Positions 1-64,000 of a DNA stretch of 64,000 nt are shown here, in pieces; within the stretch, counting starts at the first letter, position 1; each line of letters begins with the position of its first letter. A program made the translations under genes and the position numbers. The notes beneath the pieces were generated by a model. It worked only from the letters and a program-made list of their open reading frames with translations, did no database searches and was not told the origin of the DNA. Source of the stretch: Ignavibacteria bacterium (lineage in GTDB: Bacteria; Bacteroidota; Ignavibacteria; Kapaibacteriales; UBA4661); NCBI GenBank assembly GCA_013298775.1, contig JAAFIV010000018.1:8419-72418 (forward strand), in the 5' to 3' direction.

Positions 1-1195
1 TAAATTCTTGCAAGATGTTCAAAAACTTGGTCTGGAGAATGCTATTTCGTTGTGTGGTGGCGTGGAGTATTTGGGGAATATTCACGTAAAAGATAATCAG
101 ACAACGACGATTATGGTGGAGTTTCAGCCTAATAATTTACTTGAACTTTTGGCAACGAACACAAAAAGAACATTCGTATTTCAGCATTCTAAAATTTCTT
201 ATATACTTCAAATAGTAACAACAAAGTCAGGAAAATACAGTGTTCAGAAAGAAGAAATATCATATTACTCTAATATAAAACTGTTTGGTGGTATTGAGTT
301 CAAGAGTAAAAACGAGATTTTTAAAGCGTTTGATTTGCCAAACAATCCTGAATTTATTTCATCAGTAATTCGACAACATGGGAAAATCCACCTCAAAAAT
401 AATAATCACTTGGGTAAATCCGTTGCTATTCAAGTTCCAAATGACCCTGAAGCTAGGATAAATCGTAACGATTTGGTTCCACGATACTTGCAACCTTTAG
501 AAGGTACTCAACGATGGAAGGATTTTTCGACAAAAACACTCCTTGAACGAGTTCCGTATTTACTTCCATCCGATGCTTTCAACTTCTCCATCTACGATTT
601 CGACCTCAAAAAAGCCAAAGAAACCACGCCGATTACAGGCAAGGCAGACCTTGAAGAAAACGGAGAAAACTTGGCGATTGTCATTCGCAATATCTTGTCC
701 GACAAAGAAAAGAAGCGGCGGTTTGGGAATCTTCTGAGCGATATTTTGCCTTTTGTGAAGAAGCTGGAAACGGAGAAATTTTATGAAACCTCGCTGCTTC
801 TCACCATCAACGAAATCTATAATTCCAATGCGCGTTTGCCGAGTTTTTTGCTGTCTGATGGGACAATTTCCATCACGGCAATTTTGACCGCACTCTTTTT
901 TCAAGAAAAAGGGCTTGCTATTTTTGAAGAGCCTGAACACGGCATTCATCCTGCGTTGGTGGCGAAATTAGTGCAGTATTTCTACGACGCATCCAAGAAC
1001 AAACAAATCATTATCACCACGCACAGCCCCGAAGTAGTGAAATACACACACTTGGACGATCTTATCCTCATCTCGCGCGGCGACAACGGTTTTGCGACCA
1101 TGAGCCGCCCGAAAGAGAAAGAAATGGTACAAGCATTTTTGCAAAACGAACTTGGACTCGACCGATTATTTGCGCAAAATCTGCTCGATATGTAA
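1..1195 (+). CDS. C-terminal part of an AAA/ABC-type ATPase (5' end cut by window)
   Basis: The frame is open to the left edge, so the true start lies outside the window; the first start-like codon (TTG at 8) is probably internal. About 395 residues are visible. Near the C-terminus are a signature-like LLSDGT motif, a Walker B motif in GLAIFEEPEHGIHP with the catalytic glutamate pair, a D-loop region and a switch histidine in TTHSPEVV. This arrangement is typical of AAA_21/OLD/RecF-like ATPases. No Walker A motif is visible, as expected for a cut gene. The stop is followed within about 20 bases by a small TOPRIM-like gene on the same strand, so the two probably form an operon. ATPase plus TOPRIM-nuclease pairs are found in several phage-defence systems (OLD, PARIS, Gabija). 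Assignment to any named system is inference. Confidence 0.8.
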   Translation, partial: KFLQDVQKLGLENAISLCGGVEYLGNIHVKDNQTTTIMVEFQPNNLLELLATNTKRTFVFQHSKISYILQIVTTKSGKYSVQKEEISYYSNIKLFGGIEFKSKNEIFKAFDLPNNPEFISSVIRQHGKIHLKNNNHLGKSVAIQVPNDPEARINRNDLVPRYLQPLEGTQRWKDFSTKTLLERVPYLLPSDAFNFSIYDFDLKKAKETTPITGKADLEENGENLAIVIRNILSDKEKKRRFGNLLSDILPFVKKLETEKFYETSLLLTINEIYNSNARLPSFLLSDGTISITAILTALFFQEKGLAIFEEPEHGIHPALVAKLVQYFYDASKNKQIIITTHSPEVVKYTHLDDLILISRGDNGFATMSRPKEKEMVQAFLQNELGLDRLFAQNLLDM

Positions 1196-1215
1196 CTTTC
1201 CATTCATTGCCGACT

Positions 1216-1761
1216 ATGAAGCCAAAAGGACTGTTTGCTTTTCTCGAAGGACCGGACGACGAGAGGTTTTTCAATGCTATTCTGAAACCGTTGTTTGAAG
1301 CAGAGGGAAAATTTGTGAAGCCTGTGATGTATGCTGGCATGATTCCATCGCAGGTACAAGCTCTTTTGAAAACTGTGAAAGCAGAGCATCACACGTATCT
1401 CTTTTTCTGCGACCTCGACACACAAGGTGATTCCTCGCTTTGCATCACAAAACGCAAAGAAAAAATCAGCGAAAGATATGGGAAACACGTCGAAATGGCG
1501 CGTATGGTCGTTGTGCGGGAAGAGATAGAGGGGTGGTATTTGGCGGGCATTACGAGTGCGAACAAGCAGAAACTGAAGCTCCCACAGTTCACAAGCACTG
1601 ACCATATCACGAAAGAAGCCTTTGCGTCCATGATACCAAAGCATTTCACATCTTCCAACGATTTTATGGTTGAGGTTTTGAAGGAATATTCCTTGTCCTA
1701 TGCGGTTTCCGAAGTAACAAACACCTCGCTGCGGTATTTCTTTCAAAAATTTCTGCAATAA
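1216..1761 (+). CDS. Small TOPRIM-like protein, partner of the upstream ATPase
   Basis: The protein has about 181 residues from ATG 1216; a TTG at 1207 would add three. The N-terminus holds an acidic motif, FLEGPDDERFF, and about 50 residues later there is YLFFCDLDTQGD. Together they resemble the conserved Glu and Asp-x-Asp of TOPRIM metal-binding folds. A later segment, VVVREEIEGWYLAGI, resembles the region after the DxD motif in DUF4276/RloB-like proteins. No signal peptide or membrane segment is seen. It starts about 20 bases after the ATPase stop and is probably co-transcribed with it. The likely role is a metal-dependent nuclease or effector under ATPase control. The family call rests only on motif spacing, so it could instead be an unrelated hypothetical protein. 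Confidence 0.6.
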   Translation: MKPKGLFAFLEGPDDERFFNAILKPLFEAEGKFVKPVMYAGMIPSQVQALLKTVKAEHHTYLFFCDLDTQGDSSLCITKRKEKISERYGKHVEMARMVVVREEIEGWYLAGITSANKQKLKLPQFTSTDHITKEAFASMIPKHFTSSNDFMVEVLKEYSLSYAVSEVTNTSLRYFFQKFLQ

Positions 1762-1934
1762 CATTTTCGCCGAGAACGTTTATCTGGGGTGAAAAAACGT
1801 GGAATGGCAAGGTTTTTGTGGTAAATGTGCAAAACTTTTCCTAAGTTGAAAGGTTGTGTGAATTTCTGTTCAAAGTAGCATCAAAACCGCATATAAACTC
1901 ATTTCTCATTACTTTTTTTCAAGGTTTCCCTGAT

Positions 1935-4900
1935 ATGATTAGCATGAATTCAGCCTTTGTGGAAGACCTCTATTTTGAGTATCTCCGCAATCCAAGCTCA
2001 ATCGCAAGCGATTGGCAAGTGTATTTCGAGGCAAATAAAGCCGAACTTGCTGCCGAATTTGGTGTAGGTGCAAGCAATGGTGCGCCCTCTAACGGATATA
2101 CAAACGGTGCAAGCAATGGTGCGCCTTCCAATGGTTACGCAAACGGCAATGCTGCTCCCGCTCCCGTGCAATCAGCACCGCAACCCGCTCCGCAAGCGGC
2201 TTCCGTGCCAGCGTCTGCACCAGCAACAGCAAAACCATCGGCAAAAGTCTTTTTGGGTGAAAAAGATTCGTTGTTGCCAATTTCTGGCGTAGCAGAGCGC
2301 GTCGTGGATAACATGGAATCGAGTTTGAACGTGCCTGTGGCAACGACCGTGCGCACCATTCCGATTAAAGCATTGGAAGAAAACCGCATCGTTATCAACA
2401 ACCATTTGGCGCGGAATCGGAAGAAGAAAATTAGCTTTACGCACATCATTGGCTGGGCTATTGTTCGCGCACTCGTGAAATATCCGGGCATGAATGATGC
2501 TTTTGCGAGAATTGACGGAAAGCCGCACCGCGTCAAGCGTGGCTCGGTGAATTTTGGTCTTGCGGTGGATGCAGTGCGCAAGGACGGCTCGCGTGGACTT
2601 GTCGTTCCGAGCGTGAAAAATGCGCAAGATATGATGTTTGCTCAGTTTATTGCTTCCTACGACCAACTCATTGCAAAATCGCGCGTGAACAAACTCGACG
2701 TAAACGACCTTTCTGGCACAACCGCATCGCTCACCAATCCTGGTATGATTGGCACAAACGCTTCTGTTCCGCGCCTTATGGAAGGGATGGGCTTGATTGT
2801 TGCAGCGGGTTCGATTGATTATCCCGCAGAAATGAAGGCGTTCGCGCCGCAAATGCTGGCGACAATGGCGGTGAGCAAAGTAATGACCATTACCAACACC
2901 TACGACCACCGCATTATTCAAGGCGCGGAGTCGGGTGAGTTCTTGCAATACATCGAAAATTTGCTCAAAGGCGAGGAGAATTTCTACGACCAAATCTACG
3001 CCAGCTTGGGCATTCCGTTTGAGCCGTACAAGTGGGTTGTAGATTTGAACAACAACCCCTTCTACAACGGCGATACCGCAGAAGTGCTGGAGCAGGAAAC
3101 AAAAGTTGTTCAGCTCATCAACGCCTACCGAGTGCGCGGACACTTGTACGCGGACATGAACCCACTTGGTTTGCAGGCGTATTATTACCCAGAATTGGAC
3201 ATTTCCTACTACGGTCTCACGATTTGGGACCTCAGCCGCGAGTTCGACACGGGCGGCTTAGGCGGTATCAAACGCGCTCCGCTCCGCGATATTGTTACCA
3301 TGCTCCGCGACACCTATTGCGGGCGCATAGGGGTTGAGTTCATGCACATTCAAGAGCTTGATAAAAAGGCGTGGGTGAAGGATAGATTTGAGACTGTGTA
3401 CAACAACGCAAAATACAGCAAAGACGAGAAAGTTAGGGTTCTCAGGAAGCTCGTCGAGGCGGAATCCTTTGAAAAATATATTCACACGAAGTTTGTCGGC
3501 TCGAAGCGATTTTCCGTCGAGGGCGGTGAATCCTTCGTTCCCGCGATTGACAAAATCATGGAATTGGCTGTAGAGCGCGGTGTTACTGATGTGTATATGG
3601 GTATGGCGCATCGTGGACGCTTGAATACGCTCATCAACATCATGGGGAAATCGGCGGCGGCAATGTTCAAAAAATTCACCAACGAACTCGACCCAACCCA
3701 GCTTCAAAGCTCAGGCGACGTGAAATATCACTTGGGCGCGGAAGGCAAATACACGCATCCGAGCGGCAAGCAAATCAACATCAATCTCGCACCGAATCCG
3801 AGCCACTTGGAGGCGGTAAACCCCGTCGTTGAAGGTATGGCGCGGGCGCGAATTGACGACATCAAAGATGATACATTCTCGAAAGTTCTGCCAATTTTGA
3901 TTCATGGTGATTCCGCAATGGCGGGCTTGGGCATTGTACAAGAAACCCTGAACCTCGCACGGTTACGCGCCTACAAGACGGGCGGCACGATTCACATTGT
4001 GATTAACAATCAAATCGGCTTCACCACTGTTCCCGAAGATGCTCGCTCGACGATTTATTGCACCGACATTGCGAAAATGCTGCAAGTGCCGATTCTCCAC
4101 GTAAACGGCGGCGACCCAGAAGAGGTGCTGACCGCAGCCGCGTTTGCGATTGAATACCGCCAAGCATTCGGCGAGGACGTGGTGATTGACCTTCTCTGCT
4201 ATCGCAAATACGGACACAACGAAGGCGACGAACCCGCATACACACAGCCTTTGCTGTACAAAAAAATCAAAGCATTGCCGTCTGCTTCCGAGCCGTACCG
4301 CGATTATTTGGTTGAGTCAAAAATTATCACCAAAGAAGATGCCGACGCGATTTACGCAGAAATCCAACAACGCTGGGATGATGCCTTCGCTGCAAGCAAA
4401 GAAACGAAACTAAAAGAAGTGCCGCCACCACGCGTGATTGATATGTTCGCACCCGTCAAGACCAGCATTGATGCGGCTATGGTGAATGAAATTGGTGAAA
4501 AACTAAGCGCAGTTCCCGCGAATTTCACGCCGCACCCGAAACTCGGCGATTTGCTCAAAAAGCGTGGCGAAATGGTGCTGCACGACAAGGGCATGGACTG
4601 GGGCATGGGCGAGGCACTCGCATTTGCGTCGCTGGTGATGGAAGGCGCACCTGTGCGGATTACGGGCGAGGACTCGGCTCGCGGCACGTTCAGTCACCGC
4701 CACTCGGTCTTGACCGATTACAATAACGAGCGCGACCTTATTTTGCTGAATCGTTTGCGCCCAGACCAAGCGCAATTTTCCGTGTATGATTCCGCGCTTT
4801 CGGAATTTGCGGTGATGGGCTACGAGTACGGCTACAGCGTTACGCGCCCGCAGGGACTGACGATTTGGGAAGGGCAGTTCGGCGATTTCGCCAACGGCGC

Positions 4901-5621
4901 ACAAACAATTATTGACCAATTCCTTGCCGCCGGCGAAGCTAAATGGGCGCAAACATCAGGTTTGGTGCTGCTTCTGCCGCACGGCTACGAAGGACAGGGT
5001 CCGGAACACTCCAGCGCACGCCTTGAGCGGTTCTTGCAACTTTGCGCTGACGACAACATGATTATTGCGAACTTCACCACGCCCGCGCAAATCTTCCACG
5101 CGCTGCGTCGCCAAGTAAAACGCGATTTCAAAAAGCCGCTCGTTATCATGTCGCCAAAGAGTATGCTCCGGAACCCGCAAGCCGTCTCGCACGTGAAGGA
5201 TTTCACCGAAGGCACATTCCAAGAAGTGATTGACGACGCAAGCGTGAAGCCAGAAAACGTGCGCCGTGTTCTGTTCTCAACAGGCAAAGTCTATTACGAT
5301 TTGCTTGCAAAGCGCACCAAACTTGGCGCGGATGACGTTGCGATTGTGCGCTTGGAACAGATTTACCCATTCCACGAAGCAAAAGTACGCGCCATTTTGC
5401 AAAAATATGAACGCGCACAAGATGTGGTCTGGGTGCAGGAAGAGCCGAAAAATGCTGGTGCGTGGACGTTTGTCGCACCGCTCTTTGCGGAACTCTTGCT
5501 CATCAGCCAACGCCTTCGTTATGCGGGTCGCAAAGCATCGGCAAGTCCCGCGACGGGCTTTACTGCTGTTCACAATATTGAGCAGGAAGCCTTGACCGAT
5601 GCGGCGTTTGGGAAGTTTTAA
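1935..5621 (+). CDS. kgd: Multifunctional 2-oxoglutarate dehydrogenase, fused E2-like and E1 domains (Kgd/OdhA type)
   Basis: The protein has about 1228 residues from ATG 1935; ATG 1944 also fits, and the open frame upstream to 1854 lacks family features. The N-terminus (SAFVEDLYFEYLRNP) is the E1 assembly segment. It is followed by an Asn/Gly/Ala/Pro linker containing a 39-bp tandem duplication, then a 2-oxoacid dehydrogenase acyltransferase domain (about 115-370) with catalytic His325 in YDHRIIQGAESG. The thiamine-diphosphate E1 domain follows (about 400-1228), with AHRGRLN at 559, HGDSAMAGLG and the pyrimidine-side SARGTFSHRHS. There is no lipoyl domain, as in mycobacterial Kgd and corynebacterial OdhA, so the succinyl-transfer half-reaction needs a lipoylated partner encoded elsewhere. 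It acts in the cytosolic TCA cycle, converting 2-oxoglutarate to succinyl-CoA. A hairpin terminator follows. Confidence 0.95.
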   Translation: MISMNSAFVEDLYFEYLRNPSSIASDWQVYFEANKAELAAEFGVGASNGAPSNGYTNGASNGAPSNGYANGNAAPAPVQSAPQPAPQAASVPASAPATAKPSAKVFLGEKDSLLPISGVAERVVDNMESSLNVPVATTVRTIPIKALEENRIVINNHLARNRKKKISFTHIIGWAIVRALVKYPGMNDAFARIDGKPHRVKRGSVNFGLAVDAVRKDGSRGLVVPSVKNAQDMMFAQFIASYDQLIAKSRVNKLDVNDLSGTTASLTNPGMIGTNASVPRLMEGMGLIVAAGSIDYPAEMKAFAPQMLATMAVSKVMTITNTYDHRIIQGAESGEFLQYIENLLKGEENFYDQIYASLGIPFEPYKWVVDLNNNPFYNGDTAEVLEQETKVVQLINAYRVRGHLYADMNPLGLQAYYYPELDISYYGLTIWDLSREFDTGGLGGIKRAPLRDIVTMLRDTYCGRIGVEFMHIQELDKKAWVKDRFETVYNNAKYSKDEKVRVLRKLVEAESFEKYIHTKFVGSKRFSVEGGESFVPAIDKIMELAVERGVTDVYMGMAHRGRLNTLINIMGKSAAAMFKKFTNELDPTQLQSSGDVKYHLGAEGKYTHPSGKQININLAPNPSHLEAVNPVVEGMARARIDDIKDDTFSKVLPILIHGDSAMAGLGIVQETLNLARLRAYKTGGTIHIVINNQIGFTTVPEDARSTIYCTDIAKMLQVPILHVNGGDPEEVLTAAAFAIEYRQAFGEDVVIDLLCYRKYGHNEGDEPAYTQPLLYKKIKALPSASEPYRDYLVESKIITKEDADAIYAEIQQRWDDAFAASKETKLKEVPPPRVIDMFAPVKTSIDAAMVNEIGEKLSAVPANFTPHPKLGDLLKKRGEMVLHDKGMDWGMGEALAFASLVMEGAPVRITGEDSARGTFSHRHSVLTDYNNERDLILLNRLRPDQAQFSVYDSALSEFAVMGYEYGYSVTRPQGLTIWEGQFGDFANGAQTIIDQFLAAGEAKWAQTSGLVLLLPHGYEGQGPEHSSARLERFLQLCADDNMIIANFTTPAQIFHALRRQVKRDFKKPLVIMSPKSMLRNPQAVSHVKDFTEGTFQEVIDDASVKPENVRRVLFSTGKVYYDLLAKRTKLGADDVAIVRLEQIYPFHEAKVRAILQKYERAQDVVWVQEEPKNAGAWTFVAPLFAELLLISQRLRYAGRKASASPATGFTAVHNIEQEALTDAAFGKF
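2067..2144 (+). repeat. 39-bp tandem duplication in the kgd linker
   Basis: Two adjacent 39-base units (2067-2105 and 2106-2144) differ at a few third positions. Each encodes a Gly-Ala-Ser-Asn-Gly-Ala-Pro-Ser-Asn-Gly-Tyr-x-Asn peptide. The duplication is in frame and lengthens the flexible linker between the E1 N-terminal segment and the acyltransferase domain. Confidence 0.9.
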
Positions 5622-5654
5622 GCGTTCCGCTCGAAAATAATGATTGTAGTACGA

Positions 5655-5708
5655 GTGAGGCTCTGACTTCTTGACGCAAAGCCGTCAGGTCAGGGTCTCA
5701 CTTTTGTT
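5655..5708 (+). terminator. Probable rho-independent terminator after kgd
   Basis: A stem of about 12 bp with two mismatches is formed by GTGAGGCTCTGA (5655-5666) and TCAGGGTCTCAC (5690-5701), followed by TTTTGTTT. It lies 33 bases past the kgd stop and before the Uma2 gene, so it probably separates the two units. Confidence 0.6.
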
Positions 5709-5731
5709 TCAAACCCTATGAATTCTCCATT

Positions 5732-6313
5732 ATGGAAGTCCAAGAAATAAAATTCGACACTCTTGGCGGACTCAATGATGAGCAGTTTTTCGCATTCTGT
5801 CAAGCAAATAAGCAACTCAGTTTTGAGCGTTCAAGTGCAGGAGAGATTTTTATTTCAGATTCTAAACCTACACTGCAAGGTCTCATCAATGATCGTGTTT
5901 CGGGCGAACTGGGAGTTTGGAATAAGCAGTATCGCTTAGGCAAATGTTTCGATTCCTCCACAGGTTTTACATTGCCCAATACAGCAGTACGCTCTCCCGA
6001 TGCCGCTTTCATCACCAATGAACGCTGGAAAGCACTTTCTGAGAGCGAGCAAAAACGTTTCGCACCAATTTGCCCAGATTTTGTGATTGAACTCATGCCC
6101 CAAAGCGACCATGTACAGAATCTTCACGCGAAAATGCAGGAATGGATGAATAATGGCTGCCGATTGGCGTGGCTCATCAATGCGGATGCTGCCGAAGCGC
6201 ACATTTATCGTGCAGATGGCTCTGTTACTGCTTTACAAGGTACGGACACCGTTTTGTCTGGCGAAGATGTCTTGCCCTATTTTTCCCTCACAGTAGGTGA
6301 TGTTTGTTCGTGA
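5732..6313 (+). CDS. Uma2 family endonuclease (DUF820)
   Basis: The protein has 193 residues. It carries the Uma2/DUF820 signature of the PD-(D/E)XK superfamily: RSPDAAFIT with the conserved acidic residue in a P-D motif, PDFVIELMPQSD with the second acidic residue, and KMQEWMNNGCRLAWLINAD with the conserved lysine and Trp-Leu-Ile strand. Uma2 proteins are abundant in cyanobacteria and Chlorobi-like genomes and their substrates are mostly unknown. It differs from the three other Uma2 genes in this window (20407, 38812, 39673), which form their own subfamily with coiled-coil tails. It seems to be monocistronic, with hairpins on both sides. Confidence 0.9.
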   Translation: MEVQEIKFDTLGGLNDEQFFAFCQANKQLSFERSSAGEIFISDSKPTLQGLINDRVSGELGVWNKQYRLGKCFDSSTGFTLPNTAVRSPDAAFITNERWKALSESEQKRFAPICPDFVIELMPQSDHVQNLHAKMQEWMNNGCRLAWLINADAAEAHIYRADGSVTALQGTDTVLSGEDVLPYFSLTVGDVCS

Positions 6314-6355
6314 TTTACCTCTGTGCTGAAGGTTTTTGCTGTAAAATATATAACG

Positions 6356-6395
6356 CTTCAAATCAAGCATTTATGCTGGTTTGAGACATTTGAAG
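6356..6395 (+). terminator. Hairpin after the Uma2 gene, sharing a 28-base core with the 7133 terminator
   Basis: CTTCAAAT (6356-6363) pairs perfectly with ATTTGAAG (6388-6395). The interior (6358-6385) is identical over 28 bases to 7142-7169. The T-tract is poor, so termination is less certain than at the second copy. The two copies bracket the genes at 6458 and 6666. Confidence 0.5.
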
Positions 6396-6457
6396 ATGCT
6401 ACCAACATCTACCATGACTGTCTTTTTTTATAACTTTTTGCGAAAGGCTGGAATGAT

Positions 6458-6682
6458 ATGAGTGCGTATAATTATCAGACCGATTTTCTTTTCTCAACGA
6501 GTAATCTCCTTTCTGGTGCTGCCAGCACGTTGAATCTTGCTGGAAATTTTTACTCGTTCAATCATTCCACATCAGATGTGGAAGCAGATGCAAAGGCATT
6601 GCGAGCCGATTGGGGCGTAGTTGCTCAAGATATTCATGCTTCTCTCACAGCATTTGAGGTGAAAAATGGGCAAGTCGGATAA
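6458..6682 (+). CDS. Hypothetical 74-residue protein
   Basis: This is a short protein of no recognised family. It is rich in Ser, Ala and Asn in the first half (SNLLSGAASTLNLAGNFYSF) and ends with an acidic helix containing DVEADAKALRADWGVVAQDI. The start ATG 6458 is preceded by a purine-rich AAAGGCTGG. The last 17 bases overlap the start of the DUF2335 gene in another frame, which supports translational coupling and therefore a real gene. The N-terminus is not a clear signal peptide. The function is unknown; by position it may work with the DUF2335 membrane protein. Confidence 0.6.
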   Translation: MSAYNYQTDFLFSTSNLLSGAASTLNLAGNFYSFNHSTSDVEADAKALRADWGVVAQDIHASLTAFEVKNGQVG

Positions 6683-7121
6683 AAACGTAACAAAAATTGC
6701 TACCGAACAGAATAAGGACGGAACGCGGGCGGTCGTTGTACATCAGGAATACCGAGGGCTTTTGCCACATCCTGACGAGCTTCGAGCATATAATGAAATT
6801 GTACCTGATGCCGCAGAGCGCATCCTTGCTATGGCGGAACAGCAAGCGGCACACAGACGGAGCTTGGAAGCGACTGCTATTATGGAACAACTTGCGCAAA
6901 GTCGTCGTGGTCAAGTGTACGCTTTTATTACCTCTATGACGGCATTAGCAGTAGGCGGTGTGCTTGGATACTTCGGGCATGACTGGCTTGCTGGGACATT
7001 TGTAACTTCAGGCTCGGTCGGGCTTGCAAGCATTTTTTATTCTGCAAAACGTCAGCAGCGTGAAGATTTAGAACGTAAAAATCTTCCCGTGCCGCAACAA
7101 GGTTCTTCGGAAAAAAGCTAG
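6666..7121 (+). CDS. DUF2335-like small membrane protein
   Basis: The protein has 151 residues. The first half is soluble, with the DUF2335-type pattern LLPHPDELRAYNEIVPDAAERILAMAEQQ followed by a His-Arg-Arg-Ser-Leu helix. Two hydrophobic helices follow (about 81-122: ITSMTALAVGGVLGYFG and FVTSGSVGLASIF), then a basic tail. DUF2335 proteins are described as predicted membrane proteins and some are annotated as holin-like; the role is unproven. It overlaps the preceding 74-residue gene by 17 bases. A strong bidirectional terminator follows. Confidence 0.8.
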   Translation: MGKSDKNVTKIATEQNKDGTRAVVVHQEYRGLLPHPDELRAYNEIVPDAAERILAMAEQQAAHRRSLEATAIMEQLAQSRRGQVYAFITSMTALAVGGVLGYFGHDWLAGTFVTSGSVGLASIFYSAKRQQREDLERKNLPVPQQGSSEKS

Positions 7122-7132
7122 CATAGGAAAAT

Positions 7133-7177
7133 AAAAACGCCTCAAATCAAGCATTTATGCTGGTTTGAGGCGTTTTT
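7133..7177. terminator. Bidirectional rho-independent terminator
   Basis: A near-perfect stem pairs AAAAACGCCTCAAA (7133-7146) with TTTGAGGCGTTTTT (7164-7177) around a loop that includes CATTTATG. A-tracts and T-tracts on the two sides let it serve the converging DUF2335 gene and the VWA gene. It shares 28 bases with the hairpin at 6358-6385. Confidence 0.9.
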
Positions 7178-7208
7178 ATTTGATGGATTATGCTTCGTTG
7201 CACTGCAC

Positions 7209-8735
7209 CTATCGCACAGCATTCTTTTTCACATTTTCCAACAATACATCGCGGTCGCGTTCCAAATCCGTGATTTTAAGCGTCTGTACGTTCTGAAAAC
7301 GTTGAAATTGTCTCATAAGCTGGTCGCCTTCTTCGGTTTGGGCAATGACGACCACCGTTAGTTGAATATGAGGTTGGGCGCGTATCAGCATTTCAACCGA
7401 CGGCGTTATTTTGAACAAGCCGTCGGTAATCAAAAATACTTCGTTATTCGCTCCTTTGGTCACGTATTTCTCGGCGGTTTTGTAGCCTTCGAGAATAGCC
7501 GCACTGCCGTTGGTGGTCAAGGATGAAGCTCGCAATGTTTCAAGAATCTTCTGAATCGTATCCTTATCGCGCACACTTTCCGAACGATAGATGGGAAACA
7601 CTGCGTCGCCGAACCCATGCAATGAAATTTTGTCAATCGGGCGAAGTGCGCTCACCAAAACGCCGAGAGCCGAGCGCAGCAGGGAGAGGCGGTTTTCTTT
7701 GTTCATCGAACCAGAATGGTCGAGCAAACAAACGATATTATTCGGTTTGTAGCGGGTTTCGGGCAAGGCGGCGGCAGGTAACGTTTCAGGCGGGGTTGTG
7801 GCAAGCGGCGATTTTCGTTGGATGCGAAAAAGGTCGCCCGCGCCTGCACTAAATTTGTACGAGACAAACCACGCTTCTTTGCCGTCGGGCGTGAGGGTAA
7901 AATAGAGTTCGGCTTTGTTTGAATTCACCTGAAAGCCGAGATTTTCGGGTGCCGACCAATCCAGCCAGCCCGCTCCTACGCGCTTTGCCACGTAGATATC
8001 TTCCGCTCCATAGCCGCCAGGACGGTTGCTGGCAAAATACAGGTTGCGTCCGTCCTCGCTGACAAAAGGAGTGGTGTCGTCGTATTGGCTACTGAGCGTT
8101 TCGGGAAGTTTGGTCGGATTGCCCCAGCGAATCTTGCCCCAATCAGCTTCTGCGGGATTTTCTGGCAGACATACGTATAAATCTCGATTGTTTCCTTCGG
8201 CGAAACTGAGCCACAGCGTTTTGCTCGGTTGGTGGAGAAACGCATTGGCAAAACGCCCATGTACCTGCGAATTGAACCAGGTGAAGGAAAGTGCTTTCCA
8301 GTCAGCAGTACCTTTCTCCGAACTTCCCCAACTTAGTCCTTTGTTTTGGCGCAAGCGTCCATTGCTGCTACTGTCGGGCGCAGCAAAAATACCATTGACT
8401 AAAAATCTACGCTTGTTCAATGCTGCAAAGACATACTGCGACCCATCCGACGGCGGACTAAGCGGCATAAACAGACGCTTCGGCGACCACGTATTGTTGC
8501 CATCGCGCACGGAAAACATAATGCGATACTGACCGCCCAGGGCGTTTTCACTAAAAAAAAGCGTGTCGCCACGCTGCGAAAAAACGGGTAAAATTTGGTC
8601 TTGTGCGTCGTTCAGTGCCGCGCCTAGGTTTTCGCGTAAGCCGTCAAATTCCTGCGCCGAAGCTGTGCCAACGACCCAAAGAAATAGGCAAACAAAGAGG
8701 GAATATCGCATATTGCGTCGCATATATCGTTGCAT
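7209..8735 (-). CDS. Exported PD40 beta-propeller / von Willebrand factor A protein
   Basis: The protein has 508 residues and a signal peptide ending near GTASAQ; starts at 8735, 8723 or 8711 are all possible. Residues about 40-310 contain PD40/WD40-like propeller repeats of OmpA-associated type, the clearest being YFASNRPGGYGAEDIYVAKR and a later AWFVSYKFSAGAGDLF. The C-terminal third is a VWA domain with an intact MIDAS start, LLDHSGSMNK, followed by NGSAAILEGYKTA and LITDGLF. No outer-membrane anchor is seen. It begins only two bases after the stop of the ARPP-1 gene, so the two are one operon. The likely role is a periplasmic or surface metal-dependent binding protein; the ligand is unknown. 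Confidence 0.85.
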   Translation of the reverse strand: MQRYMRRNMRYSLFVCLFLWVVGTASAQEFDGLRENLGAALNDAQDQILPVFSQRGDTLFFSENALGGQYRIMFSVRDGNNTWSPKRLFMPLSPPSDGSQYVFAALNKRRFLVNGIFAAPDSSSNGRLRQNKGLSWGSSEKGTADWKALSFTWFNSQVHGRFANAFLHQPSKTLWLSFAEGNNRDLYVCLPENPAEADWGKIRWGNPTKLPETLSSQYDDTTPFVSEDGRNLYFASNRPGGYGAEDIYVAKRVGAGWLDWSAPENLGFQVNSNKAELYFTLTPDGKEAWFVSYKFSAGAGDLFRIQRKSPLATTPPETLPAAALPETRYKPNNIVCLLDHSGSMNKENRLSLLRSALGVLVSALRPIDKISLHGFGDAVFPIYRSESVRDKDTIQKILETLRASSLTTNGSAAILEGYKTAEKYVTKGANNEVFLITDGLFKITPSVEMLIRAQPHIQLTVVVIAQTEEGDQLMRQFQRFQNVQTLKITDLERDRDVLLENVKKNAVR

Positions 8736-8737
8736 TT

Positions 8738-9682
8738 TTAACGCTGAGATTCGTAGGTGGTGATGTGATATACTTTACCGTTTTCACGATAGATTTTACC
8801 ATTCTGGTCTAAAAAACGCTGCTGCATGACTTCATTGGTGAGCAGTTGGTCGAGATAATTTTTTACTTGGAAGGGCGCAATACTGATAGCCATTCCATAC
8901 GTCAGAGCTTCATCAATGTAGGAATAGACAGTGGTGTTGTACTCCCGACGAAAAATTTCAGGACTAACAAAAATATCGCACCCCATCACGATACCGCCTG
9001 TCAAGCCGACAACACCCACGATATTGTTGGGATTAGCAAATTTATCAAGTACGGTTGCGCTCAGGTACTCATTTTCGGTCTGCAAATACGCACGGTTATC
9101 GCTGTGTGCCGTGTACGCCTGTGTGCCAGTGCGCACGTTATCGCGGGCGTTTTCGTCCTTGATTTCCTTCCACACCTTGCTTTGATTGGCATCGCGATCC
9201 ACGATTTTCCGCAGGTGCAGACTCGCTTCGTGGTAATATCGGTATTGTTTGTCGCCCGACCAGCGTCCTTCTTCCACGCAAAAAACATCAACACGTCGTT
9301 CACCGCTCTGGGGTTGTAAAATCATATCGCGGGCAATCACTCTATCCTGCCGACCACCCGTAACAACTTCGCCAGAGAGCAGCAAAATGGGGCGGTTGGA
9401 AAGATTCTCAAACACAAGGGAATTGACGGTGCCAAATCCTACATCACTGATGCGCACTTGTCCCGTTGCCATCGCTTCCTGCAAGGTGAGTGCATTAGTG
9501 AGGTCGGTGAGTCCGCGATTGGTCGTAGTGTCGAAAAACGTCGCACGGGCGCGAATGGGAACGAGGCGTAGATTACGAAACTCAATAGCACCATCGTAAT
9601 CCACGTTCAGGTTTTCGTAGGTAAATTGTGCATGGGCGAGGGAAGCCGCCAAAAATAAACAAATGCAAAGGATGAAGCGCAT
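8738..9682 (-). CDS. Exported ARPP-1 domain protein
   Basis: The protein has 314 residues and a clear signal peptide, MRFILCICLFLAASLAHAQ. The body matches the ARPP-1 pattern: ENLSNRPILLLSGEVVTGGRQDRVIARDMI, then a conserved VFCVEEGRWSG. ARPP-1 is known as a domain associated with ARG and rhodanese-phosphatase proteins and often stands alone in bacterial genomes; its biochemical role is unknown. The gene is first in an operon with the PD40-VWA gene, two bases apart. Both are exported, which suggests a joint periplasmic or surface function. The 309-base region upstream is shared with a divergent phosphatase gene. Confidence 0.8.
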   Translation of the reverse strand: MRFILCICLFLAASLAHAQFTYENLNVDYDGAIEFRNLRLVPIRARATFFDTTTNRGLTDLTNALTLQEAMATGQVRISDVGFGTVNSLVFENLSNRPILLLSGEVVTGGRQDRVIARDMILQPQSGERRVDVFCVEEGRWSGDKQYRYYHEASLHLRKIVDRDANQSKVWKEIKDENARDNVRTGTQAYTAHSDNRAYLQTENEYLSATVLDKFANPNNIVGVVGLTGGIVMGCDIFVSPEIFRREYNTTVYSYIDEALTYGMAISIAPFQVKNYLDQLLTNEVMQQRFLDQNGKIYRENGKVYHITTYESQR

Positions 9683-9991
9683 AAGCTATTGTATTGATAG
9701 AGTTATGGAATGTAAAGTGTACGTGCAAGTTCTGTTTTTGTAGCAAGGTTTGTGCAAGACCGAAGCCTTTGGGTCTTCAATAGCTGACGTTTGTATTATC
9801 TCTTTAGTTTAACGATAATCTGTACAGAAAAAACTTCAGATGTTCGGCGAAATTGTGTTGAGGATGTTACGAAACACAAATGGCGCAAATCCATAGTAGC
9901 ACAGTTCATTGTTACATTTTTTTCTCACATTCGGTGATAATTCTTCGTAGTTTTGCCGTAAAATTTTTCGTTTCATCCAATCACCTCATCT
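9683..9991. promoter_or_regulatory. Divergent intergenic region (309 bases) with a possible -7 element
   Basis: This separates the ARPP-1 operon (leftward) from the phosphatase pair (rightward), so promoters for both must lie here. TAGTTTTG at 9948-9955 fits the Bacteroidota -7 consensus TAnnTTTG for the rightward gene, but I see no matching -33 TTTG at the usual distance. No gene or strong hairpin is visible. Confidence 0.35.
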
Positions 9992-10882
9992 ATGAAAAAA
10001 AATCGTTTCTTTGTGAGCGCATTCTGCTTGATTTTATGCACTCTTCCGAGCTTTGCTCAAGACATCACCGATTTGAACATTTTGCGTCAAGGTGGCTACA
10101 TCTTGTTTTTCCGCCACGCTTCGGCTCCAGGCGGAAATTTTGCGACTGGCGGTACAGGAAATGATGCTGGTGGCAGCTTGGAATCGCAATGGTGGAAATC
10201 CTGCGACCCAGCGACGGGGCGGCAACTCAGCACCACAGGACGCTTTGAGGCAATGACCATCGGGCGCGTCATGCGCTCGCAAAACTACCGTGTTGGACGT
10301 TTGATTTCTAGCGAATATTGCCGTGCGTATGAATCTGCCGTGCTGATGAATATGAACACAACCATCCAGCTTTCAAGCGCAGCAACAATGGTCGTTTATC
10401 CCGATGCAGAGCGCGTTCTCGGCTTGCGTGAAATCGTGAGTCAAGCACCAGTTGCTGGCACAAATACGGTCGTGTGGACGCATGGTACATCGCAAGGAGA
10501 ATTTGATTTTATCGTGCAATGGAGCGATGCGGTTGTGTATCGCTATAACACTACCAATGCGACTGCGAGCCGCGTTGGAGTTATTCGTTATGCGGCATGG
10601 GCGCAAGCAACAACGGGTACTTCCGTTGCAAACGCCGTCAATGCTCAGGCGAATGATATTAGCATTTCAGTTTCCCCAAATCCCAGCACGGAGCAGATTC
10701 TCCTTCAAGCGGGCAAAAAATGCGATATTTCGATTGTAAACGTCCTTGGGCAAGAAATATACAGCGAGGCAGATTTTGAAGGTACGCGCAATCTGAACGT
10801 TTCCGCGTGGGCTTCTGGCACATACATCATTACTGCTGGCACAGCCACGAAGCGGGTTTCAACGAAGTTTGTGAAATTTTAA
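9992..10882 (+). CDS. Exported histidine-phosphatase family protein with T9SS-type C-terminal domain
   Basis: The protein has 296 residues. A signal peptide (about 1-22, ending SFAQ) is followed by a histidine-phosphatase fold. The phosphate-accepting motif is Arg41-His42 in LFFRHASAP (family consensus RHG), and the second catalytic His is His164 in VVWTHGTSQG. The last 75 residues begin SVSPNPSTEQILLQAG and end in a beta-rich KFVKF, the pattern of type IX secretion sorting domains, so the protein is probably exported to the cell surface. A paralogue follows 48 bases downstream with catalytic residues at the same positions. The substrate could be phytate, sugar phosphates or nucleotides; none can be chosen. 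Confidence 0.85.
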   Translation: MKKNRFFVSAFCLILCTLPSFAQDITDLNILRQGGYILFFRHASAPGGNFATGGTGNDAGGSLESQWWKSCDPATGRQLSTTGRFEAMTIGRVMRSQNYRVGRLISSEYCRAYESAVLMNMNTTIQLSSAATMVVYPDAERVLGLREIVSQAPVAGTNTVVWTHGTSQGEFDFIVQWSDAVVYRYNTTNATASRVGVIRYAAWAQATTGTSVANAVNAQANDISISVSPNPSTEQILLQAGKKCDISIVNVLGQEIYSEADFEGTRNLNVSAWASGTYIITAGTATKRVSTKFVKF

Positions 10883-10930
10883 TCCTCTCCAATTCTCCTG
10901 ATTTTTCCTTTCTCAATTTTTTTTGTAATT

Positions 10931-11815
10931 ATGAAATATTTTCTCAGCATTCTTATTGTATTCGCTGTTGCAAGCCTTGAGGCATTTGCACAAGTACCCG
11001 AACTTTCCGACCTCAATTTCCTTCGTCAAGGCGGCTATGTGATTATTTTCCGCCATTCTACCGCGCCATTTGGAACATTTCCAAATGGGAGCAGCGACCC
11101 AAATGTTCCTGGTTCTGTGGAATCGCAATGGTGGAAGTCATGCGATGTAAACTCGGCACGGCAGTTGGATATTGTTGGGCGCACGGAAGCGGCAAATATT
11201 GGTCGTGCCTTGAAGCGTTTGCGTATTCCTGTGTCGAGTATTGCGGTGAGCGAATTTTGCCGTTGCTATGAATCGGGCGTGTTGATGAACACGGGACTAA
11301 ACCTCGTTGTCTCAACTGCCTTAACCTTCACGCTCTACACCAACGACCAACGCCTACCCGAACTCCGAACCCGCATCAGTGCTCTTCCACCAGCCAGCAC
11401 AAATACGCTCTTGATTACGCACGGGCATACCGTCGGACCCTATCCGTTTGATTTCTTACAATGGAGCGATGCAATCATTTATCGTCCACGAGCAGGTGCA
11501 GATGCTGAAGTTATCGGCTATGCACGGTATAATCTTTGGGCGCGTTCAACAACGGGTAGTGCGATTGCCTCGCTTGAAAATCCAGAGAAAATCAGCCTTT
11601 CCGCCGCACCTGCCGCGCAAGACGGGCGTTTGCTCGTCCAAGCAAGCAAGGATTGCACAGTGTCGTTTGTAAACGCGCTGGGCGAAGAAGTTCTTGGCGA
11701 TGTGCCAATCAAACAAGGCTCGCGCTTTGTAGATGTGAACAGCTTGCCAAGCGGCGTGTATTCTATTGTTGCGTCGAATGGCAAAGAGCGCACGGTTACA
11801 AAATTTACCAAGTAA
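10931..11815 (+). CDS. Exported histidine-phosphatase family protein, paralogue of the preceding gene
   Basis: The protein has 294 residues with a signal peptide ending EAFAQ. The catalytic motif Arg41-His42 (IIFRHSTAP) and the second His164 (LLITHGHTVG) occupy exactly the same positions as in the upstream gene. Other shared segments are LRQGGY, ESQWWKSCD and the Cys-Arg-x-Tyr-Glu-Ser stretch, so this is a tandem duplication that has diverged. The C-terminal 75 residues resemble the type IX sorting domain (SLPSGVYSIVASNGKE, KFTK) but lack the Pro-Asn-Pro start. A terminator follows at 11881. Confidence 0.85.
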   Translation: MKYFLSILIVFAVASLEAFAQVPELSDLNFLRQGGYVIIFRHSTAPFGTFPNGSSDPNVPGSVESQWWKSCDVNSARQLDIVGRTEAANIGRALKRLRIPVSSIAVSEFCRCYESGVLMNTGLNLVVSTALTFTLYTNDQRLPELRTRISALPPASTNTLLITHGHTVGPYPFDFLQWSDAIIYRPRAGADAEVIGYARYNLWARSTTGSAIASLENPEKISLSAAPAAQDGRLLVQASKDCTVSFVNALGEEVLGDVPIKQGSRFVDVNSLPSGVYSIVASNGKERTVTKFTK

Positions 11816-11880
11816 TAAACGCTCTTCCCGTCCTACCGTTTCTGAATGGTAAAGCGGGTTTCCCAAAAGAGTTTATCAAA

Positions 11881-11919
11881 AAATGCTGCGAAAGGAAAAT
11901 CTTTCGTGGCATTTTTTTT
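11881..11919 (+). terminator. Rho-independent terminator after the phosphatase pair
   Basis: The stem AAATGCTGCGAAAG (11881-11894) pairs with CTTTCGTGGCATTT (11901-11914), 12 of 14 positions, with a 6-base loop and a following T-tract. It lies inside the upstream open extension of the GH20 frame, which argues that GH20 translation starts after it at 11948. Confidence 0.85.
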
Positions 11920-11947
11920 GTTCTTTTGTATTCACTATCTTAGGCGA

Positions 11948-14176
11948 ATGAAGGAAAATCCAAAGAAAACAAGATTTTATCAACTCTTCACGCGAAATTG
12001 TATGCTTTTTTTACGCCTCAAACTCGTCATTCTTTGCGGATGTTGCTTGCTTGCTTCTGCATTTAATGTTATTGCACAAAGCAAAAATTCCAAAATAGCA
12101 TCAATAGAGAATCAAGCGAGTCTTTCATCAACAGCTCAAACGCTTGCACTCATGCCGTTTCCAGCAGAACTGTCGCTGAAAGAAGGGAAGTTTCGTCTTG
12201 CAACCAGCAGTGCGATACAAATACAAGGAAACCCGCATCAACGCTTATACAGCGCGGCGAATCGTTTCTTGCGCAGCGTAGGCAATAATACGGGCTTACA
12301 TTTTGGGCAAAAACACCTTACGCCGCAAGATACAGTGCTGCTTCCCAGTATTTTTGTGAATTGCAAACGAGCAGGAAAAGTCGAATTTGGTGAAAATGAA
12401 AGCTACGCGCTCACGATAACGCCAGAGAAAATTACTATTCAAGCGGAAACGGATATTGGCGCGATTCGCGGACTTTCCACGCTTGCGCAGCTAGTTACTT
12501 CCGATGCTGATGGATACTACATTCCCGTGCTTGTGGTGAACGACAAACCGCGCTTTCCTTGGCGAGGGCTGATGCTGGATGTGGCGCGGCATTTCTTTTC
12601 GGTGGATATTGTGAAACGCCAATTGGATTTGTTGGAAGCCGTAAAAATGAACGTGCTGCATTTGCATTTAAGCGACGACCAAGGGTTTCGTTTGGAATCC
12701 AAATTATTTCCGAAGCTCCATGAAATGGGGTCGGACGGTCAATACTTCACCCAAGAAGAAATGCGCGGCATTATTCGCTACGCCGATGAGCGCGGAATCC
12801 GCATCATTCCTGAGTTTGATTTGCCCGGACACAGTACGTCGTGGTTTATTGGCTATCCAGAGTTCTCAAGCGGCAGCACAGCGACTTTTGGCGGTCCGTA
12901 CAAGCTCGAACGCCGTTTTGGTGCGCGAACGAACCCCGTTATGAATCCTATCAAAGAAGAAACCTACACGTTTTTGGATGGCTTTTTTAAGGAAATGTGC
13001 GAACTGTTTCCCGACGAGTATTTTCACATCGGCGGCGACGAAAACAATGGTCGGCAGTGGGCGGCAAATCCTGATATTCAAGCCTATATGAAAGCGAATA
13101 ATCTTCCTACCAAAGAAGCATTGCAAAATTATTTCAATAAACGCTTGTTAGGAATCCTGACAAAAAACAACAAAAAGATGATGGGCTGGGATGAAATTTT
13201 CGTGGAAGGCGTTCCAAAGTCCATTATGATTCAATCGTGGCAGGGAAAAGAAGCCTTGTACAAAGCCGCTCGGCAAGGCTACACTGCACTGCTCTCGCAC
13301 GGGTACTACATTGATTTGAACCAAAGCACCGAGTTTCATTACCTAAACGAACCCTTGCCAGACAGCGTAAAACTAAGTTCCGTAGAGGCAAAGCTGATTG
13401 CGGGCGGCGAAGCAACAATGTGGAGCGAGTGGGTGGATAAAGATATTCTTGATTCCCGCATCTGGCCCCGCACGGCGGCGATTGCAGAGCGGTTGTGGTC
13501 GAAATCTGGGCAAAATAACGTAGTGGATATGTACCGCAGACTGGACGCTATTTCCATGCTGTTGGAAGAAAAAGGCTCCACGCACGAGCGGAATGTGCCT
13601 GTCTTGCTCCGGCGTTTGGTGCAGTCGCCGCAGATTCCTTTCCCCAACGAAAGCGACGTAAAGCCGCTTCAAAACCTGATAGAAGTGTTGGAAACCGTGA
13701 AAGAATACAAGCGCGGTCAGCTGTTGGGAACACAAAATTATTCCACATTTCTGCCGCTCACAAGCATTCCCGATGTTGTTCGCCCCGATTCCCGCACAGC
13801 CCGACATTTCCGCGCAACAATGAAGCGATACTTGCAGACCCGCACCAATCCTACGCTTGCAGAGGCTTCGGAGGCAGATAAAGCGGTGCTTATCAGGCAT
13901 CTTCAGCTTTGGAAGGACAATCACACGCCCTTTGTGCGCCTTCTGGAAACCGCGCAGCGTTTGCGCGACCTTGAAGAGCATTCGTTGTTGCTCTCAATGC
14001 TCTCGCAAGTCAGTTTGGACGCGCTTTCTATGCTGGAAAACAACATTCCCGCAACTGCGCAATGGAAGGAAATTACGATGCTCCTCATTCTACGAGCCAA
14101 GCAACCACGAGCTTTTACGGAGATTATGATTATTCCTGCTGTTGAAGATTTGGCGAAAGCTGTTTCTGGAAAATAA
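11948..14176 (+). CDS. Beta-N-acetylhexosaminidase, GH20 family
   Basis: The protein has about 742 residues from ATG 11948, chosen because a terminator sits upstream and a signal-anchor segment (LKLVILCGCCLLASAFNVIAQ) then lies near the N-terminus. An N-terminal GH20b alpha/beta domain (about 65-195) leads into the TIM barrel beginning RFPWRGLMLDVARHFF. The catalytic Asp364-Glu365 pair lies in FHIGGDENNGRQW, and substrate-binding HLHLSDDQGFR is present. The C-terminal roughly 170 residues are a helical extension found in Bacteroidota GH20 proteins. It removes terminal GlcNAc or GalNAc in the periplasm or at the surface. It could feed amino sugars to the FucP-type permease (31896) and complement the NamZ-like enzyme (56387). 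Confidence 0.93.
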   Translation: MKENPKKTRFYQLFTRNCMLFLRLKLVILCGCCLLASAFNVIAQSKNSKIASIENQASLSSTAQTLALMPFPAELSLKEGKFRLATSSAIQIQGNPHQRLYSAANRFLRSVGNNTGLHFGQKHLTPQDTVLLPSIFVNCKRAGKVEFGENESYALTITPEKITIQAETDIGAIRGLSTLAQLVTSDADGYYIPVLVVNDKPRFPWRGLMLDVARHFFSVDIVKRQLDLLEAVKMNVLHLHLSDDQGFRLESKLFPKLHEMGSDGQYFTQEEMRGIIRYADERGIRIIPEFDLPGHSTSWFIGYPEFSSGSTATFGGPYKLERRFGARTNPVMNPIKEETYTFLDGFFKEMCELFPDEYFHIGGDENNGRQWAANPDIQAYMKANNLPTKEALQNYFNKRLLGILTKNNKKMMGWDEIFVEGVPKSIMIQSWQGKEALYKAARQGYTALLSHGYYIDLNQSTEFHYLNEPLPDSVKLSSVEAKLIAGGEATMWSEWVDKDILDSRIWPRTAAIAERLWSKSGQNNVVDMYRRLDAISMLLEEKGSTHERNVPVLLRRLVQSPQIPFPNESDVKPLQNLIEVLETVKEYKRGQLLGTQNYSTFLPLTSIPDVVRPDSRTARHFRATMKRYLQTRTNPTLAEASEADKAVLIRHLQLWKDNHTPFVRLLETAQRLRDLEEHSLLLSMLSQVSLDALSMLENNIPATAQWKEITMLLILRAKQPRAFTEIMIIPAVEDLAKAVSGK

Positions 14177-14328
14177 CGTCTTGAATGAGTTTTACTTTGC
14201 ATAAATGGAAAGCATCTTGCTGTTCACAATACGGCATACATAATCTATCAATACTATTCAATCTTTACTATTCTATGAAAGCATTTATTTGCTCCAACCT
14301 CAGCTATAATATATATTCAAAATCCTTG

Positions 14329-16905
14329 ATGATGAATTTCGCACTCTCGTTGAAAAAACACAAGTTCTTGAATTTGGCGATAATTTTTTTTCTGTTTTCT
14401 TTGCTGACTAAGAGAGAGTCCCTTGCGCAAAATAGTAGTTCATTAAAATCTGTGCAAGCCATGGAAAACAGGATGAATCAATCTGCAATGCTTTACAATC
14501 AAGGACAATATCAGCAGGGATATTCTATTTTAAAGTCCTGTGAAACGGAAGTTTTTTTACAAAAAAATGTACTCTTACAAAAAAGATTCTTACTTCTGCG
14601 TGGTGCCACTCTGGTAAATCTAGGACAGCCCAACATGGGGTTAATTGACTTCAATAGACTTTACCAAATGGGCGAGCGTTCACCTGATTTTTTTGCAAAT
14701 AGAGCCAATGCGTATTTTATTTTGGAAAATAAACAAGCTGCTATTGCTGATTATCAAGAAGCTCTACGACAAAAATATATATCACCCACATACATTCACA
14801 ATCAACTTGCCAAGGCGTACTTTGTGTTGAAACGTTATGATGAAGCTCTTTTGTCTGCCACAAAAGTGATAGATCTTGGAATGAAAAATACTGAAACATA
14901 TTTGCAAAGAGGGGTAGCTTTTTATTACCTTGGAAAATATAAAGAAGCTATTGCAGATTTTTCTAAAGGTTTAGAAAAAGATCCAAATAATATTGGTTTA
15001 CTCAGTAATCGCATAAACGCCAACACATATGAAAACCGTTGGAAGGAAGTTGTATCAGATATTGGTAAATTGTATGAATTAACTAAAATTCCTGAATATC
15101 TTCTTTCTCGTAGTGGTGTGTATCTACAGATGCAGCAATATTTCCAAGCACGTATTGACCTTGATAACTATATTTTGGCATTTTCTGGTGCGGATTCTCC
15201 TAAAATGGATGTTCTTGCTTATTGCTTGCGTGCAGGAGCAAACTTTTTTTTGGGACCTGCTTCATTTAGACAATCATTTGAAGATTGTGAGCGTTGTTTG
15301 CAACAAAATAATGTGACGAACACAGTTCCGATTTATGACCCTATTCAATATGATTATTCAAGGCTTATCATTGAAAATAAACAAGTATATGGTTATTTAG
15401 CAGAAATGTATGCTTTTGCACAGGACTCCCTCAAAGCTATAGAGCATTATCGGCATGTGCAAAAACTACAAGCAAACTCATCTGAGGATGTAGAGATTCA
15501 AGAGATAGTAACGAAATTAACTCCTCAACCAAGACTAAATTTAACAGAGTTCCCTCAGCATTTTCAGCTCTATCCCCGAAATAATCAAGATTCTGCTAAC
15601 GTACGTCTCTCCGGTACACTCTACTTGTCTGGGTACGATTCACTTTACGTTATCGTCTTGAAAAATGGTCGTTTGTATGAGAGAATAGCGCAGAGATTAA
15701 AATCATCTTCCAACAGCGAAAAATACGCAGCCTCCTTTGATATTCTTGCGAGCATTCATGCTGAATTAAGTGAATATACATTTCAACTTGGTGTAAAATC
15801 TGCACTACGAGATACTATTCTTGAACGGCGCGAAAGTATTGTTTGCGGAGATGTGTATGCAATGAATGGTCAGTCGAACGCCATTGGTGGCGGTGGAATG
15901 GGAACCGTCAATAAATTTTGTCGCACAATAAATAATGCTTATCTGCAGGCGTGGGGAATATCAACGGCAAAATATAATGCAGGACAATATGTTGTTGGGG
16001 GAGTAGGAATGGCACTGCAGGATAAACTCGTCAATACACTGGGTGTTCCAATTTTACTTATCAACGGAGCGCAAGGTGGAACGCGCATTGAGCAACATTT
16101 ACCAAATAAAGCCAACCGCGAAGATTTTCATACGCTGTATGGTTCGCTGCTCACAAGCGCACGACTTGGTAAGGTGTGCGAATCTGTGAAGGCAATGATT
16201 TGGTATCAAGGTGAATGGAATTCAGATGTTAATTATGCTGAAAATTTTAAAGTTTTGTATGACGCATGGCATCAAGATTTTCCCAATTTGAAAAAAATAT
16301 ATGTATTTCAAATTTATCCGCATGGTGTAGGTGAGAGGCATGGAGCATTACGAGAGATTCAACGTAATTTCTCAAAAGTATTTCCCGATATACGAACACT
16401 TTCTACGGTAGGTTCGCCAGGTTGGGGTGGCGGGCATTATACAGCCAATGGGTATACGCATTTAGGTAATATCCTTTTTTATCATGTGCTTAGAGATTTT
16501 TATCCTTCAAATTTTGCCCAGCAAAGCGATACATCGGAGATAGATTCACCAAATCTTTTGCGAGCTTATTGGAAAAATAAAGAACACTCATCAATCATAC
16601 TTGAATTTTCCCCGTTGGGCGGTGAAATTCTGGTTGGAAAGCCAATGTCGGTAGCAAATCGTTTATGGACTGTTGCGGATGCAATAAATTTAGATGGGCA
16701 ATTTGGTTTGGTTCAAACAGTACAGGCTCAAGGAAGTATTGTTGAGTGTGTTTTGAAATCTGTTTCTTCAGCAAAAACAATAGGTTATGTTCCAGAGCAG
16801 AGGTATCCTTTTGGGGTATTGGAAGTTTATCAAGGTCCATGGTTATTGAACAAACGCGGTCTTGGTGCATTGACGTTCTGGAATGTACCGATTCAATCTC
16901 AATAG
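14329..16905 (+). CDS. TPR repeat protein fused to a sialate O-acetylesterase-like (SASA) domain
   Basis: The protein has about 858 residues from ATG 14329 (ATG 14332 and 14275 are alternatives), with a hydrophobic signal segment ending ESLAQN. Residues about 45-400 contain several TPR units, for example DFFANRANAYFILENKQAAIADYQEAL-like and TYLQRGVAFYYLGKYKEAIADFSKG-like stretches. The C-terminal half is an SGNH/SASA domain: AMNGQSNAIGGG with the nucleophile serine, INGAQGGTRIEQHLP, MIWYQGEWNSD and a final GGHYTANGYTHLG with the catalytic histidine. SASA enzymes remove acetyl groups from sialic acids or xylans. Fusion to a long TPR region is unusual and suggests docking to a partner. AT-richness is higher than in the neighbours. 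Confidence 0.85.
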   Translation: MMNFALSLKKHKFLNLAIIFFLFSLLTKRESLAQNSSSLKSVQAMENRMNQSAMLYNQGQYQQGYSILKSCETEVFLQKNVLLQKRFLLLRGATLVNLGQPNMGLIDFNRLYQMGERSPDFFANRANAYFILENKQAAIADYQEALRQKYISPTYIHNQLAKAYFVLKRYDEALLSATKVIDLGMKNTETYLQRGVAFYYLGKYKEAIADFSKGLEKDPNNIGLLSNRINANTYENRWKEVVSDIGKLYELTKIPEYLLSRSGVYLQMQQYFQARIDLDNYILAFSGADSPKMDVLAYCLRAGANFFLGPASFRQSFEDCERCLQQNNVTNTVPIYDPIQYDYSRLIIENKQVYGYLAEMYAFAQDSLKAIEHYRHVQKLQANSSEDVEIQEIVTKLTPQPRLNLTEFPQHFQLYPRNNQDSANVRLSGTLYLSGYDSLYVIVLKNGRLYERIAQRLKSSSNSEKYAASFDILASIHAELSEYTFQLGVKSALRDTILERRESIVCGDVYAMNGQSNAIGGGGMGTVNKFCRTINNAYLQAWGISTAKYNAGQYVVGGVGMALQDKLVNTLGVPILLINGAQGGTRIEQHLPNKANREDFHTLYGSLLTSARLGKVCESVKAMIWYQGEWNSDVNYAENFKVLYDAWHQDFPNLKKIYVFQIYPHGVGERHGALREIQRNFSKVFPDIRTLSTVGSPGWGGGHYTANGYTHLGNILFYHVLRDFYPSNFAQQSDTSEIDSPNLLRAYWKNKEHSSIILEFSPLGGEILVGKPMSVANRLWTVADAINLDGQFGLVQTVQAQGSIVECVLKSVSSAKTIGYVPEQRYPFGVLEVYQGPWLLNKRGLGALTFWNVPIQSQ

Positions 16906-17013
16906 TTTTTCTTCCTATTTACAGTGCAAATCCTTTCTTTCATCGTAATATATTCTTCCAAATTTGAATACTGAACTAAGAATCAACAGTGAAATAATAT
17001 TTTTCAAGCAAAT

Positions 17014-17715
17014 ATGCGCCTTATAGCCCCCAAACTCTGGAAAATTTCGGGTTTTCCAAATAACATTATCAATACCTATCTCATTACCGAAGGAAACGAT
17101 GTCGTGCTGATTGACGCTGGAACGCGCTTCATGGTGCGGCGTTTATTGCGCACACTTCAGAGCTTTTTTGCCAAGCCAGAACACGCATCAATGCGCCTTG
17201 TAGCCCACGCACTAACTCATGTTCATCCCGACCATCAGGGCGCAAGTAAGCCTCTTTGCGAGGCGTATAATGTGCCGTTGTGGTGCGGTGCGGCGGATAA
17301 GCACGATATGGAGCGGGGTTTGAAAAATAAACCTGAGAATCAAGGGTTGCTTGGGTTTATTGGGCGCGTGTGGGCGGGAGAGGCGTATCCTGTGGCGAGG
17401 AGCTTGGTGGAAGGCGATATGGTTGCAGGATTTCGCATTCTCGAAACGCCTGGACACACGGCGGGGCATATTGCCTTCTGGCGAGAAGCCGATAAATGCG
17501 TGATTCTGGGCGATGTGCTGAATGGAATGAACCTCATAACAGGGCTTCCAGGCTTGAACGAACCGCCAACAGCATTTACCGCAAACGTCGCACAAAATCG
17601 TGATTCCATTCGTAAAATAGCGGCGTTGAAGCCAGAAATCGTCTGCTTCGGGCATGGTACGCCACTTCTGGATGGGCGGAAAGTGCAGGAGTTTGTGAAA
17701 AAATTGCCGTCATAA
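17014..17715 (+). CDS. MBL-fold metallo-hydrolase
   Basis: The protein has 233 residues and a complete metallo-beta-lactamase metal site: THVHPDH (His69, His71, Asp73, His74), TPGHTAGH, LGDVLNG with the bridging Asp, and a final FGHGTPL. There is no signal peptide, so it is cytosolic. The length and the N-terminal KISGFPNNIINTYLI pattern match the general glyoxalase II-like / RNase Z-like hydrolase group; the substrate cannot be named. It converges with the cation-efflux gene, whose stop is only 25 bases away. Confidence 0.9.
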   Translation: MRLIAPKLWKISGFPNNIINTYLITEGNDVVLIDAGTRFMVRRLLRTLQSFFAKPEHASMRLVAHALTHVHPDHQGASKPLCEAYNVPLWCGAADKHDMERGLKNKPENQGLLGFIGRVWAGEAYPVARSLVEGDMVAGFRILETPGHTAGHIAFWREADKCVILGDVLNGMNLITGLPGLNEPPTAFTANVAQNRDSIRKIAALKPEIVCFGHGTPLLDGRKVQEFVKKLPS

Positions 17716-17740
17716 TCTGTTTTGCTGATTTTGTAATCTG

Positions 17741-18637
17741 CTATTCGTCTTCGTCATTTTCAGGTTCAAGATGCGTAGTAATATCAACGTTTTGTCCTAA
17801 TGCTTCAGCAATGACGCGCTCTGCACGGCTGGCTATCTTGTGTGCGTCGTCAATACTCATGTCTGCGGGAAATTGTAGATGAACGTCAATATAGACGCAG
17901 GTTCCGCTTTCTCGAAGGCGAAAGCGATGAAAGGTGAGGTGTTCAAAGGTGCAAAACTGCTCCAAGACAGTGCGGGCGCGGTGTTCAAGGTCGGGATTGC
18001 TCGCATCCATAAGTCCGCGCGAGGCTTTATGCACCATTTCGCCGCCTTCTTTGATGATGTACATGGCAAAAAGAATCGCAATCACAGGGTCGAAAGCCGT
18101 AATTCCTGTCCACCATGCAAGCCCCAGCCCAGCAACCACGCCAACACTCGTCCATACATCGCTTAAAATGTGCTTTCCGTTTGCTTCAAGAATGAGCGAA
18201 GATTTTCTGCGTCCTTTTCGCACAAGATACGTTCCCAAGACTGTGTTGATGAGGGCTGCGGCGGAGAGGAGCATTATTCCCATGCCCAATTCTTGCAAGT
18301 GAATACCCAGAATCCATTTTTCAACTGCCTCGAAAATGATGATAGTTCCTGCGCCCACAACCAGAACGCCTTCAATTCCCGAAGAAAAATATGCGATTTT
18401 ATCATGCCCAAAATGGTGGTCGCTGTCTGGCGGACGATAGACCACACGCAGGCTGTACGCCGCAAAACTCACCGCCGCAAGGTGGACAATCGTTTCCAGC
18501 GCATCCGAAAATGCGGCTGCCGATTGCGTTATCCAATACGCCGACCACTTCAGCACCAGCATCACAAGGCTTGTCAGCAACGAAAGATTCATTGCGACGA
18601 GTTCATCGCGCGAGGTGTGTTTGTGCTGATTTTTCAT
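17741..18637 (-). CDS. Cation diffusion facilitator (CDF) family transporter
   Basis: The protein has 298 residues. It has about six membrane helices, metal-site residues in AAFSDALETIVHLAA and the diagnostic PPDSDHHFGHDKIAYFSSGIEG loop, followed by a cytosolic C-terminal domain (DVHLQFPADMSIDDAHKIASRAERVI) with the dimerising ferredoxin-like pattern. It exports a divalent metal such as Zn, Fe or Mn in exchange for protons. The C-terminus is acidic (EPENDEDE). The gene lies 11 bases downstream of the phosphate acetyltransferase stop on the same strand and may be read through from it. Confidence 0.92.
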   Translation of the reverse strand: MKNQHKHTSRDELVAMNLSLLTSLVMLVLKWSAYWITQSAAAFSDALETIVHLAAVSFAAYSLRVVYRPPDSDHHFGHDKIAYFSSGIEGVLVVGAGTIIIFEAVEKWILGIHLQELGMGIMLLSAAALINTVLGTYLVRKGRRKSSLILEANGKHILSDVWTSVGVVAGLGLAWWTGITAFDPVIAILFAMYIIKEGGEMVHKASRGLMDASNPDLEHRARTVLEQFCTFEHLTFHRFRLRESGTCVYIDVHLQFPADMSIDDAHKIASRAERVIAEALGQNVDITTHLEPENDEDE

Positions 18638-18648
18638 AAAACAAGTAT

Positions 18649-19620
18649 TTACGCCATCAAAGCCGCAATCGCTGCCGTAGCAACAATATCATCCACCGAG
18701 CAGCCACGCGACAAGTCCAGATACGGCTTTGCGAGACCCTGCACGACCGGACCCACTGCCTGTGCGCCTCCCAAACGTTCTGTAATTTTATAGCCGATAT
18801 TTCCTGCATTCAAATCAGGGAAAATATAGACGTTTGCTTTTCCAGCAACGGGAGAATCGGGAGCTTTTCGCGCACCTACGCTCGGCACAAATGCTGCATC
18901 GAACTGTAATTCACCATCCACATTCAGTACAGGATTTTTCTCTTTGACGATTGCCAATGCTTCGCGTACTTTGCTCACGTATTCGTGTTCCGCGCTGCCT
19001 TTGGTGGAGAAGGATAGCATTGCTACACGCGGCTCTTCGCCTGTCAAGCGGGTGAAATTTGCGGCGGTGGCAAGGGCAATATCGGCAAGTTGTGGTGCGG
19101 TCGGTGCGGGAACGACGGCGCAATCGCCGAAGGCAAAGATTTTATCAGGGAAAAGCATGAGGAAAAAACTGCTCACGGTCGCAATGCCTGGAGCCGTGCC
19201 AACGCCCTGAATCGCAGCGCGAAGAAGGTCGCCCGTCGAGGAGAGCGAGCCGCCAACGCAAGCATCTACCTTGCCTTCACGCAAAAGCATTGCCGCAAAA
19301 TAGAGTGGATGCTGCACGGTTTCTAACGCCTTTTCTGTCGTCATGCCTTTTGCTTTGCGCATTTCGTAGAACGTTGCCGCAAAGCCACTTAAATGCTCGC
19401 TTGTAGCGGGTTCGTGCAATTCAATTCCTTCCAGCGAAATACCTAGCTTTTGGGCAAGTGTCGTAACTGCTGCCTTCTCGCCAACAAGAATTGGGTGGAC
19501 AATACCGCCATCCACAAGTTTCCGTGCGGCGTGGAGGGTGCGTTCATCGGTTGCATCGGGGAAAGCAATGGTGCGCTTTGTGGCGCGGGTTTTGGCGAAA
19601 AGGGAATCAAGAAAGGGCAT
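18649..19620 (-). CDS. pta: Phosphate acetyltransferase
   Basis: The protein has 323 residues from ATG 19620, the usual length for the short Pta form. The start [32 protein letters not shown] matches the family; the open frame upstream to 19896 only reads through a degenerate repeat. Other family segments are [36 protein letters not shown] and the C-terminal [37 protein letters not shown]. It interconverts acetyl-CoA and acetyl phosphate. No acetate kinase gene is adjacent. Acetyl phosphate could also donate phosphate to the many receiver domains encoded later in the window, but that is inference. Confidence 0.95.
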
Positions 19621-19952
19621 AGTTTTTTCGATAAAGGAGGTGAGGGAGATGGAATTGCAAAAAATGTGGATTATGCTGGCAAGGCAGTTCAGTGTGACAA
19701 ACGTGGATAAGAAATGCCAATTAAAAGTTAAGTTAAGTTGTTGATTTTTTTTGACACTGATTTGACTGATTGAAATGATTTTCACAGATATATGATGTGG
19801 ACTGATAAGAAACTGATAAGAAAAGAATCTTTTCAAATCATTGTCTTTCAATCTGTTATCAGCATCTATCAGTTCAATCATTTTCATCAGCGTCAAAACT
19901 ATCTTTTAATTCGCATAAGAAATATGTTGCCATGACGCTGGCTATCACCATT
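19621..19952. repeat. Degenerate quasi-palindromic intergenic repeat (core 19750-19897)
   Basis: This 332-base gap has no gene. TTTGACACTGAT (19750-19761) is mirrored by ATCAGCGTCAAA (19886-19897). Between them, both strands carry degenerate runs of the type TGATTGAAATGATT and ACTGATAAGA. It resembles the low-complexity CTGAT/GATTGA intergenic repeats seen in several environmental bacterial genomes. It separates pta from the next minus-strand genes. Confidence 0.6.
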
Positions 19953-20330
19953 TTAAGCGTCGTCGGCTGATATGTTTCTTTTGTTCAATACTTGTGTTAT
20001 TGCGTTCCAATCAGTAGTTTGCTCTAACAATGTTTCAATCTCTTGTCGCAGTGCCGGTGGTAATGATTGCAAATAGAGCCAATCACTACTCGCATCGGGA
20101 CGTTCTGTCGGTGGTACATCAACATCCCACCAAATATAGCCGCCCGACGCTGCAATACGAACACGAGCAAAGGCTTCGGGCGTAGCAAGAGAGCGCATGA
20201 TAGAGTTTGTTGTCATAGAATTTGTAATGTCATTGGAAAAATCCACAATCGTTTCGGTGTTGTCTGCAAAGCGCATCCACAGGCGAAAGTTGGGCAGAGT
20301 GCGAATGTTGTGAAGAGCGGGAAATTTCAT
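19953..20330 (-). CDS. DUF2442 domain protein
   Basis: The protein has about 125 residues from ATG 20330; an upstream ATG at 20438 would overlap the next gene and adds a non-conserved extension. The core FRLWMRFADNTETIVDFSNDI, followed about 30 residues later by FARVRIAASGGYIWWDVDVPPTERPDASSDWLY, fits DUF2442, a small family often next to toxin-antitoxin or Uma2 genes. No function is established. A C-terminal extension of about 45 residues is not typical of the minimal domain. It lies just downstream of the truncated Uma2 gene on the same strand. Confidence 0.75.
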   Translation of the reverse strand: MKFPALHNIRTLPNFRLWMRFADNTETIVDFSNDITNSMTTNSIMRSLATPEAFARVRIAASGGYIWWDVDVPPTERPDASSDWLYLQSLPPALRQEIETLLEQTTDWNAITQVLNKRNISADDA

Positions 20331-20406
20331 ACCTGAGGCATATATACAATCGTGATGAACGTCTTGAAAATCTTTCAGAAGAAGTTGTGAAAAAGCATAT
20401 TCAACA

Positions 20407-20958
20407 TCACAAAGCATCAGGATTGATGCCGAGTTCACGGAGTTTTTCTGCTAAGATTGCCGCACGAGATTCACTTGCCGAGAGCTTTATTTGCGTTTGC
20501 TCCAGTTTTACCTGTGCTTGCTCCAGTTGCCGTGTACGTTCTTGCAATACTTCTTCAACCTCCGCATAACTCAAAAACGGCTCTCCATCTGGCTTGCGCA
20601 GCACCAATTCGCCTGAGGACATATCAAAGCGAATGCCTAAGCGCGGGCTTGTCCATCCATTCATGTCAGGGATTTCTTCCAATTCAATATCTCGTTCTTG
20701 AAAACGTATGAACCCGCTTAATTGCTTGCGTTCAATGTCGTAAAGATAGTATTCTTGCACACCGTAGCGGTCAAGAAATTCAATTTTCTCCATGAACTGA
20801 GTTGAGATGCTAGAATTCCACACTAACTCCATCATAACTGGAGGTGCAATATCATGTCCATAATAAACGTCGGATTCAGGGTAGTACGTGCCGTCCTCGT
20901 CGTAGTTCGAGTTCAGAAGGTCGGCGTTCTGAAGGGTGCTTGAAATCGCGGTTTCCAT
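20407..20958 (-). pseudogene. Uma2-family gene with an internal deletion, still in frame
   Basis: 183 codons are intact. Compared with the two full-length paralogues here (38812 and 39673, about 250-268 residues), the N-terminal YYPESD stretch joins directly to the segment around APPVMMELVWNSS, so about 65 residues are missing. The lost part includes the DLLWYP strand and the APD-V motif carrying the first catalytic acidic residue. The second half is closely alike (YGVQEYYLYDIERKQLSGFIRFQE, PRLGIRFDMSSGELVL, then a Gln/Glu-rich coiled coil and ELGINPDAL). The protein may still be made and fold as a binding or dimerising module, but nuclease activity is unlikely. Confidence 0.7.
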
Positions 20959-21102
20959 GATACTTCCTTAAAAAATGGTCAAGAACAATCATCCGAATAT
21001 AGAGCTTTTTTGGGGAAAAATCAATCTTTCTTCTCGCTTGATTTTATCAGCTTTCCAGCCTAATCGTTTTGTACAAATGCACTCCGAAAAAGAAGAAAAC
21101 AT

Positions 21103-21142
21103 CTCCTGACATACTGTTGTCAGGAGTTGCGTTGTATATTTG
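21103..21142 (+). promoter_or_regulatory. Inverted repeat next to a -7-like element upstream of the DUF1569 gene
   Basis: CTCCTGACA (21103-21111) and TGTCAGGAG (21118-21126) form a perfect 9-bp inverted repeat with a 6-base gap, not followed by a T-tract. TATATTTG at 21135-21142 fits the Bacteroidota -7 consensus. The geometry suggests an operator beside a promoter for the gene at 21189 and perhaps for the two genes after it. Confidence 0.35.
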
Positions 21143-21188
21143 CAGTGTGAATTTCAGCTATGCCACTCTTTAACTTGAGACAATCTTT

Positions 21189-21653
21189 ATGAACAGCGCA
21201 TCAACACTCAGTATTACTACCAAAGAAGGCAACGAGGCGATATTGCGACGCATCAATACACTTACGCCCGTTTCAAAAGCCGAATGGGGTAGGATGAATG
21301 TGGCGCAGATGCTTGCGCATTGCCAACGTCCGTTGAAATTGGCATTGGCGAAAAAAATGCCGAAGCGGAATATACTTGGCTACCTCGTGGGTGGATTTTT
21401 GAAAAAGCGGATTCTTGGCGATGTCGGATTTACGCGGAATATGCCGACCGCTCCCGAACTTGTTGTGAACGATGACCGCTCGTTTGATGTGGAACGCGAG
21501 CAGCTTCTGAGCCTCGTCAAACGCTTTGCTGAGGGCGGTTTGGCGGCATTTCCAACCGCCCCGCATCCGCTCTTTGGGGGAATGACACCGCACGAATGGG
21601 ACTTACTCTATGCCAAGCATCTCGACCATCATTTGCGGCAGTTTGGGGTGTAA
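21189..21653 (+). CDS. DUF1569 (DinB-like) protein
   Basis: The protein has 154 residues. Family features are RMNVAQMLAHCQRPLKLALAK, HPLFGGMTPHEWDLLYAKHLDHHLRQFGV and a GGFLKKRILGD segment; the spaced histidines (in the LAHCQ motif and the LDHHLRQF motif) are placed as in the metal-binding four-helix DinB/DUF1569 fold. The function is unknown; DinB-like proteins in other bacteria include thiol-dependent transferases. It is the first of three short genes in a row with gaps of 36 and 13 bases, probably one operon. Confidence 0.88.
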   Translation: MNSASTLSITTKEGNEAILRRINTLTPVSKAEWGRMNVAQMLAHCQRPLKLALAKKMPKRNILGYLVGGFLKKRILGDVGFTRNMPTAPELVVNDDRSFDVEREQLLSLVKRFAEGGLAAFPTAPHPLFGGMTPHEWDLLYAKHLDHHLRQFGV

Positions 21654-21689
21654 TTTCTTGTACATTTTTTTAGACAAAAGGAGGTTGCA

Positions 21690-22121
21690 ATGCCAACAAA
21701 AAAAACAGATAACAAAACCAAAGCCACAGAACTCAGTGTTGATGCGTTCTTGCAGGCTTCCACCGAAGGGCAGCAGCGAGAGGATTCCATTGCTTTAGCC
21801 AAATTGATGGAGAAAATTACAGGTTTTCCGCCAAAGATGTGGGGCGCGAGTATTGTGGGCTTTGGGTCGTATCATTACAAGTACGAGTCTGGGAGAGAAG
21901 GCGATATGCCGAGTGTGAGCTTTTCGCCGCGCAAGCAAAATATCACGCTGTATCTGGGTTTGTCGAGTGAGCATTTTGATAATCTGGAGGAATTGCTTGC
22001 ACAACTCGGTAAACACAAGACGGGGAAAGGTTGCTTGTACATCAATTCTTTTGCAGACGTTGATACAAGCGTCTTGGAGAGTATTATTGCCAAATCGGCG
22101 GAACGTTTTTCAGGGAAATAA
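21690..22121 (+). CDS. DUF1801 (YdhG-like) protein
   Basis: The protein has 143 residues. After a Lys-rich start it has the DUF1801 pattern: KLMEKITGFPPKMWGASIVGFGSYHYKYESG, PSVSFSPRKQNITLYL and HKTGKGCLYINSFADVD. The fold is known but the function is not; the family is frequently found with DUF1569, DinB and YdeI genes in small cytosolic operons. An AAAAGGAGG-type ribosome-binding site lies 8 bases before the ATG. It sits between the DUF1569 and YdeI-like genes. Confidence 0.88.
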   Translation: MPTKKTDNKTKATELSVDAFLQASTEGQQREDSIALAKLMEKITGFPPKMWGASIVGFGSYHYKYESGREGDMPSVSFSPRKQNITLYLGLSSEHFDNLEELLAQLGKHKTGKGCLYINSFADVDTSVLESIIAKSAERFSGK

Positions 22122-22134
22122 TTGAAAGCATTAC

Positions 22135-22737
22135 ATGAAAAAGAAAGCAGAAACAACTACGCAGAAAAGCCCCAAAAAGAGCGTGAAATCTCGCTCGGAG
22201 GCGCAAGGAGTACGCGAATACGAAACAGTATTGCTGCCCTCCACCAGCAACAATTACCTCACGCTCGTTCGCGTTCCAGAGGATATTGCCGAAGCCTTTA
22301 AGAACGAAGGCGTGAAGCGGGTGGTAGCGTGTTTAATTTCCGACAACGGCGAACACGAGTATCAATGCGGCTTGCTGCCTGTTGGCGACGGAAATACGGG
22401 CATTATGATTAACAAAACTATTCGCACAAAACTGAGTATTGGTGAGGGAAGTAGGCTACTTGTACGTCTGCGCAAGGACGAGAGCGAATACGGTTTAGAA
22501 ATGCCTGAAGAGCTTCAAGAGCTGATGAATCAAGACGATGAGGGCAGCCGCCTTTTTCACGCGCTCACCAAAGGGAAGCAGCGAACCTTGATTTATGTGG
22601 TTTCCTCCGTGAAAAGCTCTGAACGCCGCATAGAACGTGCGCTTACGGTCGTTGCACATTTGAAAGAGCATTATGGAAAGATAGATTTTAAGCGGTTGTA
22701 TGAGGATATGAAAGTCTCGAAACGGTTTGAGGAGTAA
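22135..22737 (+). CDS. DUF1905 / YdeI-OmpD-associated family protein
   Basis: The protein has 200 residues. After a basic N-terminus the DUF1905 beta-barrel appears (LTLVRVPEDIAEAFK, CGLLPVGDGNTGIMINKTIRTKLSIGEGS), then a helical C-terminal part with the YdeI-type segment KGKQRTLIYVVSSVKSSERRIERALTVVAHLK. YdeI-family proteins have been linked to bacteriocin tolerance in enterobacteria, but that role should not be carried over without test. It begins 13 bases after the DUF1801 stop. Confidence 0.8.
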   Translation: MKKKAETTTQKSPKKSVKSRSEAQGVREYETVLLPSTSNNYLTLVRVPEDIAEAFKNEGVKRVVACLISDNGEHEYQCGLLPVGDGNTGIMINKTIRTKLSIGEGSRLLVRLRKDESEYGLEMPEELQELMNQDDEGSRLFHALTKGKQRTLIYVVSSVKSSERRIERALTVVAHLKEHYGKIDFKRLYEDMKVSKRFEE

Positions 22738-22868
22738 TTAAAGAAATCAGTCTCTCAAAAGCACAATAATTGCATTGCGTCTCCGTCTGGTTTGGAAAAC
22801 TGTATCTTGTCAGTTTTTCCTCAAAATGTGTATTAAAGCCCTCTTTTTTCAATCTTGAAAGTGTTGTT

Positions 22869-24983
22869 ATGTTCAGGATGTCTTGTCCTCGCCTTGTTCT
22901 GCGTGTGGTATTGTGCGTACAAATGTGTTGTATGCTGAGTTGCTTATCGTCGTGTGTTTCAATGCTGCGCTTTTCGCACATTGAAATGGATTGCCCGAAA
23001 AACCCCACCGAGCGCACCAATGCTCTTGTTCAACTTTGTCGGCAGAATATGGATACGGTTGTGCTGGATGTTACCCCGACGCTGACTAAAATTCAAGCCG
23101 TGAAGTATCATTGGCGGAATCCAGTTGATTCGGTGCGATTTTACGTTGATTTTGTTTGGACGCTGTATCTGCGCAACGATTCGCTCATGGGATATGCAGA
23201 GCGTCGAGTTGGTGCGCAAGATGACTGGAATCCCAAACCGTATTTCGATGATACCGTTGCTGATACGCCAGAAACACAGTGGTATTGGGGTATTCGGCGC
23301 GGAATTGAGCAAATATGCGGTATGCAGGTCATGTTCTTGAACAATACTCAGCGATTTGTTGCTTGGAATCAAGACCTCAAGCAGTATATGGATTCTTCGC
23401 TTTTTCCGATTTCTCCCTTTGCGGAAGTGCTCACGCCCGCCTCACCCGCAGAAATACAAGCTCGCAGCACGTTCAATGCTGCAACATCACGACAAGTATT
23501 TTTTGATGACAGCCTTGCTCTACGGGAAATAGACGGTACGCTGGCGCAGGCAATCCGCTTGTTTCCTACGTCGCAGCACTACGACCGTGTACGTTTGTTC
23601 CAAAATATGGATTCAAGCTACACACTCGAAACTCGTAAACATGGCATGGATGCTACGCTCCGGCATTTTCAAGTGCCAGATACAATGCTGCGAGCGTTTC
23701 AAACCTATTTTCGTGGCTTAAACGACCGCAATATGTTTCGGCGCGAGTTTCTGGCGGACGAAGTCTATATCCATCCCTCAAGCCGAGGATACATCGGCAC
23801 TTCAACCTTTACCCTTAGTTGTTTACAAGGCTTGTATGGCTTTGTTTTTCCCTTCGCACCTTTGTTCCCGTCCAATTCCTTGCTTGTAGAACGCACTCTT
23901 AATCCTATTTCTGCCATTTCTGGTCTTGTCGGTGGTGCTATTCTTGCTCAGTATTCTGGTGATTCGTGGTACACGCACTTGTCCGATATTGCGCTGAATG
24001 ATGGCATTACCTGGGGTATTCCGCAGGGAATTCTGCTGGCGGGATTAGTCATGGGCGAGCAAGCAAACCTAGGTGTGATGCACCTTGCAGGCATGGGCTT
24101 CGGTATGCTGCGTGGTGCTTTGTCCATGCGTTTGCCAGAGACACTTGGTTTGAATTTGGCACAAACCGAGATGATTCAAGGCGCAGGTGTTACGGGCTTG
24201 ACTATCGGTTTTGCCGCGCCGCTTGCTGCGGGAACGTTTCGACCATTAGAGCCAGAAGCCGCTTCATTTCAAGGTGCGGCAGCATTTTCTTTTTTTGGTT
24301 CACTGGCGGGATATGGTGTGGGGTATCTTTTTGCAACAGATTCGGAGCATCCCGTGTACGCAGGAAATGGGATGATTCTGGACATTCCTTCAAAGGTTGG
24401 TCTTGCGGTGCCGCTTTCTTTCATGCTGACGCAAGCTCTGATGGGAATACCGCTCACTTCTGCCCAGATTCAAGAATACGCTGGATGGACGATTGCGGGA
24501 CAAGCACTTGGCTACGGGCTTGGTATTGCTTGTTTGCAAGGGAATCATTTTACCTATCAACAAGGATTGACGGTACTTGCAGGGGGGACAGCTGGGGCAA
24601 TGCCTGGTGCAATTTTGATGTACATTGCAGCGCGACTTGGACAACAAGGCAGAGAGCTGCTCGGTATTTCTTCGATTGTTGGGTCGGTCGGCTTTGGTGC
24701 AGGGTTTTTGATAGCACTTGGCACACAAATCAAGGATGCGCGGCAAAACTACTTCCTTCGAGAGAAAGACCGCACTGCGTCGCTGCAGTCGTCGCATTCA
24801 TCTTTATTCGATACGCCATTTTTTCAAACCTTACCAGAACGCTTGCACGCAAGTTTTTCGCCAATGGGACTTGCTGCACTTGCCGCGCCAAATCTGCTTC
24901 CTGCGGGATTGTCTTTGCCAATTCTAAGTGTGCAATATCGCTTTCTTGATGAGCCGATGAAGCCAGAAAGTGTAGAGAAGTAG
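22869..24983 (+). CDS. Orphan 704-residue putative lipoprotein with a glycine-rich hydrophobic region
   Basis: From ATG 22869 the N-terminus has a hydrophobic segment with repeated cysteines ending in LSSC, a plausible lipobox; the frame upstream to 22770 has no support. Residues about 30-330 are soluble, with Trp/Tyr-rich stretches (WYWGIRRG, FRREFLADEVYIHPSSRGY). From about 350 to 650 the protein is a run of Gly/Ala-rich hydrophobic segments (GLVGGAILAQYSG, GMGFGMLRGALSM, GSLAGYGVGYLFA, GSVGFGAGFLIALG), spaced about 45-60 residues apart. The fold may be a multi-helix membrane domain or a glycine-zipper array. I do not recognise the family. Confidence 0.7.
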   Translation: MFRMSCPRLVLRVVLCVQMCCMLSCLSSCVSMLRFSHIEMDCPKNPTERTNALVQLCRQNMDTVVLDVTPTLTKIQAVKYHWRNPVDSVRFYVDFVWTLYLRNDSLMGYAERRVGAQDDWNPKPYFDDTVADTPETQWYWGIRRGIEQICGMQVMFLNNTQRFVAWNQDLKQYMDSSLFPISPFAEVLTPASPAEIQARSTFNAATSRQVFFDDSLALREIDGTLAQAIRLFPTSQHYDRVRLFQNMDSSYTLETRKHGMDATLRHFQVPDTMLRAFQTYFRGLNDRNMFRREFLADEVYIHPSSRGYIGTSTFTLSCLQGLYGFVFPFAPLFPSNSLLVERTLNPISAISGLVGGAILAQYSGDSWYTHLSDIALNDGITWGIPQGILLAGLVMGEQANLGVMHLAGMGFGMLRGALSMRLPETLGLNLAQTEMIQGAGVTGLTIGFAAPLAAGTFRPLEPEAASFQGAAAFSFFGSLAGYGVGYLFATDSEHPVYAGNGMILDIPSKVGLAVPLSFMLTQALMGIPLTSAQIQEYAGWTIAGQALGYGLGIACLQGNHFTYQQGLTVLAGGTAGAMPGAILMYIAARLGQQGRELLGISSIVGSVGFGAGFLIALGTQIKDARQNYFLREKDRTASLQSSHSSLFDTPFFQTLPERLHASFSPMGLAALAAPNLLPAGLSLPILSVQYRFLDEPMKPESVEK

Positions 24984-25083
24984 AGTATTTCCTTTGCGCA
25001 CGACGATTTTTTCAATAATTTCATTTCCGCTTTTTCGTGCTAATTCTTCCGCATCGTTCACCCATCTTCTTCGTGCAAGTATC

Positions 25084-25584
25084 ATGGAAAATCTTCAACG
25101 TATCATTCGCGGTCAGCAAAGCCGCTCTCTGACTGATGCCGAGTATCATCAGGAATTACTCCAAGAAATTATTGCACAAATCGAATCAACGCGGGCGAGC
25201 ATTTGGTATTTCAATCGGGAGCGCGATACACTTATCTGTGAATTGCTCTACGATATTCGTACACACGAGTATTCAAGAGGTTTAGAGTTTCACAAAGAAG
25301 ATTTCACCGCATATTTCAATGCAATGGCACATGGCGATACGATTGACGCGCCTGAAGCCAGCAAACATCCGCTCACGGCGAGCTTTACAGAAACATATCT
25401 CGACCCCTTGGAGATACGGTCATTGCTGGATGTTTCGATTCAAATGAAGGGAATCACCGTTGGTATAATTTGCTGCGAGCATTGCGAGGATACAAAGTAT
25501 TGGACAAAAGAGGATATTCATAAACTGCAAACGATTTCTGCTACGATGTCGCTTGCTATTCCTCGACCTCAAGAAGCCGAATGA
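25084..25584 (+). CDS. Stand-alone GAF domain protein
   Basis: The protein has 166 residues from ATG 25084; the open frame upstream is unsupported. It is a single GAF fold: helix ESTRASIWYFNRERDTLICELLYD, then HPLTASFTETYLDPLEIRSLLDVSIQMKGITVGIICCEHC and the closing helix WTKEDIHKLQTISATMSLAI. The EH(C) ending of the core strand is the classic GAF end motif. There is no catalytic domain, so it could be a small-ligand sensor acting on a partner. It converges on the PAS histidine kinase at 25693, with a terminator between them. Confidence 0.85.
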   Translation: MENLQRIIRGQQSRSLTDAEYHQELLQEIIAQIESTRASIWYFNRERDTLICELLYDIRTHEYSRGLEFHKEDFTAYFNAMAHGDTIDAPEASKHPLTASFTETYLDPLEIRSLLDVSIQMKGITVGIICCEHCEDTKYWTKEDIHKLQTISATMSLAIPRPQEAE

Positions 25585-25597
25585 TGTTTGAAAAATA

Positions 25598-25640
25598 AAA
25601 AGCCCTCAATGCTTGTATTTACAAGGCATTCAGGGCTTTT
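25598..25640. terminator. Bidirectional rho-independent terminator
   Basis: AAAAGCCCTCAATGCTTGT (25598-25616) pairs with ACAAGGCATTCAGGGCTTTT (25621-25640), with one mismatch and one bulge, flanked by A- and T-tracts. It lies between two converging genes. Confidence 0.9.
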
Positions 25641-25692
25641 CTTTTGCTTGAAACACGGCTCAGAAAATTTTATCTTGTCCTGACTCATCGCT

Positions 25693-27210
25693 CTAATTTG
25701 TCATTTGAAAAGGAATTGCTAACGTAACGGTTGTTCCTGAACCAATGCGGCTTGAAATCTGCACCGAGCCACCCAATTGCTGAATAAGATTGCGCACAAC
25801 CGTCAAGCCAATTCCCGCGCCGTCGAATTGACGCGTTGTTCCGCGATGTCCTTGAAAAAACGGCTCAAAGACTTGCTGCAAGTGATATTCGGGAATGCCG
25901 ATGCCCGTGTCATTGAGGCGTAAATGAAGCGTTCCTTTGGTTGTATCATGCTGCTGGGGCATTGCATTGACGACAAGGCGCACAAAACCGTTCTCCGTAA
26001 ACTTAAACGCATTATCAAGCAGACACACTAAAATGCGCTCTAGGCGAGGCATATCAACGAGTATAGCTTGCGGAAGTGTTGGTGAAAATTCCAATAAATA
26101 CTCAATTCCACGCGTTTCAATTTGCGACGACCATTGCTCGTGGATATGTCGAAAAAAACTGAGAATATCCGTGCGATGCAACGTTGCTACGCCTGTGTCC
26201 GATTCCGTTTGAGCAAGTTCAAGAACGTTGTTGAGCAAGGTAAGAAGTCTGTTTCCGCCGGACTCAATCATATGGACAAATTGGCGTGGGTCGTCATCAA
26301 CAAAGGATTTGAGTGCGTCGGCTGCACCCAAGATGATACCAAGCGGCGTGCGAAATTCATGCGAAAGCATATTCATAAATTCAGCGCGAACACGATTGGC
26401 TTCTTCGGCAATGCTTGCTTTGCGTTCATGCTCTTCAAAACGCTTCCGCTCGGTCAAATCCACCGTTGCAGCTCGAATAGCCATCGGCTCGCCAGCAGCA
26501 TTATGCACGAGGGTGGCTGTTACCAGACCGTAGAATGTTGAGCCATCTTTCCGGACAAATTCGGCTTCAAAATCACGTAAAATCCCATCTCGAAAGAGTT
26601 TTTCGCTGAACGACATACGCGCACGAAAGCTCTCTCGAGTAAGTATTTGCGCCAAACCCAGACCATTTTTCACTTCTTGTAAAGTGTAGCCAAGATAATT
26701 CAGCATTGTGCGATTCATGTCGGAAATACGACCATCCAAGAACGTTGTGTGATAGCCATATGGGGCATTATCATACAAGTCTTGAAACTGCTCGGCGATG
26801 ATACGCTCTTGTACTTCGGCGGAAATATCCTGCCAAAATCCTTTACTCACCGTAAAACCGTTCTCAACACTCCGCTTGCGATACATTCTCAGCCATTTTT
26901 TTTTGCCAGTAAAGCTCGTAATGGTGCATTCGGTTTGTATAACAGGCGGCAAATTTGTCCAGTTTGTTTGGGTTTGTAGTTCGTGTGCGGTATCAACAAA
27001 ATATTGTCGAAATTCTTCATCAATACAATGGATAATTTGCGAAGCAGAGATATTTTGGTGCGGCGGCAAATCAAGGATTTGTCGGCAGTTCGGAGAAAGA
27101 TAAACAGAATTATCTTCGGTGCGGTATTCGATAAATCCGATACCGTCCAGAGCGTCGATAGTTTCCAGAATATCGTGTATTTTCTGGTCTGAGTCCAGTT
27201 GTGTTTTCAT
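25693..27210 (-). CDS. Soluble PAS-PAS histidine kinase
   Basis: The protein has 505 residues and no membrane segment. Two PAS domains occupy about 20-130 and 140-255, each followed by the PAC-type ending before the dimerisation helix (WQDISAEVQER, ATVDLTERKRFEE). His284 in MLSHEFRTPLG is the phosphorylated residue. The ATPase domain has LLDNAFKFTENG (N box), LNDTGIGIPE (G1), FEPFFQGH (F box) and GAGIGLTVV (G2). No response regulator is adjacent, so it is an orphan kinase and its target is unknown. It diverges from the DNA glycosylase gene; the 189-base gap holds an operator-like palindrome. Confidence 0.92.
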   Translation of the reverse strand: MKTQLDSDQKIHDILETIDALDGIGFIEYRTEDNSVYLSPNCRQILDLPPHQNISASQIIHCIDEEFRQYFVDTAHELQTQTNWTNLPPVIQTECTITSFTGKKKWLRMYRKRSVENGFTVSKGFWQDISAEVQERIIAEQFQDLYDNAPYGYHTTFLDGRISDMNRTMLNYLGYTLQEVKNGLGLAQILTRESFRARMSFSEKLFRDGILRDFEAEFVRKDGSTFYGLVTATLVHNAAGEPMAIRAATVDLTERKRFEEHERKASIAEEANRVRAEFMNMLSHEFRTPLGIILGAADALKSFVDDDPRQFVHMIESGGNRLLTLLNNVLELAQTESDTGVATLHRTDILSFFRHIHEQWSSQIETRGIEYLLEFSPTLPQAILVDMPRLERILVCLLDNAFKFTENGFVRLVVNAMPQQHDTTKGTLHLRLNDTGIGIPEYHLQQVFEPFFQGHRGTTRQFDGAGIGLTVVRNLIQQLGGSVQISSRIGSGTTVTLAIPFQMTN

Positions 27211-27319
27211 ATTTCAACCAAGATTATAGGAAATACCAAAAGAAAGCGTAGAACCGATGAAAGAAGTTTCTCACTTTGCGAGAATGATAACCAAGAACAC
27301 CTCATGTATCACAATTTCA

Positions 27320-27334
27320 ACCACAATTTGTGGT
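27320..27334. promoter_or_regulatory. Operator-like palindrome between the kinase and glycosylase genes
   Basis: ACCACAATTTGTGGT consists of two perfect 7-base arms around a central T. It lies in the 189-base divergent region, about 66 bases before the glycosylase start. The size fits a dimeric regulator site. It is not backed by any second copy I could find. Confidence 0.3.
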
Positions 27335-27399
27335 GAATGCAGACACAAATATACATTAAATCACAATTCTTGCAAACAAAACAAAATGTAATCTGCTCT

Positions 27400-28035
27400 A
27401 TGATAATGGTATCCGAAAAAAATCTGACGCAATTCACTCAAGAACTTTGCTCGAAAGATGCAGATTTGATGGGCATTGTAGAGCAGTTTGGTACGCCGCC
27501 CTTGTGGAAACGTGAGGAGCATTTTCATACGCTCATGCACATTATTTTAGAGCAGCAAGTTTCTCTTGCATCGGGAAAGGCGATGTTTGAGCGCATTTCC
27601 GCACACTGCGCCCCAGAAGCTGAGGAAATACGCGCTTTTGGGGAAGAGAATCTACGAACTATCGGTGTTACGCGGCAGAAGGCTCGGTATATTGTGGGTG
27701 TTGCTGAGGCAATGTGTACAGGAGAGTTAGTATTGGAAAACCTTCAAAAAATGAGTGATGATGCTGTGCGCAAGGAATTAACCCGTTTCAAAGGAATAGG
27801 AGCATGGACGGCAGATGTATATTTGCTCATGGCTCTTTGCCGCAGCGACGTATTTCCAAGTGGCGACCTCGCTTTGCACATTGCCGCACACCGCGTAAAG
27901 CGCTTACCCAAACGCCCCACGCCACAAGAATTGGAGCGTATTGCAGAGGCATGGCGACCCTACCGCGCTGTTGCTGCAAGGATTCTTTGGCATTGGTATT
28001 TGTCTGCACCCAAAAGCCGCACAAATACTGATTGA
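27400..28035 (+). CDS. DNA-3-methyladenine glycosylase, HhH-GPD (AlkA-like)
   Basis: The protein has 211 residues from ATG 27400 (27406 also possible); the frame extends upstream to 27337 without family features. It shows the HhH-GPD pattern: a helix-hairpin-helix at LTRFKGIGAWTADVYLLMAL and the catalytic Asp156 in PSGDLALHIAAHRV, followed by WRPYRAVAARILWHWY. The N-terminal FHTLMHIILEQQVSLASGKAMFER is also typical. There is no 4Fe-4S cysteine set, so this is not the EndoIII/MutY branch. The role is base-excision repair of alkylated purines. It is the short form without the E. coli AlkA N-terminal domain. Confidence 0.9.
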   Translation: MIMVSEKNLTQFTQELCSKDADLMGIVEQFGTPPLWKREEHFHTLMHIILEQQVSLASGKAMFERISAHCAPEAEEIRAFGEENLRTIGVTRQKARYIVGVAEAMCTGELVLENLQKMSDDAVRKELTRFKGIGAWTADVYLLMALCRSDVFPSGDLALHIAAHRVKRLPKRPTPQELERIAEAWRPYRAVAARILWHWYLSAPKSRTNTD

Positions 28036-28080
28036 GAGGAGAATTTCTTTTCCCATTTCTTTCATTTCTTTTTCTGCTCT

Positions 28081-28821
28081 TTATTTCTTTTTCTGCTTTC
28101 GCTTCGGCGGGTCGGGATTGCGAAACGACCATTTCTCATCGAAGCCGTGCTGCAAGAGTTTATCACGCTCCGAGACTTCCACGAGCGGATGTTCGGCTTG
28201 AGGAAGTACGCCACCAACATACATTTGCACTTCCTGAAACGCTGTGAATGTGTCTTTTACCCGCATAAAACCATACTCACGGAGGCAAGGATTGATGACA
28301 AGTCCGCCGCGCATGAGGTACACAAAAACAGGCGTATTATAAGTTTGATGTATGCGCACAGCCGCACCAGAGCTACGATAGCGGCTCACGCGGTCGCGCA
28401 CATCCATCCACAATGCGTAGGAGTCTTCGCCGAAAGTAGGGTAATGATGCGGTTTTTGGAGAATAGAAATATAATCAGTGATAAACGCGCCAATTTCATC
28501 ATCAAAAAAAAACAATCGTTTATTTGGTTCAACAACAGAACGAACCTCGATGCCGTAGAAAATTTCTCCACAAAAACCAATCAAGTATTCTCGTTCTACG
28601 CGGTGTGCGGGGGGGGTTGTCTGCGGGTCGTGCTGCCACAAAGGAGCATGATGATAATACCCAAAAAAACGTCCCGCTCCGCCGAGCGAATCCGTCCAAC
28701 CTTCGGGCAAATCATGGTCTGCAAGCGTTTTGGTATAGCGGCGAAAAACAATATCCGTATCAATGCCGCCAACGCCTAAGGCTGCATCGTAATAGTCGTG
28801 GAAGTCTGATTGTATCAGCAT
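28081..28821 (-). CDS. Conserved hypothetical protein (phage-like small-protein family)
   Basis: The protein has 246 residues with no signal peptide. The opening LIQSDFHDYYDAALGVGGIDTDIVFRR resembles a group of hypothetical proteins in phage and bacterial genomes that begin with a Ser-Asp-Phe-x-Asp-Tyr-Tyr-Asp motif; I know no function for them. Aromatic-rich segments (FFGYYHHAPLW, YLIGFCGEIFYGIEV) and a very basic tail (PPKRKQKKK) are visible. The gene contains an 8-base run of one base (28609-28616) and a 9-base run (28504-28512), possible slippage points. It converges on the glycosylase gene 45 bases away. Confidence 0.7.
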   Translation of the reverse strand: MLIQSDFHDYYDAALGVGGIDTDIVFRRYTKTLADHDLPEGWTDSLGGAGRFFGYYHHAPLWQHDPQTTPPAHRVEREYLIGFCGEIFYGIEVRSVVEPNKRLFFFDDEIGAFITDYISILQKPHHYPTFGEDSYALWMDVRDRVSRYRSSGAAVRIHQTYNTPVFVYLMRGGLVINPCLREYGFMRVKDTFTAFQEVQMYVGGVLPQAEHPLVEVSERDKLLQHGFDEKWSFRNPDPPKRKQKKK

Positions 28822-28984
28822 TGGCGGGAAATGAATAACGTGGAAAAGATTTCAAGAGCAGGAACTTATTGGATTTTTGGTAGAAAGTCAAGGTAGCTTT
28901 CTGATAATCTGAAAATTCATACTATATTGTCGTCTGTATGCCGCATTTTTACTCGTTTTCTTGATTTCATTTTCCTTCAAAATT

Positions 28985-29989
28985 ATGCGTTTTCTTTGTG
29001 TTATTCTTCTGATATTTTCCCTCGCAGATTGCTCAGTCTTTGCGCAATCCACAACCGCTACAAGCCGCATTCCTACGCCACGTTTCGGCTCTATTCGCCA
29101 TATTGATTCCTTCCCCTCAAAGTACGTGCAGGCGCGTCCAGTGGACGTTTGGCTGCCCGATGGCTATGATTCTAGCATGAATGCGTCCAGTATGAATGCG
29201 TCCAGTATGAATGCGCCTTGCAAGCGTTATCCTGTGCTGTATATGCACGATGGGCAAATGCTCTTCGATTCAGCAATCACGTGGAATAAGCAGGAATGGT
29301 GCGCCGATGAGACCGCTTCTCGCTTACAACGCGAAGGAAAAATACGGGAATGTATCATCGTTGGCGTATGGAATAACGGGCGAATGCGAGCCTTTGAATA
29401 TTTCCCTGAAAAGCCCTTCCGAAGCCTTCCGCAGCCGATTCAAGATAGTTTGCTGAATGCTTCGCCAACAAAAAATATTCATTCCGACGCATACTTAAAG
29501 TTCCTGACGCAAGAAGTGAAGACGTTTGTAGATTCATCGTTTGCGACGCTGCCTGATGTAAAAAATACCTTTGTTGCAGGTTCCAGCATGGGCGGCTTGA
29601 TTTCAATGTACGCTATAAGCGAGTATCCAAGCGTTTTCGGGGGCGCGGCGTGTATTTCGACGCATTGGGTAGGGAGCAGGAATTTGGCGCATTCTGAGGC
29701 GTGTTCTCGCGCTTTTCAACGTTACATGGTGAAAAAATTTCCAACACCAAAACAGGGCGGAATAGCCCGTACAATCTACTTCGATTACGGAACGGCAACG
29801 CTGGATAGTCTGTACAAACCGCATCAAATCAAGGTGGATAAAATACTGCGCAAAAAAGGCTACACGCCAAAAGAGTGGCAAACGCGGGAATTTCTTGGCG
29901 AAGACCACTCGGAACGCGCATGGAGTAAGCGGTTTGAGATACCGTTGCTCTTTTTGCTGGGGAATAGTTCAAGTGAAAAAGCTCGATAG
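28985..29989 (+). CDS. Exported alpha/beta-hydrolase esterase (putative esterase, Fes/IroE-like family)
   Basis: The protein has 334 residues from ATG 28985, with a signal peptide (FLCVILLIFSLADCSVFAQ). The esterase-D-type core shows RYPVLYMHDGQMLFDSA, the nucleophile elbow FVAGSSMGGLISMYA and a terminal catalytic histidine in LGEDHSERAW. It probably hydrolyses esters in the periplasm; related enzymes act on siderophores or feruloyl esters, but no specific substrate is supported. Near residue 65 there is a threefold 15-bp tandem repeat giving Ser-Ser-Met-Asn-Ala units. The stop is 4 bases from the stop of the converging MarR-GNAT gene. Confidence 0.88.
   Translation: MRFLCVILLIFSLADCSVFAQSTTATSRIPTPRFGSIRHIDSFPSKYVQARPVDVWLPDGYDSSMNASSMNASSMNAPCKRYPVLYMHDGQMLFDSAITWNKQEWCADETASRLQREGKIRECIIVGVWNNGRMRAFEYFPEKPFRSLPQPIQDSLLNASPTKNIHSDAYLKFLTQEVKTFVDSSFATLPDVKNTFVAGSSMGGLISMYAISEYPSVFGGAACISTHWVGSRNLAHSEACSRAFQRYMVKKFPTPKQGGIARTIYFDYGTATLDSLYKPHQIKVDKILRKKGYTPKEWQTREFLGEDHSERAWSKRFEIPLLFLLGNSSSEKAR
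29171..29215 (+). repeat. 15-bp tandem repeat (three units) inside the esterase gene
   Basis: The units are 29171-29185, 29186-29200 and 29201-29215. The last two are identical and the first differs at two bases. Each encodes Ser-Ser-Met-Asn-Ala in frame, so copy-number changes would alter only a loop length. Confidence 0.9.
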
Positions 29990-29993
29990 AAAA

Positions 29994-30971
29994 CTACAAC
30001 CACATCTCCATAGCAATATCCGCTCGTTTGTACGGCGAAATAAAGTTCGCAAGCCGCTTAAAACCGAGCTTGTAGTAGAGATTGATTGCCGGCTTCAGCG
30101 CAGTATTGCTTTCCAAATACACTCGTGCAACGCTCATTTCACGCGCTTTCTGCAATGCCGCTTCGCCCAGCAAAAATCCGACATTCTGCCCACGCGATGC
30201 TTTGGAAACCGCCATTTTTGCTAATTCTACCGTTTGCTCGTCGTGGGGAACAAGTGCCACGCAGCCTAGTATTTCTCTGCCTTCGGCGGTTTGTCGTTCG
30301 GCGCAAAGTATTGTTCCGCCGCGTTTCACGATGTAGTCTTCCGCATGGTCGAGAGCTTTTTTGTCCGATTCTTCCACGCTGAAGTATTCCTGAATCCACG
30401 CATAATTCAGTTCTCGAAAGCCTGTAAGCTGCTCTGTGCGGTGCTTCGAGCCACGCCGTGCAAGCGGGAAAATACTGATGCTGTCGGTCATCGTTTGTTT
30501 GCGACGTTCCTCAATTCGTTCCACAAGATTGCGCCCGTTCATTGCGCGTTCAAAATCCTGCAACGCCGCAAGGGGACTGGTGGCACATTCCGCAAAAACA
30601 TTTGTCATCACGCCTTCTAAGTCTTGCATGAGCGTATTCAAGCGGGTTTGCTCACGTTTGCCTTTGCTGGTGAGCGTGATAGTGGTTTGGCGTTTGTCGC
30701 TGCTATTCTTTGCAAGCGTGATGTAGCCTTGCGTAGCGAGTTCTTTGAGCATTTGACTTACGCCAGCGTGCGTCTGCCCAACGTACTGTGCAATCTCGGT
30801 TACGGTCGGTTTTTCCAGCCATGAAATGGACTGAAACACAGGAAAATAGCGGACATCAAGGTTCAATTCATACAACGAATACACCTCCGACGACCATTGA
30901 TACATCTGCTCACCCAAGCGGCGTAAATAGCTGCCGAAAGCGAGTTTTCCAGCGCGTTGAAAGAAGTCCAT
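29994..30971 (-). CDS. MarR-type regulator fused to a GNAT N-acetyltransferase
   Basis: The protein has 325 residues from ATG 30971; the frame continues upstream to 31139 but that part only reads through an intergenic repeat. The N-terminal half is a MarR winged helix (FPVFQSISWLEKPTVTEIAQYVGQTHAGVSQMLKELATQGYI and KRQTTITLTSKGK). The C-terminal half is a GNAT fold with acetyl-CoA-binding SRGQNVGFLLGEAALQKARE and LESNTALKPAINLYYKLGF. Such bifunctional proteins are known in many bacteria and are thought to link a small-molecule modification to gene control. A GNAT gene follows upstream on the same strand. Confidence 0.92.
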   Translation of the reverse strand: MDFFQRAGKLAFGSYLRRLGEQMYQWSSEVYSLYELNLDVRYFPVFQSISWLEKPTVTEIAQYVGQTHAGVSQMLKELATQGYITLAKNSSDKRQTTITLTSKGKREQTRLNTLMQDLEGVMTNVFAECATSPLAALQDFERAMNGRNLVERIEERRKQTMTDSISIFPLARRGSKHRTEQLTGFRELNYAWIQEYFSVEESDKKALDHAEDYIVKRGGTILCAERQTAEGREILGCVALVPHDEQTVELAKMAVSKASRGQNVGFLLGEAALQKAREMSVARVYLESNTALKPAINLYYKLGFKRLANFISPYKRADIAMEMWL

Positions 30972-31032
30972 AGCAAAAAGGGAAAGGTGAAAAAAACTGG
31001 CTTCGGTAGCGGGTACCTTTGTACACGACAAA

Positions 31033-31146
31033 AACTCTGTGAGACAAGTAAAATCAGTCTTCAGTGGCTTGAGGCTTCTTGCCTGTGTTTGTCGCTTGAA
31101 ACCCGCACCAAAACTCACAGACAAGAATGTCTGTGCCACTGTTGCA
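31033..31146. repeat. Intergenic palindromic repeat family, copy R1
   Basis: It contains an AATCAG-CTTCAGTGGC start, a GTCGCTTGAAACCCGC centre and the arm ACAGACAAGAATGTCTGT, which is itself a perfect palindrome apart from its centre. The left arm has decayed to TTGAGGCTTCTTGCCTGTG. Other copies are at 44566, 51229 and 52811. It lies between the MarR-GNAT and GNAT genes. Confidence 0.85.
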
Positions 31147-31159
31147 GATGTATTTTCTG

Positions 31160-31696
31160 TTACTCAAGAGTTTTCGACATCGGAACAAAGGGAATAAATA
31201 CGCCATTTCCAGCATCGTGCTGAACGGTTTCACCAGCAACAAAGCCATGTTCGCGGTAAAGTTTTACTCCAGGAAGCGTTCCCATAAGCTCCAAGCGCGT
31301 GAATCCCTGCGCCCGTGCCGCTTCTTCGCAATGATGCAAGAGCAGCGAACCAATTCCACGACGCGACCACTGGGGATGCACAAAGAAAGCACGTATTTTC
31401 GCGGCATCAACGTTGGGGTCGAGGAGTTCTGATTCCCGCGCTGCAAACTGGTCGCCGCCAAACAAGGTTTTACGCCTACTCCAGCCGCCACAGGCAACGA
31501 TTGTGTTTTCCTCCTCAACGGCAAAATACGTTCCGTCCTTGATAAGTTCGGAATCAATGCCAAAAACCGTCGTGAGTGCGGCTTGAATTTGTGCTTGTGT
31601 GTATTCCGCTTTGCTCAGTTCGCGCACGGATTCTTCGATGAGTGCTTGCATTTGCGGCTTATCTGCTTCGGTTGCGGGGCGAATAGTGAACGTCAT
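31160..31696 (-). CDS. GNAT family N-acetyltransferase
   Basis: The protein has 178 residues with a full GNAT fold: opening FTIRPATEADKPQM, the beta-4/acetyl-CoA loop IRAFFVHPQWSRRGIGSLLLHHCEEAARAQG with the R-x-x-G-x-G/A pyrophosphate motif, and LPGVKLYREHGF near the end. It is cytosolic. The acceptor is unknown. It lies upstream of the MarR-GNAT fusion on the same strand, separated by repeat R1, so the pair may or may not share a transcript. Confidence 0.9.
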   Translation of the reverse strand: MTFTIRPATEADKPQMQALIEESVRELSKAEYTQAQIQAALTTVFGIDSELIKDGTYFAVEEENTIVACGGWSRRKTLFGGDQFAARESELLDPNVDAAKIRAFFVHPQWSRRGIGSLLLHHCEEAARAQGFTRLELMGTLPGVKLYREHGFVAGETVQHDAGNGVFIPFVPMSKTLE

Positions 31697-31895
31697 AGCT
31701 TTTGTAATTTGTTGAGTAATAATTTGTGTTTATTGTTGCGTACAAATTTGTGTAAGTGTTTACGTAATTACAAATATATTTTTCACTATTACATTAAAAA
31801 GATTTTTCGTGTAGAATTGCTCGCACTTTCGTAGCTTCTGGGCTTCTTTTCAAGTAATTCATAACTCTTTCCATTTGTGTTGTTCGTGAGGTTTT

Positions 31896-33212
31896 ATGGC
31901 ATCTGCTCCACTTTCTTCGTCGCAATCTTCCGTGCGGTCGTCTTCGCAAGACGCGCCGCAAAATTATACCTTTTCTTTTGCTGCGCTTACTTCGCTCTTC
32001 TTCATGTGGGGCTTCGTTACGAATCTCAACGATATTTTAGTCCCGCATTTGAAAGGCGTTTTCGATTTGAATTACGTCCAAGCCGCTCTCGTGCAGTTTG
32101 CCTTTTTTACCGCCTATTTTGTGATGGCAATTCCCGCAGGGCGCGTCATTGCTCGCTTTGGTTACAAGTATGGGATTGTGATTGGTCTCTGCGTGTCAGC
32201 TCTTGGGGCAATGCTTTTTGTTCCAGCCGCATCAATGCTTTCCTACAATGTATTTTTACTCGGCTTGTTTACGCTGGCTTCGGGCTTTACGGTGCTGCAA
32301 GTGGCGGCAAATCCGTATGTTTCCGTGCTTGGAAAGCCTGAAACGGCTGCGAGCCGCTTGAATCTTGCGGGGGGCTTTAATTCGCTCGGCGCGTCGCTTG
32401 GTCCCTTCGTTGGCGGGATGTTTATTCTTGCTGCCGTTGCCATGACGAAAGACCAACTTGCCGCGTTGCCGTTTTCACAACAAACCGCGCACCGCATGGC
32501 AGAAGCTGCATCGGTAAAAGTGCCGTATATGCTACTTGCCGCATTATTGCTTGCATTGGCGGGATTTTTCGCCATGCTCAAATTGCCCGCTATTCAGGAA
32601 ATTGGTGATGATTCGTATGCAAATCGGCATAAGGAAAATCAAGGAAAACTGCTGGATGCCCTGCAATTCCGCCAGTTGCGCTTTGGTGTGATTGGTATTT
32701 TTGCCTACGTTGGCGCGGAGGTTGCCGTTGGTTCATTTCTCATCAATTTCGCTGGATTGCCCGACGTTGCTGGCTTGCGCGAAGCAGACGCAGCGAAATA
32801 TGCGTCGTACTACTGGGGAAGCGCGATGATTGGGCGGTTTCTGGGGGCGGCAATTACGCAGCGTGTGAAATCGCAACATTTGCTTCTTATCGTTGCTGCG
32901 TGTGCATCGGTGCTGGTCATGGCGGGATGGTTAGGGTCGGGATGGCTCGCGCTTTGGGCGTTGGTGTTGGTGAATTTTTTCAATTCCGTCATGTGGCCCA
33001 ACATTTTCACCCTCGCCATCAATGGTCTTGGAAAGCAGACGAATAATGGCTCCAGCTTGCTTGTGATGATGATTCTGGGCGGTGCGCTCGTGCCGCTTGT
33101 GCAAGGAAAATTGGCAGATACCATTGGGCTGCACAATTCCTTCTTCGTGCCGCTTTTGTGCTATGCGTATATTGCGTGGTATGCTCTGAGTGGACACAAG
33201 GCGAAAAGCTAA
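31896..33212 (+). CDS. Sugar MFS transporter, FucP/GluP type
   Basis: The protein has 438 residues and about 12 membrane helices. Family segments are SLFFMWGFVTNLNDILVPHLKGVFDLNYVQAALVQFAFFTAYFVMAIPAGR with the conserved Asn-Asp in helix 1, VAANPYVSVLGKPETAASRLNLAGGFNSLGASLGPFVGG, and FFNSVMWPNIFTLAINGLG. FucP/GluP permeases bring in fucose, glucose, galactose or N-acetylglucosamine with protons. The GH20 and NamZ-like enzymes elsewhere in the window make amino sugars a reasonable guess for the substrate. The Crp-like regulator gene follows 68 bases downstream. Confidence 0.92.
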   Translation: MASAPLSSSQSSVRSSSQDAPQNYTFSFAALTSLFFMWGFVTNLNDILVPHLKGVFDLNYVQAALVQFAFFTAYFVMAIPAGRVIARFGYKYGIVIGLCVSALGAMLFVPAASMLSYNVFLLGLFTLASGFTVLQVAANPYVSVLGKPETAASRLNLAGGFNSLGASLGPFVGGMFILAAVAMTKDQLAALPFSQQTAHRMAEAASVKVPYMLLAALLLALAGFFAMLKLPAIQEIGDDSYANRHKENQGKLLDALQFRQLRFGVIGIFAYVGAEVAVGSFLINFAGLPDVAGLREADAAKYASYYWGSAMIGRFLGAAITQRVKSQHLLLIVAACASVLVMAGWLGSGWLALWALVLVNFFNSVMWPNIFTLAINGLGKQTNNGSSLLVMMILGGALVPLVQGKLADTIGLHNSFFVPLLCYAYIAWYALSGHKAKS

Positions 33213-33280
33213 AATGCCAGTCTCTATCAGGTGTTTGAGGTTTTTTTATTCCAACAATACAGCCGATTTTTTTCTTGCTC

Positions 33281-33892
33281 ATGCAAAATATTACCGATTA
33301 TTTTTCCACGTTGATTCCTCTCGACGCGCCTGAGAAAGAGCTTTTGGAGCGATTGGTGGTGCGAAGAAAGTTTGCTCGCAAACAGCTTCTTTTGAGTATT
33401 GGCGAGCGGTGTACGTTTGTCGGATTTATCGAAGAAGGAGCAGTGCGCCATTGCAGCATTGATGACGCGGGAAATGAGCGCACCTGCGACATCAATCTTG
33501 AAGGAAATTGGATTACTGATTCAAAAAGTTTTACAACGGGCGCACCTTCGCGCTATAACCTTCAAGCCCTGAAATCATGCCGTGTTGCATTCCTTTCGCA
33601 TCAAGCACTTGAGCAGATGTACGCAGCATTTCCAAAGTTTCAAGCTATCTCGCGGATGATAAACGAAAGAATCATTTTGCGCTTGGGCGAAATCTCAGAA
33701 ATGCTTCTTTTGCCAATGCCTGAAGAACGCTACAAACGGCTTCTGGAGACAAATCGCCGTATCTTTGAACAGGCTCCGCGCAAGGATATTGCTCATCTTA
33801 TCGGCATCGCGCCGGAAAGTTTGAGTCGCATGACAAAACGTTTGTACGAAGGAGAAGCACAAAAAAAAGCGGGTACAAAAAAAGCAGGGTAA
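33281..33892 (+). CDS. Crp/Fnr family transcription regulator with a Lys-rich tail ended by a palindromic element
   Basis: The protein has 203 residues from ATG 33281. A cyclic-nucleotide-binding beta-roll (residues about 25-115: LLSIGERCTFVGFIEEGAVRH, DINLEGNWITD) is followed by a long dimer helix and a winged helix with the recognition segment RKDIAHLIGIAPESLSRMTKRL. The conserved cAMP-binding Arg/Ser pair is not evident, as in many Bacteroidota members. The last residues are KKAGTKKAG; the TAA stop is at the junction with a 142-base palindromic element, so the native tail was probably longer. It follows the sugar permease and may regulate it. Confidence 0.9.
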   Translation: MQNITDYFSTLIPLDAPEKELLERLVVRRKFARKQLLLSIGERCTFVGFIEEGAVRHCSIDDAGNERTCDINLEGNWITDSKSFTTGAPSRYNLQALKSCRVAFLSHQALEQMYAAFPKFQAISRMINERIILRLGEISEMLLLPMPEERYKRLLETNRRIFEQAPRKDIAHLIGIAPESLSRMTKRLYEGEAQKKAGTKKAG

Positions 33893-34032
33893 CTGGTCAG
33901 GTACTATCTCGTCGGGCGGCTGTTATCACAAGTGCAGTAGCCGTCCGGCGAGTGGTGTGCAAGCGACGCACCCGCCGGACGGCAGCGTTTACGCACTCTT
34001 CAGCCGCCCGACGGGGATATACCTGACTAGTT
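33891..34032. mobile_element. Long palindromic element (142 bases) at the Crp-like gene 3' end
   Basis: The 32-base ends 33891-33922 and 34001-34032 are inverted repeats matching at 26 of 32 positions, sharing GTCAGGTA and CGTCGGGCGGCTG. The centre holds a second inverted pair, GCCGTCCGGCG and CGCCGGACGGC. It has no coding capacity. On both sides are degenerate copies of a roughly 15-base unit, GCGGGTACAAAAAAA-like, so the element seems to have split a local tandem array. It has the form of a non-autonomous MITE- or REP-like element. Confidence 0.7.
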
Positions 34033-34173
34033 ACAAAGCAGGTATAAAAAAGTAGGTACAAAATAAACCAACGCGAAAATCTTAACGTTGGTCAAGAATT
34101 TTCAGAGGTGAGCAGTGGTAATTTGCATCACAATTCAAGCAATTATCATTGTTTATCTTCAAGGAAATTCACC

Positions 34174-34848
34174 ATGAATCGTTTTGTAAATATCTGTTTT
34201 GCCGTAGTTGCGGCATGTGTCATTATTGGCTTTTTACCGTGTACAATCTTGGCGCAATCTGCTCAAACACCGCAAGAAATAAACCTTTTTGACAAATACA
34301 TTTTGGGAAAAGATGTGAAAGCCGAAGGAGCATCTTTGAATGTGGAACTCTATCCCGTGTTCCTTTTTTCAGGCGGTTTCGGAGCAAATATTGCCTATGG
34401 AACAGGGCATTGGGAATTTGGTGCAACACTCATCACCGTTCCAAACCTGATAGATGCGTGGCGCGATTGGTTTCTTGCGGGAGCAGATGGCGTGAGAATC
34501 AAGCAAAATACAGGTGTTGAAGTATTTGCAAATTATTTTCTTCGTCCCGACAGGCAAGGTTTTTACGTTGGTGTTATCGGTGGACCAGAGTGGTACGATA
34601 TTCGCGACAAAAACTCGGAAGCCGCAGAATTACTGATGCGGATGTATGTTGTGCCACGTGTTGGGGTGCGGTGGTTTCCTTTCCAACCGTATTTCTACGT
34701 GGATACTTCTATTGGACCGTCGTTCAATATCAGTGGCTCTGAAGTGCGCAAACTCGGCACGACGACGTATTCCGTGCGCCCAATGCTTCTTCTTCCGTTT
34801 ATTCAAATTGGTGCAAGTATTCCGCTCAATTCTGCACCTGCTCAATAA
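34174..34848 (+). CDS. Putative outer-membrane beta-barrel protein
   Basis: The protein has 224 residues from ATG 34174, with a signal peptide (VNICFAVVAACVIIGFLPCTILAQ). The mature part alternates polar and aromatic residues in short strands (LNVELYPVFLFSGGFGANIAYGTG, EFGATLITVPNLIDAW, GFYVGVIGGPEWYDI, FYVDTSIGPSFNISG) and ends with a hydrophobic strand PMLLLPFIQIGASIPL. This pattern is typical of small 8-10-stranded outer-membrane barrels. I do not recognise a named family. A terminator follows. Confidence 0.75.
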   Translation: MNRFVNICFAVVAACVIIGFLPCTILAQSAQTPQEINLFDKYILGKDVKAEGASLNVELYPVFLFSGGFGANIAYGTGHWEFGATLITVPNLIDAWRDWFLAGADGVRIKQNTGVEVFANYFLRPDRQGFYVGVIGGPEWYDIRDKNSEAAELLMRMYVVPRVGVRWFPFQPYFYVDTSIGPSFNISGSEVRKLGTTTYSVRPMLLLPFIQIGASIPLNSAPAQ

Positions 34849-34883
34849 GAAAACGTGATAAACTAAGTAAATGTATGAAATCA

Positions 34884-34925
34884 AAAAGCCCGAAGAGCGC
34901 GTATAATCTTGCTCTTCGGGCTTTG
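34884..34925. terminator. Bidirectional rho-independent terminator
   Basis: AAAAGCCCGAAGAGC (34884-34898) pairs with GCTCTTCGGGCTTTG (34911-34925) with A- and T-tracts outside. It separates the barrel gene from the converging S9 peptidase gene. Confidence 0.9.
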
Positions 34926-34947
34926 TTATGTTTATGAACGTCTCGAA

Positions 34948-37404
34948 TCAATTCGTCTTTGCATTCTTGATATGCTTATCCGCCCATTCCAAAAGCTCCG
35001 CCATTGTATGCTGCACCGATTCACGAGCCGAGTAACCATGCGCTTCGTAGGGGAGCATCACAAGGCGCACCGTGCCGCCGTTGCCGGAAATTGCTTGGTA
35101 CAATCGCTGTGATTGAATCGGAAATGTTCCCGGATTATCGTCATCCGCGCCATGCACGAGGAGGAGCGGTTTCTTGATTTTATGTGCCTGCGCGAATGGC
35201 GAGAGCTTGGTGTAAATGTCGGTTGCTTCCCAATACGAGCGGCGTTCACCTTGAAAACCAAACGGGGTAAGCGAGCGGTTGTACGCGCCGCTACACGCCA
35301 TTCCTGCGGCAAAAAGGTCGGTGTGCGCAAGTAAATTTGCCGTCATAAACGCGCCGTAGCTATGTCCTGCCACGCCAACCCGCTTGCGGTCAATGATGCC
35401 GAGTGAATCTAAGTGGTCAATCGTGGCTTTTGCGTTTGCCGTAATTTGCTCAATGAAGGTATCATTTGCGGTTTCGGGATTGCCGACAATCGGCATGGTT
35501 GCGTCTTGCAAAACGGCGTAGCCCTGAAGCGCAAGGTAAATGGTCGAATACGAGCGAGAACGCTGCGTATAGCGGTTCGGCGCAGAGCGAACTTGTCCCG
35601 CAGTTGCTGCGTCGTTGTACTCAAGCGGATATGCCCAGACGATAAGCGGCAAGCGGTCTCCAGCCTTGTAGCTGGGCGGCAAATACAGCGTTCCCGAAAG
35701 CGGCACACCATCGGCGCGTTTGAATTTAACAAGCTCTTTTTTGAGCGAAGCAAGCGCGGGTGCGGGGTCGGTGAAACTCGTGATATTTTCTCGCTTTGTG
35801 CCTGTTTCGGTTTCGGTACTAGGCTTTACTGCAAGTTCGACATTGACAAAATTTGGATATTCAGTCTTGCTCTCAGCGCGAGTAATAATGCGGGTTCTGG
35901 CTTTATTGGCAAAACCTAGCACGGTTTCGTAGCGTGTTTCGTTTGCGCGGAAAAGGCGTTGCTTTTCGCGGGTTTTGAGGTTGAATTTATCCAAAAATGG
36001 GCGGTCGCCTTGAGGCGTTGCGCCGTTGCCTGTGAGGTACATCCAGTCGCCATCTTGAGCAAAGACGCGCTCTCCGTCAGGGCGTGTTTCGTACACGGGA
36101 TTTCCCGGGTCGTTGTAGCTGTCGTTTACGCTGAGGTCGAAGAGAATACGTGCGGAGTCAGATTTGGTGAGGTCTTTAAGGTACGTGGTGCGCCAACGGC
36201 GGTCGCGGTCGTATTCGGTGTACAAAATTTGGTTTGCACTTGCTGTCCACCCAAAGCCCACAAAACGGTGCTTCACGTCGAGCAAGGTTTTTGCTTCGCT
36301 AGAAAAGGGTGCGGACAACAATTTCATGCGGTCTCTGGCATCGGCTTTTTTCATCGGGTCGCCGCCGTCCAAAGCCTCTACCCAAAGCAGTGTTGCGGGT
36401 TGCAGGGCTTGCCAGGTCGCATTGCGCACACCGAGCGGAACGCCTTGACGCGGGGTTTGGTCGGCGATAGGCAAGTCTGCAAGTGTCTTTACGAGTTTGC
36501 CGGATTTGTCCCAAATTTCCATCGTTTTTGCAAATTCATACCACGTTACACGATACGAAAATGGCTTCTTGAGTTTGGTAACAAGGAGATAATTATCATC
36601 AGGTGAAAACTCTGAACCCGTGATAATTCCTGCTTCGCCGAGGGGGGTGATTTTGCTGTTTGCTATTTCCACAGTTGCAAGTTGAACAGTGCAGTAATGC
36701 TCGAAAAGTCGCTCGTCATCGGCATTTTTGAGCAAGTCCTGATATGTCCGAACTTGCGCCAATTTTCCTGTGGATTCTTCTGTCACGGGTCCCGTTGGGA
36801 CTGGTGAAATCATAGGTGCAGAGCCGCGTTTGGGTGGAATCATGCGCACAAGCAAGCGTTTGTTGTCACTCATCCACGCAAATGGACTGTCCAAAATATC
36901 CACCACCGAAACGCCTTGTATTTGTGAGGCTTTTCCCGTTTTTGCATCCGCAATCCACAGTTCTATGCCACTTGCAGCATCGCGTGTGAAAGCGATTTTT
37001 GTACCATCGTGCGACCACACAGGATTGCCAAGCCGTGAATCTGCGGGAACGGCAATCTTGACCGCGTTTTTCGATTGGCTTGATTGAATCGTCATTCCCG
37101 AAACTTCGGTAATGCGTTGTGCGCCATTGATTGCAGTATTGATGCGCTCTCCGGCAAGTTTTGCGAGCGGCTCGGCGAGAAGTTTTATGCTAGGATTCGG
37201 GCGGTATTCCATCAGCAAAAGAGCTTCACCTGTGGGACTTCGCACCGCGCTTGGTATGACGGGTGAATCCACTACGGCGGCAATGTCTGCGGGCGGCAGT
37301 TTGTAGGGCGTTTGCGCGAAAAGCGTTGGTGAAATTACGGCAAGAAAGAGCAATGCGAGAAGCCGAGAATGTCGATTCGATGACGTTTTGCAAGTGTTTT
37401 GCAT
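34948..37404 (-). CDS. Exported S9 family prolyl-oligopeptidase-like peptidase
   Basis: The protein has 818 residues from ATG 37404, with a signal peptide (LLALLFLAVISPTLFAQ). The first about 560 residues form the beta-propeller gate with WD40-like strands (SHDGTKIAFTRDAASGIELWIAD, FSPDDNYLLVTK). The C-terminal alpha/beta-hydrolase domain has the nucleophile Ser682 in AGHSYGAFM, then the Asp region LLVHGADDDNPGTFP and the His in YEAHGY. It is a periplasmic peptidase that releases short peptides. The length and the LPLIVWAYPLEYND segment match the Bacteroidota group next to DPP-type enzymes. The PIN/antitoxin pair lies upstream on the same strand. Confidence 0.92.
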   Translation of the reverse strand: MQNTCKTSSNRHSRLLALLFLAVISPTLFAQTPYKLPPADIAAVVDSPVIPSAVRSPTGEALLLMEYRPNPSIKLLAEPLAKLAGERINTAINGAQRITEVSGMTIQSSQSKNAVKIAVPADSRLGNPVWSHDGTKIAFTRDAASGIELWIADAKTGKASQIQGVSVVDILDSPFAWMSDNKRLLVRMIPPKRGSAPMISPVPTGPVTEESTGKLAQVRTYQDLLKNADDERLFEHYCTVQLATVEIANSKITPLGEAGIITGSEFSPDDNYLLVTKLKKPFSYRVTWYEFAKTMEIWDKSGKLVKTLADLPIADQTPRQGVPLGVRNATWQALQPATLLWVEALDGGDPMKKADARDRMKLLSAPFSSEAKTLLDVKHRFVGFGWTASANQILYTEYDRDRRWRTTYLKDLTKSDSARILFDLSVNDSYNDPGNPVYETRPDGERVFAQDGDWMYLTGNGATPQGDRPFLDKFNLKTREKQRLFRANETRYETVLGFANKARTRIITRAESKTEYPNFVNVELAVKPSTETETGTKRENITSFTDPAPALASLKKELVKFKRADGVPLSGTLYLPPSYKAGDRLPLIVWAYPLEYNDAATAGQVRSAPNRYTQRSRSYSTIYLALQGYAVLQDATMPIVGNPETANDTFIEQITANAKATIDHLDSLGIIDRKRVGVAGHSYGAFMTANLLAHTDLFAAGMACSGAYNRSLTPFGFQGERRSYWEATDIYTKLSPFAQAHKIKKPLLLVHGADDDNPGTFPIQSQRLYQAISGNGGTVRLVMLPYEAHGYSARESVQHTMAELLEWADKHIKNAKTN

Positions 37405-37455
37405 GATGTTCCCTGAAAAATAATTGGATGAAATGGAGATTCTTGCTCTCAAATA

Positions 37456-37692
37456 CTAGATTTTATCGTCCTCGTGGGGTATTTCATTTCGATTAGCTTC
37501 CTTCAAAATACTCATAAATTCTTCATGCGAAACAGATGGCGTAGTATTCATGAGCTGCTCAAATTGTTCCTCAAGTACGCGTGTTACCGCTTTGCTCAGG
37601 GTCGTCTCAAGGCTTGCTTCTACGCTTTGTTCAGACGAATTTTTTTGAAGCATTTCGTATAAGCGGTCAGGAATGGAGATTGGAATTGTCAT
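37456..37692 (-). CDS. Small antitoxin-like protein downstream of the PIN gene
   Basis: The protein has 78 residues. It has a short N-terminal beta-helix start (MTIPISIPDRLYEMLQ) of ribbon-helix-helix-like character, a helical centre and an acidic tail (EEFMSILKEANRNEIPHEDD). It overlaps the PIN gene by four bases (ATGA), so translation is coupled. It most likely is the antitoxin for the PIN-domain protein, although the toxin-first order is the reverse of the commonest arrangement. Confidence 0.65.
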   Translation of the reverse strand: MTIPISIPDRLYEMLQKNSSEQSVEASLETTLSKAVTRVLEEQFEQLMNTTPSVSHEEFMSILKEANRNEIPHEDDKI

Positions 37693-38108
37693 GGAAGAAC
37701 TCCGAGATATTGCAAAAATTCTTTTGGTGTAAGAACCTGAATGCCAAACATTTCTGCGGGTTTCAAGTCTTTTTTGTTGAACGTAATGATGTGTGTTGCG
37801 TTTGAAGCAATAGCAATTTCCAGCACCATGTCATCGTCATGGTCACTCAAGAACCATCGGAAGAGGAAATATATTTTGTGCATTGTGCCAATACTGTGAA
37901 GCCTTTTGAGGAATTTATCCAATTCTGTTGCAGAAAGCAATGCTTCTCGTTGTAAGACTTCTTCGTACTCAAGGAGAAGCGGTAAAGAAAAATGAATTGA
38001 AAACGTTTCTGAGGATAGCAATTCGAGAAGAAGAAATGAAGCCCCTTGGGTTGAACGAAAGGCAGCAACAAGGACATTTGTGTCAAGAATTATTCTAGGT
38101 TTTTCCAT
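37689..38108 (-). CDS. PIN domain protein, putative toxin ribonuclease
   Basis: The protein has 139 residues from ATG 38108; the frame upstream to 38156 overlaps the LysE gene end and is unlikely. PIN features are RIILDTNVLVAAFRS with the first catalytic Asp, LLLEYEEVLQRE with a conserved Glu, and DHDDDMVLEIAIASNATHIITFNKKDL with the downstream acidic residues. The length and LDTNVLVAA match the toxin-component PIN family (COG1569-like). Such proteins cleave RNA with a metal ion and are neutralised by the partner gene. The partner here is the 78-residue gene overlapping its stop. Confidence 0.88.
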   Translation of the reverse strand: MEKPRIILDTNVLVAAFRSTQGASFLLLELLSSETFSIHFSLPLLLEYEEVLQREALLSATELDKFLKRLHSIGTMHKIYFLFRWFLSDHDDDMVLEIAIASNATHIITFNKKDLKPAEMFGIQVLTPKEFLQYLGVLP

Positions 38109-38142
38109 GTATTCGTGGTAAAAATAATGACAACTATGCTCA

Positions 38143-38775
38143 CTATTTTCGTTCACTCAAGGCAAGGCGCAATGCCAAAGCAGCAAGTACCGTTCCCATA
38201 ACATATTTTTGAATGCGTACAAACATCGGGCGACCCTGAAACCACGCCGCAACGCTGCTTGCAGAGAGAACGATAAGGAAATTTACTGTGCTGCTTATCG
38301 AAAGCTGCGTGAAGCCAAGAGTAAGACTCTGCCCAAGAATGGAGCCGTATTCAGGCTTAATGAACTGCGGAAACAGCGATAAATAAAACACGGCAACTTT
38401 GGGATTGAGCGCACTTGTTAAAAAGCCCATGCGAAAGAGTTTCGCTGGGCTGTCGTCGGGGAGTTCTTGCGTTGCGAAAAGCCCTTCGGAGCTAGGTTTT
38501 ACGGCGTTCCACGCAAGCCAGAGCAAGTATGCTGCACCGCAGTATTTTAGCGCGTCGTAGGCGAAGGGAATTGCGAGAAGAAGCGCAGTAATTCCAAACG
38601 AAGCCGCGACAATATGTACGAAGAAGCCAGTAATTACCCCAGCAAGCGAGATTGTTCCCGCCGTTTTTCCCTGACAAATGGAGCGTGAAACCAAGTACAT
38701 CATGTTCGGTCCTGGCGTGAGGACAAGTCCCAGTGCGGCAAGCGCGAAAATTGCGAGTTCGGAAAGTGGAATCAT
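38143..38775 (-). CDS. LysE/RhtB family amino-acid exporter
   Basis: The protein has 210 residues and about six membrane helices. Diagnostic segments are ELAIFALAALGLVLTPGPNMMYLVSRSICQGKTAG with the conserved Pro-Gly-Pro-Asn, ALKYCGAAYLLWLAWNAVK, and FRMGFLTSALNPKVAVFYLSLFPQFI. These proteins export amino acids or related compounds across the inner membrane; the substrate is not predictable. It lies between the PIN pair and the Uma2 genes on the same strand. Confidence 0.93.
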   Translation of the reverse strand: MIPLSELAIFALAALGLVLTPGPNMMYLVSRSICQGKTAGTISLAGVITGFFVHIVAASFGITALLLAIPFAYDALKYCGAAYLLWLAWNAVKPSSEGLFATQELPDDSPAKLFRMGFLTSALNPKVAVFYLSLFPQFIKPEYGSILGQSLTLGFTQLSISSTVNFLIVLSASSVAAWFQGRPMFVRIQKYVMGTVLAALALRLALSERK

Positions 38776-38811
38776 GCTTGTTGGTGAAAAGAGTTGAAAA
38801 TAGCATAGTTG

Positions 38812-39618
38812 CTAGATTTCATCAGGATTGATGCCGAGTGCACGGAGTTTTTCTGCAAGTGATTCCGAGCGTACATTGCTGGCTTCTAATTGATGAAGAG
38901 TTTTTGTTAATTCCGTTTTCGTTTCGTTCAGTTCTGTTTTTGTTTCTTTTAGTTCCGTTTTTGTTTCTTTCAGTTCCGTTTTTGTCCCCGTCAATTCAAT
39001 GCGCGTTGTATCAAGAATATGCTCCAGTTGGGTGTATTCCTCAAAGCTCAGAAATGGCTCGCCATGCGGTTTGTAGAGTTGCAGCTCACCTGATGACATA
39101 TCGAACCGAATACCTAAGCGTGGACTGTTCCAGTCATTCATATCAGGGATTTCCTCCAAAACATCATCGGCTTCTTGAAAGCGTATAAAGCCGCTTAAAA
39201 CCTTGCGTTCAATATCATAAATGTAGTATTCTTGTACCCCATAATGGTCGAAAAATGTTGCTTTCCGAATCATCTCCGACTGTGTGTTAGATTTGGATAA
39301 AAATTCAAACACCACCTGCGGTGCTATGCCGTCTTCTTCCCATTGTTTGTACGAACTACGCTCATGTTTTGGACGACCAAAGGCAATCATAATATCTGGT
39401 GCTTGCGTAAGATGTGGTTTTCCTTCGACGGGGTACCACAATAAATCTGCTGCGACAAAAACGTCATCACGGTCTTGAAAGAGAGTCTCCAAGCCGTATT
39501 GCGTCGTGGTGATGCGTTTGAAATGCTCCGTATTATTTGCCATTGGCTGCCCATCAGAATCAGGGTAAAAAATTTCTGTTGAAGTGTCGTTGAAGGCTGA
39601 TGTAATCGTGCTGTTCAT
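38812..39618 (-). CDS. Uma2 family endonuclease with heptad coiled-coil tail
   Basis: The protein has 268 residues from ATG 39618, which follows a TTCCTTTCCAAGAAA-like leader shared with the next gene. The nuclease core has DLLWYPVEGKP, APDIMIAFG with the first acidic residue, VVFEFLSKSN with the second, and YGVQEYYIYD. After residue 200 a heptad-repeat tail of ELKETKT units (about five) forms a coiled coil, ending in the conserved LRALGINPDEI. It is the paralogue of the gene at 39673 (over 70 percent alike by eye) and of the shortened copy at 20407. The substrate is unknown. Confidence 0.9.
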   Translation of the reverse strand: MNSTITSAFNDTSTEIFYPDSDGQPMANNTEHFKRITTTQYGLETLFQDRDDVFVAADLLWYPVEGKPHLTQAPDIMIAFGRPKHERSSYKQWEEDGIAPQVVFEFLSKSNTQSEMIRKATFFDHYGVQEYYIYDIERKVLSGFIRFQEADDVLEEIPDMNDWNSPRLGIRFDMSSGELQLYKPHGEPFLSFEEYTQLEHILDTTRIELTGTKTELKETKTELKETKTELNETKTELTKTLHQLEASNVRSESLAEKLRALGINPDEI

Positions 39619-39672
39619 AGTGTTCCTTTCCAAGAAAAAATTCAGTTCAAATACCGTATTCAAACTGGGGTT

Positions 39673-40416
39673 TTATAGTTCATCAGGATTGATGCCGAGT
39701 GCGCGGAGTTTTTCGGCAAGTTTTTCGGCATAACTTTTCGTTGTGTCAAGTTCAGCGCGGGTTTCGCCAAGTTCAGCGCGGGTTTCACCAAGTTCAGCGC
39801 GGGTTTCACCGAGAGTGTTCTCAATGCGGATATATTCGTCGTATGTCAAAAACGGCGTTCCATCGGGCTTCCACAGGACTAATTCGCCAGAGGACATATC
39901 AAACCGAATGCCCAAGCGTGGACTTTTCCAATCGCTCATGTCGGGAATTTCTTCCAATACATCATCTTCTTCTTGAAAGCGAATTAAGCCGCTTAATACT
40001 TTGCATTCAATGTCATAAATGTAGTATTCTTGTACGCCGTAATGCTCAAAAAACGTTGCCTTGCGAATCATTTCTGTTGGTGTATTTGATTTTGATAAAA
40101 ATTCAAATACTACCTGCGGTGCCGTATTATGTTCTTCCCATTGTTTGTACGAGCTACGTTCATGTTTTGGACGACCAAAGGCAACCATCACATCAGGTGC
40201 TTGGACAAGAGTTGGTTTTCCAAGAACAGGATACCATAATAAATCTGCTGCAATAAATACATCGTCACGGTCTGCAAAGATAGATTCTAAGCCATATTGC
40301 GTTGATGCGATACGCTTGAAGTGTTCGGTATTATTTGCCATTGGCTGCCCGTCGGAATCAGGGTAAATAATATTTGTTGATGTGTCGTGAAGCGGAGATG
40401 CAATCGTGCTGTCCAT
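39673..40416 (-). CDS. Uma2 family endonuclease with heptad coiled-coil tail, tandem paralogue
   Basis: The protein has 247 residues from ATG 40416. The core is nearly the same as in the gene at 38812: DLLWYPVLGKP, APDVMVAFG, VVFEFLSKSN, YGVQEYYIYD. The tail has three identical heptads, GETRAEL, encoded by a 21-bp tandem repeat, then a C-terminal LRALGINPDEL. The tandem pair differ chiefly in the tail length and sequence, which suggests repeat expansion and contraction rather than change in the nuclease part. The two start regions are also alike, so the duplication includes the leader. Confidence 0.9.
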   Translation of the reverse strand: MDSTIASPLHDTSTNIIYPDSDGQPMANNTEHFKRIASTQYGLESIFADRDDVFIAADLLWYPVLGKPTLVQAPDVMVAFGRPKHERSSYKQWEEHNTAPQVVFEFLSKSNTPTEMIRKATFFEHYGVQEYYIYDIECKVLSGLIRFQEEDDVLEEIPDMSDWKSPRLGIRFDMSSGELVLWKPDGTPFLTYDEYIRIENTLGETRAELGETRAELGETRAELDTTKSYAEKLAEKLRALGINPDEL

Positions 40417-40465
40417 AGTGTTCCTTTCCAAGAAAGTTTTGCTTGAATTCAATGTGAATATCACC

Positions 40466-41635
40466 TTACAAGGTCGCAACTGCTGCCGCTTCTACTGCCG
40501 CCGTTGCTTGTACCATGCCGTGTCCTTGCGGTTCTGATGGGTAGCTGGGAAGGGGACGTGCTGTTTCGGTGAGGATTTCCTTGATTTTTGCAGGCGTAAG
40601 GCGGTCGTTTGCTTCCAGCATTTGTGCGATAACTGAGCAAACAATCGGTGCGGCAAACGACGTACCGTCCACATGTTTGTAGTTTGGCGAAATAATTTTT
40701 TCACCTTGCAAACGCTCGTTAATTTTCGTGCGGATTTCATCCACATTCCCTGAACGCAAGAGTTCAAGGGGCAAGCCGGTTTTTGGTAACAGCAAAGGAA
40801 GCGTTGTCATCAGCATATCGTCGAGCATATTGTCGAGAGCGGAGAGGGCGGAGGCTTCGGTGTGAGTAGGCGTTCCGGGTAGGATTGGTGCGGGGAGCCA
40901 GATTGCGGGGGCGATAACTTCTGGTTTTGTCAAGCCTTCAATGGTGCGTCCGAAGCTAGAGTGATACAATCCATCGTCTTCGAGCAGATTATTTTTATCA
41001 TCCAAACCACCAACCGTAATCGCGGAAGGCGCACAGGCAGGCGGGTACAGAGGAACGCGAGGATTATTGCCCGATGCTGCTACAACCACGATTCCCCGCC
41101 GCGAAGCCTCTTCTACGAGCTTCGTAACAGGATGTTCAAGCGATGTGTCCATTTCATCGGCATAGACAGACATATTGATAATATTGATACCATATTTTTT
41201 CGCATTTTGCAAACACCATTCCAACGCCTCTGCAATGCGCTTTGTGGGAATAGAGCCTTTCTCGTCCATTGTGCGCACAAGTACGACGTTTGCATTATAG
41301 GCAAGCGAGGAGTAGAGTTTGCGCGAGAGAAAGCCGTTTCCAGCCGCCGTACAAGCGGTCATTGTGCCGTGCCACGAATAGACTTCTGGCTTCGTTGGTG
41401 GTAATGCTGCTTCTTCTTTTTTGACGGCATCGTAGTAGCGAAGAATACGATTTTCGGGCTTCGTGAGGTCTGGATGCGGCACGAAACCTGAATCAATCAT
41501 TGCAATACAAACGCCTTTTCCCGAAAAGTGAGATTCCGAGCGCATTCTCGTTGGGATAGAAAGTGCGGGGAAGAGCGATGGAACGTAGATGTGTTGTGCT
41601 TTTGTCACGTGTGATACCGATTCTAATGTTTGCAT
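40466..41635 (-). CDS. S8 family serine peptidase (subtilase)
   Basis: The protein has 389 residues with the full catalytic triad: Asp48 in AMIDSGFVPHPD, His89 in YSWHGTMTACTAAGN and Ser326 in VDGTSFAAPIVC, plus the oxyanion Asn in VVVAASGNNP. No signal peptide and no propeptide are seen, so it may act in the cytosol or be released by another route. An insertion of about 70 residues (LDNMLDDMLMTTLP) lies between the Asn and Ser motifs. It is on the same strand as the Uma2 pair, 50 bases upstream of them, and diverges from cheA. Confidence 0.92.
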   Translation of the reverse strand: MQTLESVSHVTKAQHIYVPSLFPALSIPTRMRSESHFSGKGVCIAMIDSGFVPHPDLTKPENRILRYYDAVKKEEAALPPTKPEVYSWHGTMTACTAAGNGFLSRKLYSSLAYNANVVLVRTMDEKGSIPTKRIAEALEWCLQNAKKYGINIINMSVYADEMDTSLEHPVTKLVEEASRRGIVVVAASGNNPRVPLYPPACAPSAITVGGLDDKNNLLEDDGLYHSSFGRTIEGLTKPEVIAPAIWLPAPILPGTPTHTEASALSALDNMLDDMLMTTLPLLLPKTGLPLELLRSGNVDEIRTKINERLQGEKIISPNYKHVDGTSFAAPIVCSVIAQMLEANDRLTPAKIKEILTETARPLPSYPSEPQGHGMVQATAAVEAAAVATL

Positions 41636-41733
41636 AAAGTATGTTCTTTTGTTGTAAATATACCGAAGCAGTGTAATTTATCAAACCATTTGGATTAAAC
41701 AATCCGTAATTCCTCTATTATTCATCTATTCTT

Positions 41734-41763
41734 TTGACGAAACAAACATTTTTTTCGTATATT
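41734..41763 (+). promoter_or_regulatory. Sigma-70-like promoter upstream of cheA
   Basis: TTGACG (41734-41739) and TATATT (41758-41763) each match five of six consensus bases with an 18-base spacer. It would give a leader of about 155 bases before cheA. The match is by sequence alone; this lineage may use other promoter forms. Confidence 0.4.
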
Positions 41764-41830
41764 CTCGGCTGCAAAATGGAGCAATTCTCGTACAAATTGT
41801 ATTCACAATGAAAACCTGAAAGGGTATTTA

Positions 41831-41920
41831 ATGCTGTATTCAATGCTTTCATTTCTGCCACTTTTAGTTTGTGCATGGTTTCTCGCCGTAGATTTAATTT
41901 CCCTAACTCATTTAATATAA
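41831..41920 (+). CDS. Possible 29-residue hydrophobic leader peptide upstream of cheA
   Basis: An open frame ATG...TAA encodes MLYSMLSFLPLLVCAWFLAV followed by nine more residues, one membrane-helix length. A GAAAGGG sequence lies about seven bases before the ATG, and the stop is six bases before the cheA start. It could be a small membrane protein coupled to cheA or a chance frame. No homologue is known to me. Confidence 0.3.
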   Translation: MLYSMLSFLPLLVCAWFLAVDLISLTHLI

Positions 41921-41926
41921 AGCATC

Positions 41927-44431
41927 ATGGATCGTGAAACGCTTGAGATAGTACGTGCCTTTGTCGCTGAGTCGCTGGACTCTCTTGATGAGCAGGAAGG
42001 TCGAATTCAAGATATTGCCGATGGCTCGAATCAAGAAAGTATTCATTCCATTTTTCGTGTTTTTCACACGATTAAGGGTTTGTCGGGCTTTCTCAATTTT
42101 AATACCATCAATACCGTTACGCATGAATCCGAGACGATGCTTGATATTGTGCGGAATATGACGGGTATTCCTAATGAGGAAATCATTGGCACAATTTACG
42201 AGGCTTTCGATGTTATTCGCACCTTGCTTAATACGGTGAGTGATTCGCTGAAAGATACTGGGCATGAAGCATCCGTAAAAAATTTGATTGGACGGTTGCA
42301 ACAATCTATTGCAATGCTGAAAGCTGGCGGCGGCAGACTTGAAGCTGGTTCTACACCTTCTTCTTCGCAAACTACGACTTCTGAACAAGCACATTCTTCA
42401 CGCCAAGAATCTATTCAAGAAATTTTTGTTCCTACGGATGAGCCTTTATTTGTTCACCCCGCAGAGGGCGCAGAACTTGGGCAATCAGTATTTTCCGATA
42501 CGGATTTCTTTTTCAATGACGACCAATTAGCGCAATTACAAAACGAGGAAAAACAAGCCGTGTCGTCGCAGGCTTCAAACGATGATTTTCCCGATAGAGC
42601 TGGACTTGCGGCTGCTACGGGAGAAATGCTTTCGCGGTATGTTGCCGAAGCACTCGACCTTATCTCGCGTGTAGAAGATGGGTGCTTGGTTTTAGAGCAA
42701 GACCCGCATAATATGGGCATTGTGGGCGATATTTTTGGTGCTGTGCATAGTATCAAGGGAAACTCAGGTTTCATGGGCTTTGCAGAGATTGAAGATATGA
42801 GCATGGATTTGGAAAATATTCTTGATGCAGTTCGTTCCAAAACCATAGAAGTTTATCCGGGCTTGATTTCGATGATTTTAACAAACATTGATATTATCAA
42901 AACTGCTGTTCAAGCTCTGATGACGGGCGCACCAAGCGTCAGCACTGCTCCGCCAGAAGAAAAGCCGCCTCAGGTAAGTTCTGCACAAAAAGCGCATCAA
43001 GCGGCACCGCAAACCTTCCAAGCACAGCCTTCTAACGGTGCTGCGCATAATGAAGCACCCAAAATTCAATCAGAAGAAGTTTCTTTGCCTCCCGTAGAAC
43101 GAGTAGTACCGCACAGCGTAGCACAGGCATCCGTTGCACAAGCCTCTACGCACCAAGCGTCTGCACCACAAGTATCTGCACCACAAGCTAGTCCTCAAGC
43201 TAGTCCACAAGCTAGTCCTCAAGCGGCTGGGCTTGCGCAGCGCAAGGATATTCGCGTTGATACGGAAAAATTAGATAAACTGTTTGATTTAGTTGGTGAG
43301 CTGATAACTATTGAAACGATGGTAACAAGCAATCCCGAAGTTGTCGCGCTTGAATTGCAGAGTTTTTCGCGGGCTGCTGGGATGTTGAATAAAATTACCC
43401 GCGAATTACAAGAAGTAACGATGTCTATTCGCATGACACCAGTTGAGGGCTTGTTTAACAAGATGAAACGCCTTGTCCGCGATGTATCTATGCGGTTCGA
43501 TAAGAAAATTACCTTGCTCATTTCTGGCGCGGAAACGGAAATGGATAAAAATGTTATTGAAGAGATTTCCGACCCGCTCATGCACATTTTGCGAAATGCG
43601 ATTGACCATGGCGTAGAAAGCCGTGAACGCCGCATTGCAGCAGGAAAAAGCGAGACGGGAATTGTGAAGTTACAAGCGCGGTATGAAGGAAATGAAATTT
43701 TAATTGTCGTTGAAGATGATGGTGGTGGTTTGAATCGGCATAAAATCTTGGAAAAAGCAATTTCAAAAGGAATTTTGAAAACTTCACCCGATAAAGTAAC
43801 CGACCGCGAAGTCTTTCAAATAATTTTTGAGCCAGGCTTCTCAACGGCTGATAAAATCTCAGATATTTCTGGTCGCGGCGTGGGAATGGATGTGGTGAAG
43901 CGCAATATTGAAAAATTACAAGGAAGTATCACGGTTGATAGCAAAGAAGGCTTGGGAACTCGCTTCACGCTTCGTATTCCGCTCACCTTAGCGATTATGG
44001 AAGGGATGCTTATTCGTGTTGGCGAGGCGGTCTATGCTTTGCCGATACTGTCTATTCGCGAATCGTTTCGCCCGCACCAAGATGCAATTACCGTTACGAT
44101 GGACGGACAAGAAGTGGTGCGCGTCCGCGAGGATTTATTCTCGGTGATTCGTTTGCATGAACTGTATGAAATCATTCCCCAAACACGAAACTTAGAAGAA
44201 GGGATTTTAGTTGTGGTAGAATCTCGCGAACGTCGTGCATGCTTGTTTGTTGATGAAATTATTGGTCAGCAGCAAATTGTTGTCAAAGGGCTTTCCGATT
44301 ATGTAGGAAGCGTCAAAGGAGTAACTGGCTGTATGATACTCAGCAATGGCGAAATTGGCTTGATTACTGATGTGGATGCAGTTCTTTCCTTGCATGAGGG
44401 TTCGCTGGAGCCATTGGAAATGTTGGCGTAA
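41927..44431 (+). CDS. cheA: CheA chemotaxis histidine kinase with two Hpt domains
   Basis: The protein has 834 residues. It has two P1/Hpt domains: His47 in VFHTIKGLSGF and His274 in AVHSIKGNSGFMGF, separated by a Ser/Gln-rich linker. A second low-complexity linker has a QASP repeat. The dimerisation domain P3 (VDTEKLDKLFDLVGELITIETMV), the ATPase P4 (MHILRNAIDHGVESRERR, VVEDDGGGLNRHKI, DISGRGVGMDVVKRNIEKLQG) and a C-terminal CheW-like P5 (MLIRVGEAVYALPILSIRESFRP) follow. A dual-Hpt CheA can serve two outputs or integrate two inputs. It heads the signalling cluster; a sigma-70-like promoter and a small leader frame lie upstream. Confidence 0.96.
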   Translation: MDRETLEIVRAFVAESLDSLDEQEGRIQDIADGSNQESIHSIFRVFHTIKGLSGFLNFNTINTVTHESETMLDIVRNMTGIPNEEIIGTIYEAFDVIRTLLNTVSDSLKDTGHEASVKNLIGRLQQSIAMLKAGGGRLEAGSTPSSSQTTTSEQAHSSRQESIQEIFVPTDEPLFVHPAEGAELGQSVFSDTDFFFNDDQLAQLQNEEKQAVSSQASNDDFPDRAGLAAATGEMLSRYVAEALDLISRVEDGCLVLEQDPHNMGIVGDIFGAVHSIKGNSGFMGFAEIEDMSMDLENILDAVRSKTIEVYPGLISMILTNIDIIKTAVQALMTGAPSVSTAPPEEKPPQVSSAQKAHQAAPQTFQAQPSNGAAHNEAPKIQSEEVSLPPVERVVPHSVAQASVAQASTHQASAPQVSAPQASPQASPQASPQAAGLAQRKDIRVDTEKLDKLFDLVGELITIETMVTSNPEVVALELQSFSRAAGMLNKITRELQEVTMSIRMTPVEGLFNKMKRLVRDVSMRFDKKITLLISGAETEMDKNVIEEISDPLMHILRNAIDHGVESRERRIAAGKSETGIVKLQARYEGNEILIVVEDDGGGLNRHKILEKAISKGILKTSPDKVTDREVFQIIFEPGFSTADKISDISGRGVGMDVVKRNIEKLQGSITVDSKEGLGTRFTLRIPLTLAIMEGMLIRVGEAVYALPILSIRESFRPHQDAITVTMDGQEVVRVREDLFSVIRLHELYEIIPQTRNLEEGILVVVESRERRACLFVDEIIGQQQIVVKGLSDYVGSVKGVTGCMILSNGEIGLITDVDAVLSLHEGSLEPLEMLA
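43184..43219 (+). repeat. 12-bp tandem repeat in the CheA linker
   Basis: Three 12-base units (43184-43195, 43196-43207, 43208-43219), differing at the last base, encode Gln-Ala-Ser-Pro. A partial fourth unit follows. It lies in the linker before P3. Confidence 0.85.
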
Positions 44432-44565
44432 AGACCGTCAGTACATTGAGGACGTTCGCAATTGGCGCGGACACTCGTGTTTGTGCCGTACAATGGCGAA
44501 TATTGTACCGTTTGAATGCAGGGTACATAAGGAATGGAAGTAAAATAAATGGATGAACTTCTTTC

Positions 44566-44644
44566 GGCTTCAGTAGTGCAGACACTCTTGTCTGTGAGTC
44601 CTGATGCGAGTTTGAAGACTCACAGACAGGAATGTCTGTGCCAC
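44566..44644. repeat. Intergenic palindromic repeat family, copy R2 (divergent)
   Basis: The arms CAGACACTCTTGTCTGTG and CACAGACAGGAATGTCTGTG flank a centre that differs from the other three copies (GTCCTGATGCGAGTTTGAA instead of the GTCGCTTGAA centre). It may be an older copy or a related element. It lies between cheA and the haem chemoreceptor. Confidence 0.75.
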
Positions 44645-44686
44645 CAATGAAAGAGAGAACGTACATTTATTCTTTTGTCATTCCTA

Positions 44687-44870
44687 ATTGAAGTTTAGAT
44701 AAAATTCCGCGCCCCGCATAAAACCTTGCGTCCACGATTGCCCTCACCCAACCCTCTCCCAGAGGGAGAGGGCTTCAGAAGCGTTTGATTTTCTTTGTCT
44801 TAGCTCCTTCTCCCTCTGGGAGAAGGCGGGGGATGAGGGCAAAAGCGCACGATTTTATCTAAACTTCAAT
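44687..44870. mobile_element. Palindromic MITE-like element A (19-bp perfect terminal inverted repeats)
   Basis: ATTGAAGTTTAGATAAAAT (44687-44705) is exactly inverted at 44852-44870. Inside are two opposed copies of a palindromic core: CCCTCTCCCAGAGGGAGAGGG-like at left and CTCCTTCTCCCTCTGGGAG-like at right, each beside a CCCTCA motif. CCTA occurs on both sides (44683-44686 and 44871-44874), a possible short target duplication. The core is of a kind seen in many proteobacterial genomes, but its ends differ from element B. No coding capacity. Confidence 0.75.
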
Positions 44871-44946
44871 CCTAAGCAATGAGGTGTAATTTCTTGTGCC
44901 AAAAAAATTAAAAAATCCCCTGTTCAGGTATCAATAATTTGGAGAA

Positions 44947-47115
44947 ATGGCTATGACTAACTGGTGGCTTTCTTTGCCAATTCGATGGAAACTTATTCTG
45001 CCGATAGTTGTAATTTCCGTCGCAAGTGGACTTGTTTCGTATTGGTATTTTTCAAATATTTACCGACAAGCAGCAACAGACGCTCTTGTCAATAAGGCAC
45101 GAACACTTGTGTACGCTGCTGAATCTGCTCGTGAATATGCTGCTGACCAAATGAAGCAAGGTGTGTTCAAAGATATTCGCTCATCGAACTTTTCTACGCA
45201 GCAAATTTTGCACACTATTCCTATTTTTTCTGCAATGGAAGTGGCGCGAAAAAAAGCACGAGAATTAGGCTTTTCAATAAAAGTACCTAAAATTCAACCA
45301 CGAAACCCAGATAATGAGCCAACTCCAACCGAGCTTGCTGTTTTAAAGAAACTCGAAGATGGCACTCTTACGGAATATCAGGAAATGGACGTTGCGAATA
45401 ACCAATTGCATTATTTCCGTCCGATAAAGCTATCGCAAGAATGTATGCAATGCCACGGCGACCCAGCAGAATCTATGGCTCTGTGGGGAAATTCCGAAGG
45501 TAAAGACATCACTGGTACAAAGATGGAGAATTGGAAGATTGGCGAGGTGCATGGAGCTTTTGAAGTAACTATGAATTTGAATGAAGTTCAAGCCGCAACA
45601 ACAGAAAAATCCTTGTTTATCGCAATGATTGTGGGGTTATCTTCTGCGGTGATGATTGTGGCGATATTTTTTATTGCTGGTTTCCTTGTAAAACCCGTGA
45701 ATATCCTCAAGGATGTGAATGGAAAAGTTGTTGCTGGTGATTTGAAAAATATCTCTTTTTCCATTTCAAACCGTGATGAAATGGGAGAATTAGCAATAAT
45801 GAAAAAGAAAATTGTTCAAACAATTCAAGAACTTGCTGAGGAAACCAACGGACTTACCAAAGCTGCGACAAATGGAGACTTGAAAACGCGTGGAAATGAA
45901 AAGCACTTTCACGGTGCATACCGAGAAATTATTGCTGGAGTAAATTCTACCTTAGATGCCACTATTCATCCCATTCAAGAAGCAGTTTCGGTGCTGAAAT
46001 ATATGGCAGATGGTGATTTGCGCCATTCAATGCAAGGTGAATACAAAGGCGACCATGCAGCATTGAAGTCAAATATCAACTCGACGATTGGCGCAATTGC
46101 TGATGTTCTTCAAAATGTTATTGAGATTGTTGAGCAAGTTACGCGTGGCTCTGCTCAAGTAGCCGATGCAAGTACGTCCTTGTCTCACGGTGCATCGCAG
46201 CAGGCAGCAGCATTGGAAGAGATTTCGAGTTCTATGCACGAGCTTGCCTCTCAAACCCGCATCAATGCTGAAAATGCAAATCAAGCAAACATTGTGGCTT
46301 TAGATGCAAACAGTATTGCGCAACGTGGAAATGCTGAAATGGAGCAGCTTGGCAGTGCCATGTCCGCTATCAATGAATCAAGCAAAAACATTTCAAAAAT
46401 TATCAAGGTGATTGATGAGATTGCTTTTCAAACAAATCTCCTTGCGCTGAATGCGGCGGTAGAAGCCGCACGCGCTGGCAGACACGGAAAAGGATTTGCT
46501 GTCGTCGCCGAAGAAGTACGCAGTTTGGCAGCACGGAGCGCAAAAGCGGCGAAAGAAACGGCAGATTTAATCGAGTCTGCGGTGGAAACTGCTGGTAAGG
46601 GAACGCAAATTGCGGCGCGTACTGCCCAAGCTCTTGAAGAAATCATGCTTGCAAGCGTGAAAGTACGCGATATTGTTGGTGAAATTGCTTCTGCCTCAAA
46701 TGAACAAGCGCAAGGAATTTCACAAGTAAATCTCGGATTGGCGCAAATAGACCGCGTAACGCAGCAAAACACGGCTGCTGCCGAAGAGTGCGCTTCTGCG
46801 GCTGAGGAATTATCAAAACAAGCAGTTGAGTTAAATCGTGTTGTCAGCTCTCGTTTTCAATTGGGTCAGAATACTGGTTTTATTGTTGATGCAGTAGCAA
46901 ATGCGCGACCTTCACGTTCACAAAAGGAATCGTTTTCGCCAATCACCACCTTGAATAGGCAAGCAAAGAAAGAGAAAATGATGCACAATGAAAGCACCGT
47001 TTCTTTTTCAGATTCTCGTTCCGATGATGAGCCTCGCAAGATACCGTCGCCGCAAAAAATGCTTGCGGCACACGACCAAATCCGTTTGGATGATAGCGAA
47101 TTTGGTCGGTATTAA
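44947..47115 (+). CDS. Methyl-accepting chemotaxis protein with a haem-binding DUF3365-type sensor
   Basis: The protein has 722 residues from ATG 44947, preceded by GGAGAA. A membrane helix (about 12-32) precedes a periplasmic domain with the haem c motif Cys166-Met-Gln-Cys-His170 in [10 protein letters not shown], as in Tll0287-like/DUF3365 sensors. A second helix (about 221-244, [20 protein letters not shown]) and a HAMP region follow, then further HAMP-like segments and the MCP signalling domain with [46 protein letters not shown]-terminal tail carries ESTVSF rather than a clear CheR-docking pentapeptide. A haem sensor suggests detection of redox state, oxygen or NO. It needs c-type cytochrome maturation in the periplasm. 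Confidence 0.92.
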
Positions 47116-47134
47116 TCAATAAATCTAAGGTTTT

Positions 47135-47992
47135 ATGCAAGTTCCAGCACTCGAAGATATAGTTTCTATTCAGCTTTCGGTTGATGAATTTGACAGCTTG
47201 AGCCGTCTTGTTTACGACCGATTTGGTATCTTTTTACCTCCCGAAAAACGCACGATGGTAACGGTGCGTTTACAAAAAGTGCTGCGAAAAATGGGAATGA
47301 AAACATTCCACGAGTATTACGAGTACCTCACGCGTGCTGGAGGCAATTCTGAGGCATTGATTGAATTCGCAAATCATATCACGACAAATCATACATTTTT
47401 TTGGCGTGAAAAAGACCACTTTGAGTTTTTTCTCCAGCAATTCTTACCCAATGTAACAGCGACGCTGAGTGCGAAACGCGAGTTTGATGTGCGTATTTGG
47501 TGTGCTGGTTGCTCATCGGGCGAGGAATCGTATATGTTGCAAATGCTTCTCATGGATTATTTCGGGGGAGAGTATTCTAAGTGGAAAGCCGGTGTTTTGG
47601 CAACGGATATTTCCGAACGTGCGCTCGGTATTGCTGAGGCGGGTGTGTATCCAAAAGAGCGCATTGAATTATTGCCCGACACCTATAAACGCAAATACAC
47701 AAAACAGCTTCCGAGCGGGGAAGTCCAGATTTTACCGCAGGTGCAGAAGGATGTTGTGTATCGGAAGTTTAATCTTATGAATGCGCAATTTCCTTTCAAA
47801 CGACCGTTTCACGCCATCTTCTGCCGAAACGTGATGATTTATTTTGATAAACCAACCCGCGATGCACTTGTAGAACGCTTTTACAACTCCCTTGAGTCGG
47901 GTGGATATTTATTTATCGGGCATTCCGAGACTATTTCGCGTGATTTGTCGTCATTTCGTTATATTAGCCCCGCGTTATATCAAAAACCATAA
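47135..47992 (+). CDS. cheR: CheR chemoreceptor methyltransferase
   Basis: The protein has 285 residues. The N-terminal helical domain (FDSLSRLVYDRFGIFLPPEKRTMVTVRLQKVL) is followed by the SAM-binding domain with CAGCSSGEESYML (Cys123 onwards), VLATDISERALGIAEAGVYPKERI, DVVYRKFNLM and IFCRNVMIYFDKPTRDALVERFYNSLESGGYLFIGHSETI. It methylates receptor glutamates. It starts 19 bases after the haem chemoreceptor stop, so the two are co-transcribed. No TPR domain is attached, unlike some type III CheR proteins. Confidence 0.95.
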   Translation: MQVPALEDIVSIQLSVDEFDSLSRLVYDRFGIFLPPEKRTMVTVRLQKVLRKMGMKTFHEYYEYLTRAGGNSEALIEFANHITTNHTFFWREKDHFEFFLQQFLPNVTATLSAKREFDVRIWCAGCSSGEESYMLQMLLMDYFGGEYSKWKAGVLATDISERALGIAEAGVYPKERIELLPDTYKRKYTKQLPSGEVQILPQVQKDVVYRKFNLMNAQFPFKRPFHAIFCRNVMIYFDKPTRDALVERFYNSLESGGYLFIGHSETISRDLSSFRYISPALYQKP

Positions 47993-48061
47993 CAGAAACT
48001 TTCTCGTACAGGTTATTTTTCGCAGAATATTTTTCACGTTTCACTTTATTTTTCAAGCGCA

Positions 48062-49198
48062 ATGAGCAAAAAAATTCGTGTTCTTATTGTTGATGATTCC
48101 GCGCTCGTGCGGGATATTCTCTCACAAGGGTTGGGAGCCGACCCGAATATTGAAGTTGTTGGGGTAGCCCCCGACCCCTTTGTTGCGCGTGATAAAATTG
48201 TGGAATTGCGCCCAGATGTTCTTACGCTGGATGTGGAAATGCCTCGTATGGATGGTGTTGAGTTTTTACGCCGTTTGATGCCGCAATTTCCTATTCCTGT
48301 GGTGATGGTGAGTTCACTAACCCAACGCGGGAAAGAAATCACCATGCAAGCACTGGAGGCAGGTGCAGTAGATTTTGTTGCAAAGCCTACATCCAACGTT
48401 GCACAAGGCTTGCAGGGAATGATGATGGAATTGCGCACAAAAGTCAAAATTGCATCAACGGCGAATGTTTCTCATTGGAAATCAAAACGAGAAGAGCTGT
48501 TTTCGGCGGTGCGCTCGGGAGCAGGTACGGCAGCAGGAGCAAGTGGCAGTGCCGCTTCTACGCCTTCTGCTGGAGTTGGTTCTTCTCCCGCCGCACCAGC
48601 ATTCAAAGCAAAAGCATTGGCAGAATCTACGGATAAAGTCATTGCAATCGGTGCAAGTACGGGCGGTACAGAGGCAATTCGCCGTTTAGTGCGTGAATTC
48701 CCAGCAACAACGCCTGGTGTGGTTATTGTTCAGCACATGCCACAAGGATTTACCAAAACTTTTGCCGATAGATTGAATGAAGAATGTGCAATGGAAGTCA
48801 AAGAAGCTGCCAATGGAGACCGCGTTGTTACTGGACGCATTCTGGTCGCGCCAGGCGATATGCACTTAAAAGTTGTGCGTTCTGGCGGGCGATATGAGGT
48901 TGTTTTGTCGCAAGAAGATAAAGTAAATGGTCATCGCCCTGCGGTGGACGTGATGATGAAATCTGTTGCAGAATACGTTGGCGCAAATGCGTGTGGCGTA
49001 ATTCTTACTGGTATGGGCAATGACGGTGCGCAAGGCTTGAAAGCAATGCGTGATGCGGGCGCAAAGACGATTGGACAGGATGAATCGTCTTCGGTCGTCT
49101 TCGGCATGCCCAAAGTAGCTCAAGAAGTGGGCGCGGTGCAAACCGTTTTGCCACTACCAAAAATTGGTGCTGCAATTTTGCAAGCAGTTGGCGTTTAG
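48062..49198 (+). CDS. cheB: CheB protein-glutamate methylesterase
   Basis: The protein has 378 residues. The receiver domain has the acidic pair Asp11-Asp12 and phosphorylated Asp57 in LTLDVEMPRMDG, then VSSLTQ and KP near 109. A Ser/Ala-rich linker leads to the methylesterase domain with the catalytic Ser in GASTGGTEAIRRL, His in VIVQHMPQGFT and Asp in GMGNDGAQGL. It removes methyl groups (and deamidates) receptors when phosphorylated by CheA. The receiver resembles that of the following REC-CheD gene closely (DDS-LVRD, DVEMP/DMEMP, LEAGAVDF), so one receiver was probably copied to the other. Confidence 0.96.
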   Translation: MSKKIRVLIVDDSALVRDILSQGLGADPNIEVVGVAPDPFVARDKIVELRPDVLTLDVEMPRMDGVEFLRRLMPQFPIPVVMVSSLTQRGKEITMQALEAGAVDFVAKPTSNVAQGLQGMMMELRTKVKIASTANVSHWKSKREELFSAVRSGAGTAAGASGSAASTPSAGVGSSPAAPAFKAKALAESTDKVIAIGASTGGTEAIRRLVREFPATTPGVVIVQHMPQGFTKTFADRLNEECAMEVKEAANGDRVVTGRILVAPGDMHLKVVRSGGRYEVVLSQEDKVNGHRPAVDVMMKSVAEYVGANACGVILTGMGNDGAQGLKAMRDAGAKTIGQDESSSVVFGMPKVAQEVGAVQTVLPLPKIGAAILQAVGV

Positions 49199-49250
49199 TG
49201 CAATCTGTACTGTTGGAATTGTACCTTTGGAACAATGAATTCAAGACATT

Positions 49251-50408
49251 ATGGCTGAAAAAATACGTGTTTTATTGGTGGATGATTCGCCGCTTGTGCG
49301 GGATTTACTAACGAAATCCCTGAGTGCGCCAGAGCATGAACTGGAAATTGTTGGTGCGGCTATAAACGGTCAAGATGCCCTCGATAAGCTCCAATCGCTT
49401 GCTGTGGATGTGGTGGTAACGGATATGGAAATGCCCGTGATGAACGGGTTGGACTTTATCAAAGCAGCAATGGCTCGCGAATCTGTTCCCATCGTTGTTT
49501 TAAGTTCTTGGGCGCAAAACGATAAAAGTATTACTTTGCAAGCTCTCGAAGCAGGTGCGGTTGATTTTATTCCCAAGCCCTCAGCAATGAGTCCGCAAGG
49601 CTTTCAAGATACACTTGCTCGTTTGGTCGTGAAAATACGGGCTGCGTACCGCATTAGCGGTGGAGAAGCCCGACCAACGCGGCAAAAAAGTAGTCTTGGT
49701 GCCGCTCAGGGGAATTCCATTCCTAAAATGGAACTACCCGCAAAACCAACGTTGCCTTTTCCAAACCAAGTACCATCGCAAGCAGAATCAGCGTTTAGTT
49801 CTCAGCAAGGACGACCTGTTACGGCACCAAGCATTGCACCAAATATTGCACCAAGCAATGTATCAAGTTCTTTGTCAAATTCGCTGCCGACGAGTAGTCT
49901 CAATTATGAGGAACGTATTCCGCAGCTTATTTTGGGTGTTGGTGAGTTTGGTGTGGCGCATGAATACGGGAAAATCGTAAAAACATTTGCTCTTGGTTCG
50001 TGTGTTGCGGTGTGTTTATTCACTCCAACGCAAGATATTGTGGGCATGGCGCACGTGGCATTGGCGAATTCAGAAACATCCAGAGAAAAAGCAAAAACGT
50101 TACCGGGCTACTTTGCCGATACCGCCATTCCAGCACTTATCAATGAAATGCGGGCAAAAGGCTATCGCAAGCCCATGTCTCAACTAACGGCAAAGCTCGC
50201 TGGCGGTGCGCAAACTGGTGCAGATGCAGGGAACTACTTCAAGATTGGTGAAAAAAATATTGCTGCAATTAAACAGCTTCTTCAAGCTCTTGGGATTTCC
50301 ATTGCCTCTGAAGATACTGGGCAAACCTTTAGTCGCACGGTGTTTATTCAAGTAGGCTCAAAAGCTGTTCACGTCTCTTCTCCAGAAAAGAAGCCTTGGA
50401 TTTTGTAG
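49251..50408 (+). CDS. REC-CheD fusion: receiver domain joined to a chemoreceptor glutamine deamidase
   Basis: The protein has 385 residues. Residues 1-130 are a CheB-type receiver (Asp11-Asp12, phosphorylated Asp58 in VVVTDMEMPVMNG, LEAGAVDFIPKP). A Pro/Ser/Asn-rich linker (about 140-220) follows. Residues about 225-385 are a CheD domain: Thr245 and Cys251 in KTFALGSCVAV, His268 in GMAHVALA, then AKLAGGAQT, IGEKNIAAI and EDTGQTFSRTV. The Thr-Cys-His spacing (6 and 17) equals that of the Thermotoga CheD triad (Thr21, Cys27, His44). This puts receptor deamidation under direct phosphorylation control. The usual DTGG is DTGQ here. It sits between cheB and cheY. Confidence 0.9.
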   Translation: MAEKIRVLLVDDSPLVRDLLTKSLSAPEHELEIVGAAINGQDALDKLQSLAVDVVVTDMEMPVMNGLDFIKAAMARESVPIVVLSSWAQNDKSITLQALEAGAVDFIPKPSAMSPQGFQDTLARLVVKIRAAYRISGGEARPTRQKSSLGAAQGNSIPKMELPAKPTLPFPNQVPSQAESAFSSQQGRPVTAPSIAPNIAPSNVSSSLSNSLPTSSLNYEERIPQLILGVGEFGVAHEYGKIVKTFALGSCVAVCLFTPTQDIVGMAHVALANSETSREKAKTLPGYFADTAIPALINEMRAKGYRKPMSQLTAKLAGGAQTGADAGNYFKIGEKNIAAIKQLLQALGISIASEDTGQTFSRTVFIQVGSKAVHVSSPEKKPWIL

Positions 50409-50744
50409 GGGGCGTGTGTCCAGGAGTTCATTAAAAATATTTGTAATTGCACAGACAACAGTGTCCGTGATTCCGAAGCGGGTACGTAGATACCAATGTC
50501 ATCAACGTAAGGATTTCCCACTCATCCCAACCCTTCTCCCAGAAGGAGAAGGGCAAGATACAGAGCCACCTCTTCACCCTCGCCCTCTGGGAGAGGGTCG
50601 CTCGCAGAGCGGGGTGAGGGCTTATGTTGATGACATTGACGTAGATACTCTGATTTTTACCATTTACAAACGTCCTAACGTCATTTTGTTTTTGTTCTTC
50701 ACACCATTATTTTCCGTATTCTTCATTTTAAGAGGAGTTTTCCA
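50409..50744. other. Gene-free region (336 bases) holding palindromic element B
   Basis: No gene is supported. The middle is element B (50494-50638). A GAGGAG-type ribosome-binding site lies shortly before the cheY ATG at 50745. AT-rich sequence from 50650 to 50735 may hold the cheY promoter, but I could not pick out a clear one. Confidence 0.65.
50494..50638. mobile_element. Palindromic MITE-like element B with a 10-bp target-site duplication
   Basis: Terminal inverted repeats are 50494-50511 and 50621-50638 (18 bases, one mismatch: CAATGTCATCAACGTAAG against its inverse with A for G). The element is flanked directly by the identical 10-mer ACGTAGATAC at 50484-50493 and 50639-50648. Inside are two opposed copies of the core seen in element A: CCCTTCTCCCAGAAGGAGAAG at left and a CCCTCTGGGAGAGGG-type copy at right, each beside CCCTCACCC or a variant. 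It has no coding capacity, so it would depend on an enzyme encoded elsewhere. Confidence 0.8.
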
Positions 50745-51116
50745 ATGGCGTTTAAAACAGCTTTAGTTGTCGATGATACCGAGATTCATCGCTCTGCAAC
50801 GCGCACCTTTCTTGCAATGTCAGGCTTTAAGGTTGATTTAGCTGAAGATGGCATTCAAGGCTTAAAAGTGCTGGATTCCAAAACGTTTGATGTTATTTTT
50901 TCAGATATTGAAATGCCAAACATGAATGGAATGGAGTTCCTCAAACGAGTACGCAAGCACGCAACGGCTGGAAAAACGCCAGTTGTCATGCTTTCAACGT
51001 TGGATAGTCCCGAAATGCAAGCAAAACTCCAGCAGCTTGGTGCGAACCATTATTTAGTAAAACCCTTTTCCGGCGACCGCATGAAAACTGCATTGAAAGC
51101 GGTTGGGTTGTTGTGA
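50745..51116 (+). CDS. cheY: CheY-like single-domain response regulator
   Basis: The protein has 123 residues with a complete receiver: acidic pair in LVVDDTEIHRS, phosphorylated Asp in VIFSDIEMPNMNGMEFLKRVR, Ser in VVMLSTLD and Lys in YLVKPFSGDRM. There is no output domain. It is probably the direct target of CheA and carries the signal to a motor, pilus or gliding machine, or to another kinase, as no motor gene is seen. A palindromic element lies between it and the REC-CheD gene. Confidence 0.9.
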   Translation: MAFKTALVVDDTEIHRSATRTFLAMSGFKVDLAEDGIQGLKVLDSKTFDVIFSDIEMPNMNGMEFLKRVRKHATAGKTPVVMLSTLDSPEMQAKLQQLGANHYLVKPFSGDRMKTALKAVGLL

Positions 51117-51499
51117 GTCGGGTACATCTTTGCAAAAAAACTGTCGTTCATAGTTTTCAGAATCAAGACCTCTGCACACAGAGCAGATACAAGTGCTTGC
51201 ACTTTTAGTATGCGACAAGTATGCGACAAAACCTCTGAATAGTAGGTGAAATCAGGCTTCGGTGGCACAGACATTCTTGTCTGTGTTCGTCGCTTGAATC
51301 CCGCATCAATACTCATAGACAAGAATGTCTGTGCTACTATTGAAAAAAAATGCTGTGTACTTGTGCTGAGGCTTAAATATCATCTACCTTAGATTTGATG
51401 CGGCTTTGGTCGCTCAATTGCCCTTGTGTTACGCCACATAACACCAGCATTTTCCGAAAGCCATAAGAATATTCTCTTCCGACCACACAAGAACATTCC
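51117..51499. other. Gene-free region (383 bases) holding repeat R3
   Basis: There is no supported gene; short open frames here read through repeat-family copy R3 (51229-51345). A promoter for the Hpt-REC gene at 51500 may lie in the final 140 bases but no clear element was found. Confidence 0.65.
51229..51345. repeat. Intergenic palindromic repeat family, copy R3
   Basis: It has the full form: CTCTGA start, ATCAGGCTTCGGTGGC, arm ACAGACATTCTTGTCTGTG, centre GTCGCTTGAATCCCGC, arm CATAGACAAGAATGTCTGTG and a trailing ACTATTGAAAAAAA. It closely matches copy R4 (52811). Confidence 0.9.
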
Positions 51500-52789
51500 A
51501 TGACGCACGAACAAGAATCCCAACTTAGCGATTTAATTGACCTCGTTGAACGCTTGGAGCAGCTTCTCCTTAATTTTGAGGAAATGCTCGACACGCAGGG
51601 CGACAAAACCGAGAGTGTGCATCAAATCTTTCGGATTGCCCACAATCTGAAAAGCACACTTGGGTTGGCTCAACGCGATGCTTCCTCGCAGCTTATCCAT
51701 GCGGTGGAGTCTAATTTTGACTTGGTACGCAATGGCTTTGCTGAACCAACGCAAATGCTCGTTCATAAGTCGCTTATGGCGGTTGATGCTATCCGTTTCA
51801 ATATCTTTCTCCCTGCCGAGCATCATGCAGAATTAGCGGTACTTCAGAAGGAATTGGAGCATATCCATGAAGAGGCACAACGCAATACCAGTGGGAATTC
51901 TTCAGGAGGTAAAAACTTTATTGAATTGCAATTCCCATTAACTGAGCGGCAACGCGGTTTACTGGGGGGAATGGTGCAAGAAAAATTCAATATTTACCAG
52001 ATTGAAAAAGTCATCAACCCATCACTTCTTTCTCAAAATACCTATGAGAATTTGCCCATCTATGATGATATTCGTGAGGTGGGAATTCACATCGCTACAT
52101 ACCCAGAGTACGAGAATTTACCTCGCTCTGAAGCTGAATCGGTGATGCGCATTGTGCTTGCCACGACGTTTGAATTGGATGAACTGGAAATGCACATCTT
52201 CGACCCCGTAAAGCCCGTGGATGTTGAGAAAGTAATGCAAAAACCGAGCGGCAGCCAGCAACCAAGCACCGCAAACGTCAATGTGCAGAAAAATGAGAGC
52301 AGTATCGTGAAAGCGGGTATGCAGCCAGCGAATTCCATGAGTGCAGCAGGAAGTATTCCTCAACAAAAAGATGTCCGCGCCGTTAAGAAAATGAATATCC
52401 TCATTGCGGAAGATGATTTTGTTAGCCGCACCGTCATTCACGAGATTTTATCGCCCTTTGGCGTATGCGACCTCGCCGCCGATGGACGTGAGGCACTGAT
52501 GGCGTTCGAGCAAACGCTGAACGATGGTGGCTCATACGACCTTATTTGTTTGGATATTATGATGCCGATGATGGACGGAACACAAGCATTGAAGGGCATT
52601 CGAGAGCTGGAAGATAAAAAACGCCTTCCTCTCCAGCAACGGTCAAAAATTGTGATGACCACTGCGCTGGATAGCATGGACCAAGTCTTCAAGGCTTTTC
52701 GCTTGCAATGCGATGCGTATATTACCAAGCCCATTTCGCGAGCAAAAGTTTTGAATCAACTTCGTAAATTGCATTTGCTCGAAGAGTAG
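51500..52789 (+). CDS. Hpt-middle domain-REC phosphorelay protein
   Basis: The protein has 429 residues. The N-terminus is an Hpt domain with His48 in RIAHNLKSTLGLA and a four-helix pattern. The middle (about 135-235: NFIELQFPLTERQRGLLGGMV, REVGIHIATYPEYENLPRSEAESVMRIVLATTFELDELEMHIF) is reminiscent of a CheA P2-type adaptor, but that assignment is uncertain. The C-terminal receiver has an acidic pair (IAEDDFVSR), Asp352 in LICLDIMMPMMDG and Lys in YITKPISRAKV. It lacks a kinase core, so it can only relay phosphate. Its receiver is alike to the stand-alone receiver at 55752 (FVSR, EIL-P-G, VMTTAL, KAF-QC-AY--KPI). Confidence 0.85.
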   Translation: MTHEQESQLSDLIDLVERLEQLLLNFEEMLDTQGDKTESVHQIFRIAHNLKSTLGLAQRDASSQLIHAVESNFDLVRNGFAEPTQMLVHKSLMAVDAIRFNIFLPAEHHAELAVLQKELEHIHEEAQRNTSGNSSGGKNFIELQFPLTERQRGLLGGMVQEKFNIYQIEKVINPSLLSQNTYENLPIYDDIREVGIHIATYPEYENLPRSEAESVMRIVLATTFELDELEMHIFDPVKPVDVEKVMQKPSGSQQPSTANVNVQKNESSIVKAGMQPANSMSAAGSIPQQKDVRAVKKMNILIAEDDFVSRTVIHEILSPFGVCDLAADGREALMAFEQTLNDGGSYDLICLDIMMPMMDGTQALKGIRELEDKKRLPLQQRSKIVMTTALDSMDQVFKAFRLQCDAYITKPISRAKVLNQLRKLHLLEE

Positions 52790-53138
52790 TCGTTTGCCAA
52801 ATGTACACCACAAAGGCTCTGAGAAGAGCGTAGAATCAGGCTTCAGTGGCACAGGCATTCTTGCCTGTGTATGTCGCTTGAAGCCCGCGCTAACACTCAC
52901 AGACAAGAATGTCTGTGCCACTATGAAAAAAGGTTTGTCGTGTACAGAGCTGCACCACTATTGAAGAAATTTTGTCATGTACTGAGGTCGTTTGTTCCAT
53001 ACAACGAGCATTGTACGAAAGTTCTCATTTTCAATTACCCCAAAAACTTTAGCAAGAATCTGATTCGCACGACATCACGCTACCGACGACTATTCACGCT
53101 TCTTTTGAATTTATTCTGACTCATCACCTAGACCATTT
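52790..53138. other. Gene-free region (349 bases) holding repeat R4
   Basis: It carries repeat R4 at 52811-52930. The short frame at 52871 reads across the repeat and has no family features. Beyond 52930 the sequence is AT-rich with a second GTGTAC-CTG motif like the trailing part of R4; nothing else is visible. Confidence 0.65.
52811..52930. repeat. Intergenic palindromic repeat family, copy R4
   Basis: It includes GGCTCTGA, AATCAGGCTTCAGTGGC, arm ACAGGCATTCTTGCCTGTG, centre GTCGCTTGAAGCCCGC, arm CACAGACAAGAATGTCTGTG and ACTATGAAAAAA. Compensating changes in the first arm (GGC/GCC) keep it palindromic, which argues that pairing matters. Confidence 0.9.
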
Positions 53139-55637
53139 ATGAGCCAAGCAGCCCAGCAAATACCAGCATTGGAAAAATTACCCGTTGTCATTCTTTACGT
53201 AGAAGACGACCCCGCAATTCGCTTACTAACCAAGATGTTGCTTGAGAAGCGTGTTGAAAAAGTTGTTTTGGCGCAAGATGGTCAAGAGGGACTTGCAATG
53301 TTTGAAAAACATCAGCCCGACGTGGTTGTCGCCGATGTTGCCATGCCGATTATGGATGGTATGGAGATGTCGCGCCGTATTCGCATGCAAAATAGCCGCA
53401 TTCCAATAATTCTTACCACCGCATACGACCGCACAGATTTCCTTCTGAACGCTATTGAAATTGGCATTGACCAATACATCATTAAGCCCGTAAAGCAAGA
53501 GAAACTCTACGTTGCGATTGAACGTGCCGTCAATACCTTGCTTGTTGAAAAGCAGCTTGCAGAGCAGCGAAAAGTTGTGCAAGAAACAAAAGAGCAATTA
53601 GAAGCGGTGTTGAATTCTGTTCCAGGTACAATTTCGTGGATTGGTAAGGATTTGAAATATCTTGGGGTGAATAATCACATCGAAAGCGTAACCGGCTTGC
53701 CAGCAAGTGAATATCCCGGCAAAGAGGTCGGTTTTATCGGGCAGCCACAAACATTGAGATTTAAGGAACTCATCCGCCAATTCTTTGAAAGCTCTAGTGA
53801 TATAACAGAATTTGAAATTGAAATCAATACTCCAGTGGGCTTGAAAACCTACTTTGTCATTGGGAGAAAGTACCACAATGGAGAAGCGGCGGTCTTTGCC
53901 AGCATTGATATTACTGAGCGCAAAGAAGCTGAAAAGGCAATGCAAAGCATCAATGAAGAATTAGAGCGGCGTGTCGCAGAGCGTACCATTGAGATTGTTC
54001 GTGCAAAAGAAGTAGCTGAGGCTGCTAACGAGGCTAAAAGTACCTTTTTGGCGAACATGAGCCACGAGCTACGCACTCCTTTGAATGGTATTATTGGTAT
54101 GAGTAGTTTGCTCACAAGCGGAGAAAATTTAACAACGAAACAGCATGAGTATCTACGAATGGTACGGGTTTCGGCGGATTCGCTCCTGTACATCATCAAT
54201 GATATTTTGGATATTTCCAAAATCGAAGCACAGAAATTGGAGTTTGAAAACATTCCTATTGATGTGAAAACGCTCATCGTGGATGTTTGTGAGATTTTCC
54301 GCGCTCAGGCACAAAGTAAGGGTTTGGAATTGCAAGTACATGTTGATGAATCTATTCCCGCACGCATGATTGGCGATGCTATTCGTTACAAGCAAATTTT
54401 GAATAATTTTATTGCAAACGCAATGAAATTTACCGACAGAGGTATCGTGAAAGTTTCGGCAACACTCGTGGAAACACAAGAAAATTACGCCCTTGTCGAG
54501 TGTGTGGTTAAGGATTCTGGTATTGGAATTGCACAAGACAAGATGGATAAGCTCTTCAAGAGTTTTAGTCAAATAGACCCTTCTTTTACTCGTAAATATG
54601 GTGGAACAGGCTTAGGACTTGCCATCGCAAAACAGCTCGCAGAGATGATGGGTGGCGGAGTTTGGTGTAAAAGTGAAGAAGGTTTGGGTTCTACCTTTGG
54701 CTTTACTGTTCGATTGCCAATTGCTAATCAACAAGATGAGTCGCAAAGCGCGACGTTTGTGCGTACTTCCACGGGCAGTGCGCCCAAAGCAACATCCACC
54801 GGAAGGCAGCTTCGGGTCTTGGTTGCAGAAGACAGCCCTATCAATCAAGCTGTACTTCGCGAAACATTGGGCATTAACAATTGGGAACTGCACATTGTTG
54901 GAAATGGGCAGGAGGCATTGGATGAATTAGAACGACAAAATTTTGATTTTGATATTATTCTGATGGATGTGCAAATGCCCGAAATGGACGGTTTGACGGC
55001 GACCGCAGCCATTCGAGCGCACGAAAAAATTACGAGAAGGCACGTACCAATTATCGGCATTACCGCTCACGCAACCGCTCAAGATGCCGAGATGTGCCGC
55101 CGCGCAGGTATGGATGATGTTGTTACGAAACCCTTAGATTTTGGCAAGCTCTACGATGCAATCTGGCGATTACTTCAATCAAAAAATGCCACATCGGATG
55201 CTGCTGCGCCACAATCAACCAATGCTGCCGAGAGCAAGGAATCCTCTTCGTTCAATGAAGAGCCAGCACTGCCAATGTGGACAGGTACGCCACCTGCCGA
55301 TATTTCACGCCTTTTGCAAGCAGTGAATGGTAAAAAAGATGTTGTTGAAAAACTCATTACATACTTCTTACAAAATTATCCTACGGACGTAACAGCGATT
55401 GAACATGCTGTAAATGAAAACAAAGCTGCGGAGCTGCATTCCTGCGCTCATAAGCTAAAATCAGCCGTTGGCAATTTTGGTGCAGAACGTTGTTTGGATT
55501 TATGCGCTCAGTTGGAGAAAATTGGTAAAAATGGTATGTTGCATGAAGCACCATCGTTATTTACGATGCTCAAAGAAGAAATTGCTCATTTGGATTCTTT
55601 CTTTCGCTCTGGCGCGTGGAAGCAGTTTATTTCGTAA
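53139..55637 (+). CDS. Hybrid histidine kinase: REC-PAS-HisKA-HATPase-REC-Hpt
   Basis: The protein has 832 residues and no membrane helix. Domain order: receiver 1 (Asp66 in [13 protein letters not shown]), a linking helix, PAS (about 148-270, ending [11 protein letters not shown]), a coiled coil, HisKA with His309 in [11 protein letters not shown], HATPase ([38 protein letters not shown]), receiver 2 (Asp610 in [12 protein letters not shown]) and Hpt with His771 in [12 protein letters not shown]. An N-terminal receiver lets another kinase, possibly CheA, control it, and the Hpt can pass phosphate to the receiver gene at 55752 or to the Hpt-REC protein. Confidence 0.95.
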
Positions 55638-55682
55638 ACATGAAGAAAATAAAAACCCGTACTAAAAGAACGTGTACTATTT

Positions 55683-55729
55683 GATAAACAAAACATTCGA
55701 TAAACAAAACATTCGATAAACAAAAATTT
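55683..55729 (+). repeat. 16-bp tandem repeat upstream of the stand-alone receiver gene
   Basis: GATAAACAAAACATTC occurs at 55683-55698 and 55699-55714, followed by a partial third copy from 55715. It lies in the 114-base gap between the hybrid kinase and the receiver at 55752, where copy-number change could move or weaken a promoter. Confidence 0.85.
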
Positions 55730-55751
55730 AGAAGAATTTTAAGGATAATAT

Positions 55752-56147
55752 ATGAAAATGCTTGTAATGGAAGATGAGTTTGTAAGCCGTAGCGTCATGA
55801 CGGAAATTCTTGCGCCATACGGTGAAGTAGTTGCAGCTGAAAATGGTCGCGAGGCTTTGGAAAAATTTCAAACCGCGTTACAAAGCCCAAATAAGTTTGA
55901 TGTGGTCTTCTTGGATATTATGGTGCCAGAGATGACGGGGCAAGATGTCTTAAAAAACATCCGCGAAATGGAGCAGCAACATGGCGTTTTTGCACTCGCT
56001 GGCGCGAAAGTAGTCATGACAACAGCTCTCGGCGATTTTGCCAACGTAAAGGCTGCCTTTAAGCACCAATGCGAAGCCTATTTGATAAAGCCCATTGACC
56101 GCGAAAAAGTGATTAGTACCTTGCAAGGTTTGGGCATGATTTCGTAA
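55752..56147 (+). CDS. Stand-alone response regulator receiver
   Basis: The protein has 131 residues: acidic pair in LVMEDEFVSRS (Glu7-Asp8), phosphorylated Asp in VVFLDIMVPEMTG, Thr in VVMTTALGD and Lys in YLIKPIDREKV. No output domain. It is closely related to the C-terminal receiver of the Hpt-REC protein, especially in EILAPYGEVVAAENGREAL, and is probably its copy or its partner in the relay. A tandem repeat lies just upstream. Confidence 0.92.
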   Translation: MKMLVMEDEFVSRSVMTEILAPYGEVVAAENGREALEKFQTALQSPNKFDVVFLDIMVPEMTGQDVLKNIREMEQQHGVFALAGAKVVMTTALGDFANVKAAFKHQCEAYLIKPIDREKVISTLQGLGMIS

Positions 56148-56260
56148 CATGGATGCTCGCTTGTTGTTGTAGAAATAATACGCGGCTACTGCTCGGTATG
56201 GCAACAACAATATCATTTTGAGCTGTTTTCTTTGTTTGAACATTGCAAAAAAAATCTGGT

Positions 56261-56297
56261 AAAAGCACACGGGACGCTTGTTCACCGTGTGCTTTTT
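56261..56297 (+). terminator. Rho-independent terminator after the signalling cluster
   Basis: AAAAGCACACGG (56261-56272) pairs with CCGTGTGCTTTT (56284-56295), perfect over 12 bases with a T-tract. It lies within the open upstream extension of the next gene and supports its start at 56387. Confidence 0.9.
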
Positions 56298-56386
56298 GCG
56301 TATTATTGGAATCCCATCACTGTAAGTGTCTTCATGTATTGATGTGTATTTGTAAGGGCAATTCCTTTCACTTTTTTTATTTCATT

Positions 56387-58843
56387 ATGAGTTCTTCTTT
56401 TCGTTATCGAGCGGCATATTTCCTTGTTTTGGTGATGTGTAGTGCTGCTGCACTCAGCGTTTGTGCGCAAAATTCTTCGCAGAATGCTTCTCGTTTGCCA
56501 TTCAAAGTTGGCTTGGAAGTATTGCAAGCGCAAGATTTCGCGCCATTTCGAGGCAAAAAAGTGGGGCTGATTGTCAATCACTCAGCTGTTACCCGAAATG
56601 GCGACCATGCGGTTGATATTTTTCACAAACAAGGCTTGGTAACAAAGCTCTTTGCACCGGAGCATGGCATTCGCGGCACAAAAGATGAGTTGTTGAACAA
56701 AAATGAAACCGATTCCGCAACAGGTTTGCCGATTTATTCCTTGTATCAGGAAAAGAAAAAAGAGCCTTCGCAAGAGGAATTGCAAGGCGTAGATGCCTTA
56801 GTATTTGATATTCAGGAAATAGGAGTACGATATTATACCTACGCAACGACGATGGCGTATTGCATGAAAGCTGCCGCACAAGCAGGAATACCGTTTTTCG
56901 TGCTTGACCGCCCAAATATGGCGGCTCCCCTCGGTGTGTACGGTCCGATTCTGGAAAAAGAGTTCCAAGGCGGATTTGCGAGCTATTACCCGATTCCGAT
57001 TGCGCACGGAATGACGATGGGCGAACTTGCTCAATTCTACAACACCGAGTTTGGTATCAATGCGAAACTCACCGTGATTCCGATGCAAGGCTATCAACCC
57101 GATAAATTTTACGACGAGCAAGAACCAGCCTTCCCTTGGCGCAATCCCAGCCCGAACATTCGCTCAATGGATGCCGTGATTGGCTATCATGTGCTGGGTT
57201 CGCTGGAAGATATTACGTGGAGCGTCGGACGCGGTACGGATTCGCCCTTCACGACGTATGGAGTGAGTATTCCAGGAATAAGTTTTATGAACGGTTTGCA
57301 ATGGGGACAACGCATTGATGCAAAAAAGCTGCCCGGACTAGAGTTTACCGCAATGGTGTTTAATCCCAGCAGTTCAAAATTAGCGGGGAAGCAATGTTAC
57401 GGTTTTGCTCTTAAAGTTGTCAATCGCCGAGCAATCAAACCCTTTCTCACGACATTGACCGTTGCGCGAGAACTGCACATGGTGTTACCTGATACTTCGC
57501 GCAGCAAAGAACTGGACAGAGCAGGGCGCAGCCTTGGTTCGCGTAAGGTTATTGCGATGATAAAAGCGGGAAAAACGCCTGAAGATATTGAGAAATCCTT
57601 GCAGACAGAGGTAAAAGAGTTTGAGAAAAAGCGTCTAAAATACTTGATATATACGAAAGAATTTTTGCAAAAACAGGCAGATGAAGCGAAGAAACGAGGC
57701 GCAGTAGAGAATTCAAGTGATAAAAATAACCTCCAAAATGCAGTCAATAATGGTGCAAATCAAGACCTAGATTTTGAAAGCACACGAAAGGTGATTTTGC
57801 GCTCAATCCATGATTCTGCCTTTCCTTCAGCGTGTCTAGGCGTGATTTGGAAAGGGAAAATCGTTACACAAGAGGCATTTGGGACAATGACATATTCATC
57901 AAACTCTCTCAAAACAACGACCGAATCTGTCTATGATATGGCTTCACTCACAAAGGTACTTGCCACAACGACGTGTTTTATGAAGTTGTACGACGAAGGG
58001 AAAATCAAGCTGGAGGATAGTGTAACGAAGTACATTCCAGAGTTTGCTGCGAATGGAAAACAGAATGTGAGGATTGCTAACCTTTTGCTACACAATTCTG
58101 GTCTCGCTGCATTTCGTCCCTACGACCAGCAAGTACAAGGCGCGGACGCAGCAATGCAAGCCCTGTACAATGAAAAGCTCGTGTACAAAACAGGCGATTC
58201 GATGATTTACAGCGATTTAGGTTTTATCACGCTGGGCGAGATTGTTCGGCGGATTACGGGAAAAACGTTGGATGCGTATTTTGCAGAAAATGTTGCACGT
58301 CCGCTTGGACTTGCTTCGATGGGCTTCAATCCCAAAGGCGAGATACTTTCGCGCTGCGTCCCTACTGAAGACGATAAACTCTGGAAGCAAGCATTTACGC
58401 GCCCTTTGGTGCATGACCCCCGTTCTGCCTTGCTTGGCGGTGTAGCTGGTCATGCGGGATTATTCGGCAGTGTGGGCGATGTTAGCCAACTTTTAAAAGC
58501 AATCTATTTCCCTGATAATTTCCCTGAAAGCGGCAAAGCACCGTTCATTCGCCCCGAAACGGTAAAACTTTTTACCACGAAACAAGGAAAACTTAGTACA
58601 CGAGCAATCGGTTGGGACACAAAAGGTGAAGGAAAAAGTTCGTGTGGAGAAGGCTTTGCTGCTGTTTCTTTTGGGCATACTGGATACACGGGAACAAGCG
58701 TGTGGTGCGACCCTACGAAAGAACTCTGCGTTGTTTTTCTTACCAATCGTGTGCATCCTACTTCGGAAAACATCAAGATTCGTGCGGTGCGTCCGGCGGT
58801 GCATGATGCTGTGTTGCGGGATATTGCAAATGCAGTAAAATAA
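56387..58843 (+). CDS. NamZ-type exo-beta-N-acetylmuramidase (DUF1343) fused to a serine beta-lactamase-like domain
   Basis: The protein has 818 residues from ATG 56387, with a signal peptide (AAYFLVLVMCSAAALSVCAQ). Residues about 35-420 match NamZ/DUF1343: GKKVGLIVNHSAVTRNGDHAVDIF, APEHGIRGTKDE, GLPIYSLYQEKKKP-like, DALVFDIQEIGVRYYTYATTM, FVLDRPNM, FPWRNPSPNIRSMDAVIGYHVLGSLEDITWSVGRGTDSPF. After a charged linker, a class C beta-lactamase/serine hydrolase domain has Ser520-x-x-Lys523 in MASLTKVLAT, YSD in MIYSDLGFITLG and FGHTGYTGT near the end. NamZ removes MurNAc from the end of peptidoglycan fragments. Fusion to the second domain suggests peptide trimming, but that part is inference. The acyltransferase gene follows 26 bases later. 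Confidence 0.88.
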   Translation: MSSSFRYRAAYFLVLVMCSAAALSVCAQNSSQNASRLPFKVGLEVLQAQDFAPFRGKKVGLIVNHSAVTRNGDHAVDIFHKQGLVTKLFAPEHGIRGTKDELLNKNETDSATGLPIYSLYQEKKKEPSQEELQGVDALVFDIQEIGVRYYTYATTMAYCMKAAAQAGIPFFVLDRPNMAAPLGVYGPILEKEFQGGFASYYPIPIAHGMTMGELAQFYNTEFGINAKLTVIPMQGYQPDKFYDEQEPAFPWRNPSPNIRSMDAVIGYHVLGSLEDITWSVGRGTDSPFTTYGVSIPGISFMNGLQWGQRIDAKKLPGLEFTAMVFNPSSSKLAGKQCYGFALKVVNRRAIKPFLTTLTVARELHMVLPDTSRSKELDRAGRSLGSRKVIAMIKAGKTPEDIEKSLQTEVKEFEKKRLKYLIYTKEFLQKQADEAKKRGAVENSSDKNNLQNAVNNGANQDLDFESTRKVILRSIHDSAFPSACLGVIWKGKIVTQEAFGTMTYSSNSLKTTTESVYDMASLTKVLATTTCFMKLYDEGKIKLEDSVTKYIPEFAANGKQNVRIANLLLHNSGLAAFRPYDQQVQGADAAMQALYNEKLVYKTGDSMIYSDLGFITLGEIVRRITGKTLDAYFAENVARPLGLASMGFNPKGEILSRCVPTEDDKLWKQAFTRPLVHDPRSALLGGVAGHAGLFGSVGDVSQLLKAIYFPDNFPESGKAPFIRPETVKLFTTKQGKLSTRAIGWDTKGEGKSSCGEGFAAVSFGHTGYTGTSVWCDPTKELCVVFLTNRVHPTSENIKIRAVRPAVHDAVLRDIANAVK

Positions 58844-58869
58844 TTGACTTACAACCTCATCTTGAATTT

Positions 58870-59985
58870 ATGAAAACAGAGCGTTTAGCTTCATTGGATG
58901 CCTTTCGCGGATTTACGGTCGCGGGAATGATTCTGGTAAATAATCCAGGTTCATGGACGCAAGCCTACCCGCAACTTCTTCACGCACATTGGAACGGTTG
59001 GACTCCTACCGATTGGATTTTCCCGTTTTTTATCTACATCGGCGGTGTTTCCATGACGTACTCAATGGCTCACCGTGTGGCGCGTGGCGATAGCAAAACA
59101 GATTTGTTCATGCAGGTAGTGAAACGGGCTGCAATTATTTTTCTGTTAGGATTCCTACTGAATTTGATTCCTAAGTTCAATTTTGCGACGGTTAGGATTC
59201 CTGGCGTTCTTCAGCGCATTGCTATTTGCTACGCGCTTTCGGCACTGATTATGCTCAATTTCTCCGCGCGAGCGCAAGCAGTCTGGACGGTGGGTTTGCT
59301 CATTTTCTATAATGCCATTATGTACCTCGTTCCCGTGCCGAATCTTGGTGCAGGCTTCATGGAACCCGCAAAAAACCTTGCTGCATACGTGGATTCGATA
59401 TTTCTGACAGGACATATGTGGGTGCAATCCAAAACATGGGACCCCGAAGGTATTTTAAGCACCATTCCCGCTATTGCTACTGCGCTCTTTGGCTCGCTCA
59501 CGGGATATTTGCTCAAGACTGAAAAATCACGCGAAGAAAAAGCAGCGTGGATGCTCTTTGCAGGCTTTGCGTGTTTGCTCGTCGGCGGAGCGTGGGATTG
59601 GGGAATGCCAATCAACAAAAGCCTCTGGACAAGCTCGTATTCGGTGTTCATGGCAGGGTGGGGCTTGCTTTTTCTCGGTGCGTTTTACTGGATGATGGAC
59701 GTACAAGGCTGGCAACGCTGGGCGAAATTTTTCACCATTTATGGCATGAACGCGCTTGCAACCTACGTTTTGTCTATTTTGCTGATGAAATTGCTGCTTT
59801 TCTGGACAGTTACACAGCCAGACGGAAAAGAATTGGCAATGAAAAGCGTGATTTACAATGTGGCATTTTACCCGTTTTTTGCAAGCACGTATAATTCTTC
59901 GCTTGCCTTTGCCATCGCTTACAACCTGCTTATTTTCGGGGTTGCTTGGGTATTGTACAAGAGAAAAATCTTTATTAAAATCTGA
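58870..59985 (+). CDS. Multi-pass membrane acyltransferase, HGSNAT/NagX-like
   Basis: The protein has 371 residues and about ten helices. The start RLASLDAFRGFTVAGMILVNNPGSW and the loop HAHWNGWTPTDWIFPFFIYIGGVSMTYSM are the mark of the heparan-alpha-glucosaminide N-acetyltransferase/NagX family (COG4299, DUF5009). Later helices include GVLQRIAICYALSALIML and FTIYGMNALATYVLSILLMK. The mammalian relative acetylates terminal glucosamine using acetyl-CoA; bacterial ones are often beside amino-sugar genes. It starts 26 bases after the NamZ fusion and is probably in the same operon. Confidence 0.9.
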   Translation: MKTERLASLDAFRGFTVAGMILVNNPGSWTQAYPQLLHAHWNGWTPTDWIFPFFIYIGGVSMTYSMAHRVARGDSKTDLFMQVVKRAAIIFLLGFLLNLIPKFNFATVRIPGVLQRIAICYALSALIMLNFSARAQAVWTVGLLIFYNAIMYLVPVPNLGAGFMEPAKNLAAYVDSIFLTGHMWVQSKTWDPEGILSTIPAIATALFGSLTGYLLKTEKSREEKAAWMLFAGFACLLVGGAWDWGMPINKSLWTSSYSVFMAGWGLLFLGAFYWMMDVQGWQRWAKFFTIYGMNALATYVLSILLMKLLLFWTVTQPDGKELAMKSVIYNVAFYPFFASTYNSSLAFAIAYNLLIFGVAWVLYKRKIFIKI

Positions 59986-60043
59986 AGATACATCAAAATT
60001 CCAACATCATTTTTTACAACAAAATATTCAGGGAGATAGTATT

Positions 60044-60607
60044 ATGAAGTCCACTTTACGTTGTTTTGCTTTGTTTTGCGCAGGTGTCCTGCTCCAAAAC
60101 ATCAATGTTTTTGCACAAAAGCATCATGCTCAGGTTGCTGATAAAGCACACGCACTGCACGTAGCGGCGCATAGCAAGGCGCACACGAAGGTTTCGCCGT
60201 GTGTGCAAGAGGGCGCAGCAGGAGATTTTGCGCAAAATATCATTTCTGACAAAGTACCATGCCCTGGAAATAGCATGGGAGTTGATGCCGAGCCGCATAT
60301 TGACCCAAAAGTGTTGATGAGCAAAATTGCCTATCCAAGCACCATTAAAACAAAGAAAAAAGAAGCATGGGTTTCTATGATGGTGCTGATTGACGATAAG
60401 GGCAAGTACGACAAACACACGCTTGAGTGCATCAAAGCCTTCGACCCCAAGAAAAACAAATGGGATATGGAATTATCGGTTGATGAAATCGAAGCCTTAG
60501 AGCAATCCGCGATTGCTGCGTTGCAAAATGTAACCTTCGTTCCGGCGCAAAAGCAAGGTAAATCCTTGTCGTGCTGGACGCTTATTCCAATTCATTACGA
60601 ACATTAA
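60044..60607 (+). CDS. Exported TonB-C-terminal-domain-like protein
   Basis: The protein has 187 residues from ATG 60044, with GGGAGA about 8 bases upstream and a signal peptide (LRCFALFCAGVLLQNINVFAQ). A His/Ala/Lys-rich stretch precedes the domain with DPKVLMSKIAYPSTIKTKKKEAWVSMMVLIDDKG and AIAALQNVTFVPAQKQGKSLSCWTLIPIHYEH, the end of which fits the TonB C-terminal pattern (A-x-A-L...F-x-P-A...G-x-x-v). There is no membrane anchor like that of true TonB, so this is a periplasmic variant. The function is unknown. Confidence 0.7.
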   Translation: MKSTLRCFALFCAGVLLQNINVFAQKHHAQVADKAHALHVAAHSKAHTKVSPCVQEGAAGDFAQNIISDKVPCPGNSMGVDAEPHIDPKVLMSKIAYPSTIKTKKKEAWVSMMVLIDDKGKYDKHTLECIKAFDPKKNKWDMELSVDEIEALEQSAIAALQNVTFVPAQKQGKSLSCWTLIPIHYEH

Positions 60608-60619
60608 CACCATCGACAA

Positions 60620-61600
60620 ATGCGACCTTCTCCTACAATTTTCACCATTGTTGGGCTATTTTTCTCAGCATATTCTTTGTTTGCGCAAATTCTTCCAAAA
60701 AGCGGAGAAGTAACGCTAAAAACAAGCACGGGAACACTTTCGGGGACGTTAGCACTTCCGCCGCTCAGTTCTGATGCAGTGCCGCTTATTGTGATGATTT
60801 CCGGCTCTGGTCCGACCGACAGAGACGGGAATTCACTTGCGCTGCAAGGCAAAAATAATTCTCTCAAAATGCTTGCTGAAGAGTGCGCAAAAAGCGGTAT
60901 TGCTTCGCTACGCTACGACAAACGTGGCGTGGGAGCAAGCAAGAATGCGATGGCGAAGGAAGACGACCTCCGCTTTGAAGATTACGTGCGCGATGCAAAG
61001 GAATGGGTTCGCCAATACCGCATGGATAAACGCTTTGGGAAAATCATTGTTCTGGGGCATTCGGAAGGTTCGCTTATTGGAATGCTTGCTGCGCGGGAAG
61101 AGTTTGCAAATGGCTTCATTTCTCTTGCGGGAACAGGTTTTCCTGCCGATGAAGTTATCAAAAAACAACTTTCTGCGCAGCCGATTCCTGATGGATTCAA
61201 AAATGAGATTTTTGCAAAGCTCGACAGTATCAAGCGCGGTCTCACTGTCCGTGATGTCCAGCCGATGCTGATGAGCCTTTTCCGACCAAGCGTTCAGCCG
61301 TATATGCACTCGTGGATGCGCTACAATCCTCAGACCGAGATGGCAGGATTGCTTGTTCCAAGCCTGATTGTGCAAGGCACGACCGATATTCAAGTCGGTA
61401 GGGAAGATGCAGAAGCCTTAGTAAAGGCTCAGAAAACCTCGCGTTTGGCAATGATTGAGAATATGAATCACGTTCTGAAAATTGACAAGAAGAAAGACAT
61501 GATGGCGCAAATGCAAGGCAGTTACCAAGACTCCGCATTGCCGCTCGCGCCAGAGTTTGTGAAGGTTGTTGTTGAATTTGTGAAAGGTTTTCAGCGATGA
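60620..61600 (+). CDS. Exported alpha/beta hydrolase
   Basis: The protein has 326 residues with a signal peptide (IVGLFFSAYSLFAQ). Motifs are PLIVMISGSGPTDRDGNS (oxyanion), ASLRYDKRGVGAS, nucleophile Ser in VLGHSEGSLIGML, and SLIVQGTTDIQVG near the catalytic Asp, with His in IENMNHVLKI. The family includes periplasmic esterases and lipases of unknown substrate. It starts 12 bases after the TonB-like gene and overlaps the CBM9-like gene by four bases (ATGA). Confidence 0.9.
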   Translation: MRPSPTIFTIVGLFFSAYSLFAQILPKSGEVTLKTSTGTLSGTLALPPLSSDAVPLIVMISGSGPTDRDGNSLALQGKNNSLKMLAEECAKSGIASLRYDKRGVGASKNAMAKEDDLRFEDYVRDAKEWVRQYRMDKRFGKIIVLGHSEGSLIGMLAAREEFANGFISLAGTGFPADEVIKKQLSAQPIPDGFKNEIFAKLDSIKRGLTVRDVQPMLMSLFRPSVQPYMHSWMRYNPQTEMAGLLVPSLIVQGTTDIQVGREDAEALVKAQKTSRLAMIENMNHVLKIDKKKDMMAQMQGSYQDSALPLAPEFVKVVVEFVKGFQR

Positions 61601-62406
61601 ATGCTCAAGCCGCAATCCGAGCCAGATGTACCACGCCGCACCTTCGTTGGGGCGTGTTGTGTGCTTGTTTTTTCATCGTGTCTTTCGCGCCGCATCGAAA
61701 CGATACTGCTGCAAAGCCGCTTCCACGCTACACTGTGCTTCAAACACGTGAACAAATCTCGCTTGACGGGCAATTAACGGAAAATGCGTGGCTGAAAGCC
61801 GCTTCCACAGGCGCGTTTCGCTTGGCAAATGATAGTGCGGATGCAAAAAATCATACAACGGCAAAGTTGCTTTGGGACAGCACGTATCTGTACGTAGCGT
61901 TTGAATGTGCAGACAAAAACATCATTGGACGCATGACAAAACGCGATGCTAACTTGTGGGAAGAAGAAGTTGTCGAAGTGTTTTTGTGTCCCGACGACCC
62001 CGTGCTGCATGGTTACACAGAAATTGAACTCAGCCCTGCAAACACGCTTCTCGACTTGTTTGTGCGCTACACCCGCGAGGTCAATGGCTTTCCCGCGCCC
62101 GTTTCCTTGCCGCACCACACCGTAAACCTTGATATTCGTTCCGCAGTTTCGGTTCGAGGAACATTGAATAACGAATCCGATACCGACACCAGTTGGACGG
62201 CAGAAATGGCGATTCCGTTGCGAGATATTGTGCGGGCTGGACGTGTTGCGCCCGAAGATGGCGAAGTTTGGCGAATGAATCTATACCGCATGGAGCGTTT
62301 TCCTGAGCGCGAATTTATAGCGTGGTCACCAACGGGAATGAGTAAATTCCACGTTCCCAAGCGATTTGGAGAGCTTGTTTTTTCAAAAAAAAATGTTGGA
62401 GAGTAA
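61597..62406 (+). CDS. Exported carbohydrate-binding family 9-like protein
   Basis: The protein has 269 residues. A hydrophobic N-terminal segment (LRWGVLCACFFIVSFAP) is followed by a CBM9-like domain: ISLDGQLTENAWLKA, TTAKLLWDSTYLYVAFECADK, VVEVFLCPDDPVLHGYTEIELSPANTLLDLF and SWTAEMAIPLRDI, ending WSPTGMSKFHVPKRFGELVF. Such stand-alone CBM9 proteins bind sugars and are often near glycan-handling genes. It overlaps the hydrolase gene by four bases. Ligand unknown. Confidence 0.88.
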   Translation: MNAQAAIRARCTTPHLRWGVLCACFFIVSFAPHRNDTAAKPLPRYTVLQTREQISLDGQLTENAWLKAASTGAFRLANDSADAKNHTTAKLLWDSTYLYVAFECADKNIIGRMTKRDANLWEEEVVEVFLCPDDPVLHGYTEIELSPANTLLDLFVRYTREVNGFPAPVSLPHHTVNLDIRSAVSVRGTLNNESDTDTSWTAEMAIPLRDIVRAGRVAPEDGEVWRMNLYRMERFPEREFIAWSPTGMSKFHVPKRFGELVFSKKNVGE

Positions 62407-62519
62407 CGTCCTCAGCCTATATTGCGTTTTCTGAATGTGTTTGATTTTTCGTGCTTGATTTTCATAAAATTTGTTGTCTATTTTTGGATAACCACCACTT
62501 TCACTATCCTTGTTTCATT

Positions 62520-64000
62520 ATGTTTAATTCGATGAAAATTTCGACGCGCCTTGCCTTTGGCTTTGGTACCGTCCTTGTTTTGTTTGCGTTTTGTATTGTT
62601 TTGGGTGTTAATGCCGTAACGAATGTTGCTAACGACGTAACGAATGTTGTTGATGATAAAATGCCTAAAATCAACGCTTCAGTGGGAATAATGCTGCTGG
62701 CGCAGTCCAATGCAGAATCGGTGCTTCTTGTTGGTATTTTAGACGCGACGAATCCCGTCGAAAAACAGCAAATTGACAATGAAATTGCTAATGTAGAACA
62801 TCGGCGCATTCAAATTGGCGAGCATATCAAGCTCTTAAAAGAAAAGGTAACGACTGAGGGCGGCAAGTTGCGATTGAAAAAGCTCATAGAAGCACGTGAA
62901 GCGTACTTAAAAAACTTAAATGCCCTTCTCGAAGCAGCTAGAACCACAGCAACTTTTGATACTCAACTAAAGGCAAAATATACACAGGAGTTTTCTCCTT
63001 CGCGTATGGAATATCTTCGTGCGTGTCAAGATCTTGCGGATTGGCAACAACAACTTGCCGAAAAGACCGGTGATGCAGCGCAAGCAAACGCTGGGCAAAC
63101 ACGCAGTTTTCTTATTATGGTTGGGATTATCGGTATTGTCATCGCCGTAGGTGCAGCCGTAATGCTTACACGCAGCATTTCTAAACCACTTGAGGAAAGT
63201 GTTGCAACGGTTGGGAAAATTGCTCAGGGAGATATTAACACGCCGATTGATGCTACGCGGAAAGACGAACTTGGCGAATTATTGCGCTCAATGGCTTCGA
63301 TGCAGCAAACGATTAAACGCTTAGTTGCTGACCTCAAGAACCTGAGCAATTCCGCCCGCGCAGGGAATCTCAGTGTTCGCGCCGATGCCTCGCAGTATCA
63401 GGGAGACTTTCGCACAGTCGTTGGTGGGGTGAATGAGGTGTTGGAAGCAGTCGTGAAGCCACTTCAAGAGGCAAGTATCGTTCTAACAGATGTCGCTGAT
63501 GGCAATTTGACCGTGAGTATGGATGGAAATTATGCAGGTGAATTTGCCCGCATGAGTAATACCTTGAACGATACGGTGCGAACCATGAACGAAGTGATTC
63601 AGCAAGTAGCGGCGGCGGCGGCGGATGTGAGCGAAAGTTCGAGTTATTTAGCCGATACGAGCCACGCACTTTCATCAGGTGCCACGCAGCAAGCCGCATC
63701 ATTACAGGAAATTAGCGCGTCGTTGCAGGAAATTAGTTCGCAGGCGCGGCAAAGTTCCATGCAAGCGACCGAAGCTGAAAAACTTACGAAAAATACCGCA
63801 CAAGCCGCATACGACGGTGTTGAACAGATGAATAATCTCGTGGGTTCAATTCACGAGTTAAGCCGCTCCAGCCGCGAAATTAGCAAGGTGATTAAAGTGA
63901 TTGACGAAATTGCGTTCCAAACAAATCTTCTCGCCCTGAATGCCGCAGTGGAAGCCGCTCGCGCAGGACGACACGGCAAAGGCTTTGCCGTTGTGGCAGA
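62520..64000 (+). CDS. Methyl-accepting chemotaxis protein (3' end cut by window)
   Basis: The frame is open from ATG 62520 (or 62532) to the right edge, at least 493 residues. A first membrane helix (about 10-35) precedes a helical periplasmic domain typical of the 4HB_MCP kind. A second helix (about 195-220, [21 protein letters not shown]) leads to HAMP ([43 protein letters not shown]) and a second HAMP-like segment. The signalling tip is then reached: [32 protein letters not shown]. The tip matches the haem receptor at 44947 closely, so both probably couple to the CheA of this window. Confidence 0.93.

Follow-up and report, generated by a model that had tools for sequence, protein, structure and literature searches.

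A receiver-CheD fusion protein in the Kapaibacteria lineage, with possible control of CheD in cis

CheD is controlled in Bacillus and Thermotoga by a separate partner protein, CheC. Bacillus subtilis CheD binds the receptors and raises the activity of CheA, and CheC competes for CheD at high levels of CheY-P (PMC3513319). The same study reported that deamidation by this protein is of minor importance and its binding to CheC of major importance, and that residues M101/F102 at the CheC interface are conserved only in species with CheC (PMC3513319). The catalytic triad of Thermotoga maritima CheD consists of Thr21/Cys27/His44, with spacings of 6 and 17 residues (PMC7022378). Two questions are unsettled in the field, namely, what controls CheD where bacteria lack CheC and which of its two roles, catalysis or binding, is decisive. 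Here, we analyzed 64,000 nucleotides from an Ignavibacteria bacterium (the window), for which an initial inspection of the sequence, the original prediction, had proposed a phosphorylation-gated receptor deamidase.

Architecture of the REC-CheD protein

The gene spans positions 49251..50408 of the window (+ strand) and encodes 385 amino acids. The proposal that a CheB-type receiver containing Asp58 is joined through a linker to CheD in a single open reading frame was confirmed by Pfam, by the positions of the residues, and by the fold matches of an AlphaFold model. Pfam assigned residues 7 to 112 to Response_reg (E = 1.7e-23, far over the curated cut-off) and residues 271 to 376 to CheD (E = 3.1e-25; 88.9 bits versus a gathering score of 25), and D58, T245, C251, and H268 were found at the positions originally named. 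No Pfam CheB_methylest match was obtained within the frame. Among the NCBIfam models, the top-scoring ones were CheB for the receiver and Thermotoga-type CheD for the C-terminal part. The score of 108.7 bits was below the cut-off of 240 for the full-length CheD equivalog NF041119, which is a naming threshold built on stand-alone CheD proteins and not a defining trait.

The receiver comprises approximately residues 1 to 135 (49251..49655, +) and matches the folds of 3t8y, 6ymz, and 1a2o, with a Z score of 21.3 for the model against the T. maritima CheB receiver (3t8y_A). Its phosphorylation site is complete (D11/D12, D58, S85, and K109); in 19 REC-CheD sequences, D12, D58, S85, and K109 were invariant, and D11 was nearly so. 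In receivers, the T/S and Lys positions are the residues that transmit the signal. The protein thus shares with CheB the receiver type, the phosphorylation site, and an N-terminal receiver linked to a receptor-modifying enzyme, but the output domain is a CheD with the Cys deamidase fold instead of a methylesterase. The gene cheB is indeed the neighbor, located directly upstream (48062..49198, +; Pfam), and its receiver had been described as a near-copy, or twin, of that of REC-CheD. This was an overstatement, since the two receivers share 46% identity over 132 residues and those of REC-CheD are not nested with this CheB in the tree. A recent duplication of the neighboring cheB receiver is therefore ruled out, and the two domains are deep paralogues.

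The CheD domain (residues 224 to 385; 49920..50405, +) aligned with T. maritima CheD (2f9z_C) over residues 226 to 368 in HMMER, without gaps between Cys and His. The spacing of T245, C251, and H268 is identical to that published for Thr21/Cys27/His44 (PMC7022378), in agreement with the original prediction. Superposition of this part of the model on 2f9z_C gave a Z score of 25.2 and an rmsd of 1.7 over 154 aligned residues. The T. maritima and B. subtilis proteins thus share with this domain the fold and the triad spacing, and they resemble it in an N-terminal motif (GxGE) and in the AGGA motif. Within the REC-CheD family, no variation is seen at C251 or H268, and T245 is kept in 8/8 copies of the family to which the window belongs (f1).

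The two domains are separated by a Ser/Pro-rich linker that is predicted to be disordered (residues 142 to 221; 49674..49913, +). Its length varies from 33 to 96 amino acids among orthologues, so that any interdomain contact would be made without rigid spacing. In the AlphaFold model, for which the input alignment contained 19 family members, pLDDT was mostly >90 in both domains and <50 in the linker. The arrangement of the domains was not predicted with confidence (pTM 0.47, disordered linker), and we therefore claim no autoinhibitory interface.

Distribution and origin of the fusion

CheD was detected in 25 of the 123 genomes of the order (Kapaibacteria lineage). The intact fusion is present in 23 genomes, 8 of family f1 and 15 of a sister family, f5. 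In a further f5-type case (L088), the contig end cuts the fusion, and the linker and an f5-type CheD are visible; the remaining genome (G670) has a separate short CheD as its only one. REC-CheD is thus real and conserved, and a chance origin is excluded by the 23 genomes with the intact fusion and by a model that matches both folds. Such a protein could in general result from faulty assembly or annotation of an adjacent CheY-like gene and cheD; here this is scarcely credible and is refuted by the orthologues, which show one continuous frame with an unbroken linker in 23 genomes of two families and CheD parts that form one clade at 100/99.

An architecture search in samples of four other phyla revealed no REC-CheD outside the order. 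The whole phylum was sampled with 395 genomes, of which 33 had CheD, and all CheD frames of at least 300 amino acids fell in this order. CheD was present in 115/299 sampled genomes of Pseudomonadota and 76/297 of the Acidobacteria phylum, and among the matches listed, no frame of at least 300 amino acids contained a receiver in either sample. In the phylum of Eubacterium (311/398 sampled genomes with CheD), the longest frame among the matches listed had 261 amino acids. The Elusimicrobia sample (13/199 genomes with CheD) contained no REC-CheD and the reverse order, CheD-REC, in one genome; for plasmids, the best matches listed included only reverse-order or separate genes and no REC-CheD. The stand-alone CheDs of other Bacteroidota, Bacillota, Pseudomonadota, and Acidobacteria share the CheD domain with REC-CheD but were without a receiver in every match read. 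Instead of the many described examples that would have made the architecture familiar, none was found in the searchable literature. That search covered titles and abstracts, with subscription papers mostly outside its scope, and an earlier listing in a domain database is possible; within this scope, REC-CheD is apparently undescribed.

The closest architectures are the CheD-REC proteins of Elusimicrobia (L067) and of the Bdellovibrio plasmid pBdHAGR1 (L002), in which CheD and a CheB-like receiver are likewise joined in a single polypeptide. In these proteins the domain order is reversed, and their CheD belongs to a different CheD branch, which indicates a separate origin. The Bdellovibrio protein may be a CheD-CheB fusion that has lost most of the methylesterase. 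Two long CheD frames of Elusimicrobia (L075:686-1849 and L079:1468-2586) were considered as receiver fusions and rejected, as no receiver is present. Some 215 amino acids precede CheD in these frames and look CheC/CheX-like by eye, with a CheX match below the cut-off in one of them (E = 0.038); they are possibly CheC-CheD fusions, that is, another form of control of CheD in cis. In the Acidobacteria phylum, L264:1048-2403 and L265:977-2431 contain an HDOD domain and CheD in one frame.

The CheD domains of all REC-CheD proteins, including the truncated L088 copy, form one clade (support 100/99), and a single fusion event in the order is therefore likely, as judged from this phylogeny. A one-clade test on CheD gave a p-AU of 0.08 but is uninformative, since the named set omitted the contig-truncated L088. 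The receivers grouped with those of the CheB type and were separated from CheY-like receivers (support 94/97). When CheY outgroups were included, the f1 receivers were placed outside a group of f5 receivers and CheB; when these CheY sequences and a CheB sequence, all on long branches, were removed, the REC-CheD receivers were separated from the rest by a single branch, weakly supported at 87/66. The receiver tree is thus compatible with one fusion, which it neither proves nor rejects.

Chemotaxis genes and receptors

REC-cheD is part of a cluster on the + strand with the order cheA, mcp, cheR, cheB, REC-cheD, receiver, Hpt-receiver, hybrid kinase, receiver, as annotated with Pfam. The presumed phosphodonor, CheA (41927..44431), has two Hpt domains and dimerization, ATPase, and CheW-like domains. 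It is followed by a chemoreceptor with a Tll0287-like sensor, HAMP, and MCP signal domain (44947..47115), by cheR (47135..47992), and by cheB, which encodes a receiver and a methylesterase. Downstream of REC-cheD are a CheY-like single-domain receiver (50745..51116) that is kept in most cluster copies, an Hpt-receiver protein (51500..52789; receiver over the Pfam cut-off, Hpt weak), a hybrid histidine kinase (53139..55637), and a second single-domain receiver (55752..56147), the last two assigned by Pfam and cluster comparison and the latter marking the end of the conserved cluster. This order is conserved in L032, L034, L168, and the available stretch of L033. In f5, an orthologous-looking cheA-cheR-cheB cluster was found without REC-cheD, which is located elsewhere in the genome; a small cheW-looking gene lies between cheA and cheR in both f5 loci read.

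In two genomes (L035 and L036), the CheA kinase core, mcp, and cheB have been lost from the locus, and cheR and REC-cheD remain. The remnant of cheA (L035:5607-6986 and L036:5530-6978) corresponds to Hpt, and L035 also keeps the dimerization domain. This loss, together with the long, variable, and disordered linker, would fit a receiver that serves as a phosphate sink or as a docking module to CheA or the receptor arrays, attached to a CheD that deamidates constitutively and is not gated. However, CheA and CheB are encoded in another che cluster of both genomes, and the phosphorylation-site residues of REC-CheD are invariant, including the T/S and Lys positions, so that we consider this explanation rather unlikely.

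The genome of the window also has a second che cluster (L202, contig C74), composed of cheW, a HEAT-repeat protein, cheR, two receivers, a CheZ-like protein (a weak match of 31.6 bits versus a cut-off of 30.7), cheA, and cheB. There are about 51 MCP matches in this genome, and REC-CheD is the only CheD found. MCPs and CheB were each present in 24/24 fusion genomes, as compared to 65/123 and 71/123 genomes of the order, respectively, although these counts come from related genomes and are hence not independent. At a recurrent site, loosely defined as a motif, some receptors of the genome have Gln (SAMQQMT, SAIQEMA, SAVEQIS) and others have EE. The strict co-occurrence and the Gln at some methylation-motif positions suggest that receptors are the targets of REC-CheD.

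The chemoreceptor of the cluster ends in LDDSEFGRY. Orthologues and a second receptor of the genome keep this tail, with one E replaced by D (loci read: the window, L032, L034, L168, and L159); it might serve to tether CheR, CheB, or REC-CheD.

Control of CheD and the role of deamidation

CheC was not found in the genome of the window, as a search of the 95-contig assembly with one Pfam model (PF04509) gave no match at an E value of 0.001, and the control genomes were positive. Many CheDs of proteobacteria are accompanied by neither CheC nor a receiver, so the missing CheC alone demands no substitute. The site that corresponds to M101/F102 of B. subtilis CheD was also inspected. The Met-Phe pair is missing in 21/21 REC-CheD sequences read, which have Thr-Gly, Thr-Ser, Thr-Lys, and the like instead; the protein of the window has Thr322-Gly323 where CheDs of the T. 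maritima and B. subtilis type have the CheC-docking residues. The pair is kept in the CheD of Eubacterium, where a CheC-like frame adjoins (by eye), and in three CheDs of Elusimicrobia. The missing CheC and the lost docking residues together are the strongest evidence on the role of the receiver, and on their basis it may have replaced CheC in phosphorylation-dependent control.

We thus consider it probable that REC-CheD is a CheD whose action on the receptors is controlled in cis by the CheB-type receiver, as opposed to control by CheC in trans in T. maritima and B. subtilis. CheA would phosphorylate Asp58, which would shift the seat of the receiver on or near the CheD domain; the shifted receiver would in turn alter binding of CheD to the receptors and hence the putative Cys-dependent deamidation of Gln at their methylation sites. 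As for the sign of control, phosphorylation could relieve inhibition, as in CheB, or lead to sequestration, as with CheC. One polypeptide would in this way resemble the action of CheC and CheY-P in trans in B. subtilis. Control of CheD by the output of CheA is known for the CheC-CheD-CheY-P system of T. maritima and B. subtilis, whereas for REC-CheD it is a proposal. It is plausible that CheA controls the receivers of both CheB and REC-CheD; if so, its feedback would reach deamidation as well as demethylation.

Points that count against control in cis are the variable linker length and the low confidence in the domain arrangement described above, together with the situation in f5, where REC-cheD is located outside the che cluster and the triad Thr is replaced by Ile. 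This replacement was observed in 15/15 intact f5 copies, all of which keep the Cys, the His, and the receiver Asp. Enzymes of this fold are most lenient about the third triad residue. A backbone carbonyl takes this role in CNF1, and in NTAN1 the S69A substitution slows the enzyme about 5-fold, whereas mutation of the Cys or the His abolishes activity (PMC7022378). Because of this leniency, f5 REC-CheD may be weakened rather than dead, with binding as the retained function.

In a refinement of control in cis that we hold only tentatively, the main output would be phosphorylation-controlled receptor binding that tunes CheA, with deamidation secondary and the f5 enzyme weakened or inactive. The uniform change to Ile in f5 next to a kept Cys, His, and Asp58 is consistent with this refinement, as are the minor deamidase and major CheC-binding roles of B. 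subtilis CheD (PMC3513319). On the other hand, neither Cys nor His varies in the family, the third triad residue is apparently the one most easily dispensed with, as illustrated by NTAN1 S69A (PMC7022378), and the triad is intact in f1. It is conceivable, at a similarly tentative level, that REC-CheD is a one-protein replacement of the CheC/CheD/CheY-P loop that arose once, and that erosion of the triad in f5 turned it into a phosphorylation-controlled, receptor-binding modulator of CheA with little or no deamidation.

The prediction of a phosphorylation-gated deamidase was thus upheld in one part: gating is the best reading, considering the invariant phosphorylation site, the che cluster, and the co-occurrence with MCPs and CheB, but deamidation may not be the whole function, given the loss of Thr in f5. 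A CheD with a receiver in cis, with an intact triad in one family and the Thr lost in its sister family, makes both questions posed above testable on single purified proteins.

Two further features of the window lie outside the cluster. Positions 56243-58843 encode a protein in which a NamZ exo-muramidase is joined to a beta-lactamase-like domain (Pfam), possibly a wall-recycling enzyme, and positions 38815-40479 contain two tandem open reading frames with N termini that are near copies, the first of which matches Uma2.
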